A model generated the notes under the pieces. That model saw only the letters and a list, made by a program, of their open reading frames with translations, did not search any database and was not told where the DNA came from. The translations under genes and the position numbers were made by a program. Shown here piece by piece: positions 1-64,000 of a stretch of DNA of 64,000 nucleotides (positions are counted from its first letter, which is position 1; every line of letters starts with the position of its first letter). This DNA is from Liolophura sinensis. Lineage: Eukaryota; Mollusca; Polyplacophora; Chitonida; Chitonidae. Where the stretch lies: assembly GCF_032854445.1 (NCBI RefSeq), contig NC_088298.1, positions 19,985,295-20,049,294 of the forward strand, given 5' to 3'.

Positions 1-1684
1 GTACTGATCTTAGACTCATCTTATGTCATAGAAGAAGATTAAAATTCTCAGCTCAGGCACAGCAGTTGTCATTGTGTTGCTGTGGTACATGTCAGTAATG
101 CTGAAAGAAAAAAAAATATTTGCATTTTTTCTTTGGTTCAGTACTTTACTTTCTTTGCTAGAGGCTATAGAAAAGTTAGCTGAAAGAGTTAAATATGTAC
201 ACTTATGAAATGTTGTTAAATTAAAGGATGAAGAACAATCCTAATTGCTATATTAGGTTTAAAGTCCTTTTGCTCACAGAAACATGTAGATTCAGCAAAG
301 ATACATGTAGGCCTGTTTTTTTTTTTGTTTGTTTTTTTTTTTTTTGTATGAGCTACAGCTATTAATATTGAATAGTTACTATTTAGTTATTTGATAAACA
401 GTAACTTGGAGACATCTGATGAAGGAAACAATATATGGGTAAGTTTTAGCCTTGATGTATATGCAGTAAGTTACAGGAATGCAAACAAGTTTCTTTTTGA
501 AAGGCAAATTTTGAAAATGTGTCCTAATCAGATTTATGAAAATGTGTTGTCATGCAAAGTACACGTATATGTACCTGCCAGGTATGTGTATATGTACTGA
601 TGATTATGAACATGCACCTTGTATGGACATTATACATTGTACAGGTATTCCTTACTCACACACATTTTAATATAAAATCATATTTTTGAGAAATATAAAC
701 TGGAATTTTCTCCACTTCCTAGCTTTCAATAGTATTCATGGATTATGCATACTTTCGCACTTTTGTTCGATTTATATGTATAGAAAGGCCAGCCCTATGT
801 GGAAAAATAATGACTATGTAAACGTACATGTACAGTACACTGTTAATGCAGCTCATGACTGTATTCAGGTAATGGCTGCATAATGACTTCATCTGAACTA
901 GTTTGCATACTACACAAAATGAATCATTCAATTACCTGTATAATGTATGATTCATTAAAACGCCTGTAACTAATAGTTGTCTTTGGTGACGTATACAACA
1001 CGTATTGATGCTTGATGCAGATATGTCAGCTTATGGTTTTTGAACACAAAGAAAAGCCAAAGGCATTTAAGTCGTGCAATCTGTTGCCTGTGAAACACTC
1101 CAAGAAATCCTTCTTTGTGCATACATGCATTATAAACAAAATGTTGATTTAATTGGAATGCTTCAGATTTTAATTTAGTCCTATTTACTACATGTAGATC
1201 TATCTTATTACTTTAATGAACTGTCATGTCATCAACCTCTGGATGGTTGTGGTTTTCTTCCCCTGTGTTCGGCCCATTGTCCTCCCAGTTATGATTAAAC
1301 ATACAGTAAAAAAAAAAGGAAGCGGGGGAGGACAAAAGCCCTGGCAGCCATACATGTACATGTAAGCCCCGTGATCAGTAAAATGGCATAAGTTGTTTGC
1401 TTGTTTAAGAAACTTGAAAAATTCTCCCTAAAGGGACGTTTAAAATTTCAGTACATGTTTGCAATCAGTGGAACCTCTTCTTACTCGTTCAATCTCCATG
1501 TATTCTTAATTGTGTTTGATGACATTGGAAAGAGGTCGACCTCTCAGCGGTGTACAGAATACTCAACCTCCATTCCGGGCTTATGTGAAAACTAAAGAAA
1601 TCTACTATAATGGCAAAGAATTGTTGCATTGCAGCTTGTGTTAGACTTTTTTTTCTAATGCAAAGTCCTATATATATATATATT

Positions 1685-2253
1685 GGATGGGCATAAAAAA
1701 ATGGGCCGTACTTTGACACTCACTATCTCCAAAACCCTCTTACTTCAGCTTCTAAAATACTCAAAAGCCATGATGTCCTAAGTATACAGACCAGATTTCA
1801 ATTTCATCCTTTAAGATCTCTGTTCATGGGACCAAAATTAAAATAGAGTCAAAAATGCATGTTCTGGACATGTCAAAATGATGTTCTACCTTGTTTTACT
1901 TGAAAAGGCGATCAATTCCTTGTCCGCTGCAGAGAAAACCATCTTGATTCAGCAAAATTTGTGCCAGTCTGGGAGAAGGGTTTCTCTGACACTTAAGCGT
2001 GTCACACAGGTCCAGCCTGCGCTTTACTCATAACACCTGACAGGTGATGCAATGTGGGTCACTGGAACATGCGTTTTTGAGGCTATGTTTTCATTTTAAC
2101 CCTATGTACAGACTACTCAAGGAATGACCTTGAAAGTTGGTCAGTATATTAACCAAATCATGTAATTAGAATGTCTAAAGTTTGAAAGGGTTTGAACAAA
2201 GGATAATGGAGCAATGCAGCATCAAAGTACGGCCCATCTTTTCTGCCCGCCTG
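1685..2253. mobile_element. MITE-like element with about 27-bp TIRs
   Basis: Left end GGGCATAAAAAAATGGGCCG and right end (reverse complement) GGGCAGAAAAGATGGGCCG; both continue TACTTTGA. Flanks are TA-rich on both sides. No transposase ORF inside, so non-autonomous. Confidence 0.7.
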
Positions 2254-2649
2254 ATATATATCGATTGTTCCTACCCCACAGATATGATTTGCATGCTATA
2301 ACACCTCTAAAGAAAATCGTTGATTCCAAATATTTGTAGCTGTGATGGTTTTAACCTGAGAAACCAATAGAAGCAAAACGTGCTGTTTCGATCTTTCCGA
2401 ATGTAGATGTTTTTTAATTCTCTTTCAGAGTATTCAAAAATAATATTTTTCTTGTGAACTACAAATTGATTTGTTTAAATTTCTAAATAATCAAAATTTT
2501 TAAATACATCTGTTATAGGGAACACTGACTCATATGCATACCTTATGGCAGCTGATATTGTGATATTGTGATTCGTATTAGGCTATAACCTATATACATG
2601 TACCATGTTGAAAATTTTCAGACAGACAAATTATGGTAAGGTGGTAGAA

Positions 2650-3596
2650 TAAACTGATACTGTAAAGTACTTATTATTCGCTGGAATTTATTTTTCGCAG
2701 ATTTTCTCCAAAAACATGTTCGCAGGAATTAATTTTCGTGTATTTAAGAGAATACTGAAAAACACATCTTAAAATCTTAAAATTTTTCCAAGATATAATG
2801 TAGCCGAAATTATTCAAGCATGTAAAACAGGTATCATCATGTGTGGCTTAATCCTGCTTTGTTTCCTGCGTTATCACTAATCCGCGTGATCTGGATCAGA
2901 GATTAAAACAATGTAGGATGGATTGTCACTGCGTGAGAAGATTACGTCGCACCTACTGTGAGCAGTACTCAAACAGGTGTCACTTCTTTTAGAATCATTG
3001 ATGAGCACCTTTGAACACCCGGCAAAGTGACCCATCACCTTGTACGCAGTAAGTTTTGCATTGTTTTCAGTTTTAATCGTCCTCTGTAGCAGGTCACAAA
3101 CTGCAAGCTTTGCCGTAGCTGTCAAATGGCCATTGTATTGTTGTACACACTTCACAATTTGTTACAAGCTCACTTGCTGTACCACAGGAGAGACAGAGCC
3201 AATGGAATAGCATGTATTAGAGTGACATTCACTACAAGCCAGCAGGTGGTGGTATCGACTTTTGTTTCACTTTATGGGCATAGCGAAGTTTGATCAAACT
3301 TAAGACAGATGAACTCCCACTTTGTTTTATACCTGCCAAGCCTTAGCACCAGAGTTTGTATATATTTAAACCATAATTTCCCTTCCCTGCTGTTATAAAA
3401 TTTAGCTGGCCCGTTAAGCTTTCTCAGCGCAACTCTCGTCCCTGGCAGAGATTTCACTTTGTTACTACTACTACCTGTTGTATATGATTCAGTATTGGAT
3501 ATTGTTTTTGCTGGAATTATTTTTCGCTGTAAATTATTGACTGGAAAATCTGCGAAAATTAGTTCCACGTGAAAATTAAGTACTTCACAGTATTTG
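2650..3596. mobile_element. Inverted-repeat element, about 0.95 kb
   Basis: The left arm around 2655-2740 (atactgtaaagtactta ... ttttcgcagattttc) reappears in reverse complement at about 3490-3595 (atactgtgaagtacttaa ... ttcgcagattttcc). An open frame of about 93 codons lies between the arms on the - strand (2877-3155), with no in-frame ATG start and no recognised family. Confidence 0.6.
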
Positions 3597-4079
3597 CTTG
3601 ACGGACAACATTCAATAATAACATTGGAGATATCAGAGACAGCCATTTTGGCGATATTGTTTTGAATACGTACGTGTACAACGCTTATGACAGAAAAGCT
3701 GTTGAACCCGAGGGACAGACTATGATACGCTTTGATGACAAATTTTAGATGGAAAACATAATCACACTATTTATGAATTTGAGACATGTGAATTTGACAT
3801 CATGTTTTCTAGACTGTCGGATATATTTTGCGGGTTAATTCAAGACAACGGGGCATTTGTCTGCCAGGGGTTTTTGTCCGCTGGGCTTTGTCTGGGATTC
3901 ATAGAAATATATCCCTAAGGGGGAAGGGGTTGTGGTCAAGTGGTTAGAGTTTTACCTTTCGATTCTTATAACATACAAGGTGTGGTTCAAAATTTGGCTT
4001 GGACAAGGAATTTGTAGATTTTTCTCACATTATGTGTTTTCAGTGCCGTATATGGAGCTGTATAGATGTGCATACACAT

Positions 4080-4095
4080 GGGGGGGGGGGGGGGG
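4080..4095 (+). repeat. Poly-G run, 16 nt
   Basis: Uninterrupted G16; able to form quadruplex or slip, otherwise unremarkable. Confidence 0.9.
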
Positions 4096-4171
4096 AGACA
4101 TGTATATTCCTGTTTGGTTGATGGAGAAAAAAAAATGTCCAGAGATTTGCTAAAATGTGATATAAATCTGC

Positions 4172-4318
4172 CTTGATTTATTTATTTATTTGATTGGTCT
4201 TTTACGCCGTACTCAATAATATTTCACTTATCCAGCATTAATGGTGGGAGGAAACCGCGCAGAGCCTGGGGGAAACCCACGACCATCCGCAGATTGCTGG
4301 CAGACCTTCCCACTTACG
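4172..4318 (-). mobile_element. SINE-A body and tail
   Basis: Reverse orientation: tail (attt)n, then the tacgccgtactca block and the body to gcagaccttccca. The tRNA-like head is missing. Confidence 0.8.
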
Positions 4319-5386
4319 AATCTGTCTTTTGGGCAAAATCAGTCGGTCTGTTGCGCTGAATTGTTGGGTCTTTTTGCAGGATAAATTTGATACCTGGTTA
4401 CTCTGGGACAGGATACGGAAGTACATGTATATGGTGTCAGTAACCCTCCTATTACTGACACCATATATTTCCGTATCCTATCACTGAGTAACTATGTCAC
4501 TAATAAAACATGTATGCATTGTGCACCTTGTTCTTGTTTTTGAACACTATAGTAGCTACATCTACATTCATACAACTCTACATGTACGTGTTCTAGAGCT
4601 TTGTGAGCTGACTAGATCAAGAACCTTTAGCAAGCTGTAAGTTTTTCCATCAGTAGACTAGGACAAAAAGATCTGACCATCAGGAAAACACTTTATCTTC
4701 CATGTTGCTGCATGTAGATAGTAGAATTAGCAGTTGGGGCTGCTGATACATTACAATGGCCAGGTTTATCCCAGCGGGGTTTAACCCGAATCGAACACAG
4801 CTAGCCAGGAGTAGGTGTAAAGAGGTGAGTTGGACTATTGACCCAGGCTATTAGCGAAATTGTTATGGACAACCCCCAGGTGTTCAGTAACGTACTTAAT
4901 GAACAATGGACGAACACTTGTAAAATTCCCTGGTGTATTCCAGCCAGCATGGCTACAGTAGATTTTATTCAAGTACCTATATGTTGTGTAATTAGCCATG
5001 GTCTGTATTCTACCAGCATGCAGTTTGGTATAATGGTATAATGGACATGGTATCCCTAACCTGAAAAGATCAAAGATGGCCGATTCCATCTATTGATCCA
5101 TAATTCAGATAACAGGTATACAAGTATGCTTGTTCTATGTTGGAAAAACAAGTCTCTGGATTCAGCACTGAATCAGAATATTGTTTAAAATTTGATATTT
5201 TTTAGACTTTCAAAAATGTTAATTATCCTGGAGTGTGATTTGATTTATAGTCCAGTGTGTACCACAATGACATAGAGGCAGTTTATCAAATTATGAGACA
5301 TGGGCGTTTTTGTCCATACATCTGTAAAATGCATGTGGCAAGCTGAGCCCTAGATGCAGATTGAAATTTATTTTGCAACTTTTGGG

Positions 5387-5586
5387 NNNNNNNNNNNNNN
5401 NNNNNNNNNNNNNNNNNNNNNNNNNNNNNNNNNNNNNNNNNNNNNNNNNNNNNNNNNNNNNNNNNNNNNNNNNNNNNNNNNNNNNNNNNNNNNNNNNNNN
5501 NNNNNNNNNNNNNNNNNNNNNNNNNNNNNNNNNNNNNNNNNNNNNNNNNNNNNNNNNNNNNNNNNNNNNNNNNNNNNNNNNNNNNN
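5387..5586. other. Assembly gap, 200 N
   Basis: Exactly 200 N, the same size as the second gap, so a fixed-length placeholder is likely. The flanks share no obvious overlap. Confidence 0.99.
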
Positions 5587-6341
5587 ACAACATGTGCAGA
5601 AGAATTTAAGCAGATTTTCTATCTTGCCTGATTGTTTTTGAAACATTGTTAGAAAAAAAGAAAAACATTGTGACAATGATGAACAGTGTTTTTATCAGTG
5701 ATGATCTGTGTGTGTTTATTGTTGTAACATTTAAATGTAGGTCACTGATGAAATCTGTTCAACATTCAAATGTCGCCTGTGTGTAATGTATTCAGTACAC
5801 AGTCATTACAAAAATAAAAAACATGATTTTGCCAGGTTTAAACATTGCTCATTGTTCAGCCATCCTCAGTATTTGTGTTTGAGCTAAACATGTGTTGGTC
5901 CAAGCCATCTAGACAGATCAGTACAAGTTTATGGTTTGTTGGGCAGTAGTAGGCTATGCTTCCTGGGAGTATGTATAAATTTAATATTTTTTGTTTAAAT
6001 TGATTGTACATGTATGCAAAGTTAATAGTTTGCTGTATATGTGCTAGGTAATCCATATAGTGTCCCTTTGAGCATGTAAGTTTCATATTTTAAAAACATT
6101 TTGATTGTACATGCGAAGTTAATAGTTTGCAGTAAAATAGCAATAGATGTTTTCTTTATTCCATTGTTTTTTTATTCTTTAGTGCCGGCTTGCCAGTGAA
6201 ACACAAAGTAAATTTGGTATGCCTAAGACTTCTTTGTTATTTTATGTCAAAGTACCCTATGTGTTAACAGTGTTGATTTATTTCTAAAAAATATCTTTTT
6301 CCCCCTTTCATTGCCAGGAGATGAGACTATGCCTGGAGTGA

Positions 6342-6515
6342 ATGGTCATGTCCTGGACATCTCCAAGACGCCCCCTAGGTGGTGGATACGGTAGGCCTGT
6401 GATTAATGGCCATAACACTGCAGTGACTAACCCAGAGAATAAGGCGGCAACTTTACCTCCTCGCCCGACCTCTCAGTACTACCAGGGGCGCCACAGGCTT
6501 TCCCCAGAACCTCCT
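6342..6515 (+). CDS. CDK14: CDK14 exon 1 (putative start exon)
   Basis: A possible acceptor (ttgccag) ends at 6317. The frame has a TGA directly before the ATG at 6342, so 6318-6341 would be 5' UTR and translation starts here (a second ATG is at 6348). It encodes 58 residues, rich in Pro, Ser and Arg (SPRRP, PPRPTS, SPEPP), and ends in phase 0 at CCT|gtaagc. The other two frames are closed. Upstream non-coding exons or other first exons cannot be excluded. Confidence 0.6.
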
Positions 6516-9500
6516 GTAAGCTACTAACCCTCTAATCTGCTAAAACAGGGTTATCCAATCAATGCAAAGGGAGCTAAATCCTTCACTTAATGCATCAGTT
6601 GTGTTTTAGACATTCCAAAGACACCACAGATTAACTCTTACATGCAGTTGTCAGCCGTAATTCAGTCATTCTTCATAAATGAAGTCCTGATTTTCATTTC
6701 CCATTGTCAATTTGTGTGCACAATGTTAAATGGTCACAGGTTGATAAATTAATAAGAATTTACAGACGTAAATATTAGGAATGTATATAAGGAAACCTTT
6801 CTAGAAATATTCATTCTTGGACTTAAATACATTTGGGTAATGATTAAATATGGCTGACTTCCCTTTGCATCAGTTGGAAAGCCTGAGAAAGAACATCCTG
6901 AAGTTTATGAGCCAGGCAAAGTTCATGTTTCTTGTTGTTTCTAGCATGTTGTTGACTTTTTTTAAATAGCAACATGTTGAACTTTCTTCATTGATACATG
7001 TATAGGCATGTGATGGGCATGTATAGGCATGCGTATCAGCCACAAATTCAGTTCAGTTTACTTCTGCATTGACCATTTTTCTAAATTAAATTCTTAACAT
7101 TCTAGAAAATCTTATTCTTGCTTGCCGTATCGCACACATTGAACATACGTTTATTTTCATTACCAAGAACTGGCTGATTATTCAAAGTATTTTGGGTACA
7201 TGGTCGTACATTTATATATACAGGTATATTCTTGTTTTGTCTGCATGCTTTTGTTTATTTATTCCTCTATGCTGCTTTACGAATAAAACCAAACCTTTCT
7301 TGTGTGTTTTCAAGACTGTCATGGAATTTATATAACATTTCTATTATTTCAACTGTGTACTGCATTTCACTTAATTTTGGCATGTAAAAATGTTCCAGAA
7401 GCCCATGCCACAAAAGGCCTGAAAATAACATTTGATTTAAATGCCAACTCTTAACTTTTTCTGAAATGAATATATATATATGTATATATAACTTTATTTC
7501 CTGAGGGTGACAAATGATGAACATTTACTCTGTCAGTTTCAAAAACTGTTCTTCCCTCTGACAGGGTGACAAAAGAAACACGACATTTACAAGTAAATAT
7601 TAACTGTGACCAGACAAATACTACGAATAAAACTTTACAAATAACTCTTTTAAGTGGTCGTATAAAGTGGATGTCAGAATCGAGCAAAAATTGTCACTTT
7701 AAAAATGCTAAACCTTAGATAAAACACAGTAATTAATTAATACCTTTAGATCTGAGCAGCATAAACATGGCAGTATTTTATTACATGTGAAGAACATTGA
7801 TTCGTGAAGGAAATTATTTCAACTATATCACCATCTGCATGCGTTTTCATGATGAATTACCATATGTACTTGTACATTGGAGTGAGTGAGTGCGTGCTTG
7901 GGGTTTAACGTCGTACTCAACAATTTTTCAGTCATATGACGACGAAGGAATCTTTAGGGTGCATGTACGTGTAATGTGCCTCCTTGTAGCAGGACGGATT
8001 TCCACCGCTCTTTTATTTAGTGCTGCTTCACTGAGACGACTTACTGAAGGCAAGTAAGCCACCCCGCCCGAGCCATTATACTGATACGGGTCAACCAGTC
8101 GTTGCACTATCCCCTTCATGCTGAGCGCCAAGCGAGGAAGTTACAACTTCCTCTTTTAAAGTCTTAGGTGTGACTCGATCAAGGATTGACCCTGGATCTA
8201 CCGGTCCTGAAGCGGACGCTCTACCAACTGTGCTATCCGGGCCGGTCCTATGTACATTGGAAAGGAGGATACAAACTCCAAGACGATTGATATTCAAAGT
8301 TACTTGAAAGCTTGGTAGTCATAAATTTCTTGGATGACCAAACTCTGTCAAGTGCATTGCTTAAGAATTACCAAAAGTGTAACATGTGGTTCTTGAACTG
8401 TATTTATAACAGTTCCTGATACAGAGTGACCAGAAGTGGTTTTTTAGTAACACATGGATCTTAAACAGTGTTCATATTCGTCCTTCATACTATTGTGGTG
8501 GTATATAAACACATCAGTGCCTCTTAAACCACATTCATATCCATCCCTCATCGGGAATGAGACAAAGTTTGGCAGTTCCAAAATTATGTTTGAAATGTTC
8601 TCTAAAGATTTAGTATGAGAGAAAAAACATTGTGGATATTAATTTGAATATTTCCTGTCATGTACTGATTTACAGATTGTTGGATTGTGGTGGTTTGGGT
8701 GTATTTAGAGTACAATCTAATTGCCCGTTCAGATTAAGAAAAACTGTATGTCATACTTTGTACCATAATTCGCTGTATCTGAGTTTAGAAATTTTTTTTT
8801 TACGAACACACGATCATAAAATGATTACAGGGCTATCAGAGTCTAGTAGTCAAAGGCTGTCAGGCTGTGGTAACTATGCCACATATTTTCCTCTGAGGAG
8901 AGGACAGCCATCAGGAATGTCATACTGAGCACCAAACTATGCATCATAAGAATTTAGAAATATCATTACTTCAAGGTAGACATGCAGGAAGTCAGAAAAT
9001 AATTACAGCCCTGTCAAGTAATTACGGCCTTCGCAAACTCTTGTAACTATGTCACATTTTTTTCTCTGGTAACTGGGTAGCCATCTTGAATTTTTTGTGA
9101 AAGTCTTTTGGAGTGGAGTGAGAGAGAGAGAAAGAAAAAAAGAATGGTGATGCTATATTAAGTGACGGCATCTTTAATATTCATAGCCTTATTAAACCAA
9201 AATTTTTCTCTTCATTGCCTAGAAATGTAGATACTTTTAGGAATTTCCAGAAAATTGATTTCAAGTATTGTTAAATGGGATTTTTTTTGAACTGTACATT
9301 TTTGTTTCGATGGAAAGGGATCCCTTTGTTCTGGAGTTTATTAGTTTGCTGAAAAGTGAAATTTAACATTTTGAAATGTGGAAATATGGTCAAGATTTGA
9401 TCACAATGCTCAAGATTTGATACACTACATTTTCAGATCGTGTTTGAATTTAGCTGAAACAGGAAATAGTTCTGAAATGAGGAAAGTCTCCTGCAGTTGT

Positions 9501-12500
9501 TTGCTTGAATCGCATCCATTTTGTTTGCCAATCTTAATCAAAAAGCTTGATCAGAGAGCCTCTCCTAAACGTGAAGGCAGTAAATTACTTAATGTGATAC
9601 TGCTTTACAATTCCCACTGGCATTAAGTGTCACAAATCTGCCAAAAACAAAATCAATACTCACCAACCTAATTCCCCCCTTCATGGATTTAGTAATTACC
9701 TTTGACTTACATGTAGATCATATGTTATTATCAGTCTGTCTGAAAGGTCATGGTTGAAACCACTTTCAGTATAAGGGTGGACTAGATAATGCCATTGATA
9801 ATTTTGGTTATGTCCTGGGTTTGTTGACTTACATTGTTTGTGGACATGCAAGAAAGTATGAGTTTTGAGGAGTTCATACAAACGGTAAATAGAATCCCAT
9901 CAGTTATTTGATTTGGCCTTTTACATGGACTTCGTAGCTTTTAGCTCAAAATGTTGACAAGAATTCTTTTACCAGCCATTTTTCTGTGAGAATTCACGAT
10001 TCTCTTTCATTGTAACCGTGCATTCTTGAAAGGCCAGAAAGTTTGCCAGTCACGTGACTCTCTGAGACCAGGAAATACTAGTTTTTCTTTATCCTTCTGA
10101 AATATTTGAGGATCAAGTACTGCAAAATACTCACGTAAAAACGAATATGGAGATGTTAGCTTTGGAAGGAATTATGAATTTATTTGTCAAGTATTTATTG
10201 GTGGAAATTTCCAGCAGTCGCTCTTAAGTGCAGGCCAAATTTCAGGCTTTCACGGATGAAAGCTTTTAGGATTTATCCATTACTAAGTAAAGAAGTCTAC
10301 ACAGCCTTATGCATGTATGTGCAAAAACACAAAAAAAATACTCTGCACCTGAACCTAAAGAGAACAGGCAAGCAGAAAAGTTCTTTGCTAGGCGTAACGT
10401 GACTCTGTAAGAAAAAATAGAATTGGTCAACATAAATTTTTTTTTTTTTTTGTATTTTTTGACATCAAGCAAGTGACAATGCCAGGAAATGAAAAAAAAG
10501 AGAAAAATAAATGTATCAAAAAACATTTTTTTTTTTGCAGGATCCATAGGTTTACATTAACAAACATATTTTTATAGATGGCCATAGAGAATCACTTTCG
10601 ATCTGATACACTTCACTCCTGTAAACAATTGACCTCTTGGCTGACCCAAGAGCATTTAACACTATTTTCCCAGCTGGGCCCCTTGGGGTGTAATTTGGTG
10701 TGAGTTACCCTTGGAGCCCACTCCTTGACCAGTGATGTTATCACTGCTCCCTAAGGGCCCTTAGCTAGCTAACTAAGGACCTGCCCTGAAAGCTGAAGAG
10801 GACTTAGAAGTTTTCTTGTTGTATTGGCTGATTAGTTAGTCCAGATTGCGTAAAACCCTGACCACCAGCACTTGATTAGTGAGGTCAGGAGTTTAAACCC
10901 ACCTCTTGCTGTCACCTGAATCCAGCCTTTCCCCAGGCAATTCATTGGGAATCTTGTTGCACCATGCCATGTGTTTCTCTTTCGCCTGGGTCTGGTTTCT
11001 GTCTTGAACTGCTATTTTAAATTTGAGCAAAATAATGTTGAGTTATGATTCTCATTTTGTGTATCTATAAGTTCAGCTGAGAGATTAATCAGCATAGGAT
11101 GGCTAGGGTCTGTATGGAAAGTATGGAAGACTTAGAAGCAAGATTATCATGTTACATGTCCTGCTCATTAGCGGTCAGATTTTGCATTGGGCACAATGTT
11201 CACTAAGAACAGATGAAAAAAAAGGTTATATGTAAAGGAAAAATACATTGTCTTTAGATTTTAATGCATCCCTTAGCATACTGTCAACAGCTTAATGTTT
11301 CAGTCCATTCTTATTAGTACTAGCTGAAAGACTGGCTACTTATATCAACACAAATTGCACTCTTTATTTTTAAAGTTTTTTTAGCCTCTCTTTAGTTCTT
11401 TATCCATGCATGTGATCAGCTTTGTCTCTTAGTTTTCTTTAAGGCTGTATATTTTCCATGACATTTTGAGTCCTGTTACTTCCCCCCCCCCCCCCGATAT
11501 TTTGAGTCCTGTTACTTCTTTCCCCTGATATTTTGAGTTCTGTTACTTCTTTCCCCTGAAATTTTAAGTCCTGTTACTTATTTTCAGAGAACTTCTTCTA
11601 CTTCATTCAGAGGATTGTCTGTCTTTAATGTTCACAAACAAACACATCTGTTTCCCCTACAGTTTTCCACTCAAGTTTTCCCATTACTTTTTTTTTTTTT
11701 CGTACTCTCTCCGTACTTTGTGTGTTTGTTGAGGGTAAGCCTGACTGTCTGCCAAGTCTGCTGTGTATACATATATTCATAGTCTCTAATGCACATGCTG
11801 TATGGACCCTCATACAATTTACATAGCTACAGCCTGGAATCTGTTTGAGAACCCTTCAAAACTTCAGTTATGCATCCTTGAAACCAACGTCTGGATTTTT
11901 TTTTCCCCTCTATACTTTCTACAGTTTTTTCGTCTGTGTTTTTTTTTTTCCTGTTTTACATTTTAGCCGTTGGAACTGATGTATACCACTCAAGGTAGCT
12001 TGGTGTTTTTTTCTTACTACAAACCAAAATGTACACCCTCCCCCCAATTCTTACCAGCCATGCCTTAACTTGTGTTAAAATCTCATCTTGGGGTGTACCC
12101 CGCCTGGTGTTCCTGTATTGTAAACAGCCACTAACTGTTCCTGTGCCCAATGTGGGAGGGAAAGCTTAACCCAGTGTTCTGTGTTACTTGGGTACCCACC
12201 AGGAAATCTAGACCTCAAGTATTTGTATATTAACTTGGGCTTGTGTGCTGTACAGTGCAATACGGCTTAACTCTTGAAGCTTATATTGTGCACTGGCATA
12301 TTTGACTGCTGCAATAGTTCACAATGGTGTGGAAGTTTGGATTTAAGGTTTGCGGTGCAAATTGAGCTGCCCAGTTTCTGGTACATGGCAGGAAAATCTG
12401 ATCGGGATACCTGGGAGTGTTCTGTCTTCATGATAAGCTGTTACAGATATTAATGGCTCACGTGTTTGTGGCATGTGTGCAGGGTTAAAAGCCTGTAGCA

Positions 12501-13882
12501 TCGCAGGCAGAAAGTAGTGGAAGAAATACTTTTTAATCCAATTTGATGCGAGAGTGGAAGGGACAATTTGACCATTAGCTGTGAAAAATCCGGCGGGAAT
12601 TGGCTTCTCAGCAAACCATCGCCCAATATAGAGGCCAGGGGAATTTGGACCACCTTTGTCCTCGAGTCGTTTCAGCCACCCATTCCCGCTCTCTCTCCCC
12701 CTCCCACAGGGAATTCTGGTAAAACCGATGGCCCTTGCATCTCGCCCCCTTATAATCATGGTAAGTATTCGTCTATTCCAGGTCATTAGACAGGGAGCAA
12801 CTTTCTGTCTACTCTTCTATTACTCCCAGCAAAGAAATCTATTATTGTATATTTAGGTTAAATGAATTTGCAGGTGTTTGTAAATATGCTAGTTGTGGAA
12901 TTTTGTTTGGTTTTTTTTTTTTTTTTTTTTTTGCTTTCACACTCACACTACAGTAAGTGTAGTTCCTGATGTGCTAGAATTGAGTCTGATCCTTGCATGT
13001 TTGAGCCATAATAATTAATAAAACTGCACTTTAGTTCTCAGTGCTAAAACTGAGTCTGATCCGTTGATGTTTGCGTCATCATAATTAACAAAACTGCCCT
13101 TTAGTCCTCAGTGCTAAAACTGAGTCTGATCCGTTGATGTTTGTGTCATCATAATTAACAAAACTGCACTTTAGTTCTCAGTGCTAAAACTGAGTCTGAT
13201 CCGTTGATGTTTGTGTCATCATAATTAACAAAACTGCACTTTAGTTCTCAGTGCTAAAACTGAGTCTGATCCGTTGATGTTTGTGTCATCATAATTAACA
13301 AAACTGCACTTTAGTTCTCAGTGCTAAAACTGAGTCTGATCCGTTGATGTTTGTGTCATCATAATTAACAAAACTGCCCTTTAGTCCTCAGTGCTAAAAC
13401 TGAGTCTGATCCGTTGATGTTTGTGTCATCATAATTAACAAAACTGCCCTTTAGTCCTCAGTGCTAAAACCTAGTCTGATCTGTTCATGTTTGAGTCATT
13501 ATAATTAACACAACTGCGCTTCAATTCTCAGTTGTTTTTTTTTAAATTCTGGTGGGATCAAGTTTTCATAGCAGTTCATGACCTCATTTTGTTTTGTTCA
13601 GACTTCTGATAAAAATCACCATTGTATGTTTACCATCATTAATGTTGTTCGTGTGAGTGATTGCACATCTGATAGATTGTACATATCTGAGTATACTTGT
13701 ATCCCTGACTTATTTTCTCTTTTACATTGTCCACTTAATAATAATAATAATAATAATAATAGTAATAGTAATGATAATGTGTCTGCTGAGGGTGAGGGTT
13801 AGTTACAAACCAATCTTCCTTAAGTCTCTCATGCATACACACATTCACACACAAAGTTAGTTACATGTATATACAGTATGTA

Positions 13883-13944
<62 letters not shown>

Positions 13945-16900
13945 ATATATGAAACTCATAGAAGATGATTACCATTGACATGTATACTTCTACATTTTAT
14001 TGATTTATTTTTGTGAATAGCCTTTACATTTCGAAAAAGCAGCCCCTCAGATTCGTCAGATCGTCAGATTTGATAGAAATTAAAATTTGGTAATAATTGA
14101 CGTATCACATAACCACAGGAGCCCCAAACAACTGACCTCTGACCTCTGTATCTGTTAGGGTACATGTAAACACAGGTTTTGGAAAAACTACTAACTAGTT
14201 TCTATTAGTGTATGTCACTATAATTTTTGGGGCTGCATTCAGTTATTTAACAACTTCCATATATAGGCTGTGCTAAAATTTCCTTTTAAAAGATGCCTTT
14301 TATAGCTTCATAAATAATTATTGAAATTAAAATATTAGATTATGTATATCAAATATGTATCTCAATGATCCCATTGAGTCATTTATGAGCTCAGTTAACT
14401 ACAGTTTCTGGTTCCTCTGGATAAGTGCAGGAATTTACCATGTTCAGGTAATGCTCAGATTATTTGACTTAAAGTGAATTTTTAATATATACCCTAATTC
14501 TTCAACCTTTTCACCTGCCTCTGTGATCAATGTTTCGAAACATTGTATGGAAAAGTGCCTTGGTGGTTGAAAAGATTTACAATGCATGTAGATTGTGTAA
14601 AATTCTATAGGCTTTTATATCTAAGGAGTCCAGATAAACGGAAGAAATTACTATGTTCATTGAATGCTTATTGGTGACTTTTATTTCTAGTTAATGTTGA
14701 TAAACTCTGGAACTTAATCTACAATGTTACATATTGAGCTTTGACAGTGTAGCTTTTACATCTGGTGACTGAGTAGCGCAATGACCCAGGAGCCTCCCAC
14801 CACTTTGAGTTCAAGTCCAGCTCATATTGACTTTCTCTCCAGCCCTACGTAGGAAGGTCTGCTACCAACCTGCGGATGGTCGTGGTTTTCCCCCCACCAT
14901 AATGCTGGCCACGGTAGTATAAGTGAAATATTGTTAAGTACGGCGTAATACACCCAATCAAATAAATAAATGAATATGCTTTTAGTGACTGTGTATAAAC
15001 GTTGTAATTTACTGTAAAATACTGGTGATAAATGTTAATGAGTTTTAATTGCCTTGATCTTGTAATGGCCAGTTCACTTTCATCCTTGGCGAGTGAAGAA
15101 GAAAGGATGGGAATTTACCATATTAATGTTAAATTCAGTTCACTGTTATTTCTACAGAGTGCATTAGAACACAAAAACACTTACCAGACATACTACATTT
15201 ACCCTAAACATTTACCCCCCAAAATGAATTTTTACAGGCAAGTAAATGTCAAAATGTATTACATTTGGTGTGAAACTTGAAATTATTCCAGATAGAACTC
15301 AAAACACATTTCTTTGATAAGTTGAACCCTCAGAATTGGACAAAATGAGTGATAATGTTATGGACAAAATTTTGGGTCATTTCATTCTGTGGCAGCCATG
15401 TTTAGTCTGTTGCCATGGTTATTTTCAGCCATATTGCTTTTCCTCCTCAAAATACCTTCATTAACGGGACATTGCTTTATTATCCACCTACCATGAACTT
15501 TGCAAACACCTTCCCCCCCTTTTTTTTTTTTGTACCACCATTGTATATTAGCCCAATTTAAACCGAGATAGTATTCAATTTGGGTAATTTAATACAGTAT
15601 AATTTGTGGAAATTAATGGCATTTTAAATTGTGTTCTTTTCTGGTCAGTTCTAGAGGGAAACATTAAATACAGTATCGATTGTAAACATCAGCTAGATTA
15701 TTGTATTGAGGATGAATAAGCTTTAGGTTGGTACTAAATCATAGCCCGGTTGTATAGAAATGTAGATTTTCAGACATCCAGGTTAGTATACTATAAACGA
15801 TAACATTATAAAACTGTTCTTCTGGACAATGTATGTTATTTACTGACGTTGCGGAGTAAGGTGTTAAGCAAAAAGAATTCCTATTTATATTGAAGTTACG
15901 TACAAAAACAAAGTGAACAGACCAGTATGTAAAAGTTTCATGGTGAACACAGTTCACGTTCATGGTTGAAGTATACAATGGGTCTATACAATTTAATACA
16001 ATGGGACAACAGGAGCTGGTATATAGTGACCAGATTTGAATATAATACAGTTTTACATGAGTGAACAAATTTTACCATGTTGAGGTACATTTTCACGAGC
16101 TAATTATCATTTTTTCAACACTGTGTCCGTGTGGTAGGTTAAATCTGAGTCCTCCATTGCAGTTGAGAGTGGGATTTTTAACCTTTACGAAAATGGCTTC
16201 CTTAACCTTTCTCTCAAACCAAAGAACCCCCATTGGTTTGAGAGAAGTACAAAATTGAAGACTTGGCTGAAAGTTAAATCTGGTAATAAGTCTTAAACTA
16301 GTTTAAAACAACCACGCCTAGAACATCAAAAATTCTAATCTTTGGTCTGGCTCCTTCAGTATTAGTGCGTTCAACATGTACATCTGTGTTAATATGTAGA
16401 ACAGAATATGTAGAGAACATTGCACAGTGAAGGTTGAATATCATAAATATTTTTCGAGTGAGAGGTGAAATTGATAACTCACAAGACAGGTCCTTTATCA
16501 TTTCCACCTTTCACAAGATATATATTTATGATATTCAACCTTCACTGTGCATTATTGTATTTATTACTTTATTAATTTGCCAAAGGCATGATTTGGAGTA
16601 GTTGAACAAGTGAAAGCAGTGTTCTTAGCTGTAGGCCTTCACAGACTTGTGTATATAGCGTGATGTTGCACATGAGGTCTTGTATGGCGCCATGTCTTTA
16701 TGCGTTACGTAAGAATGTTAAAGTTGACTGAACTTGTGTTACGACGTCATTCCGCTTAGCTTGGATTGGAACGTCAGAAAACAAAATGTTTCTGGGTGTG
16801 TGATAACGAAAGTGATCTGACTGAACTAGTCAGATATCACTTTTATCTGTGGAGGAAATCCTTTATTTCACCTTTATAGAATGTATAAAGAATAATATTC

Positions 16901-19900
16901 TATTTATCATATATCCCATCTGGTAAACTTTTTTACATGTTCATATCTTTAATCTGGTTCTCATTGCCCCACTATTTGTATATGTTCCAGTATTAATTGC
17001 ATATCCCTAAACACCCAGCTTGATTACCCCCATATACCCGGCTTTATAAACACCAAATACCCGGCTTTATTATTCACAAAAAAAAACGGGCTTTATTACC
17101 CTTAAATGCCTGACCATTACCACCAGATACCTGACCATTACCTCCAAATACCTGACCATTACCCCCAAACACCCCAAAATACCTGACCATTACCCCTTCA
17201 AATATCTGGCCATTAAGCTCATTTACCTTGCTTTATTGCCCCCATATACCTGACTTGATTACCCCCTAATACCTGACTTAAATACCTGGCTTCATTACCC
17301 CCAACTAACTGACTTTATTATGCTGAGATGCCTGGCTGTTATCCCCATGAACTTGACTTTACTACTCCCATATAGGCCTTCCTGACCTTATTAACCCCAG
17401 ATACCTGACTTTATTACTCCGAAATACCTGACATTATTACTCCAAAATACCTGACATTATTACGCCGAAATACCTGACATCATTACCCTCAAATATCTGA
17501 CGTCATTACTCCTAAATACCTAGATTTGTTACCCTACACTGTGTTGATTCTTTACACCAGTTTCACCCTGAATGCCTTCTTCATCTACCCCTCCCGCTCC
17601 CCCTACCCTCCCCTAATCTTCTATCTCCTATCTGGAACAGGTGTGGCACAAAGAACATCAATCGGCCTGCACAAAAAGCGCCTGCACCTTTATAACATTG
17701 CACATGTGGTGCGACTTACGTCACTGACAGCCTGCAACTTCCTGCAAACATTGGCTTTCAGCCCCTAGTGATAGACGGTTTAAAGTTAGCTGCATCTTAC
17801 CTCCACACCCTGATTACAGGCATACATGTATACACATCTGCAGTGTGTTGTGTAATGGCACTAGGAAGTTCCCCAAAGAAGTTTTAAAGTAGGCAAATGG
17901 CAAGTTGCCCAAAATTTCACACATACATGTATCATATATGATACATGTCACCATGTTTGTTTAACTGAGCTAAATCATCATCATCATCTTTGTTTTGGTA
18001 ATTTGACCAGAATCTAGGCATTCATGTTTTAACACTTAAATACCAGAAAGAGGAGTCTGGCAAAATCACTTCTGCAATTTTGGTGTTTATTTTGTAAACT
18101 ACATGTATACTAATTCCTCAACCTTTTCGCATACAAAAGAACAACTTCCAGCGCAATTTTTGCACCTTTTCAGTTTGATTTTGGAGACAAACTACATTGG
18201 TTGGATTGATCAATTTCAGAGCTTCACAAAAAGTATAGTTTTATCACTCTACACAGAATAATGCTTTTAGAATATGCTTGAATAAACACCTTGCTAGCAT
18301 GCGGAAAAGCTGAAGAATTAAAGTATATTATGATTCCGAAATTGCTTGATTGTTTGGCTATCAATCTTGCTGGGTTTCCATCATAATGCTGGCCACTGTC
18401 GTATAAGTGAAATATTCTTGAGTACGGCATAAGACACCAATCAAAAAGTAAATCAATAAATCACTCTTGCTGCATCTAATTACCATTAATTAGTAATGGC
18501 AGGCTTTTGAGAATCTTTATGGAAATAGTGCGATTTTAGACAGAGCCCATGATTTGGATTAATTTAGGTAAGAAAAAAACTCATCTAACTGTGAATCCTT
18601 GCAGGCTATTAATGCTATTCAGTATTAAAATGATAACTCGCAAGGGTGGTCACGTTTTGTTCAAAAGTTTTATAGGGCAATATCCAAGGGTTTGTAAGAA
18701 AAACAAGTGTATGTGAAGAGATCTGCCAGAAAGCTGCGGATGGTTGTGGGTTCCCGGTTTCCTCCTTCCATAAAGCTGGCTGCCATCATATAAGTAAAAT
18801 ATTTTGTAGTACGGCATAAAACACAAATGAAATAAATAGATAAATAAAGTAACAGAAACAAGATGGTGCACCAAGTTGTCTTGATCCTTGTTAATAGAGG
18901 AATTTTGTATTTCAGCTCTATTGAACTACCTGTGACATGTTTAAAAATGTTTATGAGAACATCTACTTCATAGTACAGTAACATAAGCATCTGAAAAAAG
19001 TTGAACAAGTTCTGTTTGGAGTAGATGAGTCATAGAAAAATTGTGGATCTGATCATTCGTGACTTCCTGAAGCAAACAAGGTCATTTGCACTTCTGGAAC
19101 ATGGTGAGATAGGTGATCGATTGGTAAATTAATATCAACAAAAGCTTCCTTGTCTCCTATGACAAATCACAATATACAGTAGGATTTTTTTTCCCCTTCA
19201 GGCCACACTAATTTAAATTGTTCTTTCATGGGCATTATAAATTTGCTATTTTCAATGTTGACCGGGGGTAGAAATGTAAGACTTGAAAAAATTAGTGGAA
19301 ATATGGACTGTCCCAGTATTTTTTTTTTCTGTTGAAGATGTTTTTGCTTGATGAGAAAGCCTTGAAAACAGAATTTACATAAAAACCTCAAGATGGGATA
19401 AAATAGAGGAGGGAATTTCTGTTCTGTTGTATACCTGTGCCATTTCTCTCTGGGAAGAGTACACCTGTGTGTTACTTGAGCCCTTGCCCCAAGCAGTCCC
19501 ATGGGAATCTGGCTTCAGTATACCTTCATGTACCTGTATGATAGAGAACAGAGTCTGAGTGATTCAGTCAGAGCACTCTGGAACCAGCCGCAGGTTCTCA
19601 GAGATAGAAAATAAAATTTAAACGTATATATTGTGGGTAAATGACGAAAAATTTCACCCAACAAAGTCCACTTTTAGAGGCAAACAAATGCCATGAAATG
19701 TTACTGTTGGTGCTTAAAGTTGCATTTTTCCAATAGGGTATCATCCTGCTTTCCAAACAAAGTTCAGAACGATGTTCTATGATTATTGAACTTTCTTAAT
19801 CAAGTAACAGCCGTACGTGGGAAGGCCTGTCAGCAACCCTGCGGGTGGTCATGTGTTTCCCCCACCGTAATGCTGGTCGCTGTTGTATAAGTGAAATATT

Positions 19901-22900
19901 CTTGAGTACGGCGTAAAACACCAATCAGATAAATAAATAAATGACAGTTAGTTGACTTAATGACAGCAAGTTTCCCCCATAAATTTTAATTTCCCAATTA
20001 AAGCTGCACAGTTTGCTTGATTATCAAATAAATAAATAATCAAGCAAACTGTGCAGCTTTAATAGGTGAAGGCACTTAGTACATTGTGAAGTGCCATAAT
20101 GTTTAACAGGATGTGTACAAAGCAGTGTTTCTTATGTATTTATTGGATTGTTTAAAACCATGCTAACAAATTGTTCATGCATATGGTACCTTTCACATTT
20201 CAGTTTTATTGGTGAAGTTGGAGCAAGGTTTAAGGTTGCTTTAGCGCTAGAGCTTGCCTTGTATGGCAGATAAAATAAGGTGCAGGCAGTTTCCGCTACG
20301 TCAGCTTTTTTTTTTTCAGTTGTGGTTTAATTGAGTAGGAATATCAAAAGATGACACAATGACAAACAGGTTACACCAGATAAGCATGCAAGGTCAAGGA
20401 GACTTAGACACAAAATACACTTCAGAGCCTGCGACACCCTCAAATGGAAATAAAACTCAAACACACAATGTATGTACAGCTACAGGTGCTTGAATTATTA
20501 ATTTCAAGGCTTTTCAGTTTCTGAACTTTTTCAGTTGAAGTGTCGTCGTTTTGAGTTAGAACGAAATAAGGCACCACAATGGTGAACAGGATACTCAATA
20601 TGAAGCAAGGCCTGGATATTACCTGGAAGCACACTTCAGAGCCAGTAATTGTCCCAAGTGGAAATTAAAATTAAAACGGACATTGAACTTCACCATCAGA
20701 CAAAATCAACAGGATGCTCAAATGTGAAACAAAGTCAAAGTGACCCAGAAGCAAAAGTCCACTTTATATCCATCATTTATCTTAAATGCACAATAAAATT
20801 AGAACAGACATTTGTAGATGCAGGTAGACGTTTCATAATGTATATTTAATTACTTTCTGTTTTTTCATGCTGTAAAGTTTTTTCAGTTGAAGCATGGATA
20901 TCTAGGTTAAATCCTCGCCAGTCGTACATGAAAAGGTCTGTCGGCAACCTGCGGATGGTTGTGAGTTTCCCTCGGGCTCTACCCAGTTTCCTCCCACCAT
21001 ACTGCTGGCCATGCACTGTTGTTTAAGTGAAATATTTTTGAGTACGGCATACAACACCAATCAAATAAATAAGTAAATAAATATCTAGATTAGAATACAA
21101 TAAAGGTGACATGACTGTGAACAGGTGAACAAATGGGCTGCAAAATTTAAATGGGCATTTAGTTACAGGTACATGTAGGTTTAATTACTTTAGCTTTGCG
21201 TTGTGGCAAACTTTTCAGTTGATGTGTCGCTGCCTGAGATAAAGTGAAATAAAATGACTAGATGATGAACAAGATCCTCTGTTTGAATAAAGTGTAAAGT
21301 CTATGTGATGCAGGAAGTGAGGTTCTCAAAGACACTTGTTTTAATATTCAATCTTGGACATTTGTTAAGATTTGCATACATATAGATCCTTAATTGCTAT
21401 GGAGGAATTTATGGCCAAAATAAAATTCATATACAGAAAATCCAGTACGTAGATTCACTGAAAAGTTTTACCCTGAGAAACAAAATCTTCATTTTTTGAC
21501 TCAGTGTTTCACCACTGATGATAAGGGCAAAGTAAAAGGCTGAAATGTTGAGACAAATGATGGTTTTGTGTTTTTATACGCCCCCGCCATTAGGCGAAGG
21601 GTATTATGTTATAGTGATTTTGTCCGTCTGTTCGGGCTATGTCTCCAGTTGTTTTCCACAAAGATTTTAATTATTGGTGGATACATACATACACAGATGA
21701 CGATGTGTCTTTACTCACATTTGTCCATTTCCTTGTTGTCATGGTAACCAGATAGCCATTTTCCATATACACCATATATGAATAGAAATGATTTCTTGTC
21801 CGGGCTACAGCTCCAACTGTTTTCCGCATTAAGTTTTCATTTTTGGTGGACACATTTGTCCAATTGCCGGGTTGTCATGGTAACCACATTTCTGTCATCA
21901 ACACCCATGAAGTCCCCTTAAGGGTTAACCTCACCACAGTGCTTCTTTTTGTAGATTTCAAACAAATTCATTTGTTGGGGTGTATGTTGTGTTCACCAGA
22001 ACTTTTGTTCGAAGTTGTACCACTTGTGTTAATACACAAAATATACTTAGGGACAGGTAATGAAATTCTTGTGTACTAGTAAAGCTGCTGCGCTGTGTCC
22101 GCAGCCCTTGTTTATGTACATGGATCTTAGCTTTTTGGGAACTAACTTACCCTAATTTCTCAACCTTTTCGCATGTGAAAGAGCAACTTTTAAGTGCAAT
22201 TTATGAACATTTTTGATTTGATTTTGGAGACAAAACTACATAGGTATACCATAGGTATAATTTTGCCAGTCGACACAGAATAATGCACTCAGAATATGCT
22301 TGAATAAACACTTGGCAAACATATGAAAAGGTTGAAGAATTACAGTATAGGTACCAAAATTAAAGTGTCACTTTGAACATGGAGTATGCTTTGTGAGATC
22401 TCTTAGTACAGCCAGTGGATCACCTTGTGCTTTGCTGAAGTGTTTACTGATGGATCAGATAAGATCTCCTCGTAGTTGACTGACCAAAGTAATCGCATGC
22501 ACTCATCCTTTCTGGTGCCTCTCAACCGTAAAGAGGTGCTAAGCGATTTGATCGGAAAGCACATTTGTGTCGCTAACAGCTTCCCAATGGTATCTGCTGC
22601 TGTGAGCGCTCAATCTGATTTGCCCTGCTCCCAAGCACCAGTCATCTTCTAGCTGTGGTTTTAAGACCTTGACTTAGTGGACGTAGTGTAGATCGAGTTT
22701 TACACCATTGTGAAGAATTGGCTTAGGGGTCTCACTTTTCTTACTGGATACACGCATCAGGCCAAATGTAATTGTCAGGAACGCTGAGGTGCGTCTTGTA
22801 CCTTAGCTGTAAAGCGTGAAAGATGAAATGAGAGTTTGAATGGCATTAGTCCAACTAAATCTCTTGTTTTGTAGCTGTATTTAAACATTGATCTCCTGTT

Positions 22901-25900
22901 TGATTTGGAATGGAGATCACTTACCTACTTAATACTGTGGATAATTTTGGGAGATTTTTGCTGACTTTGTGTGTATATGTAGCATGTGGAATACTGTTAG
23001 TCTGTGTATAAAAGATGAAGCACATTACACATCAGGGTATAACATACATGTGTATGAAATACAATGAAATGAAATTCTATCAAGGTTTCTAAGTTACATG
23101 TACCTAGTTCCTCAACCTTTTCGCATATAAAGCAGCAACTTTCAGTGCAATTTATGCACATTTACAATTAGATTTTGGGGACAAAACTACGATCGCTGGA
23201 TTGGCCTTGTGTGATCATACACCCACTCCTACCAATTTAGGGTCCAAGTGGGTTGACTTCAAAGTCGTTAAAGTTGGGAAAATTCTCATGTTTGGTGTAA
23301 AAACCCTAGTATATATATATGTATATGTGCATACACTCAACGCATCCATGTCCAAGTGATTGATAATTAAAGCAAAGAAGAATACATCAAGAAGTTGTTA
23401 ATCGGAATACTGTAAATCTTCAACCTTTTGAACCACTAAATCACTTTTTTCATTGAATATTATGCATACAATTCTTATGAAAATCATGCTAAAAATGATT
23501 TGTTTGTGCAAACTTCAAAAAAACTATGCCAATTATTTATCTATACCCCGTAGTTCTCTCAGAATATTTTAAAACTATGTTGGTAACAGAGGCTGCTGAA
23601 AAGATTGAAGAATTGGGGTAATCAAAATTATTTATTGAAAACATGTTAAACAAGAATACATCAAAAAATTGTCAAAGTAATTTAGAAATTATTACTCAAA
23701 ATCATCAAGAAGAGATCAAACACACTTTCGTGTAAGCATTTCTCTGAAACATTTCCCTGGATACAGAGAACGAGGTTTAATTCCTAAACTCTGGGGCCGA
23801 TTCCTTGAAACCATTTCTGACTTAAATTTGAAATGCAATCTTGAAATTGAAATTTTGTTGTCTTAATCATTGTTATCTTAGGACAAACGTATGACCCTGG
23901 AGCCTCAATGCAGTCATTGTGAGTTCAAGTCCAGCTCTTGCTGGCTTCCTCTCCAGCAAGATATGGCAGCAACCTGCGGATGGTCGTGGGTTTCCCCGGA
24001 TGTCTGCCCAGTCTCCTCCCACCCAAATGCTGGCTGCCGTCGTATAATATTCCTGAATACGGTGTAAAACACCAATCAAATAAATAAATAAATAGGACAG
24101 GCTTGTCTAAATTTCAACTTCCAGTACCAAAAACTAAGCATCATAAAGAGTTTTGTAAATTATGTCTTATTTTGAAACAGTATTGTAGAATCTGCCCCAG
24201 TAGATGGTGTATATTGTCCATTACATGTTTTTTTTGATACACACATTATATGTGTAATAATGTTCACATACACATGAATATAAAAAGGCTAAGAGCAGCG
24301 TCAACAGACTTTCAGTTTTTATGTCCACATGTGCTGATGTCATCTTGACATTGTTTATTGAGAGTATGGGGTGTTCTGTGTTCTTCTAACCTACGGCATG
24401 AGCTAAGGTTACAGTATGCTGTCTATGCCGAGACTGTGTAATTACATACTCTCTATAAATACATATGTACACACGGGCTGTTTTATGTCAGGAGAAACAG
24501 GGTGTGTTAGTGAAGGCTCTGGCATTTTTATATCCCCTGTAGTATAACACTTATCCTGGTTAAGAGTTCAAGTCCCAGAACCATCAATTGTTTTGCATTA
24601 TTTAAAAATAAGGTGGTCAGACTATGGTGATTGGGGCCTTTGAGAAATAATAACGCGTTGTTAATTAGCTCTATTGGACCAGTCACACACACAAGGCTTT
24701 CTAGTATTTTTGAATGTTTCCATATTTAGCTTAAAAAAAAAAAGTAGGAGCAAGCTCTTTATAACATATACCATTGAATACCATTGTATTCATCAACTTC
24801 AGCTGGTGAACCACCCTGGATTTATCCAAACCGTTTGCTAAAATGTATAATGTCTCTGACCAGAAACATCTCTGTAATACATCATAAGCATTCATTTCTC
24901 TGTGGAAATGCTATTTATTCATGTTCGTGTTGCTTTTTCTTTTCAGTCAAGAAGTACTTGCGAAACATCTCCTTAATAAGTCATTAGCATTCATTTCTCA
25001 CTGAAAATGCTAACTATTATCATTCTTGTTTCTTTTTTTTTTGTTTTTCAGTCAAGAAGTACAAACAGGTTAAACGTCACCACTCGACGGGTGACATGTT
25101 ATCAGGGGAGCTGGATTTAGAGGACAACCCCACCCCCATCACCCTCTCGCAGAGGCCTAAGTCCGAAGGTCACGCCTACAACAGGTTCTCCCCCAAGAGG
25201 ACGACCAGTTTTATGGTAAGTCAAAGGTTAATGTCTGCTGTGGATCAATAAAAGACTTTAAAGCCAAAGAAAACTTAATACATGTGTATTTAATGGTCAT
25301 CTGATAGATAAGGTGGTTTGTACCTATTTTGATATTTGAATTTTTTGAATTTTTTTTTAAGAAATAAACTTTTTTATTTGTAATCTATGGTGGTTGCTGT
25401 TAATATAGGTTAAAATCCATCAGATAAGATTTATTTTCCAACCATTGCTAAGCATTTTTTCTTGGCATAGCCCTTTTCTGTCATTTATTGCATTTTATAC
25501 AGTCAACTTTGATAATAAAAAACGAATTTTGAAATGTTCAGATTACTTTTTATGTCCACACATTACAGATTATATTATGGTATAGAGTACCCTGTCTGTC
25601 TATTTGTCTGTCTTTCTGTCTGTCTGCCTGTCTCTGTGTAAACTGCTTGATGTTACCTAGCAATTGTTACAGAATTGTTTAACTTAGAAGTTGTTCACTT
25701 TTATCTCTGGTACCAGGGCCGAAGCTTACTGAATGCAACTCGCAGCAGCTTTTTACGATCTATTGGCTTGTCATTTGAAGAATTGCTTCACTTGTAATAA
25801 GAGTGTGAAATTGGATGCTTTTATGTATTTCACTCATCCATATGAAGCTTGATGACATAGTCTTGTTATTCACTGCCATGATAGGTGTATCTTATGCATA

Positions 25901-28900
25901 GATTTAGCACCGCTTTGTTGGGCTAATGGTTGGAGCGTCTGCCTTGAAGTTGGGAGACCCGCGTCAAACCCCATTTCAGGTCATATCAAAGGCTTTAAAA
26001 ATGGTACTTGTTGCTGCCTCGCTTGGCGCTCAGCACTTAGAGATTAAAGTACATGGAAACAGGACTGGTTGGGCCAGTGTCAGTTGAATGAGACTGGGTG
26101 GGGTATCATGTGTGTGGCATGATAGTTCAGTCACAGCAGCTCTGTTACAAAGAATCACAGTGTATCTACACACACCTAATAACTCTTCCTCATCATATAA
26201 CTGAAAAGTTGTAAAGTACGACATTAAATCCCAAACATTCATTCATTCATCCATTCATTCATTCAGCCAAAAAATTTGAAATCGTGCCGTCTCATTTCCA
26301 GTTTTCTCCTATTTTACCTATCTCTCCAATGTTAATTTTGTGAGAAAAGGGCATTTCAAAGACACTCACAGACACCCCGCTGGCCCACCCTGTGATCTTA
26401 TGGTCCCAGAACTGTTGTTTGTTTTTTATTGTTCGTTTCAAGTTTAGGTTGCTTTCTAGATTTTTTATCTGGTCATTCTCCTTTCTGTTTGTAGGGTAGT
26501 TCACCGTTTGGCAAAGCTGAATCCTATCAGAAACTTGAGCAGCTTGGAGAAGGATCCTACGCCACTGTCTTCAAGGGGCTGAGCAGGTAAGGCTGTGACA
26601 AAAGTGGGAGGGGAGAAGCTAAGAGAGAGCCTTGGGTGTGGGGAGGGGCAGACATATGAATGACCAGAAAGTCTTAAAAAACAGGAAAATCATAAAAAAA
26701 AACATGTAGATCAGATAAAATAAAAGTATGGATATTTGATTTTTTTTCTTAGTGTTAAAATAAAGTTGTTGTATCCCAATGGTGTGATTTAATAGTGTTC
26801 ATATATGAGGGGGCATTTGGAGCTAGTACAATAATATGATGGTACATCTGCATTGAACTGGTGTACAAATGAATAAATCAAATAACATTATATGCTACTG
26901 TACATGCAACTATGGAAGAAAACATGAATCCCTTTTCTCCTATTATAATTCTTATTATTATTAAAATATTATAATGTCCAAAAGTGCAAACCATAGCTAT
27001 AGCTAATGGTATGAAAACATGTGAAGAGTATCAAGTGTGCTCATAAAACATGCCTTACACACGCACTGCAACCTCACAGAAGAAAACCATGCGTTCTACT
27101 GTTGTTTGGACACCCTGCGTAGCTCGTCATCGAGTCTCTCATTGTTTGCATAAATTCCACTGATAAAAGTGCTTAAGCAGTTGAAATATTACACTATTAA
27201 AAAAAAGACATATTTTAATTAAATATGAGCAAATATGGTAGCATTTCGACCCGTTTATTTCGGCATCATAAATAATCTTAATCATGCATGTTATTGAAGG
27301 TCAGCACAATAAAGCCCTAAATTTGATCATGGACATTATGCACGTTTTGTATAAAACTGGAAGTTTATGTGATCCCCACAGGTTTTTGGATGATTTCTGT
27401 GAACATGTGTCCTTCCTTGAGTAATATATGTTAGTTTTATCAAATCTTATAAAGGATGCTTTTAAATTGCCTCTAAAGCTATTCTTTACTTGTCAGATTT
27501 GTTGAGGATTTCAGGTAGTTCTTCAAGCTTTACACATGTTTCCAAGATGTATATCCAAGCTTATTCTGGGGGCATTATTCTGTGTTGGCTGATAAAATCA
27601 TACTTTCTGTGAAGCTCGGGAATTGGCCAATCCACTCAGTGTTGTTTTGTCTCCAAAAATAAAGTTTAAAAAATGTGAATAAATTGCACTGAAAGTTGCT
27701 CTTTCAGTTGCGCAAAAGGTTGAGGAATTAGGGTAGTGATGACCTGGTACCTCATGCTGCCTCCATGTTCTGGCTATTCCATTGTTATAAGATCATAACC
27801 CCATTCTTTGGGCATACACTTTCACAGCCTCATTTCCTATTCTGCAAAGTCGGCAATAAAGTCATTTCCAATCTCATTTAGTCAGCGGAGAAAAGATTTA
27901 ATATCGTGATCAATAAAGGGGCTTATAACGAATCAGAAATCAATTTGGCAGTGTAGGATTATTGTCTTTAAGGACACTGATAATGGGAGATAAATGTCCT
28001 GGCTCATTACTCTGTAATAAAATTTTACGGCGTGAAATGACTCCCTAACAAAATTTATTATAGTTTCAAAGCCAGAGAGTGGAGGAATGCAAGGGAAGTA
28101 AATCTTGTGCTACTTAAGCCGGGCTGAGAGAGAGGCTGAGAGACAGTTGATTTATATATAGTTTAGGGTTGGGATTTTAATACCTTCATGTTCTGGAATA
28201 ATTCACACTTAAGCTACATCAATTTATGCTTTTATTTTATGCACATAGTGAATCTTTTTCCTGTTGAAGGTATAAAACTAAACCTAACAAATCATCTAAT
28301 TTAAGGGAAATGTGAACTGCCTCAGCAATTTTTACTAGTGAAGTCCTATTTACTTGATTAGAACACAGGAAATGATGAAAATATTTGTCAGACAGAATAG
28401 AAAGGTGAATTTTCAATTTTATTTCTATTTAAGTTTGGGATTTTTTAGTGTCTGCTCACTTGAAAAAAAAAATAGAATTGGTGTCACTCTAATGACCTAA
28501 AATTTCAGCCAAAAGGTTGCATTTTTTAGAGGCAAATAAATGTCATCAAATTAAGAAATAATGCCTAACGTCAATGCGGTCGCTGTGAGTTCAAATCCAG
28601 CTCATGGTGGCTTGCTCTCCAGCCATACGTGAGAAGGTTTTCCAGTTACCTGCGGATGGTTGTGGATTTCCCCCATGCTCTGCCTGGTTCCCTCCCACCG
28701 TAATGTTGGCTGCGGCCGTATAAGTAAAATATTCTTTAGTATGGTGTAAAACACCAAAGAGATAAATACATATTTGTAGAATGTTGCAGCTGTAATGGGA
28801 ATTTACACTTGTTGTGTCCCATCATTTATTATTTCAGTTTAACCCATCAGACGGTAGCTCTGAAGGAGATTCAGCTTAAGGAGGAGGAAGGGGCTCCATT

Positions 28901-31900
28901 TACAGCCATCAGAGAAGGTACATGTACAGTTTGAAACTACGAATTTTGGAACTTTTACCTGTAACTCGCATATTTATAAACATATTCATTCTCTAATTCC
29001 CAGAGAACTGTGCGTTGGCCAAGAGCTTTAATTGTCCTAGTTATGGTCCGGACTTTGAATGTGCCTAAAACAGTTTTTACGATTCGTATGTGCTAACATG
29101 GTGCTGAGTGTATATTAAAAGGGGTAAGGCAAAGTGTTCATCAGTCTGGTTACGGTGTACTGGAGCTGCATGGGGGTGTCTTTGGCATGTTGCTTCATTG
29201 ATGCAGCACTATAAGTGTGTGGACATTGGGACTGGCTTATTACTAGTAGTTTACCAACAGATGTTGAAAGTGTTGTTACCCTAATTCCGCTAATTTTTGG
29301 GACAGATATTAGTAGTGTTGAAAGTAGAATATTACATTTCTTTACCAGCCTTTTGAAAAAGTAAAGGTATGAGTATGTTGTTCATTGGATGATCTAACCA
29401 TGTGAGAAAGGAGAAACACAATTTTCCTGCTAGAATTACATATATAAGCAAAACAGTCAAAACACAGGAGTAATATTACAACCTTTATATCGTGGTAACT
29501 TATCCTAAAACAGGTGATGAAAATGTTGACCTAGTTGACCTTGAGATTAAGTCATTTGGATTATTATTGTCTTAATTTTGATCAGTCCATACGTTTTTAA
29601 ACCTACCCTAAGTCTTGAAAAAATTTGTCCGTGGAAGGACAATTTTAAATGTAATTTGAAAACTAAAATTAATGCCTGGGCACTTACATAAGTGTTTGTG
29701 TGAACTGCACAGAAATTTTAAATGACATCCACCTGACCAGATCAGATAGCTTTTCGTCTAAATATACTACATGTACTCTATGTCTTTGATCAAATTTGTT
29801 GATGGTTCAAGATAGCTTTATTGCTGCATATCCAGAATATGGTTCAATTTGATGACATTGTTTTTGTGTGTGTTTTTCAGCGTCATTACTGAAGGGCCTC
29901 AAACATGCGAACATTGTCACTCTTCATGACATCATCCACACCAAAGAGACCCTGACCTTTGTATTTGAATATGTGGTGAGTGATGTGCAGATTCAAGCTT
30001 TTGGCCACAATACAGCTGAAAAAATGGCGTTAAGCCATAATCATTCATTTTTTCAGGCTTAAATTGCCCAGTTTCCTCCCACCATGATGCTGGCTGTATA
30101 AGTGAAATGTATGGGGTAAAACACCAATCAAATAAATAAGTAAAATCAAGTAAAATTCACTAAGCACTAGATTTCGCTTCAAAGACAAGGCCAACAAGCT
30201 AAGACAGATACAATATACTTTTCTGTTGTTGTTGCACCACCAGCATGCACCACATGCTCACTTCTGTGTGAACATCTGTTCATTCCCGGATCAGAAAGTA
30301 TGAGGCATAAAGCCATGAGGACTTTTTCATCTAGGAATGTACAGTTACAAGGTCTGTCCCCCACTTAAACGGTCGCATTGGTGCTACATGATAAATGATT
30401 TCTGTGTTTAGGGGTAGGAGTAAGTAGGCATATGAAGTGGGCAGATGGAACTGTGTTTTAGTTCTGATTCTTTATGTGTGGCAACATGGCCAAGATATGC
30501 TTGGCTGGACAATTGGCTGGAGTACTTTCTTGAGAGAGAAATTACCATTTGTGAATAGAGTGATGTCAGGACAAGTGTTTAACATCAAAGAAATTATGTA
30601 ATCAATCACTTTCATTAAAACAAATTTAAGTGGGTGTGGGTCTTGTGTTTATGAGATGAGATCTGGAAACAGATGAAATCTGGTTGGTCTTGTTTTTTAA
30701 ATTGAAGTGTTATTTTATTTTGGCAGTAGAAACATAATCCAATAGCAGCTCAGAGCTGAAGAAGGGGCATATAAACATAGAATTTTTCATCTCTGAATTG
30801 TTAAACAAAAATTGAATTTTTGAAAGGGATCAAAGACAAGTCTCTGTTGTATAGGTAGTTTATATAAAAGTAGAATCATGTTAATTAGGTATTTATTTTA
30901 TTTTATGTTTTTAACGAGTTAATAACATTATTTTTTCGTTTCAGTCCTCCGACTTAAGTCAGTATTTAGAAAAACACACAGGTGGACTCAATCCTTTCAA
31001 TGTTAAGGTAAGCTGTGTGTGTTATCAAACATGTAGATGAATACTGGACGTTATGACCCCAAATTGGTGACCCCTTACCAACGAGGCCTCAAACTGATTA
31101 GCCCCCTTACCAAGGAGGCCCCAAGCTGATTGACCCCTTTCTAATGAGGCCCCAAGCTGATTGACCCTCATATTAATTAGACCGTAAACTGGTTGACCCC
31201 CTTACCAATGAGGCCTCAAGCTGATTAACCCCTTACCAGCGAGGCCTCAGACTGATTGACCCCCTTACCAACGAGGCCCCAAGCTGATTGACCCTTCATC
31301 AAAGAGGCCCCAAGCTGATTGATACCTTACCAACAAGGCACCAAGCTAATTGACCCCCATACCAACGAGGCCATAAAAGCTGATTGATCCCCTTACTAAG
31401 GAGGCCCCAAACAGATTGTCCCCCTTACCCATGAAACAGCAAGATTAAGTCCAGCTCTCTCACTGAATGGCACTCAGTTCAAAATCAGGGGGACTGTCAG
31501 GTGCCAGGTTTACTCCAGGCTATCACATCCAGCTCTCCTACTGCTTGGCACACAGTTCAAAATCAGGAGAACTGTCAGGTGTCAGGTTTACTCCAGGCTA
31601 TCAAATCCAGCTCTCTCACTGATAGGCACACAGTTCAAAATCAGGAGGTCTGTCAGGTGCCAGGTATACACCAGGCTCTCCACTTTCTTTTGAGTAAAAT
31701 CAATCGAAAAAATAAGGCAATTAATAATTATGCCTTTGTTAGTGTAAAATTAAGTTTGTTGGGATGGCACTTTGCAGGATTCACTGTTTTCCTCATGAGA
31801 TCTACATTTGCATTTATTCACCTGAACACGATTGCCTGGGGCCTTCGTCTTCGAGATGGTTAGCATGCCAGTGCAGCGCATTTACGCAAGAGCCTTTCTC

Positions 31901-34900
31901 CAGTGTGGTCGCTGTCAGTTCAAGTCAAACTCATGCTGGCTTCCTCTCTGGCCGTACGTGGGGAAAGTCTGGCAGCAACGTTCATATGATCATGGGTTTC
32001 TCAGGCTCTGCCTGGTTTCCTCCCACCATAAATCTGGCCGCCATTGTGTAAGTGAAATATTCTTGAGTACGGCCTTTATATAAATGAAATAATTTTGAAC
32101 ACAGAGTTAAAATGGAGAAAAAAAAGACATTAAATGAAGATGAAATGTTTTTGTTTTTGCAGTTATTCTTGTTCCAGTTGTTAAGAGGGTTGGCTTACAT
32201 TCACAGATTTAGGATATTACACAGGTAAGTAGGAAACCAAGGTGATGGTTGCCTTGACAACAGTGAAAAGGTATCATAGATGGATTGCTGTATTGAAAGT
32301 TTTGTTGCCATGGTTATAATATATTAAGTCATAATTCTACATGTTATAAAGTTTGACCATTAAGATATATCATTTTGTTTTTACCAGATTTACTCCTCAT
32401 TGCTATTCCTTACCAGATTTACTCCCTTTCACTGTTCCTTACCAGATTTACTCCCGTTTATTTTTTGCAAGATTTTCTCTTTTTTACTCTTTCTCGTGAG
32501 ACTTACTCTTCTTTAAAGGAGAAGAAAACATTTTAAAGAAAACCGCAAAATGATGCCAAAATCAGTTAAAAGAGCATCAAAATTTATTTGCAAATATGGT
32601 TTGTAAAGTGGTATTTGAAAATATTTTTGTATTATGGATATTTGGAACCACATTTTGGTACTGATCATCGTTGCATAATAATGTTCTAAATAAGGATGTG
32701 AGGCATGTGTAATAAATTTACTTGAATGAAAATTTGTTGTTTATATCCAAAAATATGCATTTAGCCTGATTATGATAATAATTATGAATATATTAAAAAT
32801 ATCAAAATAATGAAAATCCAGTCTGGACACTTTTGTTAGCTGAAAAAAACAAATTCTATCGCACGTATATTTATTAAACATGTGTTACATCTTCATTTAT
32901 TACATTACTACAGAAAGATCATATATACCACATGATGGTTTCGCAATACCCACCATATAAAATTATTTCCAAGTGTCTTTTTCTGTTTAAAGAAAAATGT
33001 TGAAGACCACATTTATGACTAACTTTTTACACTCTTTCATGTGAACTTTTTTTCATGTGTAATTTTTATGTTTTTTTTTTTCACCTTTAATACTTACTTT
33101 ATTTATTCTGACTCCTTTGCTAATTTCTTACAAAATTTCTTCTTCATTACTATTTCTTACAGGATGTTTTCTTATTTTTCAGAGATTTAAAACCACAGAA
33201 TTTACTTATTAGTGATATAGGTGAATTAAAATTAGCAGATTTTGGTAAGTACATTAGGAAGATTTTTGATGAATATACCCAGTACATTGTTTACGAGCAT
33301 TACCATATATGAAAAACTGTTTGCAGCTGATTTTGGATTTTAATCTGTGAAACAAATTGTACATTTGATAATTTCATGATATGAAGGCGGACCTTGTTTA
33401 AAATTACTAATTTCTTAGTTTTGTCAGGTAGAATTGAAGTTCTGATCATACAAATCAGAATACAGAAGGCCTGCCAGCAACCTGCAGATGGTCGTAGGCT
33501 TCCCCCGGGCTCTGCATAATGTTGGCCGCCATCGTATAAGTGAAATATTCATGAGTGCAGCGTAAAAGACCGATCAGATAAACAAATAAACATTACACGT
33601 TTCATGGAGATTTGTGCACAGTGGCTTTGTGTAGATATGTTAATGGTAACTTCCATGTTAACAACATAACAATTGTTCTGTTACCTTTTGCATCCTAAAT
33701 TGTTATTTTTGGGAGTTCAAACAAATGAAGCTGACATTTTCCATTGCAGGATTAGCCCGTGCCAAATCTGTGCCGAGCCGGACGTATTCTCATGAAGTGG
33801 TTACACTTTGGTACCGTCCCCCTGATGTCCTGCTAGGCTCAACTAACTACTCCACCTCACTCGATATGTGGTACGTACTGAGACATTATCTAACTACTCC
33901 ACCTCACTCGATATGTGGTACTTACTGAGACATTAGCTAACTACTCCACATCACTCGATATGTGGTACTTACTGAGACATTAGCTAACTACTCCACCTCA
34001 CTCGATATGTGGTACTTACTGAGACATTAGCTAACTACTCCACATCACTCCATATGTGGTACTTACTGAGACATTAGCTAACTACTCCACCTCACTCGAT
34101 ATGTGGTACTTACTGAGACATTAGCTAACTACTCCACCTCACTCAATATGTGGTACTTACTGAGACATTAGCTAACTACTCCACCTCACTCGATATATGG
34201 TACATACTGAGACATTAGCTAACTACTCCACCTCACTCGATATGTGGTACATACTGAGACATTAGCTAACTACTCCACATCACTCGATATGTGGTACTTA
34301 CTGAGACATTAGCTAACTACTCCACATCACTCAATATGTGGTACTTACTGAGACATTAGCTAACTACTCCACCTCACTCGATATATGGTACATACTGAGA
34401 CATTAGCTAACTACTCCACATCACTCGATATGTGGTACGTACTGAGACATTAGCTAACTACTCCACCTCACTCGACATGTGGTATGTACTGAGACATTAG
34501 CTAACTACTCCACATCACTCAACATGTGGTACGTACTGAGACATTAGCTAACTACTCCACATCACTCGATATGTGGTATGTACTGAGACATTAGCTAACT
34601 ACTCCACATCACTCAACATGTGGTACGTACTGAGACATTAGCTAAGTACTCCACATCACTCAATATGTGGTACATACTGAGACATCAGCTATTTGACATC
34701 ACTTGATATGTGGCTTGCACTGAGACATTAGCTAACTCTCCACATCATTTGATATGTGGTACGTACTGAGACATTAACTCCTCCACATCACTTGATACGT
34801 GGTACATACTTAGACATAAGCTAACTGTTGCATAACATATATTTCAGGGGTGTAGGGTGTATATTTACGGAGATGATATCTGGTCTTGCCACGTTTCCTG

Positions 34901-37900
34901 GGATGAAAGATGATCAACTAGACATGATCTTCCGGGTATGCATTTAAGTATTTCTTGTCGAGCGTATCTCTGTTACCACAGTGTGCCTGAAATATTGCCA
35001 GCTTGGCATTAATTAAGAAATACTCTTTCAATCGGGTGGATCTTTAACATTTATGCTGGAGCGGGTCATGGTAGAGAGGTTAAGACGATTGTCTATAAGG
35101 TGTAAGTTCAATCTTGGACATACCCGGCACTCATTGTTCATTGAATCTTAATAATAAAAATGTACTAGCAGTTTGTGAAGTCTAATATTCATTGTGGACC
35201 AGAATTTTGAGAACCCAAATCTGTATGTTCACACATTGGAAAGTTTGTCAGTAACTTGCCAAGGGTTGGTGGTTTAACTCCATAATTTAAATTCAGCGCA
35301 GTAAATAAATAAAATGCGGCTTTAATATAGGTAACCAAGGTCTTAACGTATAAAATGCAAAAGTGTTAATATATTTAGATTTTACATTTGAATTTGTTCT
35401 TTTTTCATTCTCAGGTTTTGGGTACACCCACTGAGGACACATGGGAAGGGGTAACGCGCTACCCAAATTACGACCTAAGTAAGTTATCAGGTCAAAAGTA
35501 TGACAGACTTCCAGTTTCATGTATGTGCTACATTTGGAAGTCTGGTACATGTATAATAAGGTGGTCACCTAACTTGAAGAGGTCATTTTTTTGAATGACT
35601 CGTGTGACAGGCCTGTAGGAATTTTTTAAATTTTTCTTTTTTTGGTCAAAATTTGGCATATCCAAACTAGTCTTAAACTAGAAATTAGGAAATTTTTATC
35701 TGCATTTTTGTTTTTGTGTGAAAGGAGCACAATGTTCAGATGTTTTTAGTGCATAGGTGGAGAAATGTTTGGACTCTTTAGGAAAAACTTAATATTTCAA
35801 CCATGGCTAAGGGTGGTGGTTTCCTTGAGTTCTGTCTCCATTTTTTCCACCCAAAAACCTGTCCGTCGTCGAATAAGTGAAATGTTCTGGAGTATGTCAT
35901 TAAACCTGGTTAAATAACTTATGTGTCATATAAGTAACACCTTTGGTGGCCTAATGGGTAGAGTGTCCGCCTCATTGTCAAGAGAACCAGGGATCAAACC
36001 CAGGTTGGGTCAGATCATATCGAAGACTTTAAAAATGGCACTTTCTGCTGCCTCTTGGCACTCGGCAGTGAGAGGTTAGAGCAAGGAGACAGGACTGGTT
36101 GGCTCGCTGTCACTGTAATATGACAGGGTGAGGTGTCATGTCGGGTGTCTTTAAAGCAATACTTCAGTGGAGGCAGCACTTTGGCGGCATGAGCTCGCCC
36201 TACCGCAATAAGACACAGTATATGTACAAACACATAATGACTCCTCATCGTCACATAACTGATAATATTAAGCCCAAAGCATACATACATACTTTCATAC
36301 ATCATATAAGTAAAATGAGCAGAAGGTTAAAACTGGTTAAACAGCTTATTTCGCTAATATCCATTTACTTTGTAAATGCTGTTCAGTATCTCTGCTACAG
36401 TAATGTTGAGTTTTTAATTTAATAAACATTGATTTCTCTTGGATGCTGGAAATACATTAACCCTTTTTGGTTCTCATTTTTGTCTTCCATTAATATGAAT
36501 TTACTTTGTAACTGCTGGTCAATGTTTCTGTGACCGTAATTTGAATATTTAAATTCAGTTCACATTAAGGAGCCTCGGTGGCTGAGGGGGTAGCTCGCCA
36601 GCAAGTCACAATGACCCAGGAACCTCCCACCAATGCGGTGGCTGTGAGTTCAAGTCCAGTTCTTGCTGGCTTCCTGCAAATAGTCGTGAGTTTCCCCTGG
36701 CCTGTGCACGGTTTTCTCCCGCCATAATGCAGGCTACAGTCATTCAATACGGTGTAAAACACCAGTCAAATAAATAAATTCACGTTGAAACCACTCCAGT
36801 GTTAGAAATATATTAAGTCTGTTTGGTCCTCATGTTTGTGTTTCAGAGCAATTTGGGCTTTATCCTCCACAAAATCTAATGACTGTGATTCCTAAAATCT
36901 CCTTTATTCCTCTGGCGGCACACCTGGCGTCACAGCTGCTGCAGGTAAGTGGGTCATAGCTGTTTATATCTGGGGCCACATGTCCTCAGGAAAATACTTC
37001 CTGTATGTAATATACGGGATGAAGATGTGTACATTGTAGGGGTAAGGGTGTCTGAAAATGCAGCTAGTGCATATTTTGCAATGAATGTGAAATACCACAA
37101 ACAGTTGATGCGGCCTTGCACTCAGTCTCTTGGTGATTAAAATAAAATATGAATGTTAAAGATAGAATGTTAGTTAATGTTTTATATTTGACCGATCATG
37201 TACCTGGAATTTTGAAACTTTTGGATGATGGCTCAAACAACCAGGGCTGGTATTTATCAAGCTGCTAGAAATGCTGAAGAAGTCAAACTCAGAACAGGAA
37301 AGGACTGAAATTGTGGCTAGTTTTATTGCAGTGTTTTTGTGTTTTGTTTTGCTCCAAAGAATCAGCATGAAAAAGTTTTAAACTTTCTAGAGCAAAATAT
37401 TTTAATTGTAGTTGTTTGAATTTTTTGTACTTATTTTCATAATTAAGGGCCCTGTTTCTTGTTTTGTGTTGGTGGACTCAACCCAATTGATGTACCGGAT
37501 ACTTGATGTATTAGAGTTCCAGATCATCGTGACATTTGACTCGTAAGATGGCTACTGTTTATAGCCCCAGACCTGGAATTTTATCACATTTATCTCCCTT
37601 GTGATGTAGTGTAACAACAAGTGGTTGTCTCTGTATTTTGACTTGTAGATGAACCCCCACCGGCGATTGTCGGCCCAGAAGGCGATGAAGCACGAATACT
37701 TCTCTGACCTCCCTCATCTTGTTCATGAACTTCCAGATGGTAACTCAGAAAAATGTCATCTTCAATATATTTATGTGTGCTGTAATTTTTCAACCTTTTC
37801 ACATGTTTTAAAGGTGTTTATTCAAGCATATTCTGAGGGCATTATTCTCTGTAGGCTGATAAAATTATATTTTTTGTAGTTTTGTCTTCAAAATCAAATT

Positions 37901-38471
37901 ATATAGGTGCATAAATTTTGCTGAAAGCTGCTCTTTCATATGCGATAAGGTTGGGAATTAGCGTACAGTTAATTCTTGTACAAGAAAACAATTTCCTCTG
38001 GGCTTTGATGAATTTTATCCAGCCATAAACCTATAAATATCTGTCTTTTTAGTGAAAACATTCTAGAGTGTCAAACATAAAGCATCTGTCAAATAAATAA
38101 ATATTGAAATTCAAAAAAGCACCAGAAAATTAATAATAATATAAATAAAACATTTCTTAAATGGATCGTAAAGCACACATTCCATCTTTCTCTACAAGCC
38201 ATTTTAGAAACAGTTGTAATACAAGTTTGAGCCAAGGGATGCAATATATGACATTTGGAAAAAGTTTGAAATCCCCAGACAAAATGAGTAGATATCTGTG
38301 GCATTTGTAACACAACCTGTAATGAAGAAATGGAAATACTTTTTGCTTTTAGCTGCTTCCATTTTCACCGTGAACGGACTTAAGCTTCTGCCAGAAATGG
38401 ACGAGTTGTTAAATGAGATGCCAAAGAAACCGTCGGGCAGAAGTGGAATACGAACAACGCTGCGAGTATAA
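6342..38471 (+). CDS. CDK14: CDK14-like (PFTAIRE) cyclin-dependent kinase, 15 exons joined
   Basis: Serine/threonine kinase of the PFTAIRE branch (vertebrate CDK14/15, fly Eip63E). Family members bind cyclin Y at the plasma membrane, and vertebrate CDK14 phosphorylates the Wnt co-receptor LRP6 at G2/M. Exons: 6342-6515, 12676-12760, 25052-25215, 26495-26586, 28838-28917, 29881-29975, 30945-31007, 32163-32224, 33183-33244, 33750-33870, 34848-34935, 35415-35478, 36847-36944, 37649-37739, 38353-38471. They join to 1458 nt, 485 residues, with matching phases throughout. Landmarks: Gly loop LGEGSYATV (158-166), catalytic Lys in VALKEI (181), PFTAIRE helix (192-198), HRDLKPQN (271-278), DFG (291-293), TLWYRPPD (311-318). 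Length is close to human CDK14 (469 aa). The kinase part is secure; the first two exons rest on splice phase and composition only. Intron 2 is over 12 kb. Confidence 0.93.
7882..8250 (-). mobile_element. SINE-B, full length with 11-bp target-site duplication
   Basis: Flanked by tgtacattgga at 7871-7881 and 8251-8261. On the - strand it starts with a tRNA-like head: box A TAGCACAGTTGGTAGAGC and box B GGGTCAATCC. It ends in a (gtga)-type tail. The body shares its cgtcgtactcaa end with a general class of marine-invertebrate SINEs (inference). Confidence 0.9.
11460..11580 (+). repeat. Short tandem repeat, about 35-bp unit, 4 copies
   Basis: Unit contains ttttgagtcctgttactt followed by a variable C/T run (C14 in the first copy). 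Confidence 0.8.
12676..12760 (+). CDS. CDK14: CDK14 exon 2 (Pro-rich linker)
   Basis: Acceptor gtcgtttcag ends at 12675; donor ATG|gtaagt follows 12760. The 85 nt start in phase 0 and end in phase 1, which is exactly what exon 1 and exon 3 require. It encodes [19 protein letters not shown] and then CISPPYNH. A stronger-looking acceptor at 12709 would give a 51-nt exon, but it does not keep frame with exon 1. Confidence 0.6.
12957..13530 (+). repeat. Minisatellite, 70-bp unit, 8 copies (kinase intron 2)
   Basis: The marker tgagtctgat recurs at 12981, 13051, 13121, 13191, 13261, 13331 and 13401, exactly 70 bp apart, with a variant at 13471. Inner copies are nearly identical and outer ones diverge. 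Confidence 0.97.
13738..13776 (+). repeat. (AAT)n microsatellite
   Basis: About eight perfect aat units followed by interrupted agt/aat units. Confidence 0.9.
13885..13951 (+). repeat. Compound (AT)n(GT)n microsatellite
   Basis: Long alternating at tract passing into gt and back to at. Confidence 0.95.
14488..14585. mobile_element. Short TIR element related to the Fam1 family
   Basis: Begins taccctaattcttcaacc, ends ggtggttgaaaagattt, about 95 bp, with an internal palindrome aatgtttcgaaacatt. Confidence 0.6.
14762..14972 (+). mobile_element. SINE-A, near full length (kinase intron 2)
   Basis: Head remnant with a box-B-like gagttcaagtccagc, body with aacctgcggatggtcgtgg, and the agtacggcgtaatacac end with an (aaat)n tail. 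Confidence 0.85.
15200..15272 (-). repeat. Dispersed repeat D copy
   Basis: Reverse complement resembles the repeat at the 60-kb gap (acatttacttgcctgtaaaaa against acatttatttgcctctaaaa). Same family at 19655-19720 and 28490-28560. Confidence 0.5.
16209..16246. repeat. Perfect 14-bp hairpin
   Basis: ttctctcaaaccaa, a 10-nt loop, then ttggtttgagagaa. Confidence 0.85.
16421..16551. mobile_element. Fold-back element with 30-bp perfect inverted repeat
   Basis: Arms 16421-16450 and 16522-16551 (start tgcacagtgaaggttgaa) match over 30 bp. The about 70-nt middle is partly self-complementary. Too small to encode protein. Confidence 0.8.
17010..17545 (+). repeat. Degenerate minisatellite, about 20-24-bp unit
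   Basis: Variants of atacctgaccattaccccc or atacctgacattattactc recur more than 20 times in kinase intron 2. Regularity decays toward both ends. Confidence 0.85.
18108..18326 (+). mobile_element. Fam1 TIR element
   Basis: Starts attcctcaaccttttcgcat and ends gaaaagctgaagaatta, about 215 bp. Internal landmarks are ttggagacaaactacattgg and gaataatgc. Confidence 0.85.
18362..18468 (+). mobile_element. SINE-A 3' fragment
   Basis: Only the tcataatgctggccact to aagacaccaatc part, plus an A-rich tail. Confidence 0.75.
18715..18848 (+). mobile_element. SINE-A, 5' truncated
   Basis: Starts in the body near agctgcggatggttgtggg and runs to the tail aaataaatagataaata. Confidence 0.8.
19655..19720 (-). 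repeat. Dispersed repeat D copy
   Basis: cacttttagaggcaaacaaa, preceded by aaatttcaccc, is the reverse complement of the unit seen at 60256-60330. Confidence 0.5.
19806..19944 (+). mobile_element. SINE-A, 5' truncated
   Basis: Begins at agccgtacgtgggaaggcct; the 3' end agtacggcgtaaaacaccaa is intact with (ataa)n. Confidence 0.85.
19997..20063. repeat. Perfect 27-bp inverted repeat, 13-nt loop
   Basis: Arm 19997-20023 (attaaagctgcacagtttg...) is exactly complementary to 20037-20063. The loop tcaaataaataaa equals the SINE-A tail motif. Confidence 0.95.
20905..21083 (+). mobile_element. SINE-A
   Basis: Head degraded (aggttaaatcctcgccagtc); body and tail complete to aataagtaaataaat. Confidence 0.8.
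21575..22115 (+). mobile_element. Unclassified dispersed-type element (cgcccccgccattaggcg start)
   Basis: Contains two related halves, each with a tccgggctac/tcgggctatg block, tccaactgttttccgc, ggtggacacat and ttgtcatggtaacca. It ends with a short hairpin (gctgc ... gcagc) before ccttgttt. No ORF of note. The 3' hairpin is Helitron-like but not diagnostic. Confidence 0.45.
22148..22347 (+). mobile_element. Fam1 TIR element
   Basis: Ends taccctaatttctcaacc and gaaaaggttgaagaattac; about 200 bp with the standard interior. Confidence 0.9.
23101..23205 (+). mobile_element. Fam1 TIR element, left half only
   Basis: Starts tacctagttcctcaacc and breaks off after gctggattggcc; the right terminus is missing. 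Confidence 0.75.
23409..23620. mobile_element. Fam1-related TIR element, divergent interior
   Basis: Termini tactgtaaatcttcaacctt and aaaagattgaagaattgggg match the family. The inside differs and is richer in A/T. Confidence 0.7.
23878..24094 (+). mobile_element. SINE-A, near full length
   Basis: Box-B-like gagttcaagtccagctc, body, and tail aataaataaataaata. Confidence 0.85.
24858..25062 (+). repeat. Tandem duplication of the exon 3 splice acceptor
   Basis: Two copies of about 100 bp (24858-24957 and 24958-25062), each from gaaacatctc through a pyrimidine tract and ttttcag to tcaagaagtac. The second copy's acceptor is the productive one. Confidence 0.85.
25052..25215 (+). CDS. CDK14: CDK14 exon 3 (pre-kinase region)
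   Basis: Acceptor ttgtttttcag ends at 25051 and donor ATG|gtaagt follows 25215. It completes a Val codon with exon 2 (G|TC), then reads [16 protein letters not shown] through to RTTSFM. The region is polar, Ser/Thr- and Lys/Arg-rich, as expected for the variable N-terminal tail that precedes the kinase fold. RTTSF resembles a basophilic kinase site (inference). The acceptor itself is tandemly duplicated about 105 bp upstream. Confidence 0.85.
25910..26265 (+). mobile_element. SINE-B related element (kinase intron 3)
   Basis: tRNA-like start ttgggctaatggttggagcg, body with gcctcgcttggcgctcagca, (attc)n tail. The central region is longer than and different from the 7882 copy. Confidence 0.8.
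26495..26586 (+). CDS. CDK14: CDK14 exon 4 (glycine loop)
   Basis: Starts in phase 0 after gtttgtag and ends in phase 2 at AG|gtaagg. It encodes the start of the kinase domain, [20 protein letters not shown] and then VFKG, containing the ATP-binding glycine loop. Confidence 0.97.
27513..27736 (-). mobile_element. Fam1 TIR element, reverse
   Basis: The right end reads gcgcaaaaggttgaggaatt; the left end is diverged (agttcttcaagctttacaca). Confidence 0.85.
28490..28560 (-). repeat. Dispersed repeat D copy
   Basis: aatttcagcc ... ttagaggcaaataaatgtca, reverse complement of the 60-kb gap-flank repeat. Confidence 0.5.
28563..28770 (+). mobile_element. SINE-A, near full length
   Basis: Ends about 70 bp upstream of kinase exon 5. 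Contains gcggtcgctgtgagttcaaa and tggtgtaaaacaccaaaga. Confidence 0.85.
28838..28917 (+). CDS. CDK14: CDK14 exon 5 (catalytic Lys and PFTAIRE helix)
   Basis: Lies between atttcag and G|gtacat. It reads [18 protein letters not shown] and then APFTAIRE. Lys181 is the ATP-anchoring lysine. The cyclin-binding helix has the diagnostic PFTAIRE spelling rather than PSTAIRE or PCTAIRE. Confidence 0.97.
29881..29975 (+). CDS. CDK14: CDK14 exon 6
   Basis: Completes the Ala codon after PFTAIRE (G|CG) and encodes [20 protein letters not shown] followed by [11 protein letters not shown], the N-lobe beta strands and hinge. Donor GTG|gtgagt, phase 0. Confidence 0.97.
30062..30142 (+). mobile_element. SINE-A 3' fragment
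   Basis: gtttcctcccaccatgatgc to aataaataagtaaa, with an internal deletion. Confidence 0.75.
30945..31007 (+). CDS. CDK14: CDK14 exon 7
   Basis: Sixty-three nt, phase 0 at both ends (cgtttcag ... AAG|gtaagc). Encodes [20 protein letters not shown] plus K, the alphaD helix after the hinge. It is a symmetric exon, so skipping would keep the frame but delete part of the C-lobe. Confidence 0.95.
31055..31440 (+). repeat. Minisatellite, about 33-38-bp unit, about 11 copies
   Basis: Unit approximates gacccccttaccaacgaggc followed by cccaagctgatt. Copies vary in length and sequence (kinase intron 7). Confidence 0.9.
31450..31683 (+). repeat. Minisatellite, 78-bp unit, 3 copies
   Basis: tccagctctc starts at 31450, 31528 and 31606. 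It directly abuts the previous, unrelated array. Confidence 0.95.
31833..32085 (+). mobile_element. SINE-A, full length with tRNA-like head
   Basis: Starts near gggccttcgtcttcgagatg; the tail is altered (ggcctttatataaatgaaat). It ends about 75 bp before exon 8. Confidence 0.8.
32163..32224 (+). CDS. CDK14: CDK14 exon 8
   Basis: Encodes [20 protein letters not shown], the alphaE helix leading to the catalytic loop. It ends in phase 2, splitting the Arg codon of HRD (AG|gtaagt). Confidence 0.96.
32385..32470 (+). repeat. Short tandem repeat, about 29 bp x 3
   Basis: ccttaccagatttactccc repeats three times with spacers. Confidence 0.85.
32513..33045 (+). mobile_element. Fam2 long inverted-repeat element, copy 1
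   Basis: Starts tttaaaggagaagaaaacat and has an AT-rich centre. The right half carries tttcgcaatacccaccat, the inverse of the left. About 530 bp, no ORF. The same element is at 57760-58300. Confidence 0.75.
33183..33244 (+). CDS. CDK14: CDK14 exon 9 (catalytic loop, DF of DFG)
   Basis: Encodes [20 protein letters not shown]: catalytic Asp and Asn of HRDLKPQN and the magnesium-binding Asp of DFG. The Gly codon is split across the next intron (G|gtaagt). Confidence 0.97.
33463..33590 (+). mobile_element. SINE-A, 5' truncated
   Basis: From gcctgccagcaacctgcaga to gatcagataaacaaataaa, about 160 bp upstream of exon 10. Confidence 0.8.
33750..33870 (+). CDS. CDK14: CDK14 exon 10 (activation loop)
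   Basis: Starts at the split Gly of DFG and reads [20 protein letters not shown], then [19 protein letters not shown] plus two bases of Trp. The T-loop has Ser306 in the [15 protein letters not shown] block where CDK1/2 carry the CAK-target Thr; the same change is found in PCTAIRE and PFTAIRE kinases. Donor TG|gtacgt. The last 26 nt of the exon plus the first 21 nt of the intron are the founding unit of the adjoining minisatellite. Confidence 0.97.
33845..34835 (+). repeat. 47-bp minisatellite derived from exon 10 end plus splice donor
   Basis: aactactcc recurs every 47 bp from 33845 through 34597, with a variant at 34644. That is 18 regular units and about 3 decayed ones to 34835. The first unit is the last 26 nt of exon 10 plus the first 21 nt of the intron, so every unit repeats the ATGTG|gtac junction. 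Donor variants are gtactt, gtacat, gtacgt and gtatgt. Confidence 0.97.
34848..34935 (+). CDS. CDK14: CDK14 exon 11
   Basis: Completes Trp333 and encodes [20 protein letters not shown] followed by DDQLDMIFR, the alphaF helix and start of the CDK insert. The acceptor atatttcag comes right after the minisatellite. Donor CGG|gtatgc, phase 0. Confidence 0.96.
35415..35478 (+). CDS. CDK14: CDK14 exon 12
   Basis: Encodes [20 protein letters not shown] plus L, the CMGC insert region. It ends with one base of a Lys codon before gtaagt. The LGTP.E.TW block is typical of this kinase group. Confidence 0.95.
35797..35918 (+). mobile_element. SINE-A-like, strongly diverged
   Basis: Recognisable from ggtggtggtttccttgagtt, gtcgaataagtgaaatgttc and the ending; otherwise decayed. 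Confidence 0.55.
35938..36301 (+). mobile_element. SINE-B related, full length with 12-bp target-site duplication
   Basis: Flanked by tcatataagtaa at 35926-35937 and 36302-36313. tRNA-like head: box A tggcctaatgggtagagtg, box B gggatcaaaccc. The tail is (cata)n. Confidence 0.92.
36569..36778 (+). mobile_element. SINE-A, complete with tRNA-like head
   Basis: Box A tggctgagggggtagctcg, box B gagttcaagtccag, tail aaataaataaa. Flanked by imperfect duplication ttcacattaa (36559) and ttcacgttga (36779). The best copy for defining the family. Confidence 0.9.
36847..36944 (+). CDS. CDK14: CDK14 exon 13
   Basis: Completes Lys384 (A|AG) and encodes [20 protein letters not shown] and [12 protein letters not shown], the variable part of the C-lobe ending at alphaH. 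Donor CAG|gtaagt, phase 0. A full-length SINE-A sits just upstream in intron 12. Confidence 0.93.
37649..37739 (+). CDS. CDK14: CDK14 exon 14
   Basis: Encodes [20 protein letters not shown] then [10 protein letters not shown]. It contains the invariant C-lobe Arg (RRLSAQ) and the HEYFSDLP end of the kinase domain. Donor G|gtaact is weaker than the others; a TIR element begins about 40 bp into the intron. Confidence 0.95.
37778..37968 (-). mobile_element. Fam1 TIR element, reverse
   Basis: Begins about 40 bp after the exon 14 donor: tttttcaaccttttcacatg ... atgcgataaggttgggaatt. Confidence 0.85.
38353..38471 (+). CDS. CDK14: CDK14 exon 15 (C-terminal tail and stop)
   Basis: Acceptor cttttag ends at 38352. 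The reading frame gives [20 protein letters not shown] then [18 protein letters not shown] and TAA at 38469-38471. SIFTV is shared with vertebrate CDK14 tails; the basic Ser/Arg end is not obviously conserved. Confidence 0.93.
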
Positions 38472-41400
38472 TGACCGTTTCTTGCTGGTTTGTTGTTGTT
38501 GTTTTTTTTTTTTTTTTCTTCATCAATGGTTAAAACATAAAGAAGCCCATAAAGGCCTTAAAATGATACTTTTGATGCCTACTTAAAAGAAATTTAATCA
38601 GACTTCACAAAAGACTTCCAAGTGACCCTGTAAGCTGGACAAATCAGTGAGAATCCAGCAAACTGTTGCAGTTGATAAATTTTAAAATTTAGGTGAGCTA
38701 CAGGAACTGAATGCTTGGGATAAACTTTGAAAGGAACGTACATGTAAGCTTTCTTGTTTTAAAAGGTTTTGTTTCTGTCAGTTGTTTTATCTGGTTTGAA
38801 CCGTGATTTAAACAACAATAACAACTGCTATTTTTTTGGTGTCTTTTTTTTTTTCCAGATATAAGAGGTGAAGATTCCATGGATAAGTTTCTAGGATTCC
38901 ATCACACATGTGACAGTGTGGAGCATTTTGATTGGTGGATTCAGAGACTGACAGCTGCTCAAGTGTGACATGTTCTGATTGGTTGCGTCTGGACATGTGA
39001 CTCCCCTATTCAAGTTTCCAGCTTTGTGATTGGCTGGATATAAGCAATAAGACCAGTGAGATGTTTTCTGTAATGGGAAATGGACATGTGAGAAAACTGA
39101 TCACTTTCGTCTTTCTTTTCTCAAAAGGAAAGAAACAGTCAGCCATTTGTACGAAAATTTTGTACAAGTTATAGTCAGATGACCCATTTAATTGAAGACA
39201 AACCCCCAGTGGCTGTTAACTATTTGTACTTACCTTTTTTTACTGTATATTTAGATACATTGTTAAAAGATGCACAGGTGCAAGCTTATAGTCTCGTCGG
39301 TGCATTGTCCGTTGTCTGTTGCTGCGTTGTATTTTTATATGAAAACCCCTCTGCTCTACTTTGCCTTCTATGACGGGAAAACCTTCCAGTGGCCTGATGA
39401 TTTTTATATCTGTATTTGAACCATAGGAGTGCTCTTCATAACTTGACTTCTTAATTAATTTTTTTTTTTGACCTTTAAACTCGTGTACAAGCTCAGTTAA
39501 GGATCTTAGTGGGAGGGGAATGGTAGTGTGAGTAATAAATGTGATGTTATTTGTGTCCAATGAAAATGTAATGATCCAATCACTGCTGAAGGAGGAGGAC
39601 TTCAGGATTTCAGATGGCTCCATTTTTTTCAGTTGTTAAAGAATCCAGAAAAACTTTTAACATTGCTTAGAATCTGACACCCATGGCCTGGTGTCATGGG
39701 ATCTGATTTTTAGTGTTGTATTGTTGAATTTGGATTTGATCAAGCTGTCTCAGATTTTCAGTTTCACAGGGCTGATTTCAGACTTTCCTTTTTTTAAGAA
39801 TTTAAGAAAGTAAAAACATTTGTTTTTTTTTTATGGAGGTGTTGAAAAATGCACTAAATGAGGTACATTTCTGGAAGAGTCAGTCTGTTCATTAATGGTC
39901 TGTTCATTAATGTCCTGGCCTGTTCATTAATGGCAGGCTCTAATGTGGGTCAGTCACCTAAAACCAGTGGATAATATCAGAACTGACAATTGCTTCTCAC
40001 TGCGAAATGTTCACCTGAAGACATTCTTCACTCAAACGGATACAGAATCCACTCTGATTGGCTGGATTGAGAGATAGGCAAATCCAGGTTCTGCCTATCC
40101 TAAGCCGAATTTAAGGGAAGGCCATTATCTTCAACCGAGCAAATCATACTGTCAGCCTATCTGTGTCTATTTTGCGTTCCTTTTATATGTGCCATGATTC
40201 ACTGCTCAAAAATAACTTACCACCAAATCCTTAAATATTACTCTTGGTACCGAAACCTTTGCTTTGCAGCAGGATGTCATTGTACTTTCCAAACTTTAAC
40301 ACACCTTTCTAAGATCAATAGAACTCTCAGAATCCAGCCAACTAAGTAATCTAAATGGCATTTACAGGTGACGCTAAATTTCAAGAGCAATGATATTTCT
40401 TTATCTGTGAAGCTCTGAATTTGGCAGTCTCAGTCAATGTATGTGCATTCATGAAATTCAGTCAAATTTAAAACTTCACAAGCTAGATGTGCTGACAAGG
40501 TTGGCTTGTGCCTAAGAAGGTCAATGAAACATGTTAAATGTTCAAAATATAAATTGATCACTCAGTTATAATGTTTTACAAACTGTCAGAAATTATGTCT
40601 CCCATGAGGTGTCGCTTGCAAAAAAAAAAAGGAATTCTTCGATGTTTTATGGTAAATTTGGTTGTGACTCAGTTGTTGCTGGGTCAGAAAATGGACAATT
40701 TTAAGTCAGGTTTGCATGACCTGCTTTGAGAGCCATATTGGAGGACATTTGTCGTGCTAATCACATTCATTATAAGTAAATAATGAATTTGGAAATGACT
40801 GAGGAATGAAATCTTTACTCAGCATTTTGCTGTAGAGTGTTGTTGTTGGGCAGAGTACTTAAAAAAATCAAAATACCTGTCAGTATGTGTATGTGACTGT
40901 ATGTATATGTTAACTTTGCTTCCCTTTGACATCTGTCCCTTTATTACATCTTTGTTTTTTTAACATTCTTGTATGAATTAAGAAACACTTGGAAAATCAT
41001 GATCTGAAAGATTAGTGTTGTATTTTATAAGCTTGCCATTTTCATTTTGTAAAGTTTATCTTACAGGTTTATTCTTTGAGGCTCCATTTTAGAGTAAATG
41101 TTTCAATGGCATTGTCTTTTTGCAAACATCTTGAAGTTTTTGTCGTAAAACTATCATTGTGTTGAAAAGGGAAGGAAAAAGTGACGAAAATGATATATTT
41201 ATTCTGTTAAACTTTTGAATTTTACTCTCTTGTTTCTCATTCTTAATATTTTAAGAACTTATTATTTTATCTCAAAGCAAAAACACACATTTTTCTAAGC
41301 AAAAAGACTTTACTGTGTATGTTCATGTATTATGTTCATTTTGTAATCATTTGGTTGTCCAGTTGTGAAATGAAAAGATTTTCAGCATTTATTTAGTTTT

Positions 41401-41882
41401 ATATAAATCATGATAAATGTCTACTATAAATGTAAAGTACGTATACATTGTCATGTTTCTATGATTTTCTTCATTTCACAATCAAGTCAGGAGTTTAAAA
41501 AATCTCATTTCTGCTAGTCGGAAGCATTGGAAGGCGCCAAGTCAGTACTATTGAAAACACATTTTTTGTATCGTACATTTGCAAGCCACTTTTTGAAAAC
41601 AAATTTTCCACTTTTTGTGCAGATTCTAAATTTAAGTATGTTCTTCTCCATGTTTCTGGTTGCTGGGCAACGTGCTGTGCACTATGGCAATCAATCATGT
41701 TTAACATAGCAGATTTAGAGAGTTATTCATTGTGATTGAGCTGTGAACAAATTGAATTAAGAAACAAGAAATTCTGCAAAGTCTTTATAAAAATCATAAA
41801 GATAAAGCCATACAAGAATTAAGCTGTGTCCACATGGTGGTGGTAGTCATATCGACATAACAAATGCAAGTGGTTGAATAAA
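38472..41882 (+). other. Probable CDK14 3' UTR / downstream region
   Basis: No coding potential seen. AATAAA occurs at 39534-39539 and 41877-41882, either of which could end the transcript. The stretch is T-rich and free of SINEs and TIR elements, unlike everything around it, which fits transcribed UTR. The true end cannot be set from sequence. Confidence 0.4.
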
Positions 41883-41901
41883 AATTGAGCAAACTTTACA
41901 T

Positions 41902-42120
41902 ACCCGAATTCCTCAACCTTTCCGCACATAAAAGAAAGAATTTCAGTGCAATTTTTGGACATTTTTAATTTGATTTGGAGACAAAAGTACATTGGTTGGA
42001 TTGACCAGTTTCAGGGCTTGGCTAAAGGTGTAATTTTATCACTCAACCAAAAATAATACCTTCAAATATACTTGAAAAAACACCTTACAAGCATGTGAAA
42101 GTGTTGAAAAAATTACAGTA
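41902..42120 (+). mobile_element. Fam1 TIR element
   Basis: gaattcctcaacctttccgc ... gtgttgaaaaaattacagta. Confidence 0.9.
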
Positions 42121-42819
42121 ATTGCAATATTTTATCATTGTTACGATCAATTTCACAGCTCACATGTTGTGTTGGTTTTTTTTTTTGTCTGGTTGAATTC
42201 TGCGATTCATAAGAAATTCCACCATGTGAACTCTTTGTGCTTCAGAGGTATTTTCTGTTTTGTCTGGAGAAATTTTTCACTGCTTTGTAAAATTTTCACT
42301 GTGTCTCGTGAAACTTTTGTCTGTGAAGCCCATTTTGTCATTGTTCTCAGAACTACATGTGTTTTATACAGGGCACTATGCCAAGACTTTTTTTATAGGT
42401 GCTGCACAGAAAATAAAAATTGTTTCACAGAACTTGTGCTTTGATTTGTGTTTTCACCAGTCTGCTTCTGTTGCTATTTGTAGGCCAGATGGTCAGTATT
42501 TATTATTTATTTCTTTGTTGTTTATTACCATACTTAAGAATTGGTCATTAATTGAATATAATAGAGATCAGTAGTACCTTAGTACTCACTACTAGGAGAA
42601 AACCACTAACCTTTGGCAAGTTACGCACAAGTTTTACCTACATGTGACATACAGATACGCATACCTGTACATTCTGTTGATGGAATCCAACAACGATTAG
42701 AATATGCAAACAGGCGTTGTTGACTGCTTACTGCCATCAAGGCTGTACATGGGAAGTCTGCTGATGGTTGTGTTCGAATTTAGTTCAGGTATAGATAATA
42801 TACCTTTCAGAGACCGAAG

Positions 42820-43055
42820 GGTTAAAGCATCTCGAAGTTGGGGAGATCTCGGGATCGAACCTGTGTGGGGTCATATTAAAGATTTTTAAAATGGTACTTG
42901 CTGCAGCCTTACTTGGCACTCAGCACTGAGAAGTTGGAGCAAGGAAACGTGACTGGGATGGTGTGTCATGTCTGGTGTCTTTGACGTGATGCCTTCATCA
43001 TATGACACATGAAAAATTTCTGAGTGCGACCATAAACCCCAAACATACATGCACT
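42820..43055 (+). mobile_element. SINE-B related fragment
   Basis: Box-B-like cgggatcgaacctg, body acttggcactcagcactgag and the end gaccataaaccccaaacata. Confidence 0.7.
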
Positions 43056-43162
43056 ACCATTATAGTGTCGTTTTCATAATTGTTTCCATAAATTCCACTG
43101 AAATAATTGCTTTTGTGGTTGAAGATTTACAGCAATGAGCAGCTTTGTCGTGGATGAACAAT

Positions 43163-43484
43163 TTTAAGTCGAGAGCAGTAGATCCAGGGTCAATCCTGGG
43201 TCGAGTCACACCTAAGACCTTAAAAGAGCAAGTGGTAACTTCCTCGCTTGGCGTTCAGCATGAAGGGGACAGTGCAACGACTGCTAGACCTGTACCAGTA
43301 TAATATCTTGGGAGGGGTGGCTAACTTGCCTTCAGTCAGTCGTCTTGGTGAAGCAGCACTAGATAAAAGAGCGGTGGAAATCCGCCCTGCAACAATGAGG
43401 CACGTCACATGCACTCTAAGAATTCCTTCATCGTCATATAAATGAAAAATTAAGTATGACATTAAACGCCAAGCACTCATTCGT
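43163..43484 (+). mobile_element. SINE-B, head truncated
   Basis: Closely matches the reverse complement of the 7882-8250 copy, from tagatccagggtcaatcctg to cattaaacgccaagcactca. Confidence 0.88.
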
Positions 43485-43633
43485 CCCCTCACTTGTACGA
43501 TGGTGACAATAACCATGGTAGGAGGAAGTAACTGGCAAATCACTGACAAATTCACCTTTTTTTTGCACTTGGCAATTGGTAGTTGCAAGAAAGCTGTCAA
43601 TTGTCATGACGTAGAGAAACTGAACATTTGTAT

Positions 43634-43852
43634 TGTAATTCTTCAACCTTTTCGCATGTTTGCAAGGTGTTCATTTAGACATATTCTGAAAGCATTATTC
43701 TGTGTACCCTGACAAAATTATACTTTATGTGAAGCCCTGAAACCGGTCAATACACCCAATGTAGTTGTGTCTCCAATATCTAATTATAAATGTGCACAAA
43801 TTGCACTGAAATTTGCTCTTTCATATTCGAAAAGGCTGAGGAATTAGGGTAA
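43634..43852 (-). mobile_element. Fam1 TIR element, reverse
   Basis: Left attcttcaaccttttcgcat, right attcgaaaaggctgaggaat. Confidence 0.9.
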
Positions 43853-44029
43853 GGTGAATGTGTGGGACATCTGGTTGACATCTTTGCAGCAATCTTGATG
43901 ATTGGTCAGAAGCCCTTTCTTGACTCACAAACTATTCTGAAAGGTCTATTAAATAACTGGCAATTTAACCTGGCCAACAAGAAGATCATTGGAGATACCA
44001 CTTGTCTTCCACCAATGCAGCATACATCT

Positions 44030-44200
44030 GTATGTCTCACAAGTGTAAAAGCTTGTCAATTACTTGACAAAGGTTGGTGGTTTTCTCTGGGCACTCCAGC
44101 ATGCTCAACACATGAAACTGACAGCTGTTCTATATATAATGTATTAAGTGAAAAATTGAACACCAATCAAATAAATCAATCAATCAACACTCAAATTAGA
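44030..44200 (+). mobile_element. SINE-A-like, diverged
   Basis: Middle part ggttggtggttttctctggg and tail caccaatcaaataaatcaat are recognisable. Confidence 0.5.
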
Positions 44201-44448
44201 AATAAGAAGACTGGGATTCAGTATAAATGGCTTTATTTGAAGTGTACATCATTACAAACAGTCAGTATTGAATGACAGCTCTGACAGATATTTGCTTCAC
44301 TTATTCTAGGTGTAAGATTGCACGAATCTGAATGTTCAGTCAAATGTTAAATGAACAAAATGTGAATACTGTAGACAAAAAATACAAGAATCCATCAAAT
44401 TTATAAAATAAATTCTGGAACCAACTAATAATGTCGCAAACAGATAAA

Positions 44449-44487
44449 ATAAACATGCTTAAAAGTGGAACTTTTAAGCATGTTTAT
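44449..44487. repeat. Perfect 18-bp hairpin, 3-nt loop
   Basis: ataaacatgcttaaaagt, gga, acttttaagcatgtttat. Lies between the two convergent genes. Confidence 0.9.
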
Positions 44488-44856
44488 CTTAAAAATATCT
44501 TAAAATTATCCTCAAAAGATAATGAAAATAAAACATACCCATAAGGCTATTGATAAACACATTTTGATATTAATGGCAAACTAGAAGTTTCAGTCCTTTA
44601 AAATAAACAATACATCATATTGAAATTTGTAAATGAAATAATAATAATATTTTAGATACTTTTTATTGTTAGAAATAATATATATATATATCTATTTTTG
44701 ATTTGGGAGGAAGGAGGGGTGGGGCAAAAACACTGAGCTTCTGGAGAGTTATATGCAAATTTATACCACAGAGGCAAGAGGCATATGTCATACAAGACAG
44801 ATGCCAGTCGGTCAATGTCTCTGTAATATCAGTTGCTAAATAGAGAAGAAATTGAT

Positions 44857-44986
44857 TTGATTTGATTGGTGTTTTACGCCGTACTGTAGAGTATTTCACT
44901 TATATGACGGTGGCCAACATTATGGTGGGAGGAAACCGGCCAGAGCCCAGGGGACACCCACGATCATCCACAGGTTGCTGGCAGAT
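44857..44986 (-). mobile_element. SINE-A, truncated
   Basis: attggtgttttacgccgtac to acaggttgctggcagatc; head absent. Confidence 0.85.
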
Positions 44987-45974
44987 CAGAAAAAATTGAA
45001 GTAACCTGCATAATATCCCCAAGAAAAGTAAAACCTAAATACTTACATTTTGAGCACATTTAATATTTTCAGGCAAAAAAAAAAAAAATGGAATACAGGG
45101 CTTAGTGCTTGTAAGCTAATAATTAAAAAAGGAATGATGATCTTTAAAGGAAGGAAAGTAGGCTGTCCTGCAGGAATTAATAAATGGACTAAAATACCTA
45201 CAATGGATGACAAGACTTTATGAGAATTCTGTATGAATAGCTGAATATCGTCAGTAATGATCATTTAGGGCCAGTTAGATGAAGCTTACTTAGTGATGAG
45301 TCACCCTTAGCTAAGTGCACTTCATATCTCTACAACATACGTTATCATGGTAGTTAAACGCTTACTTAGCTAAGTGAGCTTCATGAAACCTGCCCTTAGT
45401 GGATAGTATAAAATGGAACAGCACCAAATTAGTCCAAAAATTTACCTTAAAAAAAAAACAAAGAACAGCAAGAGCTGGATTTGAACTTCTGTTCTTTGAG
45501 AGAGACACACACATAGGATGTGCAGATGTGAGAGACAAAAAATATCTGCCATGACTAACACAGAGATAATACACTTGACACCAAACATATTTCTTCAACA
45601 AGTGGATTACACTATAGCAGTTTTTCACTTAAAAAACCGGACGGAAAAACCCAGTACAGAACATTGCCGCACATACAGTGGAAAGAACACAACCAGGGAT
45701 GAAAGTCATAAGCAGTTTTTCTGTATACATTACTGGTACCCATTATACAAAGCGTTTTCATACCACAATGACACATCTTCTCCGTTAGCGTATATGACAT
45801 GGACATTATGCCACTGGTGCTACCCAGCGACAACTTCATCAGACACGCCCCAACACTTACAAAATTTGTCTTCTCACCGTGTCAAGGTGTCACATAAAAT
45901 TCATTTATTATTTCAGGAAGAGAAATAAAAAGTACTTATGAAGTGCTCCTCAAATTACCATAAATCCCCCTCTA

Positions 45975-46464
45975 ATGTCATGGATTTTATTTTTCACCAA
46001 TTAATACGGCGTTAACCAGAAATGTGAAAGAGGGTGTCCAGACATCCCTTTTTGGAGCCATCTCGTTACAGCAGGCTGTCCAGACATCCCTTTTTGGGGC
46101 TATTTTGTTTCAGCAGGGTGTCCAGATATCCCTTTTTGGGGGCCATTTTGTTACAACAGGGTGTCCAGACATCCCTTTTTGGGGCCATTTTGTTACAGCA
46201 GGGCATCCAGACTTCATTTTCTCCTATCTCTCCTATGTTAAAAGTCCTGAAAACAGGGTGTTTTCTATTTCACCCGTCCACATGGATGATGGGTAGCTGG
46301 CTAACCCTACGCCAATAAATTGCAATGCTGTACTAATTTGGTGAAAACTGTCAAATTATGAGTTTTCACAAATAACTTTACATGATTTTTCACTAACTAA
46401 TCACCCTTCTTTGCCACATATCACACAACCGACCAATTAGTTGGTGAAAAATTCCATGAAATAA
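45975..46464. mobile_element. Fold-back region enclosing a 42-43-bp minisatellite
   Basis: Arms catggattttatttttcacc (45978 onward) and, reversed, catggaatttttcaccaac (ending about 46457). Between them, 46028-46215 holds about five copies of a unit containing gtgtccagacatcccttttt. Confidence 0.6.
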
Positions 46465-46801
46465 CAGGTGATTTACTCAATATGCGAGGATCAGTGAATA
46501 ATGAGGCTCAGTGAATAATGATTTTCAGCTTGTCATCCTCAAATAAAATCCTCATAATTGTCTCCCCTTCAGCTTTACTACTGTACATATCTGCGATTTG
46601 CTGAAGCAGGAGAAAACCTCACAATGATTGGACAAATACTTTTCACTGGCCTGCAAATATGTATTTTCATTGGATAAACTTGAAGGTAGGCTTCAGGGGG
46701 ATGTAATAATCATAACATTGCAAAGACGTCCATCACATACGGAGGGAGGCCTTGTTACCAGCACAAACACACATTTAGTCATACTGGCAAAGGTTTGACA
46801 C

Positions 46802-47031
46802 ATACCCAATTCCTCAACCTTTTCACACATGAAAAAACAATTACCTTTTTGCAGTGCAATTTATGCACATTCGTAATTATATTTTGGAGACAAAATGATA
46901 TTGGTTGGATTGGCCAGTTTCAGGGCTTCACAAAAAAGCATATTTTTTCAGTCACTACACAATAATGCCTTCAGAATTTACTTGAATGAACACCTTGCAA
47001 ACATGTCAAATGGCTGAAGAATATTACAGTA
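46802..47031 (+). mobile_element. Fam1 TIR element
   Basis: caattcctcaaccttttcac ... aaatggctgaagaatattac. Confidence 0.88.
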
Positions 47032-48349
47032 ATTTTGTTCTAGCATAGTTTGAGACAACTGTTCAGTCAGAAAATACAAATAAACAATTAACATTTGAAT
47101 GATTTCATAATCCTGTTATAAAAAGTTTTTTTGTTTCACATTTACAGTTCAAAAAGAAACAAAATGCTGCTGATTTCACTGTAGTTTGAGACAAGCATTG
47201 AAGTACACTGTATATACATTTATTTTAAACAAATATAATGTATTCATTAAGGAAACCTTGACAAGCTAAAAAGTTTAATGGGTTACTTCCCTTTGTACAG
47301 ATAAACATCCCACTTCTGACACCTGAAAGTGACATAAATTTTCGAATTCAATTTCTTCCAATTTTCTGTTTTTTTTTTGTGAACATGAAATGCAATCCCA
47401 CGTTTCTGTGAGCGGGAAGAGCTCTTAAAATTACATTCGAAAAAAATGCCATGGAGATGGGCAGGTAGTGAGTGTTATACTGTCATAGTAACTGACAAAT
47501 CAATATTTATGAAGGCAGCATTTAAATGTACTAAGTCTGACTTTCATGAGACTGAACTCTGGTAAAATCAACACATACCCGCACTCAATAGCCTAGCAAC
47601 TGAAATATTTGTTCCTGTGTAATACAGTAACAGCTGAAAATTAATTTGAAGCTCTACAAACAAGACATTTTTTGAGACAGATGTAACAGAGCTGATAAAA
47701 ATTAAAACTTCAAATAAGTCAGCTATACAACTGTAAAGAAAAAAAAAAACGTGGAAACTTGATGGAATTTTTTTAGCATTGATCAAGAAATTTAAATGCA
47801 TTGTTAAGATTGGATGAATGTTGACTAGATTATTTATACAAATGTAGATTATGTACAAAGGTAAAAGATGATGTAATATATATGTATTTATATATATATA
47901 TATATTTATAGTTGTTCATATAATTGTACATATATATAAATGGCTATGGCAACAATGTCAATTTGACCTTGAAACGACCTTGAGTGACAGGTCAAAGTCA
48001 ATCAGATCTAGATTTGTAATATCGTGACATTTTGAATCAACTGAAAATAATTGGCTTTAACTTGGTTGAAGTAAAGGGGAGCCAGTATATAAAGTTTAGC
48101 AATAATAAACGTTATCACGATAATATAATATTTGCAATGATATATGACTATTCAAATACACTGGTATTCAAGGAAGCATTTCCGAAATGTTATTTACAAA
48201 TGAAAAGGGGGAAATGTAAGAAAACAATTGCAACCACCAGTATTTATATCCCACTGATTTTACAGTTCAAATCTTGAAATACCTTATATCTTGAAATACC
48301 TTATATCTTGAAATATCTTGAAATAAATGAATATCCTAAGTGTTGTAAT

Positions 48350-48655
48350 ATGATTCTTGAATACTTAGAACAAAATAAACCTACTTTTAGCACGGGTTTA
48401 GAACAAGATACTCCACAACACGCACTCCACAACACTCTTTATGAAAAATTGATCTCCGTGAAAGAAAATAAAGCAACCAGCCTTGTCACTTTCTTAGATT
48501 TATCCAAAGCATTTGACACCGTCATCCATGAAATCCTCTTTTATAAATTTAACAACCTAGGCTTTTAAAACAATTAAATCATAGCAATGGTTGTATCGCT
48601 ACCTAAGTGAACGTTCACAATGTGTGTCCTTTACTAATTCTCTCTCCAACTTAGT
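48350..48655 (+). pseudogene. Non-LTR retrotransposon reverse transcriptase remnant
   Basis: One frame gives KATSLVTFLDLSKAFDTVIH then EILFYKFNNLGF and a stop at 48566-48568. A second frame continues WLYRYLSERSQCVSFTNSLS. FLDLSKAFDTV.H and W...YL..R.Q.V are reverse-transcriptase domain motifs of jockey/CR1-like LINEs. The copy is broken by at least one frameshift and lacks endonuclease and flanking domains. An A/G-rich tail at 48767-48806 may be its 3' end. Confidence 0.75.
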
Positions 48656-48766
48656 AAAAGATTATTTTATCTGTATAGTATAACTCTTCTTTTTTAAATA
48701 GGCTATATTCCTCCTGTAAATCAAGACTGTGTGTAACCATGTCCATAATTATTGTTTGGGTGAATA

Positions 48767-48806
48767 AAGAAAGGAAAAAAGAAAGAAAAAAAAAAGAAAG
48801 AAAGAA
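48767..48806 (+). repeat. (GAAA)n purine tract
   Basis: gaaaggaaaaaagaaag-type simple repeat between the LINE remnant and a Fam1 element. Confidence 0.85.
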
Positions 48807-49016
48807 TTCCTTAACCTTTTCGCATGTGAAAGAGGCATTTTCAGTGCAATTGATACACATTTTAAATATGATTTTGGTGACAAAACTACATTGGTTGGAT
48901 TTTCCAGTTTCAGGGCTTCACAAAAAGTATAATTTTATCAGTCAACACAGCATAATGCCTTCAGAATATGCTTGAACAGACAGCTTGCAAACATGTGAAT
49001 AAGTTGAAGAATTACG
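48804..49016 (+). mobile_element. Fam1 TIR element
   Basis: gaattccttaaccttttcgc ... aataagttgaagaattacgg; close to the family consensus inside. Confidence 0.9.
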
Positions 49017-49810
49017 GCATGCTAAAGTGTGATGCAGTAAGATGCAACTGTTAGATACAATTAGCTCCTCCATAAGGCTTTGCTGTTTCTACAAAAGGTT
49101 TCTCCATCCACTGTTAAAACCTAACTGATCTCTCGGTCCACGTTTCATATTATGATTCGGAATAACTAATTCTGGGATTGAACTAAAAAAGGTGACTGGA
49201 AACAGACACTAATTTTGCGCGTTGATCTGCAGTCATTGTTCTCATTTTGCACATCCTTGCCCAACTACTTGCAACTGTTTTCTTCTAATACACTCAGATG
49301 AAGGGGCTGCAGTCTCCATGGGAACTAGTATCTGGATGCCAAAAGTGCTAAATAAACGAGCTAGCAAAACATCTGGTGCCGATTCCTTAAAGCCTTTTCT
49401 GACATCTGATCAAAATTGAAAAACCTCCTCCACAACACTGGAAAATGAAATTAATACTCATTTGTCCTCCAGTCGCATTTATCAAGTGGTCAAAATTTTA
49501 ATTTATAATTCCACAAAATAAGCTCTAATACCACATGTGAAAGTTAAGGACTTAAGTCTGAAATGGTTTTGTGGAATTGTCGTCCCCAAGTAGGAACTTA
49601 ATCTATCCAGGTTAAGACAAACGTGATACATAAGACTACAAAACCCTGTAAAATACTGTGATGTGTGATTGCACGAAATTGGGGCGTAAAAGCATAAAAA
49701 CATGTAAAACTCCACAAGTAAAACACTACACTTGCTGAAAATTTCATGTTTAAAAATCATTTCATTTGAAAATCACATGAAACCCTACAGAAACATTCAT
49801 ATTATTATAT

Positions 49811-50080
49811 TGATTTATTCATTATTTAGTTTGGTGTTTTATGCCGTACTCAAGAATATTTCCCTTTTACGACAGCAGCGAGCATTATGGTGGGAAGAAA
49901 CTGGGTGGAGCCCGAGGAAACCCACGATCCTACACAGGTTGCTGACAAACCTTTCCACGTTCGGCTGGAGAGGTAGCCAGTATTATGCTGGACTTGACCT
50001 CACAGCCACTGCATTGGTGAGAGGCGCCTGTGATATTACGCTGCGCTGGCACGCTAACCACCTCAGCCATGCAGGTGCAC
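49811..50080 (-). mobile_element. SINE-A, full length
   Basis: Complete from the tail to a head with the reverse complement of gcgctggcacgctaacc. Flanks catattattatat and catattaagatat suggest a target-site duplication. Confidence 0.88.
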
Positions 50081-50174
50081 CATATTAAGATATAATTATA
50101 ATTACAACTTCACCATCATACTTGTAGTTCAATAAAACTTTTCTAGGTGGGGAATAAAAGTAGTTCAATAGAAC

Positions 50175-50180
50175 TTTATT
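50175..50180 (-). terminator. Possible poly(A) signal of alpha-catulin
   Basis: First AATAAA I see on the - strand downstream of the catulin stop (+ strand tttatt), about 1.3 kb into the presumed 3' UTR. Proximity is the only support. Confidence 0.25.
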
Positions 50181-51483
50181 AGGATCTGGAGCTGATGATC
50201 CTTGAATTAAAACTGTAACCATGACTTTGAATATAAAAACATAAAACATTTGACAAAAACAAGAAAACATCCTACTAATACTAGGTATGAAAACATATAA
50301 ACATGTAATAGCAAACTAATTGAGGCCCTAAAATGTTTGGAAAAAAGGTTCAATTAACACATAAAAATATGAAGATGAAGACTTAACACTGTGCAAAACT
50401 GAAAGTCTTAAGGTGGGGAGTATAAAATACACAATATCAGTATTAATGTATCCGTATCAGTATTAATAATGTGACAGCATGTTATTGTGGAATACAGGAA
50501 GGTCACAGGAAGAGTATTTGCCCTTTTCCACCAGATGTCTCTGCTCTTCAGGGGAGATAACAACATTTTGACAATTTCTAACAATTATTGCACCACACAA
50601 ATGAAGTGGGATGTAAATGGGTCATTATCAGCGAGCATTATTTTCGAAAAAACAGTGCATATGCAAATTGTATTTCTGCTGTAAACATTTTTTGACTGCC
50701 ATAATGGGTACAAAGCTGTAAAGGCAGAAATAAAATGCAAAAAAAAACATTAATTAATCATCAATTGCAGATTTAAAATATCAAAGCCTTTGAAGGAGCT
50801 TTCATGAACAAAAGTGGAAAACTGCAGCTCCCACTGTACATGTACATGACAAAATGTTTCATTAAAAGTTTCAAATTTTTGTGACATCAAAACATCAGCC
50901 AATATTACATTTATATCACTTATCATTTGGAGATATTCTGTACACGATATCATTGATGATGTTACATATATGTATTTAATAAAACATGGGGAAAATGATT
51001 TTGATTTCTTATTTCACAAAAGTTCTAAATATCACATGGCCATGGTCACTTTAATATCTTATAACAACAAATTTGTGGAAAAATCTACATAGAGCAATAA
51101 AACCTTATGCAAGCCGGCTTAAAACAGTGTTTCCCTCTAGTGGCCAGATTTCTATACAAATGTAGAGGAGGTAAGTGTGCTTGTCATAGAATAACAGAGA
51201 CATTTGAAGTCTAATTGCTAACTCCCTCTAGTGGCCGTTCTCATTATCCAGGGGGAGGTAATTATGTCATTGCACACAATTCAGCCAACGATTCATGGAA
51301 AAATTTCACAAAGTGAGCAAAACCAACAATGCAAACATTTCCCATAGCTGACCATAAGGTAGGAATTGTGTTATGTTGGTAATTACACAATTTTCTGGAT
51401 CTAATGTAGCAGTAATTACAATATCTCACAAATCCATGCCCGTCCCTCTGGTGAGAGATGTGTATAGCAGGGGGAGGTAATCA

Positions 51484-51666
51484 TCAGTGTCTATCATAAC
51501 TGGATAGAGACTTGGTTAGAGAGGCACTTCTGTACAGGCTCTCCGAATGCATGCTGACCGCAGAATCCGTGTCACTGCTGTTGGAACGTATTTCTGATGA
51601 CGATGATGGGTGTCGCCATCTGTTGGTGATGCTGACCGGGGACGAGGCCTGGTAGTCAACATTGTA
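51484..51666 (-). CDS. CTNNAL1: Alpha-catulin terminal exon and stop
   Basis: Acceptor cttctgttttcag. Sixty residues beginning YNVDYQASSPVSITNRWRHP and followed by a Ser-rich tail, then TGA at 51484-51486. The tail resembles neither vertebrate catulin nor the F-actin-binding end of alpha-catenin; it looks disordered and phosphorylatable (inference). Confidence 0.88.
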   Translation of the reverse strand, partial: YNVDYQASSPVSITNRWRHPSSSSEIRSNSSDTDSAVSMHSESLYRSASLTKSLSSYDRH

Positions 51667-54600
51667 CTGAAAACAGAAGGAAAAAATATGATCTAATGTG
51701 AATTTAATCTTTCTTTTACTTTATTACTGATTGATTGATTGATTGTTGTTCAACGTTCTATTACATGATTTTTCATTTTTATACAACGGTGGTCAGTTTT
51801 ATGAGAGGAGAAAACACAAATTTCTGATGAACTTTCCTGAGTGTGATATGCAGATTAGAAGCTATACTGAAAAATGGGTTTCAACAAAATACCCAATGAA
51901 CTGTTTATTGTTACCAAGGCTCCTACGAAAACTGAAACCTATCCAAGGCCAGGATTGAACTCGCATCTTGTGTGCCTCATGATTAGGAGTCAACTCACAT
52001 CACCTCACTCTCTGCGCAAGATCCTCATGAACCAGAAAATTTTATCTGGTGTGAACTTAGAGGCTGGATGAAACAGTAGTTGTGATTGTTAAGACAAAAC
52101 TGGTCAGTTATTTATTTGTTTATTTGACTCATGATCTACTCAAATTCATGACAGAACTGACAGAAAACTCGAGCACCTGCCCTGGGCACTTCACAAACCT
52201 TGTGGCTTACAGCCGCAGTCAAACCACTGCAGTCTGGATTCTAGGACGTGCTTATCTTTTACAAGACTTGCTCAGTGAGAGCACCCTTTGTCGTTCTTTG
52301 AAAACAGCACAGTGGAAAGTATCTCACCTTTGTGGCACAAATAAAGCAAGTTGTCACAACTTTGGCGACGACATTCATCAAGTTTTTCGTCTCTTGTATG
52401 GCACTGTCCACCTGGGAATAAAACAGAAGCCATCAAGCAGTTTTCACATTCTTCACCTTATCGCTTTTGAGATAGGCTTTTTGTTGATTTATTTATTTAT
52501 TTGATTGGTGTTTTACGCTGAACTCAAGAATATTTCAATATTTAGATCTAACAGATTCCTGCAACATCGTGCGTATTCTCACAATATGAGAATCAACACT
52601 GAAATATAGACCAAGGGAGTTATCTTCCCTTAGACAATATACAGATGGTACTGCGCCTATCTTCGGTGCTTGAGCCATAACTCAGCAATATTTTTAAGTT
52701 ATGTGTATGTCAGTGCTTTGTCATGTCAGATCAATCTGATAAAATAAAATAATTTCGATGTTTTAAAAGATGCATCACAGTCTTCCTTTGCAATGTATAC
52801 AGATAAATTCTGAAGTTAAAATAAGCAATGGTCTCCGTGCATCTAATCACCAGGTTGGGATTTAGAAAAAAAAGGGTAACCTCTTCTCAAAAGTTACCAA
52901 CCAATCAGAATTCCTATCCCACAAACTCACCTTGTTGAAGGTTGCCGCTTTCCCAAAGGTCGGCGCTTTCAAGGTGACCTGAAGCAGCTGGCAGAAGCTG
53001 GGAATTTTCTCTACGTGGAACATCATATCGTCTTTGGGTGTGCCAGCGGGTACCTTGACATGAATAAACATTACTTTCTTATGCACAGGCACGCATTATA
53101 TTCACGACAATTGTTTTATTAAAAGGCGTAGAAAAAGTTGTGTGATGTCACTGATTAGATAGGTTAAGAAAGGTAGTCCATAAAAGTTAACCCACTATGC
53201 AATTAAAGCAGTTGACTGAATTTAACTCAATGGCACCTTTTGTGCAAACTCCCTAACTGTCTTGTACAGCTTTCTCCCCTCTTCACTGAAGTATTCGGCC
53301 TGCGTGAACAGATCCTGTGTGGTCCTCAGGGGTCCCTCCCCTCGAGTGAACAGGTACATAGAGAAAGCCATACTAGACATGTTCTTAGTGCGCTTAACAA
53401 CATCGTTGTCAGGCTCCTCCCATTTGTCCGTCTCGGCGTCCATTTCCGACGTTATCAGCTTCATTTCTAATCCCAGTTTTGCAATACGTGCTTGTTCCTG
53501 AAGAAAAAAATTAGTTGAACTGAAATTACATGTACATAAAGCAAGACCTATTAAAATGAGAAATAAGCACTCGCCAGGAAGTATCGCCATACCATAAATA
53601 AGAGCAGCCCTGAATTAGTTGAAAGTGAACTGGAAATTGGTTGAAAATTTGTGATGGCGAAGCCACACATATCAGTTTTAGTTCAGTGTAACAGTCTGTA
53701 AAACTATACAGTCTGTAAAACTATCCACAATAGAGCAAAAACAGCTATAATTTTGTTGAAAATGAACAAAACAGCCTGAAACCTTAACTTGAAATAACTT
53801 TGAAAAAGAAATATAACAAATACAGGCAGGTCCTTTTGATCACCCACAAACAAAAGCACAATTCAATGCATCTCCAATTATTTTGTCAGTAAGAAAATGA
53901 TCTCCAGTAGAAACTTCAGTAAGACATGATTCAGAAGCATTGCGAGATAATGTATGCAAAAGTTTCTCAAAACCAGCCAATCAGTGACATGCAGTAAACC
54001 TTACAAGTACAAGCATGAACAACATGAAAATTACAGAGGTAATGAAAATGAAAAATTAATGTTTCTTCTCGCAGCCTGTGTAGTTTTCAGAAAAACCTGA
54101 AATGTATACAATCACAATCTCCGAACACGTCTCAGAAATAGTGCCACAATTCTCATAATGTAGGCTAAAATTCAATAGTTCTTTATAATCACCTGCAAAA
54201 CGGAAATAAAATTGAGTTATGGCCCATGACCAAGATAAGCATAGCACCATCTGCATGTTGTCTTGGGGGAAAAAACTCAGGCAACATAACTGAATTACAC
54301 CACTGAGTTATTCCCCTTTAGACAACATCCAAATGCTATGCCTATCTTGGACATGGGTCTTGACCAAGTGTGGTTTCCTATCACCATCACTAATAACTTC
54401 AAACCTGCCTATAGTGTTACTACATAGAATTACACATATATACATGTATATATATGTATCGTGCACATCATACTGACCTCTGCATCTAGTTTGACAGGAC
54501 GTAAAGACTTGGAGGTCGTGCCATGCTTCTGAAAAGGGGAGATAAGTCAAGAACACTCTATAAAGAGAATTAGAGACAGTTCAAGAAACAGAAAATGAAT

Positions 54601-57600
54601 GGGTTGCGTAAGATACATCATTCAAATCTCTTCATCAAGAGGAGCGCAAAAACAGAGGTTTTTGAGCATGGTATAAAGAATAGACAGAAGAGCATTTAAG
54701 ACAGAATTGTAATTATAATGCTGTACAGCCATGACGATAGGGAAAAAATTTCAGAGTGAATAGTGAAAAAATTTTCATATGCAAAATGTGTGGTTTTGTA
54801 AAGAATTGAAACGATAAAACATTTCTCAAGAAACAAACTGTTTTAAAACAGGGTAAAATAAGCCATGAGATCTTGTGAATTTCTGTCAATACAAAATGTA
54901 CAGAACATAATGATTTAAAATTCTGTAAATAAATAGGTTAAAGTGGTGAAATTCTGAAAATACATATGATCCTGATGTGAAATTCTATATATAAAAAAGC
55001 ATATGATTGTTATGCAAAATTCTAAATCGATAATAATGAAGCGGAATGCAAGAAAAGTACACTGTATGTGATGATGCAAAACTGTGATACAACATAAGTA
55101 ATGACATCATGTAAAATTCTGTAAACAAGCAAGACATGGACCTGAAATTCTGAAACTAAATACAATAAATGTTGTAACAGAATATGAAATGCTGTATAAA
55201 AACAGTTATGATGTCACTTTCTATACACAAGAAAAAAATGATTGTGATGTGAACTTCTATCAATATTATGATGCAAAGTTCTGTACCCAAAAATTATTGT
55301 GGTGTGAAATTCTGTCAATGATTATGATGCGAAGTTCTGTACACAAAAATGATTGTGGTGTGAAATTCTGTCAATGATTATGATGCGAAGTTCTGTACAC
55401 AAAAATGATTGTGATGTGAAATTCTGTCAATGATTATGATGTGAAAGTTCTGTACACAAAAATGATTGCAATGAGAAATTTCTTACAAAGAAATGGTTAT
55501 GATGAGAAATTCTGTACACAAAAATGATTGTGGTGTGAAATTCTGTCAATGATTATGACGCGAAGTTCAGTACACAAAAATGATTGTGGTGTGAAATTCT
55601 GTCAATGATTATGATGCGAAGTTCTGTACACAAAAATGATTGTGATGTGAACTTCTATCAATATTATGATGCAAAGTTCTGTACACAAAAATGATTGTGA
55701 TGTGAAATTCTGTCAATGATTATGATGCGAAGTTCTGTACACAAAAATGATTGTGATGTGAAATTCTGTTCATAATCATAAAGGATTATGATGTGAAAGT
55801 TGTGTACACAAAAATGATTGCAATGAGAAATTTCCTACAAAGAAATGGTTGTGATGAGAAATTAAGTGCACAAAAATGATTATGATGTGAAATTCTGTAC
55901 AGAAAAGTGGTTATGGAATTCTGAAGATGCCAATGGTTGGTTGGTTATTAATTATTTTTGTTTAGTTTAACCTACACTAGGTATAAATCTAAAACACACA
56001 CATCAAAACACAAATAATGTAACTAAAAGAATAAATAAGTATTACAAAAAGACCTAGAAAACTAAATATTACCAAAAGACCTAGAAAACTGAATATTACA
56101 AAAAGACCTATAAAACTGAATATTTTGGTCAGTTTCATAAAGACATCAACCTCAAAATTAAGATTCTTAAATTTTTAAGTCAGTTTTTTCCTTTTCTTTA
56201 ACACTTATCAAATAAATGAATAATAATTATTGAATTATTTGATAGGTCCTTCTGATGTACCTTGAACAATACTTTGGGAAGAATATTTCACTAGGATAAC
56301 ATGTATTTCTCCTTCCAAAACAGTGAAAAAAAGGTACATAAATATTTTGCACCTCACTTTTCAGCTTTATGCTCTTTCACAGTGACGTTGGTGAGCCTAT
56401 TTTAGTCCCAGCTGACATTAAAAACATAACAAAATTGGTTAACTTCTATTACAAAAACTAACATCCCTAAAATGTAAGTCGTTAATTTCAGAATGCTATA
56501 AATTAAATAAATAAAAATAACATACATATAGGATATGTTAAGAAAACAAAAAAAAAAAATAAAAAAATAAAAAAATCCAGGAACACCGCAATTTTACTGA
56601 TCTATATTAAAAGGCAAACTCCTTTCATAATATCTGGAAACAAATTTTTCACACCATACTCACCCAAAACCCCATACTCTAGGATCAAACAAACCACAAA
56701 ATATTCTCAAAATCTATTTTCTGTATGTATGTCATTTTCACCAGTTTGATTTCTGACGCTGACATGATGGTTTTGTTGCATGATGAAATTTTCCACAGGA
56801 TATTTTTGTAAAATTCATATATGCCACTATCTAAAATCTGTACAAAAGTCATTATTTTCATGTATTTTTAAGTACACCTTAAAATACCATTTCACCTCAC
56901 ATTTTCCTATCTTTCTGTTGGACAAAAATACAACAACAACAGCCAAGCAAAACTGCCGAGTCATGTACTCACCCCTGGCCTTGGCAGTGACAGGTACACT
57001 TGCTTCTCCATCTTTCCTTGGACAACGTCGTTCACGTCTTTCACCAAAATTGACAGGTCGTTAATTTGGGACTCCCAGGCATCGGCGAACACATCAAGAT
57101 TTTCCCGGGCGATTTTACTGCCTGGGTACTGAGCCAATGTTTGTGCGGCATTTAAAGTCTTGTAAAGAGAAAAACATTACAGGATACAAAGTACGGATTT
57201 CTGGCATTATCACTAATAAAAATTTCACCTGAATAATAATATTCATAACATCAATAGCGTTTTAACACAGATAAATTATTCACCTCAACTGAAAGCTAAA
57301 ATTGCTAAAAGTGAAGTTAAATTTATCATTTCAATTACTTTTATCATGAAAATTTCTACCAAACTGAAGTAAGTTCAACTTTGATTCAGAACTGTAAAAC
57401 ACAACTCCTCTTCATAACAACAATGATGTACATGAGTTTGTTGAAATTAATCTCACCAAACACGTATAAAAAAACAACAAAGACTTACCAAAGGGCCAAT
57501 ACTCTTGATAACAGACTCAGCATGTTCTGCAGTAATCACCAGAGGTTCCGTGTTGGAAATATGCCGTAACAGTTTGCAAACCTGTGAACAACGAATGGGA

Positions 57601-60600
57601 TATTACAAATTTATATCGTGGGAGGAAACACACGACCACATGTTGCTGTCGAACCATCCTGAAACGGAATATATGCTTTTAGCTGTAACATGCATCTTGC
57701 ACTTGGGTAGCTCCAAGACTTAAAGGTGGAGAAAACAAAAAAAATGAGAAAGTTCAAATGAAAGAGTGCTAAAAGTTATTCCTAGATGTGGTCCGATTTT
57801 CCTCAAGAAGAAAACGACACTTGAAAATAATTTTTGTATGGTGGGTATTTGAGACCACTTTTTGGTATTTATAGTCTTTGTTTAATAGTGTGATGAATGA
57901 AGATGTAACACAGGTTTAATAAATATTTTTGCACTAGAACTTCTTCTTTTCAGCTAACAAATGTATTAAACATGAATTTGGATCATACTTATATTTTTAA
58001 TATGCTAATAAATATTATCATAATTTAGATTAAATGCATATATTTCGATTTAAACAACAAATGTACACCCAAATAAATTTATTAGAGAAGCATCGCATCC
58101 TTACTTAGAACATTATTTTGCAACAACGATAAATACCAAAAGTTGGTCCCAAATACCCACCATACAAAAATATTTTCAAATACCCTTTTCTCTTGAAAAA
58201 AAAATCCAAAAAAATAATAAAGATCATATTTTGCAAATAAGTTTTGACGTTCTTTCATCTGATTTTGGCATCAATGTTTTCTTCTCCTTTAATGGTCCAC
58301 GTTAACAGAGCTGTGATAAAAGTAGCAAGTAAGCTTTAAATATATTTTTCTAAATAATCTCCCAATCTAAACCTGTGACCTAACCTGACCTCATACCACT
58401 AAACTTTTGACCCTTAACCCCACTGACCTCTTCCAGCTGTTCTGAGTGCTCCTCAAACTTGACTGAGAGCTCTTCCACCCTGTCTACTTCCCCACTCACT
58501 CCTGCTGTTTTCAGACCCATCAGGATTTCGTGGTCTTCGTTTGTTTTGAAAAGTTCAGAGGCCTGGTCCATGGCAGTGTCTTGTAGCTGATAAAAGAAAA
58601 AAAAACAACAGAGTAATTTTTTTTGTTTCCCTACATTTAGGTTCCGATTCTCTGTTTGAAAATAAAGAGATTTATATCCTGAATGATTTTTTAATTGGTA
58701 AAACAAAAACGGATTTAAGTTCATCAGTTTGAGAGTTACTTTTTTCAAATCGTTCTACTGCTTCTGTGTCTCTTTTCAACAATAAATATTTTTCTCCTCG
58801 TAACAAAAAAACCCTGATTAATATTCACAGGAATGAACATAATATTAAAAAACCCCCCCAAAAAACAAAGAAAACAGGCATATTTTTGTATCGTAAGATA
58901 TTAGGTGATATTTGAGTTTCTATTTGAAAATAAAATGTTTATTATCCTGAATTAGTTTCTCGACACATAAGCGGAGTAATTTTTTTTATCACATCATTTA
59001 CTTGCTTTTCTGGGGTTTTTTTTTTTTGTCAGCACTCTTTTTTCATCGTAAAGAACTGCTTCTGAGTTATGAACCTTGCTTAATATTCTTAGGAATGTGT
59101 ATGAATGTTATATTAACAGACGAAAACAACACATTATTACAATTATTTAAAAAATTTGTTTTCTTTTTTTTTTGATTTGAGGTTTTACGCCGTACTCAAG
59201 AATATTTCTCTTCTACGGCAGCGGCCAGCATTATGGTGAGTGAATATTTAACACACATACATAACAACCATACATAACACACATACAGTATATTGTCAAA
59301 ATGTTAACCTGTTTTTGCAAAGCTTTAGTTAACTCTCCAGTTTTCAGTATGCTTGTCTCCAATTCTTGGCTTGTGGCAAAATCCTCTCTCTGGTTCTGAT
59401 AAAACAAATCAAATGTCAAATAATTCATTCTGACAGCAGCAAGCTATGAATAAAAACACACTTTTATTTCAAGACAAGAAATTCAAAACAGACAGTATCT
59501 TGAAAAAATATTTCATGAAATAAAATTGTAGTGATATAGCTTTGAAATAATAACTGCTCCCTCACAATGGTAACCTTACCTGCAACTGGTGTAAAGTCAT
59601 CAGCATGTACCAACACAGAAGTTTTACTGTATCTTGACGTTTAGTTAGCACCACCTTATGCTAAAAACATAACCATCAAAGATAACAATATATTTCTAGA
59701 TAATGTTTAATTTTTCAAAGCTTTTTGTCTATGTCACAATTTGTTTTCTACAAGTTCCAAGTTTGCTCATCTTACCAGACTGGTTCCTATAGCAATGAGG
59801 TTCTGTAGTTCCACCCTTACGTCCTCACAAATCTGGATGATTTTCTCGCGGTTGTCATGTGACGTGTAGGCAGAGTCTGTGAAGTCCTGCGAGGTCTCAA
59901 TCATCGAGTCTAAGGCACTAGTTAACTTCTCCTGATGACTTGGCCCTACAAGTGTCACTCGTGTCATTTCAACCAGGTCCTGGAATTGATCAATCAAATA
60001 TCAGCAAAGGTGACTGTATATTTTGTAACATTTATTTGCCTCTAAAAATGCACNNNNNNNNNNNNNNNNNNNNNNNNNNNNNNNNNNNNNNNNNNNNNNN
60101 NNNNNNNNNNNNNNNNNNNNNNNNNNNNNNNNNNNNNNNNNNNNNNNNNNNNNNNNNNNNNNNNNNNNNNNNNNNNNNNNNNNNNNNNNNNNNNNNNNNN
60201 NNNNNNNNNNNNNNNNNNNNNNNNNNNNNNNNNNNNNNNNNNNNNNNNNNNNNACATTTTGTAACATTTATTTGCCTCTAAAAATGCACTTTTGAGGGTG
60301 AAATTTTAAATCATTTAGGGTATTTCAGCACAAAGAACAGTGAAACGATGCGACCCATCAGTTTTGGAGACAATGTGTTCATGACGGGAAGGGAGGTTAA
60401 CTATTTTACGACCTTTGATCCACAAAAGTTAGCCAGTGTCAATTTCACTGGCTGAGATAAAAATCAAGAAAACAAACCAGGGTTGGTAGACTTCAGAGAT
60501 TTGAAATTTCCAGGCTTTTTCAAGGCTTTTCTGGGCTCAAAAATTCATATTTTCCAGGCTGCTTGAAATAAATATTCTACGCTCACACAAACCTGAGGCA

Positions 60601-63600
60601 ATCTAAAATGGCCTTAATTAGTTGAACTTTCAGTCCTTCAGATAAACACAATCATGTAATCGGCAATTTAAAAGATGTTGGAAACAAATTTCTCCAAGAG
60701 AATGTTGTCATAATGTACACAGTTGTTAAGCTTGGTTCTGTAGTATTAATGTCAACGCTGTCCCTGGCCCAATTACAAAAAAAAAACCGGAATTTCCAAG
60801 ATATTCAAGGCCTGGAAAACGTAATTTTTTTAATTCCAGGACTTTTAAGGTTTGGATGCTATACGATCCCTGAACAAAGGGGGTTAAAAATATGAACAAA
60901 GCGGGTTACAAAAATTAACAAAAAGGGTTACAAAACATGAACAAACAGGGTTACAAAACATGAACAAAGGCGGTTGAAAACATGCAACTGACTAACCTCA
61001 AAATCTTTGATGCACCTGCTAGCCGTAGGCTGACTGGTCGCCAAACCTATCCCAGAATCCCCATTGACTGTGGGCGACATGTCTCCGTTAGACTGGCACG
61101 TTCCATCGGAGACAACGTGCTGGACAAGGTCAAGTGCCTTACGCATTAGGCGGAATACGCCCTCGCGATTAGTCCGCGCAGAGTCGCAGTCAGGGTGACG
61201 CAGGGACGTCTGAAATCAACAACATTGGCAAGTCCTTAGTAGGACATTTACAAGAAGACAATGCATCTATCTCCGGCCGTATGTGGAAGGTCTGGCAGCA
61301 ACCTGAGGATGCTCATGGGTTTCCGTTTGGTTTCCTCACACTGTAATGCTGGCTGCCATTGTATAAGGGAAATATTCTTGAGTACGGCGTAAAACACCAA
61401 ATCAAACTAAGAATAATGCATCTAAATTTTATAACCATGAGGAACTATCTCTACCCTAGGACTGTTTTGTAAGCATTTCTCTGGCAGTTTGAACACACTT
61501 AAATACTATAACCATCCTGATATAAAACACAAAATCATGGGTGAGAAATGAACACGTTCGTATGACTGACTTACGGACAGGCAGGCTGACAGACAAGCAG
61601 ACTGACTTAGAAAGTTACCATGCCCTGAGACAATGTCCTGCATGAAATAGTAACTGTTGTTGTTCTTTTTTTTGGATTTTATTTTCTAGTGTAGACTGCA
61701 TGAGGGACAGGCAGACGGACTTACAGAGTTAATAGATTTTTTTTCTAGTGTAGACTGCATGAGGGACAGGCAGACTGACTTAGAGAGTTACTATGACTTG
61801 AGACAATGTCCTGCATTAAAAAGTAACAGTTGTTGTTGTTTCTTTGGATTTTATTTTCTAGTGTAGACTGCATGAGGGACAGGCAGACTGACTTACAGAG
61901 TTACCAGATTTTATTTTCTGGTGTAGACTGCATGAGGGACAGGAAGACTGACTTAGAGAGTTACCAGATTTTATTTTCTAGTGTAGACTGCATGAGGGAC
62001 AGGCAGACTGACTTACAGAGTTACCAGATTTTATTTTCTAGTGTAGACTGCATGAGGGACAGGCAGACTGACTTACAGAGTTACCAGATTTTATTTTCTA
62101 GTGTAGACTGCATGAGGGACAGGCAGACTGACTTAAAGAGTTACCAGATTTTATTTTCTAGTGTAGACTCGCGCTGACATTCTCTTTACCGATCACAGGT
62201 TGACACAGTGACAACCACATTTAAATGTATCACTACCCAGTGGTCGATTGATATGGGGATTCGCTTGATTTCTTTAAATGGTTTAAACCAAGTGGTAAAG
62301 GAAGGGTGTAAATTGGGTTTGGTTTTTCCGAGAAAAATAAACTAAACGAATGCAAACAATTTATGGGGACGGTCCTTAACTGTTTAGTACACGACAAAAC
62401 TACCATGTAAATAACACTGTAAATTTTTTTTTTAAGTAAACAGTTGGATAATTCACTATTATGCCCTGCATCAACACAAACAACCTCCAGTCTAGAGATT
62501 ACTAAAGACATTGTTCCACATGGGTCTGTGTTTTACCTTGCAGGATGTGAGCAACATCATTGTGGACTTCTCTAGTACAGTCCTGGCAGCTCCCATCTGA
62601 GCTCTCTGCTTGTCACTCTTCAGATCCTGGGGTAAGAAAGTCACACACCCATCTTCATTTTAGTTATTAAAGGGGATTTGACATATAAGACATTTAATGA
62701 TAATTGTAACTGCCAAAAATGCCCATTTTCAGAGGCCCATTTTTGAGGGTCTATACATATGACTTTTTTTGTGCTGAAACTTACACTTTTCCATCATGAT
62801 GATATCAGCAAACCTCAAAACACCTATAAGCTCAGAATCAGGTAAAATGAGGAATTTGGTCATGTACAAATTTTTGGGTCAAATATCGTATGTTCACATA
62901 CAGGAAGAGAATTCTACTGTGTTTTTTTTTTTTGTTACTGAGCAGTACTAAACAAATATATATCAGCAGACATTTCTGGAGCTATTTAGGAATGCTTTGT
63001 GAAATGTAATTATTCAGGCAATTTGCACTAATCAATTCAAATCAAACAGATTGTAAATCAAAAGAATACACGTTTCATAAATAATCAGAACAATGCCATC
63101 AAATTTATCCCTTGTACACCAAAGCAACATCAACTACTCTAATTTCTCAATCTTTTCACGTATGAAAGAGCAACTCTGAGTGCAATTTATGCGTATTTGT
63201 AACTGGATTTAAACTACATTGTTTGGATTGGCCAATTGGAGGGCTTCATAAAAAGTATAATTTCATATGTCAACGTGTACTAATGTTTTCAGAATTAGCT
63301 GGAAAAAAACATCTTGCAAACCAGCAAAAAGGTTGAAGAGTTAAAGTACACTGGTTCATTTTTTAACATTCATTTCCGTGCTTGCGGTCGCTGTGAGTTC
63401 AAATCCAGCTCATGCTGGCTTCCTCTCCGGGCGTAAGTGGGAAGGTCTTTCAGCAACCTGCGGATGGTTATGGGTTTCCCCCGGGCTCTGCTCGGTTTCC
63501 TCCCACCATAATGCTGGCCGTCGTGAAATAAGTGAAATATTCTTGAGTACGGCGTAAAACACCAATCAAATTAATCAAATAAATCATTTCCATGCTTCTT

Positions 63601-63842
63601 CTCACTGTACATCAAAATCAATTAATCAGAAATAGTCACTCATACAACAGAACCAAGGAATATATGTATATAGGCTCATTATTGAAAATCATTATTGATT
63701 ACTGATTTTTCTGACTTCTCACATTTTGCCTGTCTCCAGTTAGATGTGCTAACTCCACCATGTCGTTGCCAAACTGTCTGAACGCCTTCACAAAGTCTGG
63801 GAAATTGTACACGCCTTCAAAATAGCTCAAGCTGTTCAGCAC
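51484..63842 (-). CDS. CTNNAL1: Alpha-catulin (vinculin/alpha-catenin superfamily), 3' part, 14 exons
   Basis: Cytoskeletal scaffold related to alpha-catenin and vinculin. Vertebrate alpha-catulin binds a Rho exchange factor, and worm CTN-1 associates with the dystrobrevin complex. Exons in transcript order: 63842-63723, 62626-62537, 61209-60997, 59979-59776, 59660-59580, 59395-59309, 58586-58428, 57581-57489, 57158-56973, 54528-54478, 53497-53237, 53053-52931, 52411-52328, 51666-51484. They give 644 codons plus stop. Catulin-type blocks include GDRQNDLK, FTDSAYTSH, LLRHIS.TEPL, ENLDVF..AWESQI, YLSLP.P and LYLFTRGEGPL-like MYLFTRGEGPL. Compared with human catulin (734 aa), roughly 170-190 N-terminal residues lie off the right edge. 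All intron phases are 0. The C-terminal 60 residues are Ser-rich. Confidence 0.92.
51728..52010 (-). mobile_element. Third tRNA-derived SINE type (SINE-C)
   Basis: Tail (attg)n at the left. At the right, ggattgaactcgcatcttgt is the reverse complement of a box B with a tRNA-like head. Lies in the last catulin intron. Confidence 0.55.
52328..52411 (-). CDS. CTNNAL1: Alpha-catulin exon
   Basis: Acceptor tattcccag; donor AAG|gtgaga. Twenty-eight residues: VDSAIQETKNLMNVVAKVVT and TCFICATK, the last helix of the alpha-catenin-like C-terminal domain. Confidence 0.95.
52484..52540 (-). mobile_element. SINE-A 3' fragment
   Basis: (attt)n tail and attggtgttttacgctgaac only, 73 bp from the VDSAIQ exon. 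Confidence 0.75.
52931..53053 (-). CDS. CTNNAL1: Alpha-catulin exon
   Basis: Forty-one residues: VPAGTPKDDMMFHVEKIPSF, CQLLQVTLKAPTFGKAATFN, then K. Donor AAG|gtgagt is good; acceptor catgtcaag lacks a clear pyrimidine tract. The next exon continues VDSAIQETKNLM as in alpha-catenin and catulin. Confidence 0.93.
53237..53497 (-). CDS. CTNNAL1: Alpha-catulin exon (C-terminal bundle)
   Basis: Acceptor tttcttcag; donor AAG|gtgcca, which is poor. Eighty-seven residues with VKRTKNMSSMAFSMYLFTRG then EGPLRTTQDLFTQAEYF. This is the C-terminal four-helix part shared with alpha-catenin and vinculin. Confidence 0.96.
54478..54528 (-). CDS. CTNNAL1: Alpha-catulin micro-exon (17 codons)
   Basis: Acceptor ccccttttcag; donor GAG|gtcagt. 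It reads KHGTTSKSLRPVKLDAE and joins in phase to EQARIAKLGLEMK. The human protein has a similar polar linker here. The preceding intron holds the 54.7-55.9 kb minisatellite. Confidence 0.9.
54740..55915 (+). repeat. Minisatellite, 56-bp dimeric unit (2 x about 28 bp), catulin intron
   Basis: From about 55185 the unit is tgattatgatgcgaagttct plus gtacacaaaaatgattgtgg plus tgtgaaattctgtcaa. The two halves are themselves related. Upstream, 54740-55185 has the same gtgaaattctgtaa core at irregular spacing, a decayed older part. Confidence 0.9.
56973..57158 (-). CDS. CTNNAL1: Alpha-catulin exon
   Basis: Acceptor ctttacaag; donor GGG|gtgagt. Sixty-two residues including PGSKIARENLDVFADAWESQ and VYLSLPRPG, among the best conserved segments of catulin. 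Confidence 0.96.
57489..57581 (-). CDS. CTNNAL1: Alpha-catulin exon
   Basis: Acceptor ttgttcacag; donor TTG|gtaagt. Thirty-one residues: VCKLLRHISNTEPLVITAEH and AESVIKSIGPL. LLRHIS.TEPL.IT is a strong vinculin/catulin family signature. Confidence 0.96.
57610..57660 (-). mobile_element. SINE-A-like small fragment
   Basis: tcgtgggaggaaacacacga then ccacatgttgctgtcgaacc; very short. Confidence 0.4.
57760..58300 (-). mobile_element. Fam2 long inverted-repeat element, copy 2
   Basis: Reverse complement aligns along its length with 32513-33045. Internal inverted arms: ttttgtatggtgggtatttg (57831) and caaatacccaccatacaaaa (near 58150). The right end is ttttggcatcaatgttttct plus tctccttta. Confidence 0.78.
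58428..58586 (-). CDS. CTNNAL1: Alpha-catulin exon
   Basis: Acceptor cttttatcag; donor GAG|gtcagt. Fifty-three residues beginning LQDTAMDQASELFKTNEDHE. The part VSGEVDRVEELSVKFEEHSE matches the acidic helical stretch before the LLRHIS motif. Confidence 0.93.
59176..59236 (-). mobile_element. SINE-A fragment
   Basis: gttttacgccgtactcaaga to cagcattatggtgag; about 70 bp from a catulin exon donor. Confidence 0.75.
59309..59395 (-). CDS. CTNNAL1: Alpha-catulin exon
   Basis: Acceptor ttttatcag; donor CAG|gttaac (a weak donor). Twenty-nine residues, NQREDFATSQELETSILKTG then ELTKALQKQ, matching the ELE.SILK region of catulin. Confidence 0.88.
59580..59660 (-). CDS. CTNNAL1: Alpha-catulin extra 27-codon exon (candidate cassette exon)
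   Basis: Acceptor atgtttttag; donor CAG|gtaagg. It encodes HKVVLTKRQDTVKLLCWYML then MTLHQLQ in phase 0. Without it, the flanking exons align to human catulin with no gap. It is therefore probably alternatively spliced, lineage-specific, or not an exon at all. Confidence 0.5.
59776..59979 (-). CDS. CTNNAL1: Alpha-catulin exon
   Basis: Acceptor caattccag; donor CTG|gtaaga. Sixty-eight residues from DLVEMTRVTLVGPSHQEK to ELQNLIAIGTSL, including the conserved FTDSAYTSH motif. Helical-bundle character. Confidence 0.94.
60054..60253. other. Assembly gap, 200 N
   Basis: Exactly 200 N inside the catulin intron between 59979 and 60997. Both sides carry the same 34-bp sequence (60020-60053 and 60256-60289), so the contigs may simply overlap here. 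Confidence 0.99.
60256..60330 (+). repeat. Dispersed repeat D copy at the gap edge
   Basis: attttgtaacatttatttgc onward to aaatcatttagggta. The first 34 bp also precede the gap at 60020-60053. Confidence 0.6.
60997..61209 (-). CDS. CTNNAL1: Alpha-catulin exon
   Basis: Acceptor ttgatttcag; donor GAG|gttagt. Seventy-one residues. TSLRHPDCDSARTNREGVF matches catulin. The second half (SNGDMSPTVNGDSGIGLATS) is a polar linker unlike the vertebrate protein. The exon is visibly more GC-rich than its introns. Confidence 0.93.
61270..61408 (+). mobile_element. SINE-A, 5' truncated
   Basis: ctccggccgtatgtggaagg to gtaaaacaccaaatcaaac; antisense to catulin. Confidence 0.85.
61585..62175 (+). repeat. 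Minisatellite, 60-bp unit with longer higher-order spacers
   Basis: tgtagactgcatgagggaca occurs 7 times. The last five (from about 61862) are 60 bp apart. Earlier ones are separated by a spacer with gagacaatgtcctgcat and gttgttgtt, itself repeated. Confidence 0.93.
62537..62626 (-). CDS. CTNNAL1: Alpha-catulin exon
   Basis: Acceptor ttaccccag; donor AAG|gtaaaa. Thirty residues starting DLKSDKQRAQMGAARTVLEK and ending STMMLLTSCK; helical, matching the catulin region just after GDRQN. Confidence 0.94.
63137..63350 (+). mobile_element. Fam1 TIR element
   Basis: taatttctcaatcttttcac ... caaaaaggttgaagagttaa. Confidence 0.88.
63376..63588 (+). mobile_element. SINE-A, near full length
   Basis: gcggtcgctgtgagttcaaa, aacctgcggatggttatggg, agtacggcgtaaaacaccaa and tail; antisense to catulin. 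Confidence 0.9.
63723..63842 (-). CDS. CTNNAL1: Alpha-catulin exon (first in window)
   Basis: Acceptor ctccacag; donor AAT|gtgaga. Forty residues, VLNSLSYFEGVYNFPDFVKA then FRQFGNDMVELAHLTGDRQN. The block FGN.MVE.AHL.GDRQN is characteristic of alpha-catulin. Phase 0 at both ends, so at least one more coding exon exists upstream. Confidence 0.93.
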
Positions 63843-63959
63843 CTGTGGAGAATGAACCCATACATGATTACAATGAGGTTAAATCAAATCCGAAAAGTTT
63901 TCACAGTCCATTTCATTAGTGGCGGATACCAGAATGCCCAGGATAAACCATTGGAATTT

Positions 63960-63992
63960 AATAATAATAATAATAATATTAACAATAATAAT
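63960..63992 (+). repeat. (AAT)n microsatellite at window end
   Basis: ataataataataataat with interruptions. Confidence 0.85.
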
Positions 63993-64000
63993 ATTATCAA

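Follow-up and report, generated by a model that had tools for sequence, protein, structure and literature searches.

A minisatellite built on a splice junction in a CDK14-like gene of the chiton Liolophura sinensis, with comparable arrays in other genes of the same genome

Minisatellites that copy an exon-intron junction together with its splice signals are known from amphioxus, where they are called 'mirages' (Canestro 2002 is said to be a further reference for them), and from a few human genes; the array described here, in a CDK14-like gene of the chiton Liolophura sinensis, is a further example of this kind of repeat, in a mollusc. In amphioxus, mirages have been described in Adh3, the globins BflGb6 and BflGb9, PGBD5 and troponin C, with units of 10-72 bp in Adh3 and of 150-160 bp in the globins, according to the accessible parts of the two main sources (PMC3087553, PMC3902484). 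The first of these, in the portion available, reports that RT-PCR suggested regular splicing of genes with mirages, that somatic instability was detected in the Adh3 mirage, and that the origin of mirages was unclear (PMC3087553). As far as these excerpts allow a comparison, the chiton array is of the same kind, with copies that run across an exon-intron junction and carry its splice signals, and it differs in belonging to a mollusc rather than a lancelet, in having 21 units, and in being known here from DNA sequence alone. Among the matches listed in a search of the open-licence literature, no title or abstract opening named a junction minisatellite in molluscs or chitons.

Several human repeats share parts of this plan. 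Intron 18 of ABCA7 holds a VNTR whose 25-bp repeat starts at the exon 18 donor, and retention of one unit in mRNA has been seen, as described in the available text of PMC5954066. To judge by the same text, ABCA7 resembles the CDK14 array in that the repeat starts at an exon donor, has GT within a unit whose length is not a multiple of three, and offers a decoy that leads to an early stop, whereas the ABCA7 unit begins at GT, without exon bases, and the array is polymorphic, with between about 12 and 427 units, and is linked to altered splicing. The human CBS 31-bp VNTR, c.1444_1467+7(16_21), joins 24 exon to 7 intron nucleotides in 16-21 copies by its name (PMC2630376, in part). Its plan and copy number are nearly equal to those of the CDK14 array, but the CBS repeat is a human VNTR that, on the evidence of the excerpt, is polymorphic and clinically studied. 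A minisatellite of human IFI6 (6-16) that gives several splice donors is reportedly the subject, by its title, of Turri 1995. That study is cited in the accessible parts of PMC4526556 and PMC2572611, and the former states that two downstream repeat units serve as donors and give rise to isoforms. Multiple donors are common to IFI6 and the CDK14 array, but the IFI6 repeat donors, in that account, yield isoforms whereas every CDK14 decoy is a dead end. In human duplicated genes, tandem repeats at exon-intron boundaries have been linked to new introns (PMC2812944, in part).

The chiton array lies in a window of 64,000 nucleotides, the whole stretch of DNA that was analysed, on contig C4 of an assembly of 609,464,459 bases in 632 contigs, which was also the assembly searched; the genome was first published as Liolophura japonica, and its authors have since renamed the species L. 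sinensis (PMC12441733). An amphioxus origin of the DNA, considered in view of the mirage literature, was discarded, as the order of the mitochondrial genes, judged from tRNAs and reading frames, resembles that of chitons. On the + strand of the window, tblastn and translation trace the coding blocks of a CDK-type kinase from about 26496 to 37739. A PFTAIRE motif is found at 28896, on the + strand, in an exon that aligns by tblastn to the PSTAIRE region of CDK2, in agreement with the preliminary description, which had named the gene CDK14. Judged by its motif, the array-bearing gene is a PFTAIRE kinase for which CDK14 is a sensible name, with CDK15 as a further candidate. Exon borders around the array were set by homology (GLARAK...NYSTSLDM/W, then GVGCIF...): on the + strand, a kinase exon at 33750-33870 ends ...NYSTSLDM(W), the true 5' splice site GTG/GTACGT follows at 33871-33876 in phase 2, and the acceptor AG at 34846-34847 precedes the next kinase exon, 34848-34935, which starts (G). 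The exon at 33750-33870 and that from 34848 onward join in frame, and their best PDB match, among the best 60 of 460 matches, is CDK16 (E=2e-29).

It is the last 28 nt of the exon at 33750-33870 that seed the array. TRF reports a repeat at 33843-34826 with a period of 47, 21.1 copies, 91% matches and a score of 1541; read unit by unit, the array spans 33843-34820 and comprises 21 units, 18 of exactly 47 nt followed by three shortened ones of 43, 46 and 43 nt. A unit consists of 28 nt of exon end and 19 nt of intron start. Unit 1 consists of the authentic end of the exon (33843-33870) and the first 19 nucleotides of the intron, and 20 copies follow the true junction. Both TRF and the unit-by-unit reading thus uphold the earlier claim of about 21 units that each combine the exon end with its 5' splice site; the 47-bp unit length is likewise sustained, but the unit divides into 28 exon and 19 intron nucleotides rather than 26 and 21, the choice of a unit boundary in a tandem array being partly arbitrary. 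A blastn search with the true junction matches the array at 20 other positions, with identities of 83-97%, and because the copied exon piece also encodes a conserved kinase stretch the array is not a product of chance; the same coding motif indicates that the copies run from exon to intron. When the first four units were compared with the assembly in a DNA search that skipped very common words, 6 matches were returned, every one of them inside the array. A search for inverted repeats in the array found none, RNA folding of the array, performed without shuffles at that length, gave no telling result, and a scan for bacterial-type promoters and terminators carries no meaning at this locus and was disregarded. 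Near-identical units are a classic trap in assembly, and the real array might be shorter than the assembled one; however, HiFi reads with a mean length of 8,347 bp at 14x, as given in the accessible part of PMC11068029, ought to cross an array of 1 kb whose units can be told apart, and an expansion of this sort is extremely unlikely.

We read the CDK14 array as a neutral splice-junction minisatellite of the 'mirage' kind, in which splicing uses the true site next to the exon, and give this reading a probability of roughly 0.75. Tandem duplication of a short segment spanning the exon end would have come first, and the usual turnover of repeats would then have multiplied it. The six bases CTAACT occur twice: they open the exonic part of the unit (33843) and follow directly on the array (34821), which is the trace expected of an initial duplication between two short matching sequences; that duplication was probably aided by these shared bases, of which one copy lay in the exon and the other near the 3' end of the intron, 47 bp apart before amplification. 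The second CTAACT opens the only intron sequence beyond the array that is not repeated, which runs to the AG of the 3' splice site (34821-34847, + strand), and it sits 22 to 27 nt ahead of the next exon, where a branch site is expected; by the usual consensus it would be branch-site-like.

Of the 977 nt of the intron, 950 nt are array and 27 nt are not repeated, and collapse of the array to a single unit would leave an intron of 46 nt. For an animal, 46 nt would be an unusually short founding intron, which counts against the neutral reading unless some flanking intron has been lost, as may be the case. The dominance of array sequence would also suit an intron that was itself gained, or grown, through duplication of the exon end, and among the kinase matches listed from outside the window 19 of 20 read through this intron position, 13 of these without a stop codon. 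An intron-gain model of this type has been drawn for the amphioxus globin mirages in the available part of PMC3087553. However, the 19-nt and 27-nt pieces, which make up the 46 non-repeated nucleotides, match neither exon by eye, so that birth from the exon by duplication was discarded as the way in which the first intron arose; a seed intron probably pre-existed, and the intron as a product of the array is decidedly improbable.

The internal variation of the array is of the kind seen in mirages, with homogenised inner units and edge units excluded, the exon-side edge being unit 1, which is constrained by coding. Unit 8 equals unit 12, unit 15 equals unit 17, and the three 3'-most units (19-21) are the most diverged and carry deletions. 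Counted by likeness to the true site, GT is kept in 19 of the 20 copies, and GT with +5G in six of them. The decoy donors of units 2-12 (33918-34393, + strand) all lack +5G, reading GTACTT in units 2-7, 10 and 11 and GTACAT in units 8, 9 and 12, whereas those of units 13-17 (34435-34628, + strand) all possess it, as GTACGT in units 13, 15 and 17 or GTATGT in units 14 and 16. GTACAT recurs in units 18 and 21, unit 19 has GC in place of GT, and unit 20 (34759-34764, + strand) is once more GTACGT; in the four GTACGT units (13, 15, 17 and 20) all nine bases of the site agree with the true donor. Their U1 pairing energy equals that of the true donor (-6.3 kcal/mol), compared with -6.7 kcal/mol in units 14 and 16, -4.1 kcal/mol in the weakened units, and -1.5 kcal/mol in the GT-less unit 19. 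A graded ladder of decoys had been suggested at first; its named hexamers are all present, but their order along the units forms no gradient, and the grading is rejected.

With respect to how these differences arose, 5 of the 11 distinct changes in units 2-18 fall within the four CpG bases of the 47 (binomial p 0.0013), and three of the five are C>T or G>A. Change at the splice site of the units looks partly mutational: GTATGT and GTACAT are the products expected from CpG decay in GTACGT, and GTACTT is probably a separate change, spread by amplification. A counterpoint to neutrality is that +5 is the most changed column of the unit (13/20), and that all 11 proximal decoys (units 2-12) lack GT with +5G, against its presence in six of the nine distal ones (units 13-21; Fisher p 0.002, in units that are not independent), which could reflect selection against nearby decoys. 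Decoys would in that case compete with the true donor, and selection would have left only +5-changed units near the exon. We consider this unlikely, given that eight of the units could owe their state to a single G>T change carried along as units were amplified and that G>A is a product of CpG decay. Moreover, the inferred natural donor of the same gene at 28918 is AAG/GTACAT (-5.6 kcal/mol), the same hexamer as in some weak decoys, and if the homology-based exon end there is correct GTACAT can work as a donor in this gene and is not dead in itself. In another kinase gene of this genome (L019, below), nine of nine decoys retain +5G.

Use of any decoy would be destructive. Joined reading frames were computed for all 20, and each runs into a premature stop, a TAG in the next exon for the decoy of unit 2 and the TGA at 33926-33928 (+ strand) for every other; the latter is also the first in-frame stop on read-through. 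Two statements of the preliminary description are borne out by these frames, namely that read-through meets TGA inside unit 2 and that decoy use would break the kinase. Its argument from frame, that 47 is not a multiple of three, is not needed for the loss of the kinase, since the extensions that are multiples of three (units 4, 7, 10, 13, 16 and 20) also stop because the TGA at 33926 comes earlier. As all decoys hit stops, no alternative full-length protein can result, and decoy use only removes kinase. On the neutral reading, we infer that the true donor would remain in use as the copy that adjoins the exon body, that the other copies would be intronic and removed with the intron, and that rare use of a decoy would yield mRNA with an early stop, presumably destroyed. 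Given that units 13, 15, 17 and 20 are identical to the true nine-base site, position alone must then explain their silence.

Arrays of this kind recur in other genes of the genome. We surveyed 36 other kinase loci of 7 kb each, taken from kinase matches and hence not random genes, with 90 coding blocks mapped by tblastn and 178 block ends, some of which are not true exon ends; arrays were accepted at a TRF period of at least 15 and at least 3 copies, a threshold chosen once 16 of the loci had been inspected. The 36 loci hold 54 arrays, which cover 23,390 of 252,036 bases, and in seven loci an array contains a true splice site, read by eye, with none at a mapped block in the other 29. Four are acceptor arrays: that of L006, which we take to be a CDK5-like gene, has units of 56 and 68 bp and at least 22 decoys before the exon (1-1751, G000:C11), and the others lie in L011 (4493-4799), where the unit includes the acceptor and hardly any exon, L026 (3520-3837) and L028 (3057-3632). 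Donor arrays are found in L019 (4009-4397, G000:C6), where ten 39-bp units occur, L034 (2981-3466) and L036 (2040-2306). Two candidates were left out of the seven, L014, whose array stops short of the exon by about 16 nt, and L018, whose array begins about 17 nt into the intron. Seed units placed at random gave a mean of 2.07 junction arrays, and seven or more in 0.4% of 2000 runs. When whole arrays were placed at random, a mean of 3.4 fell within 12 bp of a block end, compared with 8 seen (a scripted tally made up of the seven true-site arrays and L018, whose array misses the site), a number reached in 1.55% of runs. The only non-kinase stretch tried, 8.7 kb of a single myosin gene (L040) chosen for its many exon matches, of which there are nine, also contains a donor array, of six 31-bp units (2742-2933).

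Decoys in these arrays are largely intact. AG is kept in all acceptor decoys of L006 (22/22, six of which have GAG instead of a pyrimidine before AG), L011 (8/8), L026 (7/7) and L028 (6/6). Among donor decoys, L019 keeps GT in 9/9, six being identical to the true nine-base site, and is the cleanest case for testing exon-proximal site choice; L034 keeps GT in 5/6 and +5G in 3/6, L036 keeps both in 3/3, one decoy being a poor match (10/31 differ), and the myosin decoys, read by eye, have GT in 5/5 and +5G in 4/5. Across nine arrays, including that of CDK14, 84 of the 86 decoys retain their GT or AG. All of these counts identify a decoy by its resemblance to the true site and so lean towards intact ones; with that bias, the nine arrays give no sign of decoys being purged. 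The TRF period is not a multiple of three in seven of the eight sampled arrays (31, 31, 37, 67, 77, 80, and 56/68 in L006), the exception being the 39 of L019, and the arrays seem unlike a device for producing alternative proteins.

The window itself contains a second junction duplication, found by TRF and blastn: at 24863-25042 on the + strand, a 3' splice site and its following bases (TTTTCAG/TCAAGAAGTAC) stand in two imperfect copies. It places a decoy acceptor 105 nt upstream of the presumed true acceptor, and the presumed exon downstream of it, at 25052, is assigned to the kinase gene by position only. Taken with the seven of 36 kinase loci and the myosin gene, this second duplication makes the CDK14 array one of many.

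These comparisons bear on the suggestion that the array acts as a copy-number tuner, in which decoys compete with the true donor, premature stops eliminate a share of the transcripts, and kinase output follows from the length of the array. Such a role would be helped by the four decoys that match the true donor over nine positions and the two GTATGT sites that score slightly better, as well as by a true donor weaker in U1 pairing than six of the nine other donors scored in the gene (-5.0 to -13.7 kcal/mol). Lievers 2001 reportedly ties, in its title, the CBS exon-intron VNTR to reduced activity. ABCA7 provides a further precedent, in that one out-of-frame repeat unit is retained through a repeat donor, in the accessible account of PMC5954066. 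However, the 11 decoys nearest to the exon are the weakened ones, mirages seem not to disturb splicing in the RT-PCR of amphioxus genes (PMC3087553, in part), and other genes of this chiton bear decoys as good as the true site, which suggests tolerance. Junction arrays in other genes of the genome make tuning by copy number less likely still, and on the strength of the sequence comparisons we regard it as quite unlikely; a regulatory reading is likewise unlikely to be the main meaning of the array. The neutral reading is favoured because seven of 36 kinase loci and the myosin gene share such arrays, with GT or AG preserved in nearly all decoys, and because RT-PCR suggested regular splicing of amphioxus mirages in the available part of PMC3087553. 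The CDK14 array is probably an innocuous passenger of the gene and no switch.

In our view the wider count outweighs the single array, and abundance across the genome would be the greater surprise. Tentatively, and at somewhat less than even odds, junction minisatellites may be a common class in this chiton genome, seeded at junctions above chance, at donors and acceptors alike, with decoys largely intact. If so, the spliceosome would in many genes pick among 3 to 23 near-identical sites by exon adjacency alone, and the duplications would be driven by a process linked with splice junctions or with the sequence found there. If about one kinase locus in five carries such an array, as the survey count implies, the genome would offer many natural tests of a nearest-exon-site rule, in rows of near-identical sites that differ chiefly by position. 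The arrays also bear on the growth of introns and on the origin of mirages, a question called open in the accessible text of PMC3087553.

Further sizeable minisatellites are present in the window at 12971-13532, 31071-31429, 55234-55915 and 61675-62169, clear of the mapped exons. Elsewhere in the assembly, a contig of 108,685 bp (G000:C99) has seven COX1 matches about 15.5 kb apart and is apparently a concatemer of the mitochondrial genome, and a contig of 15,209 bp (C632) has one such match.
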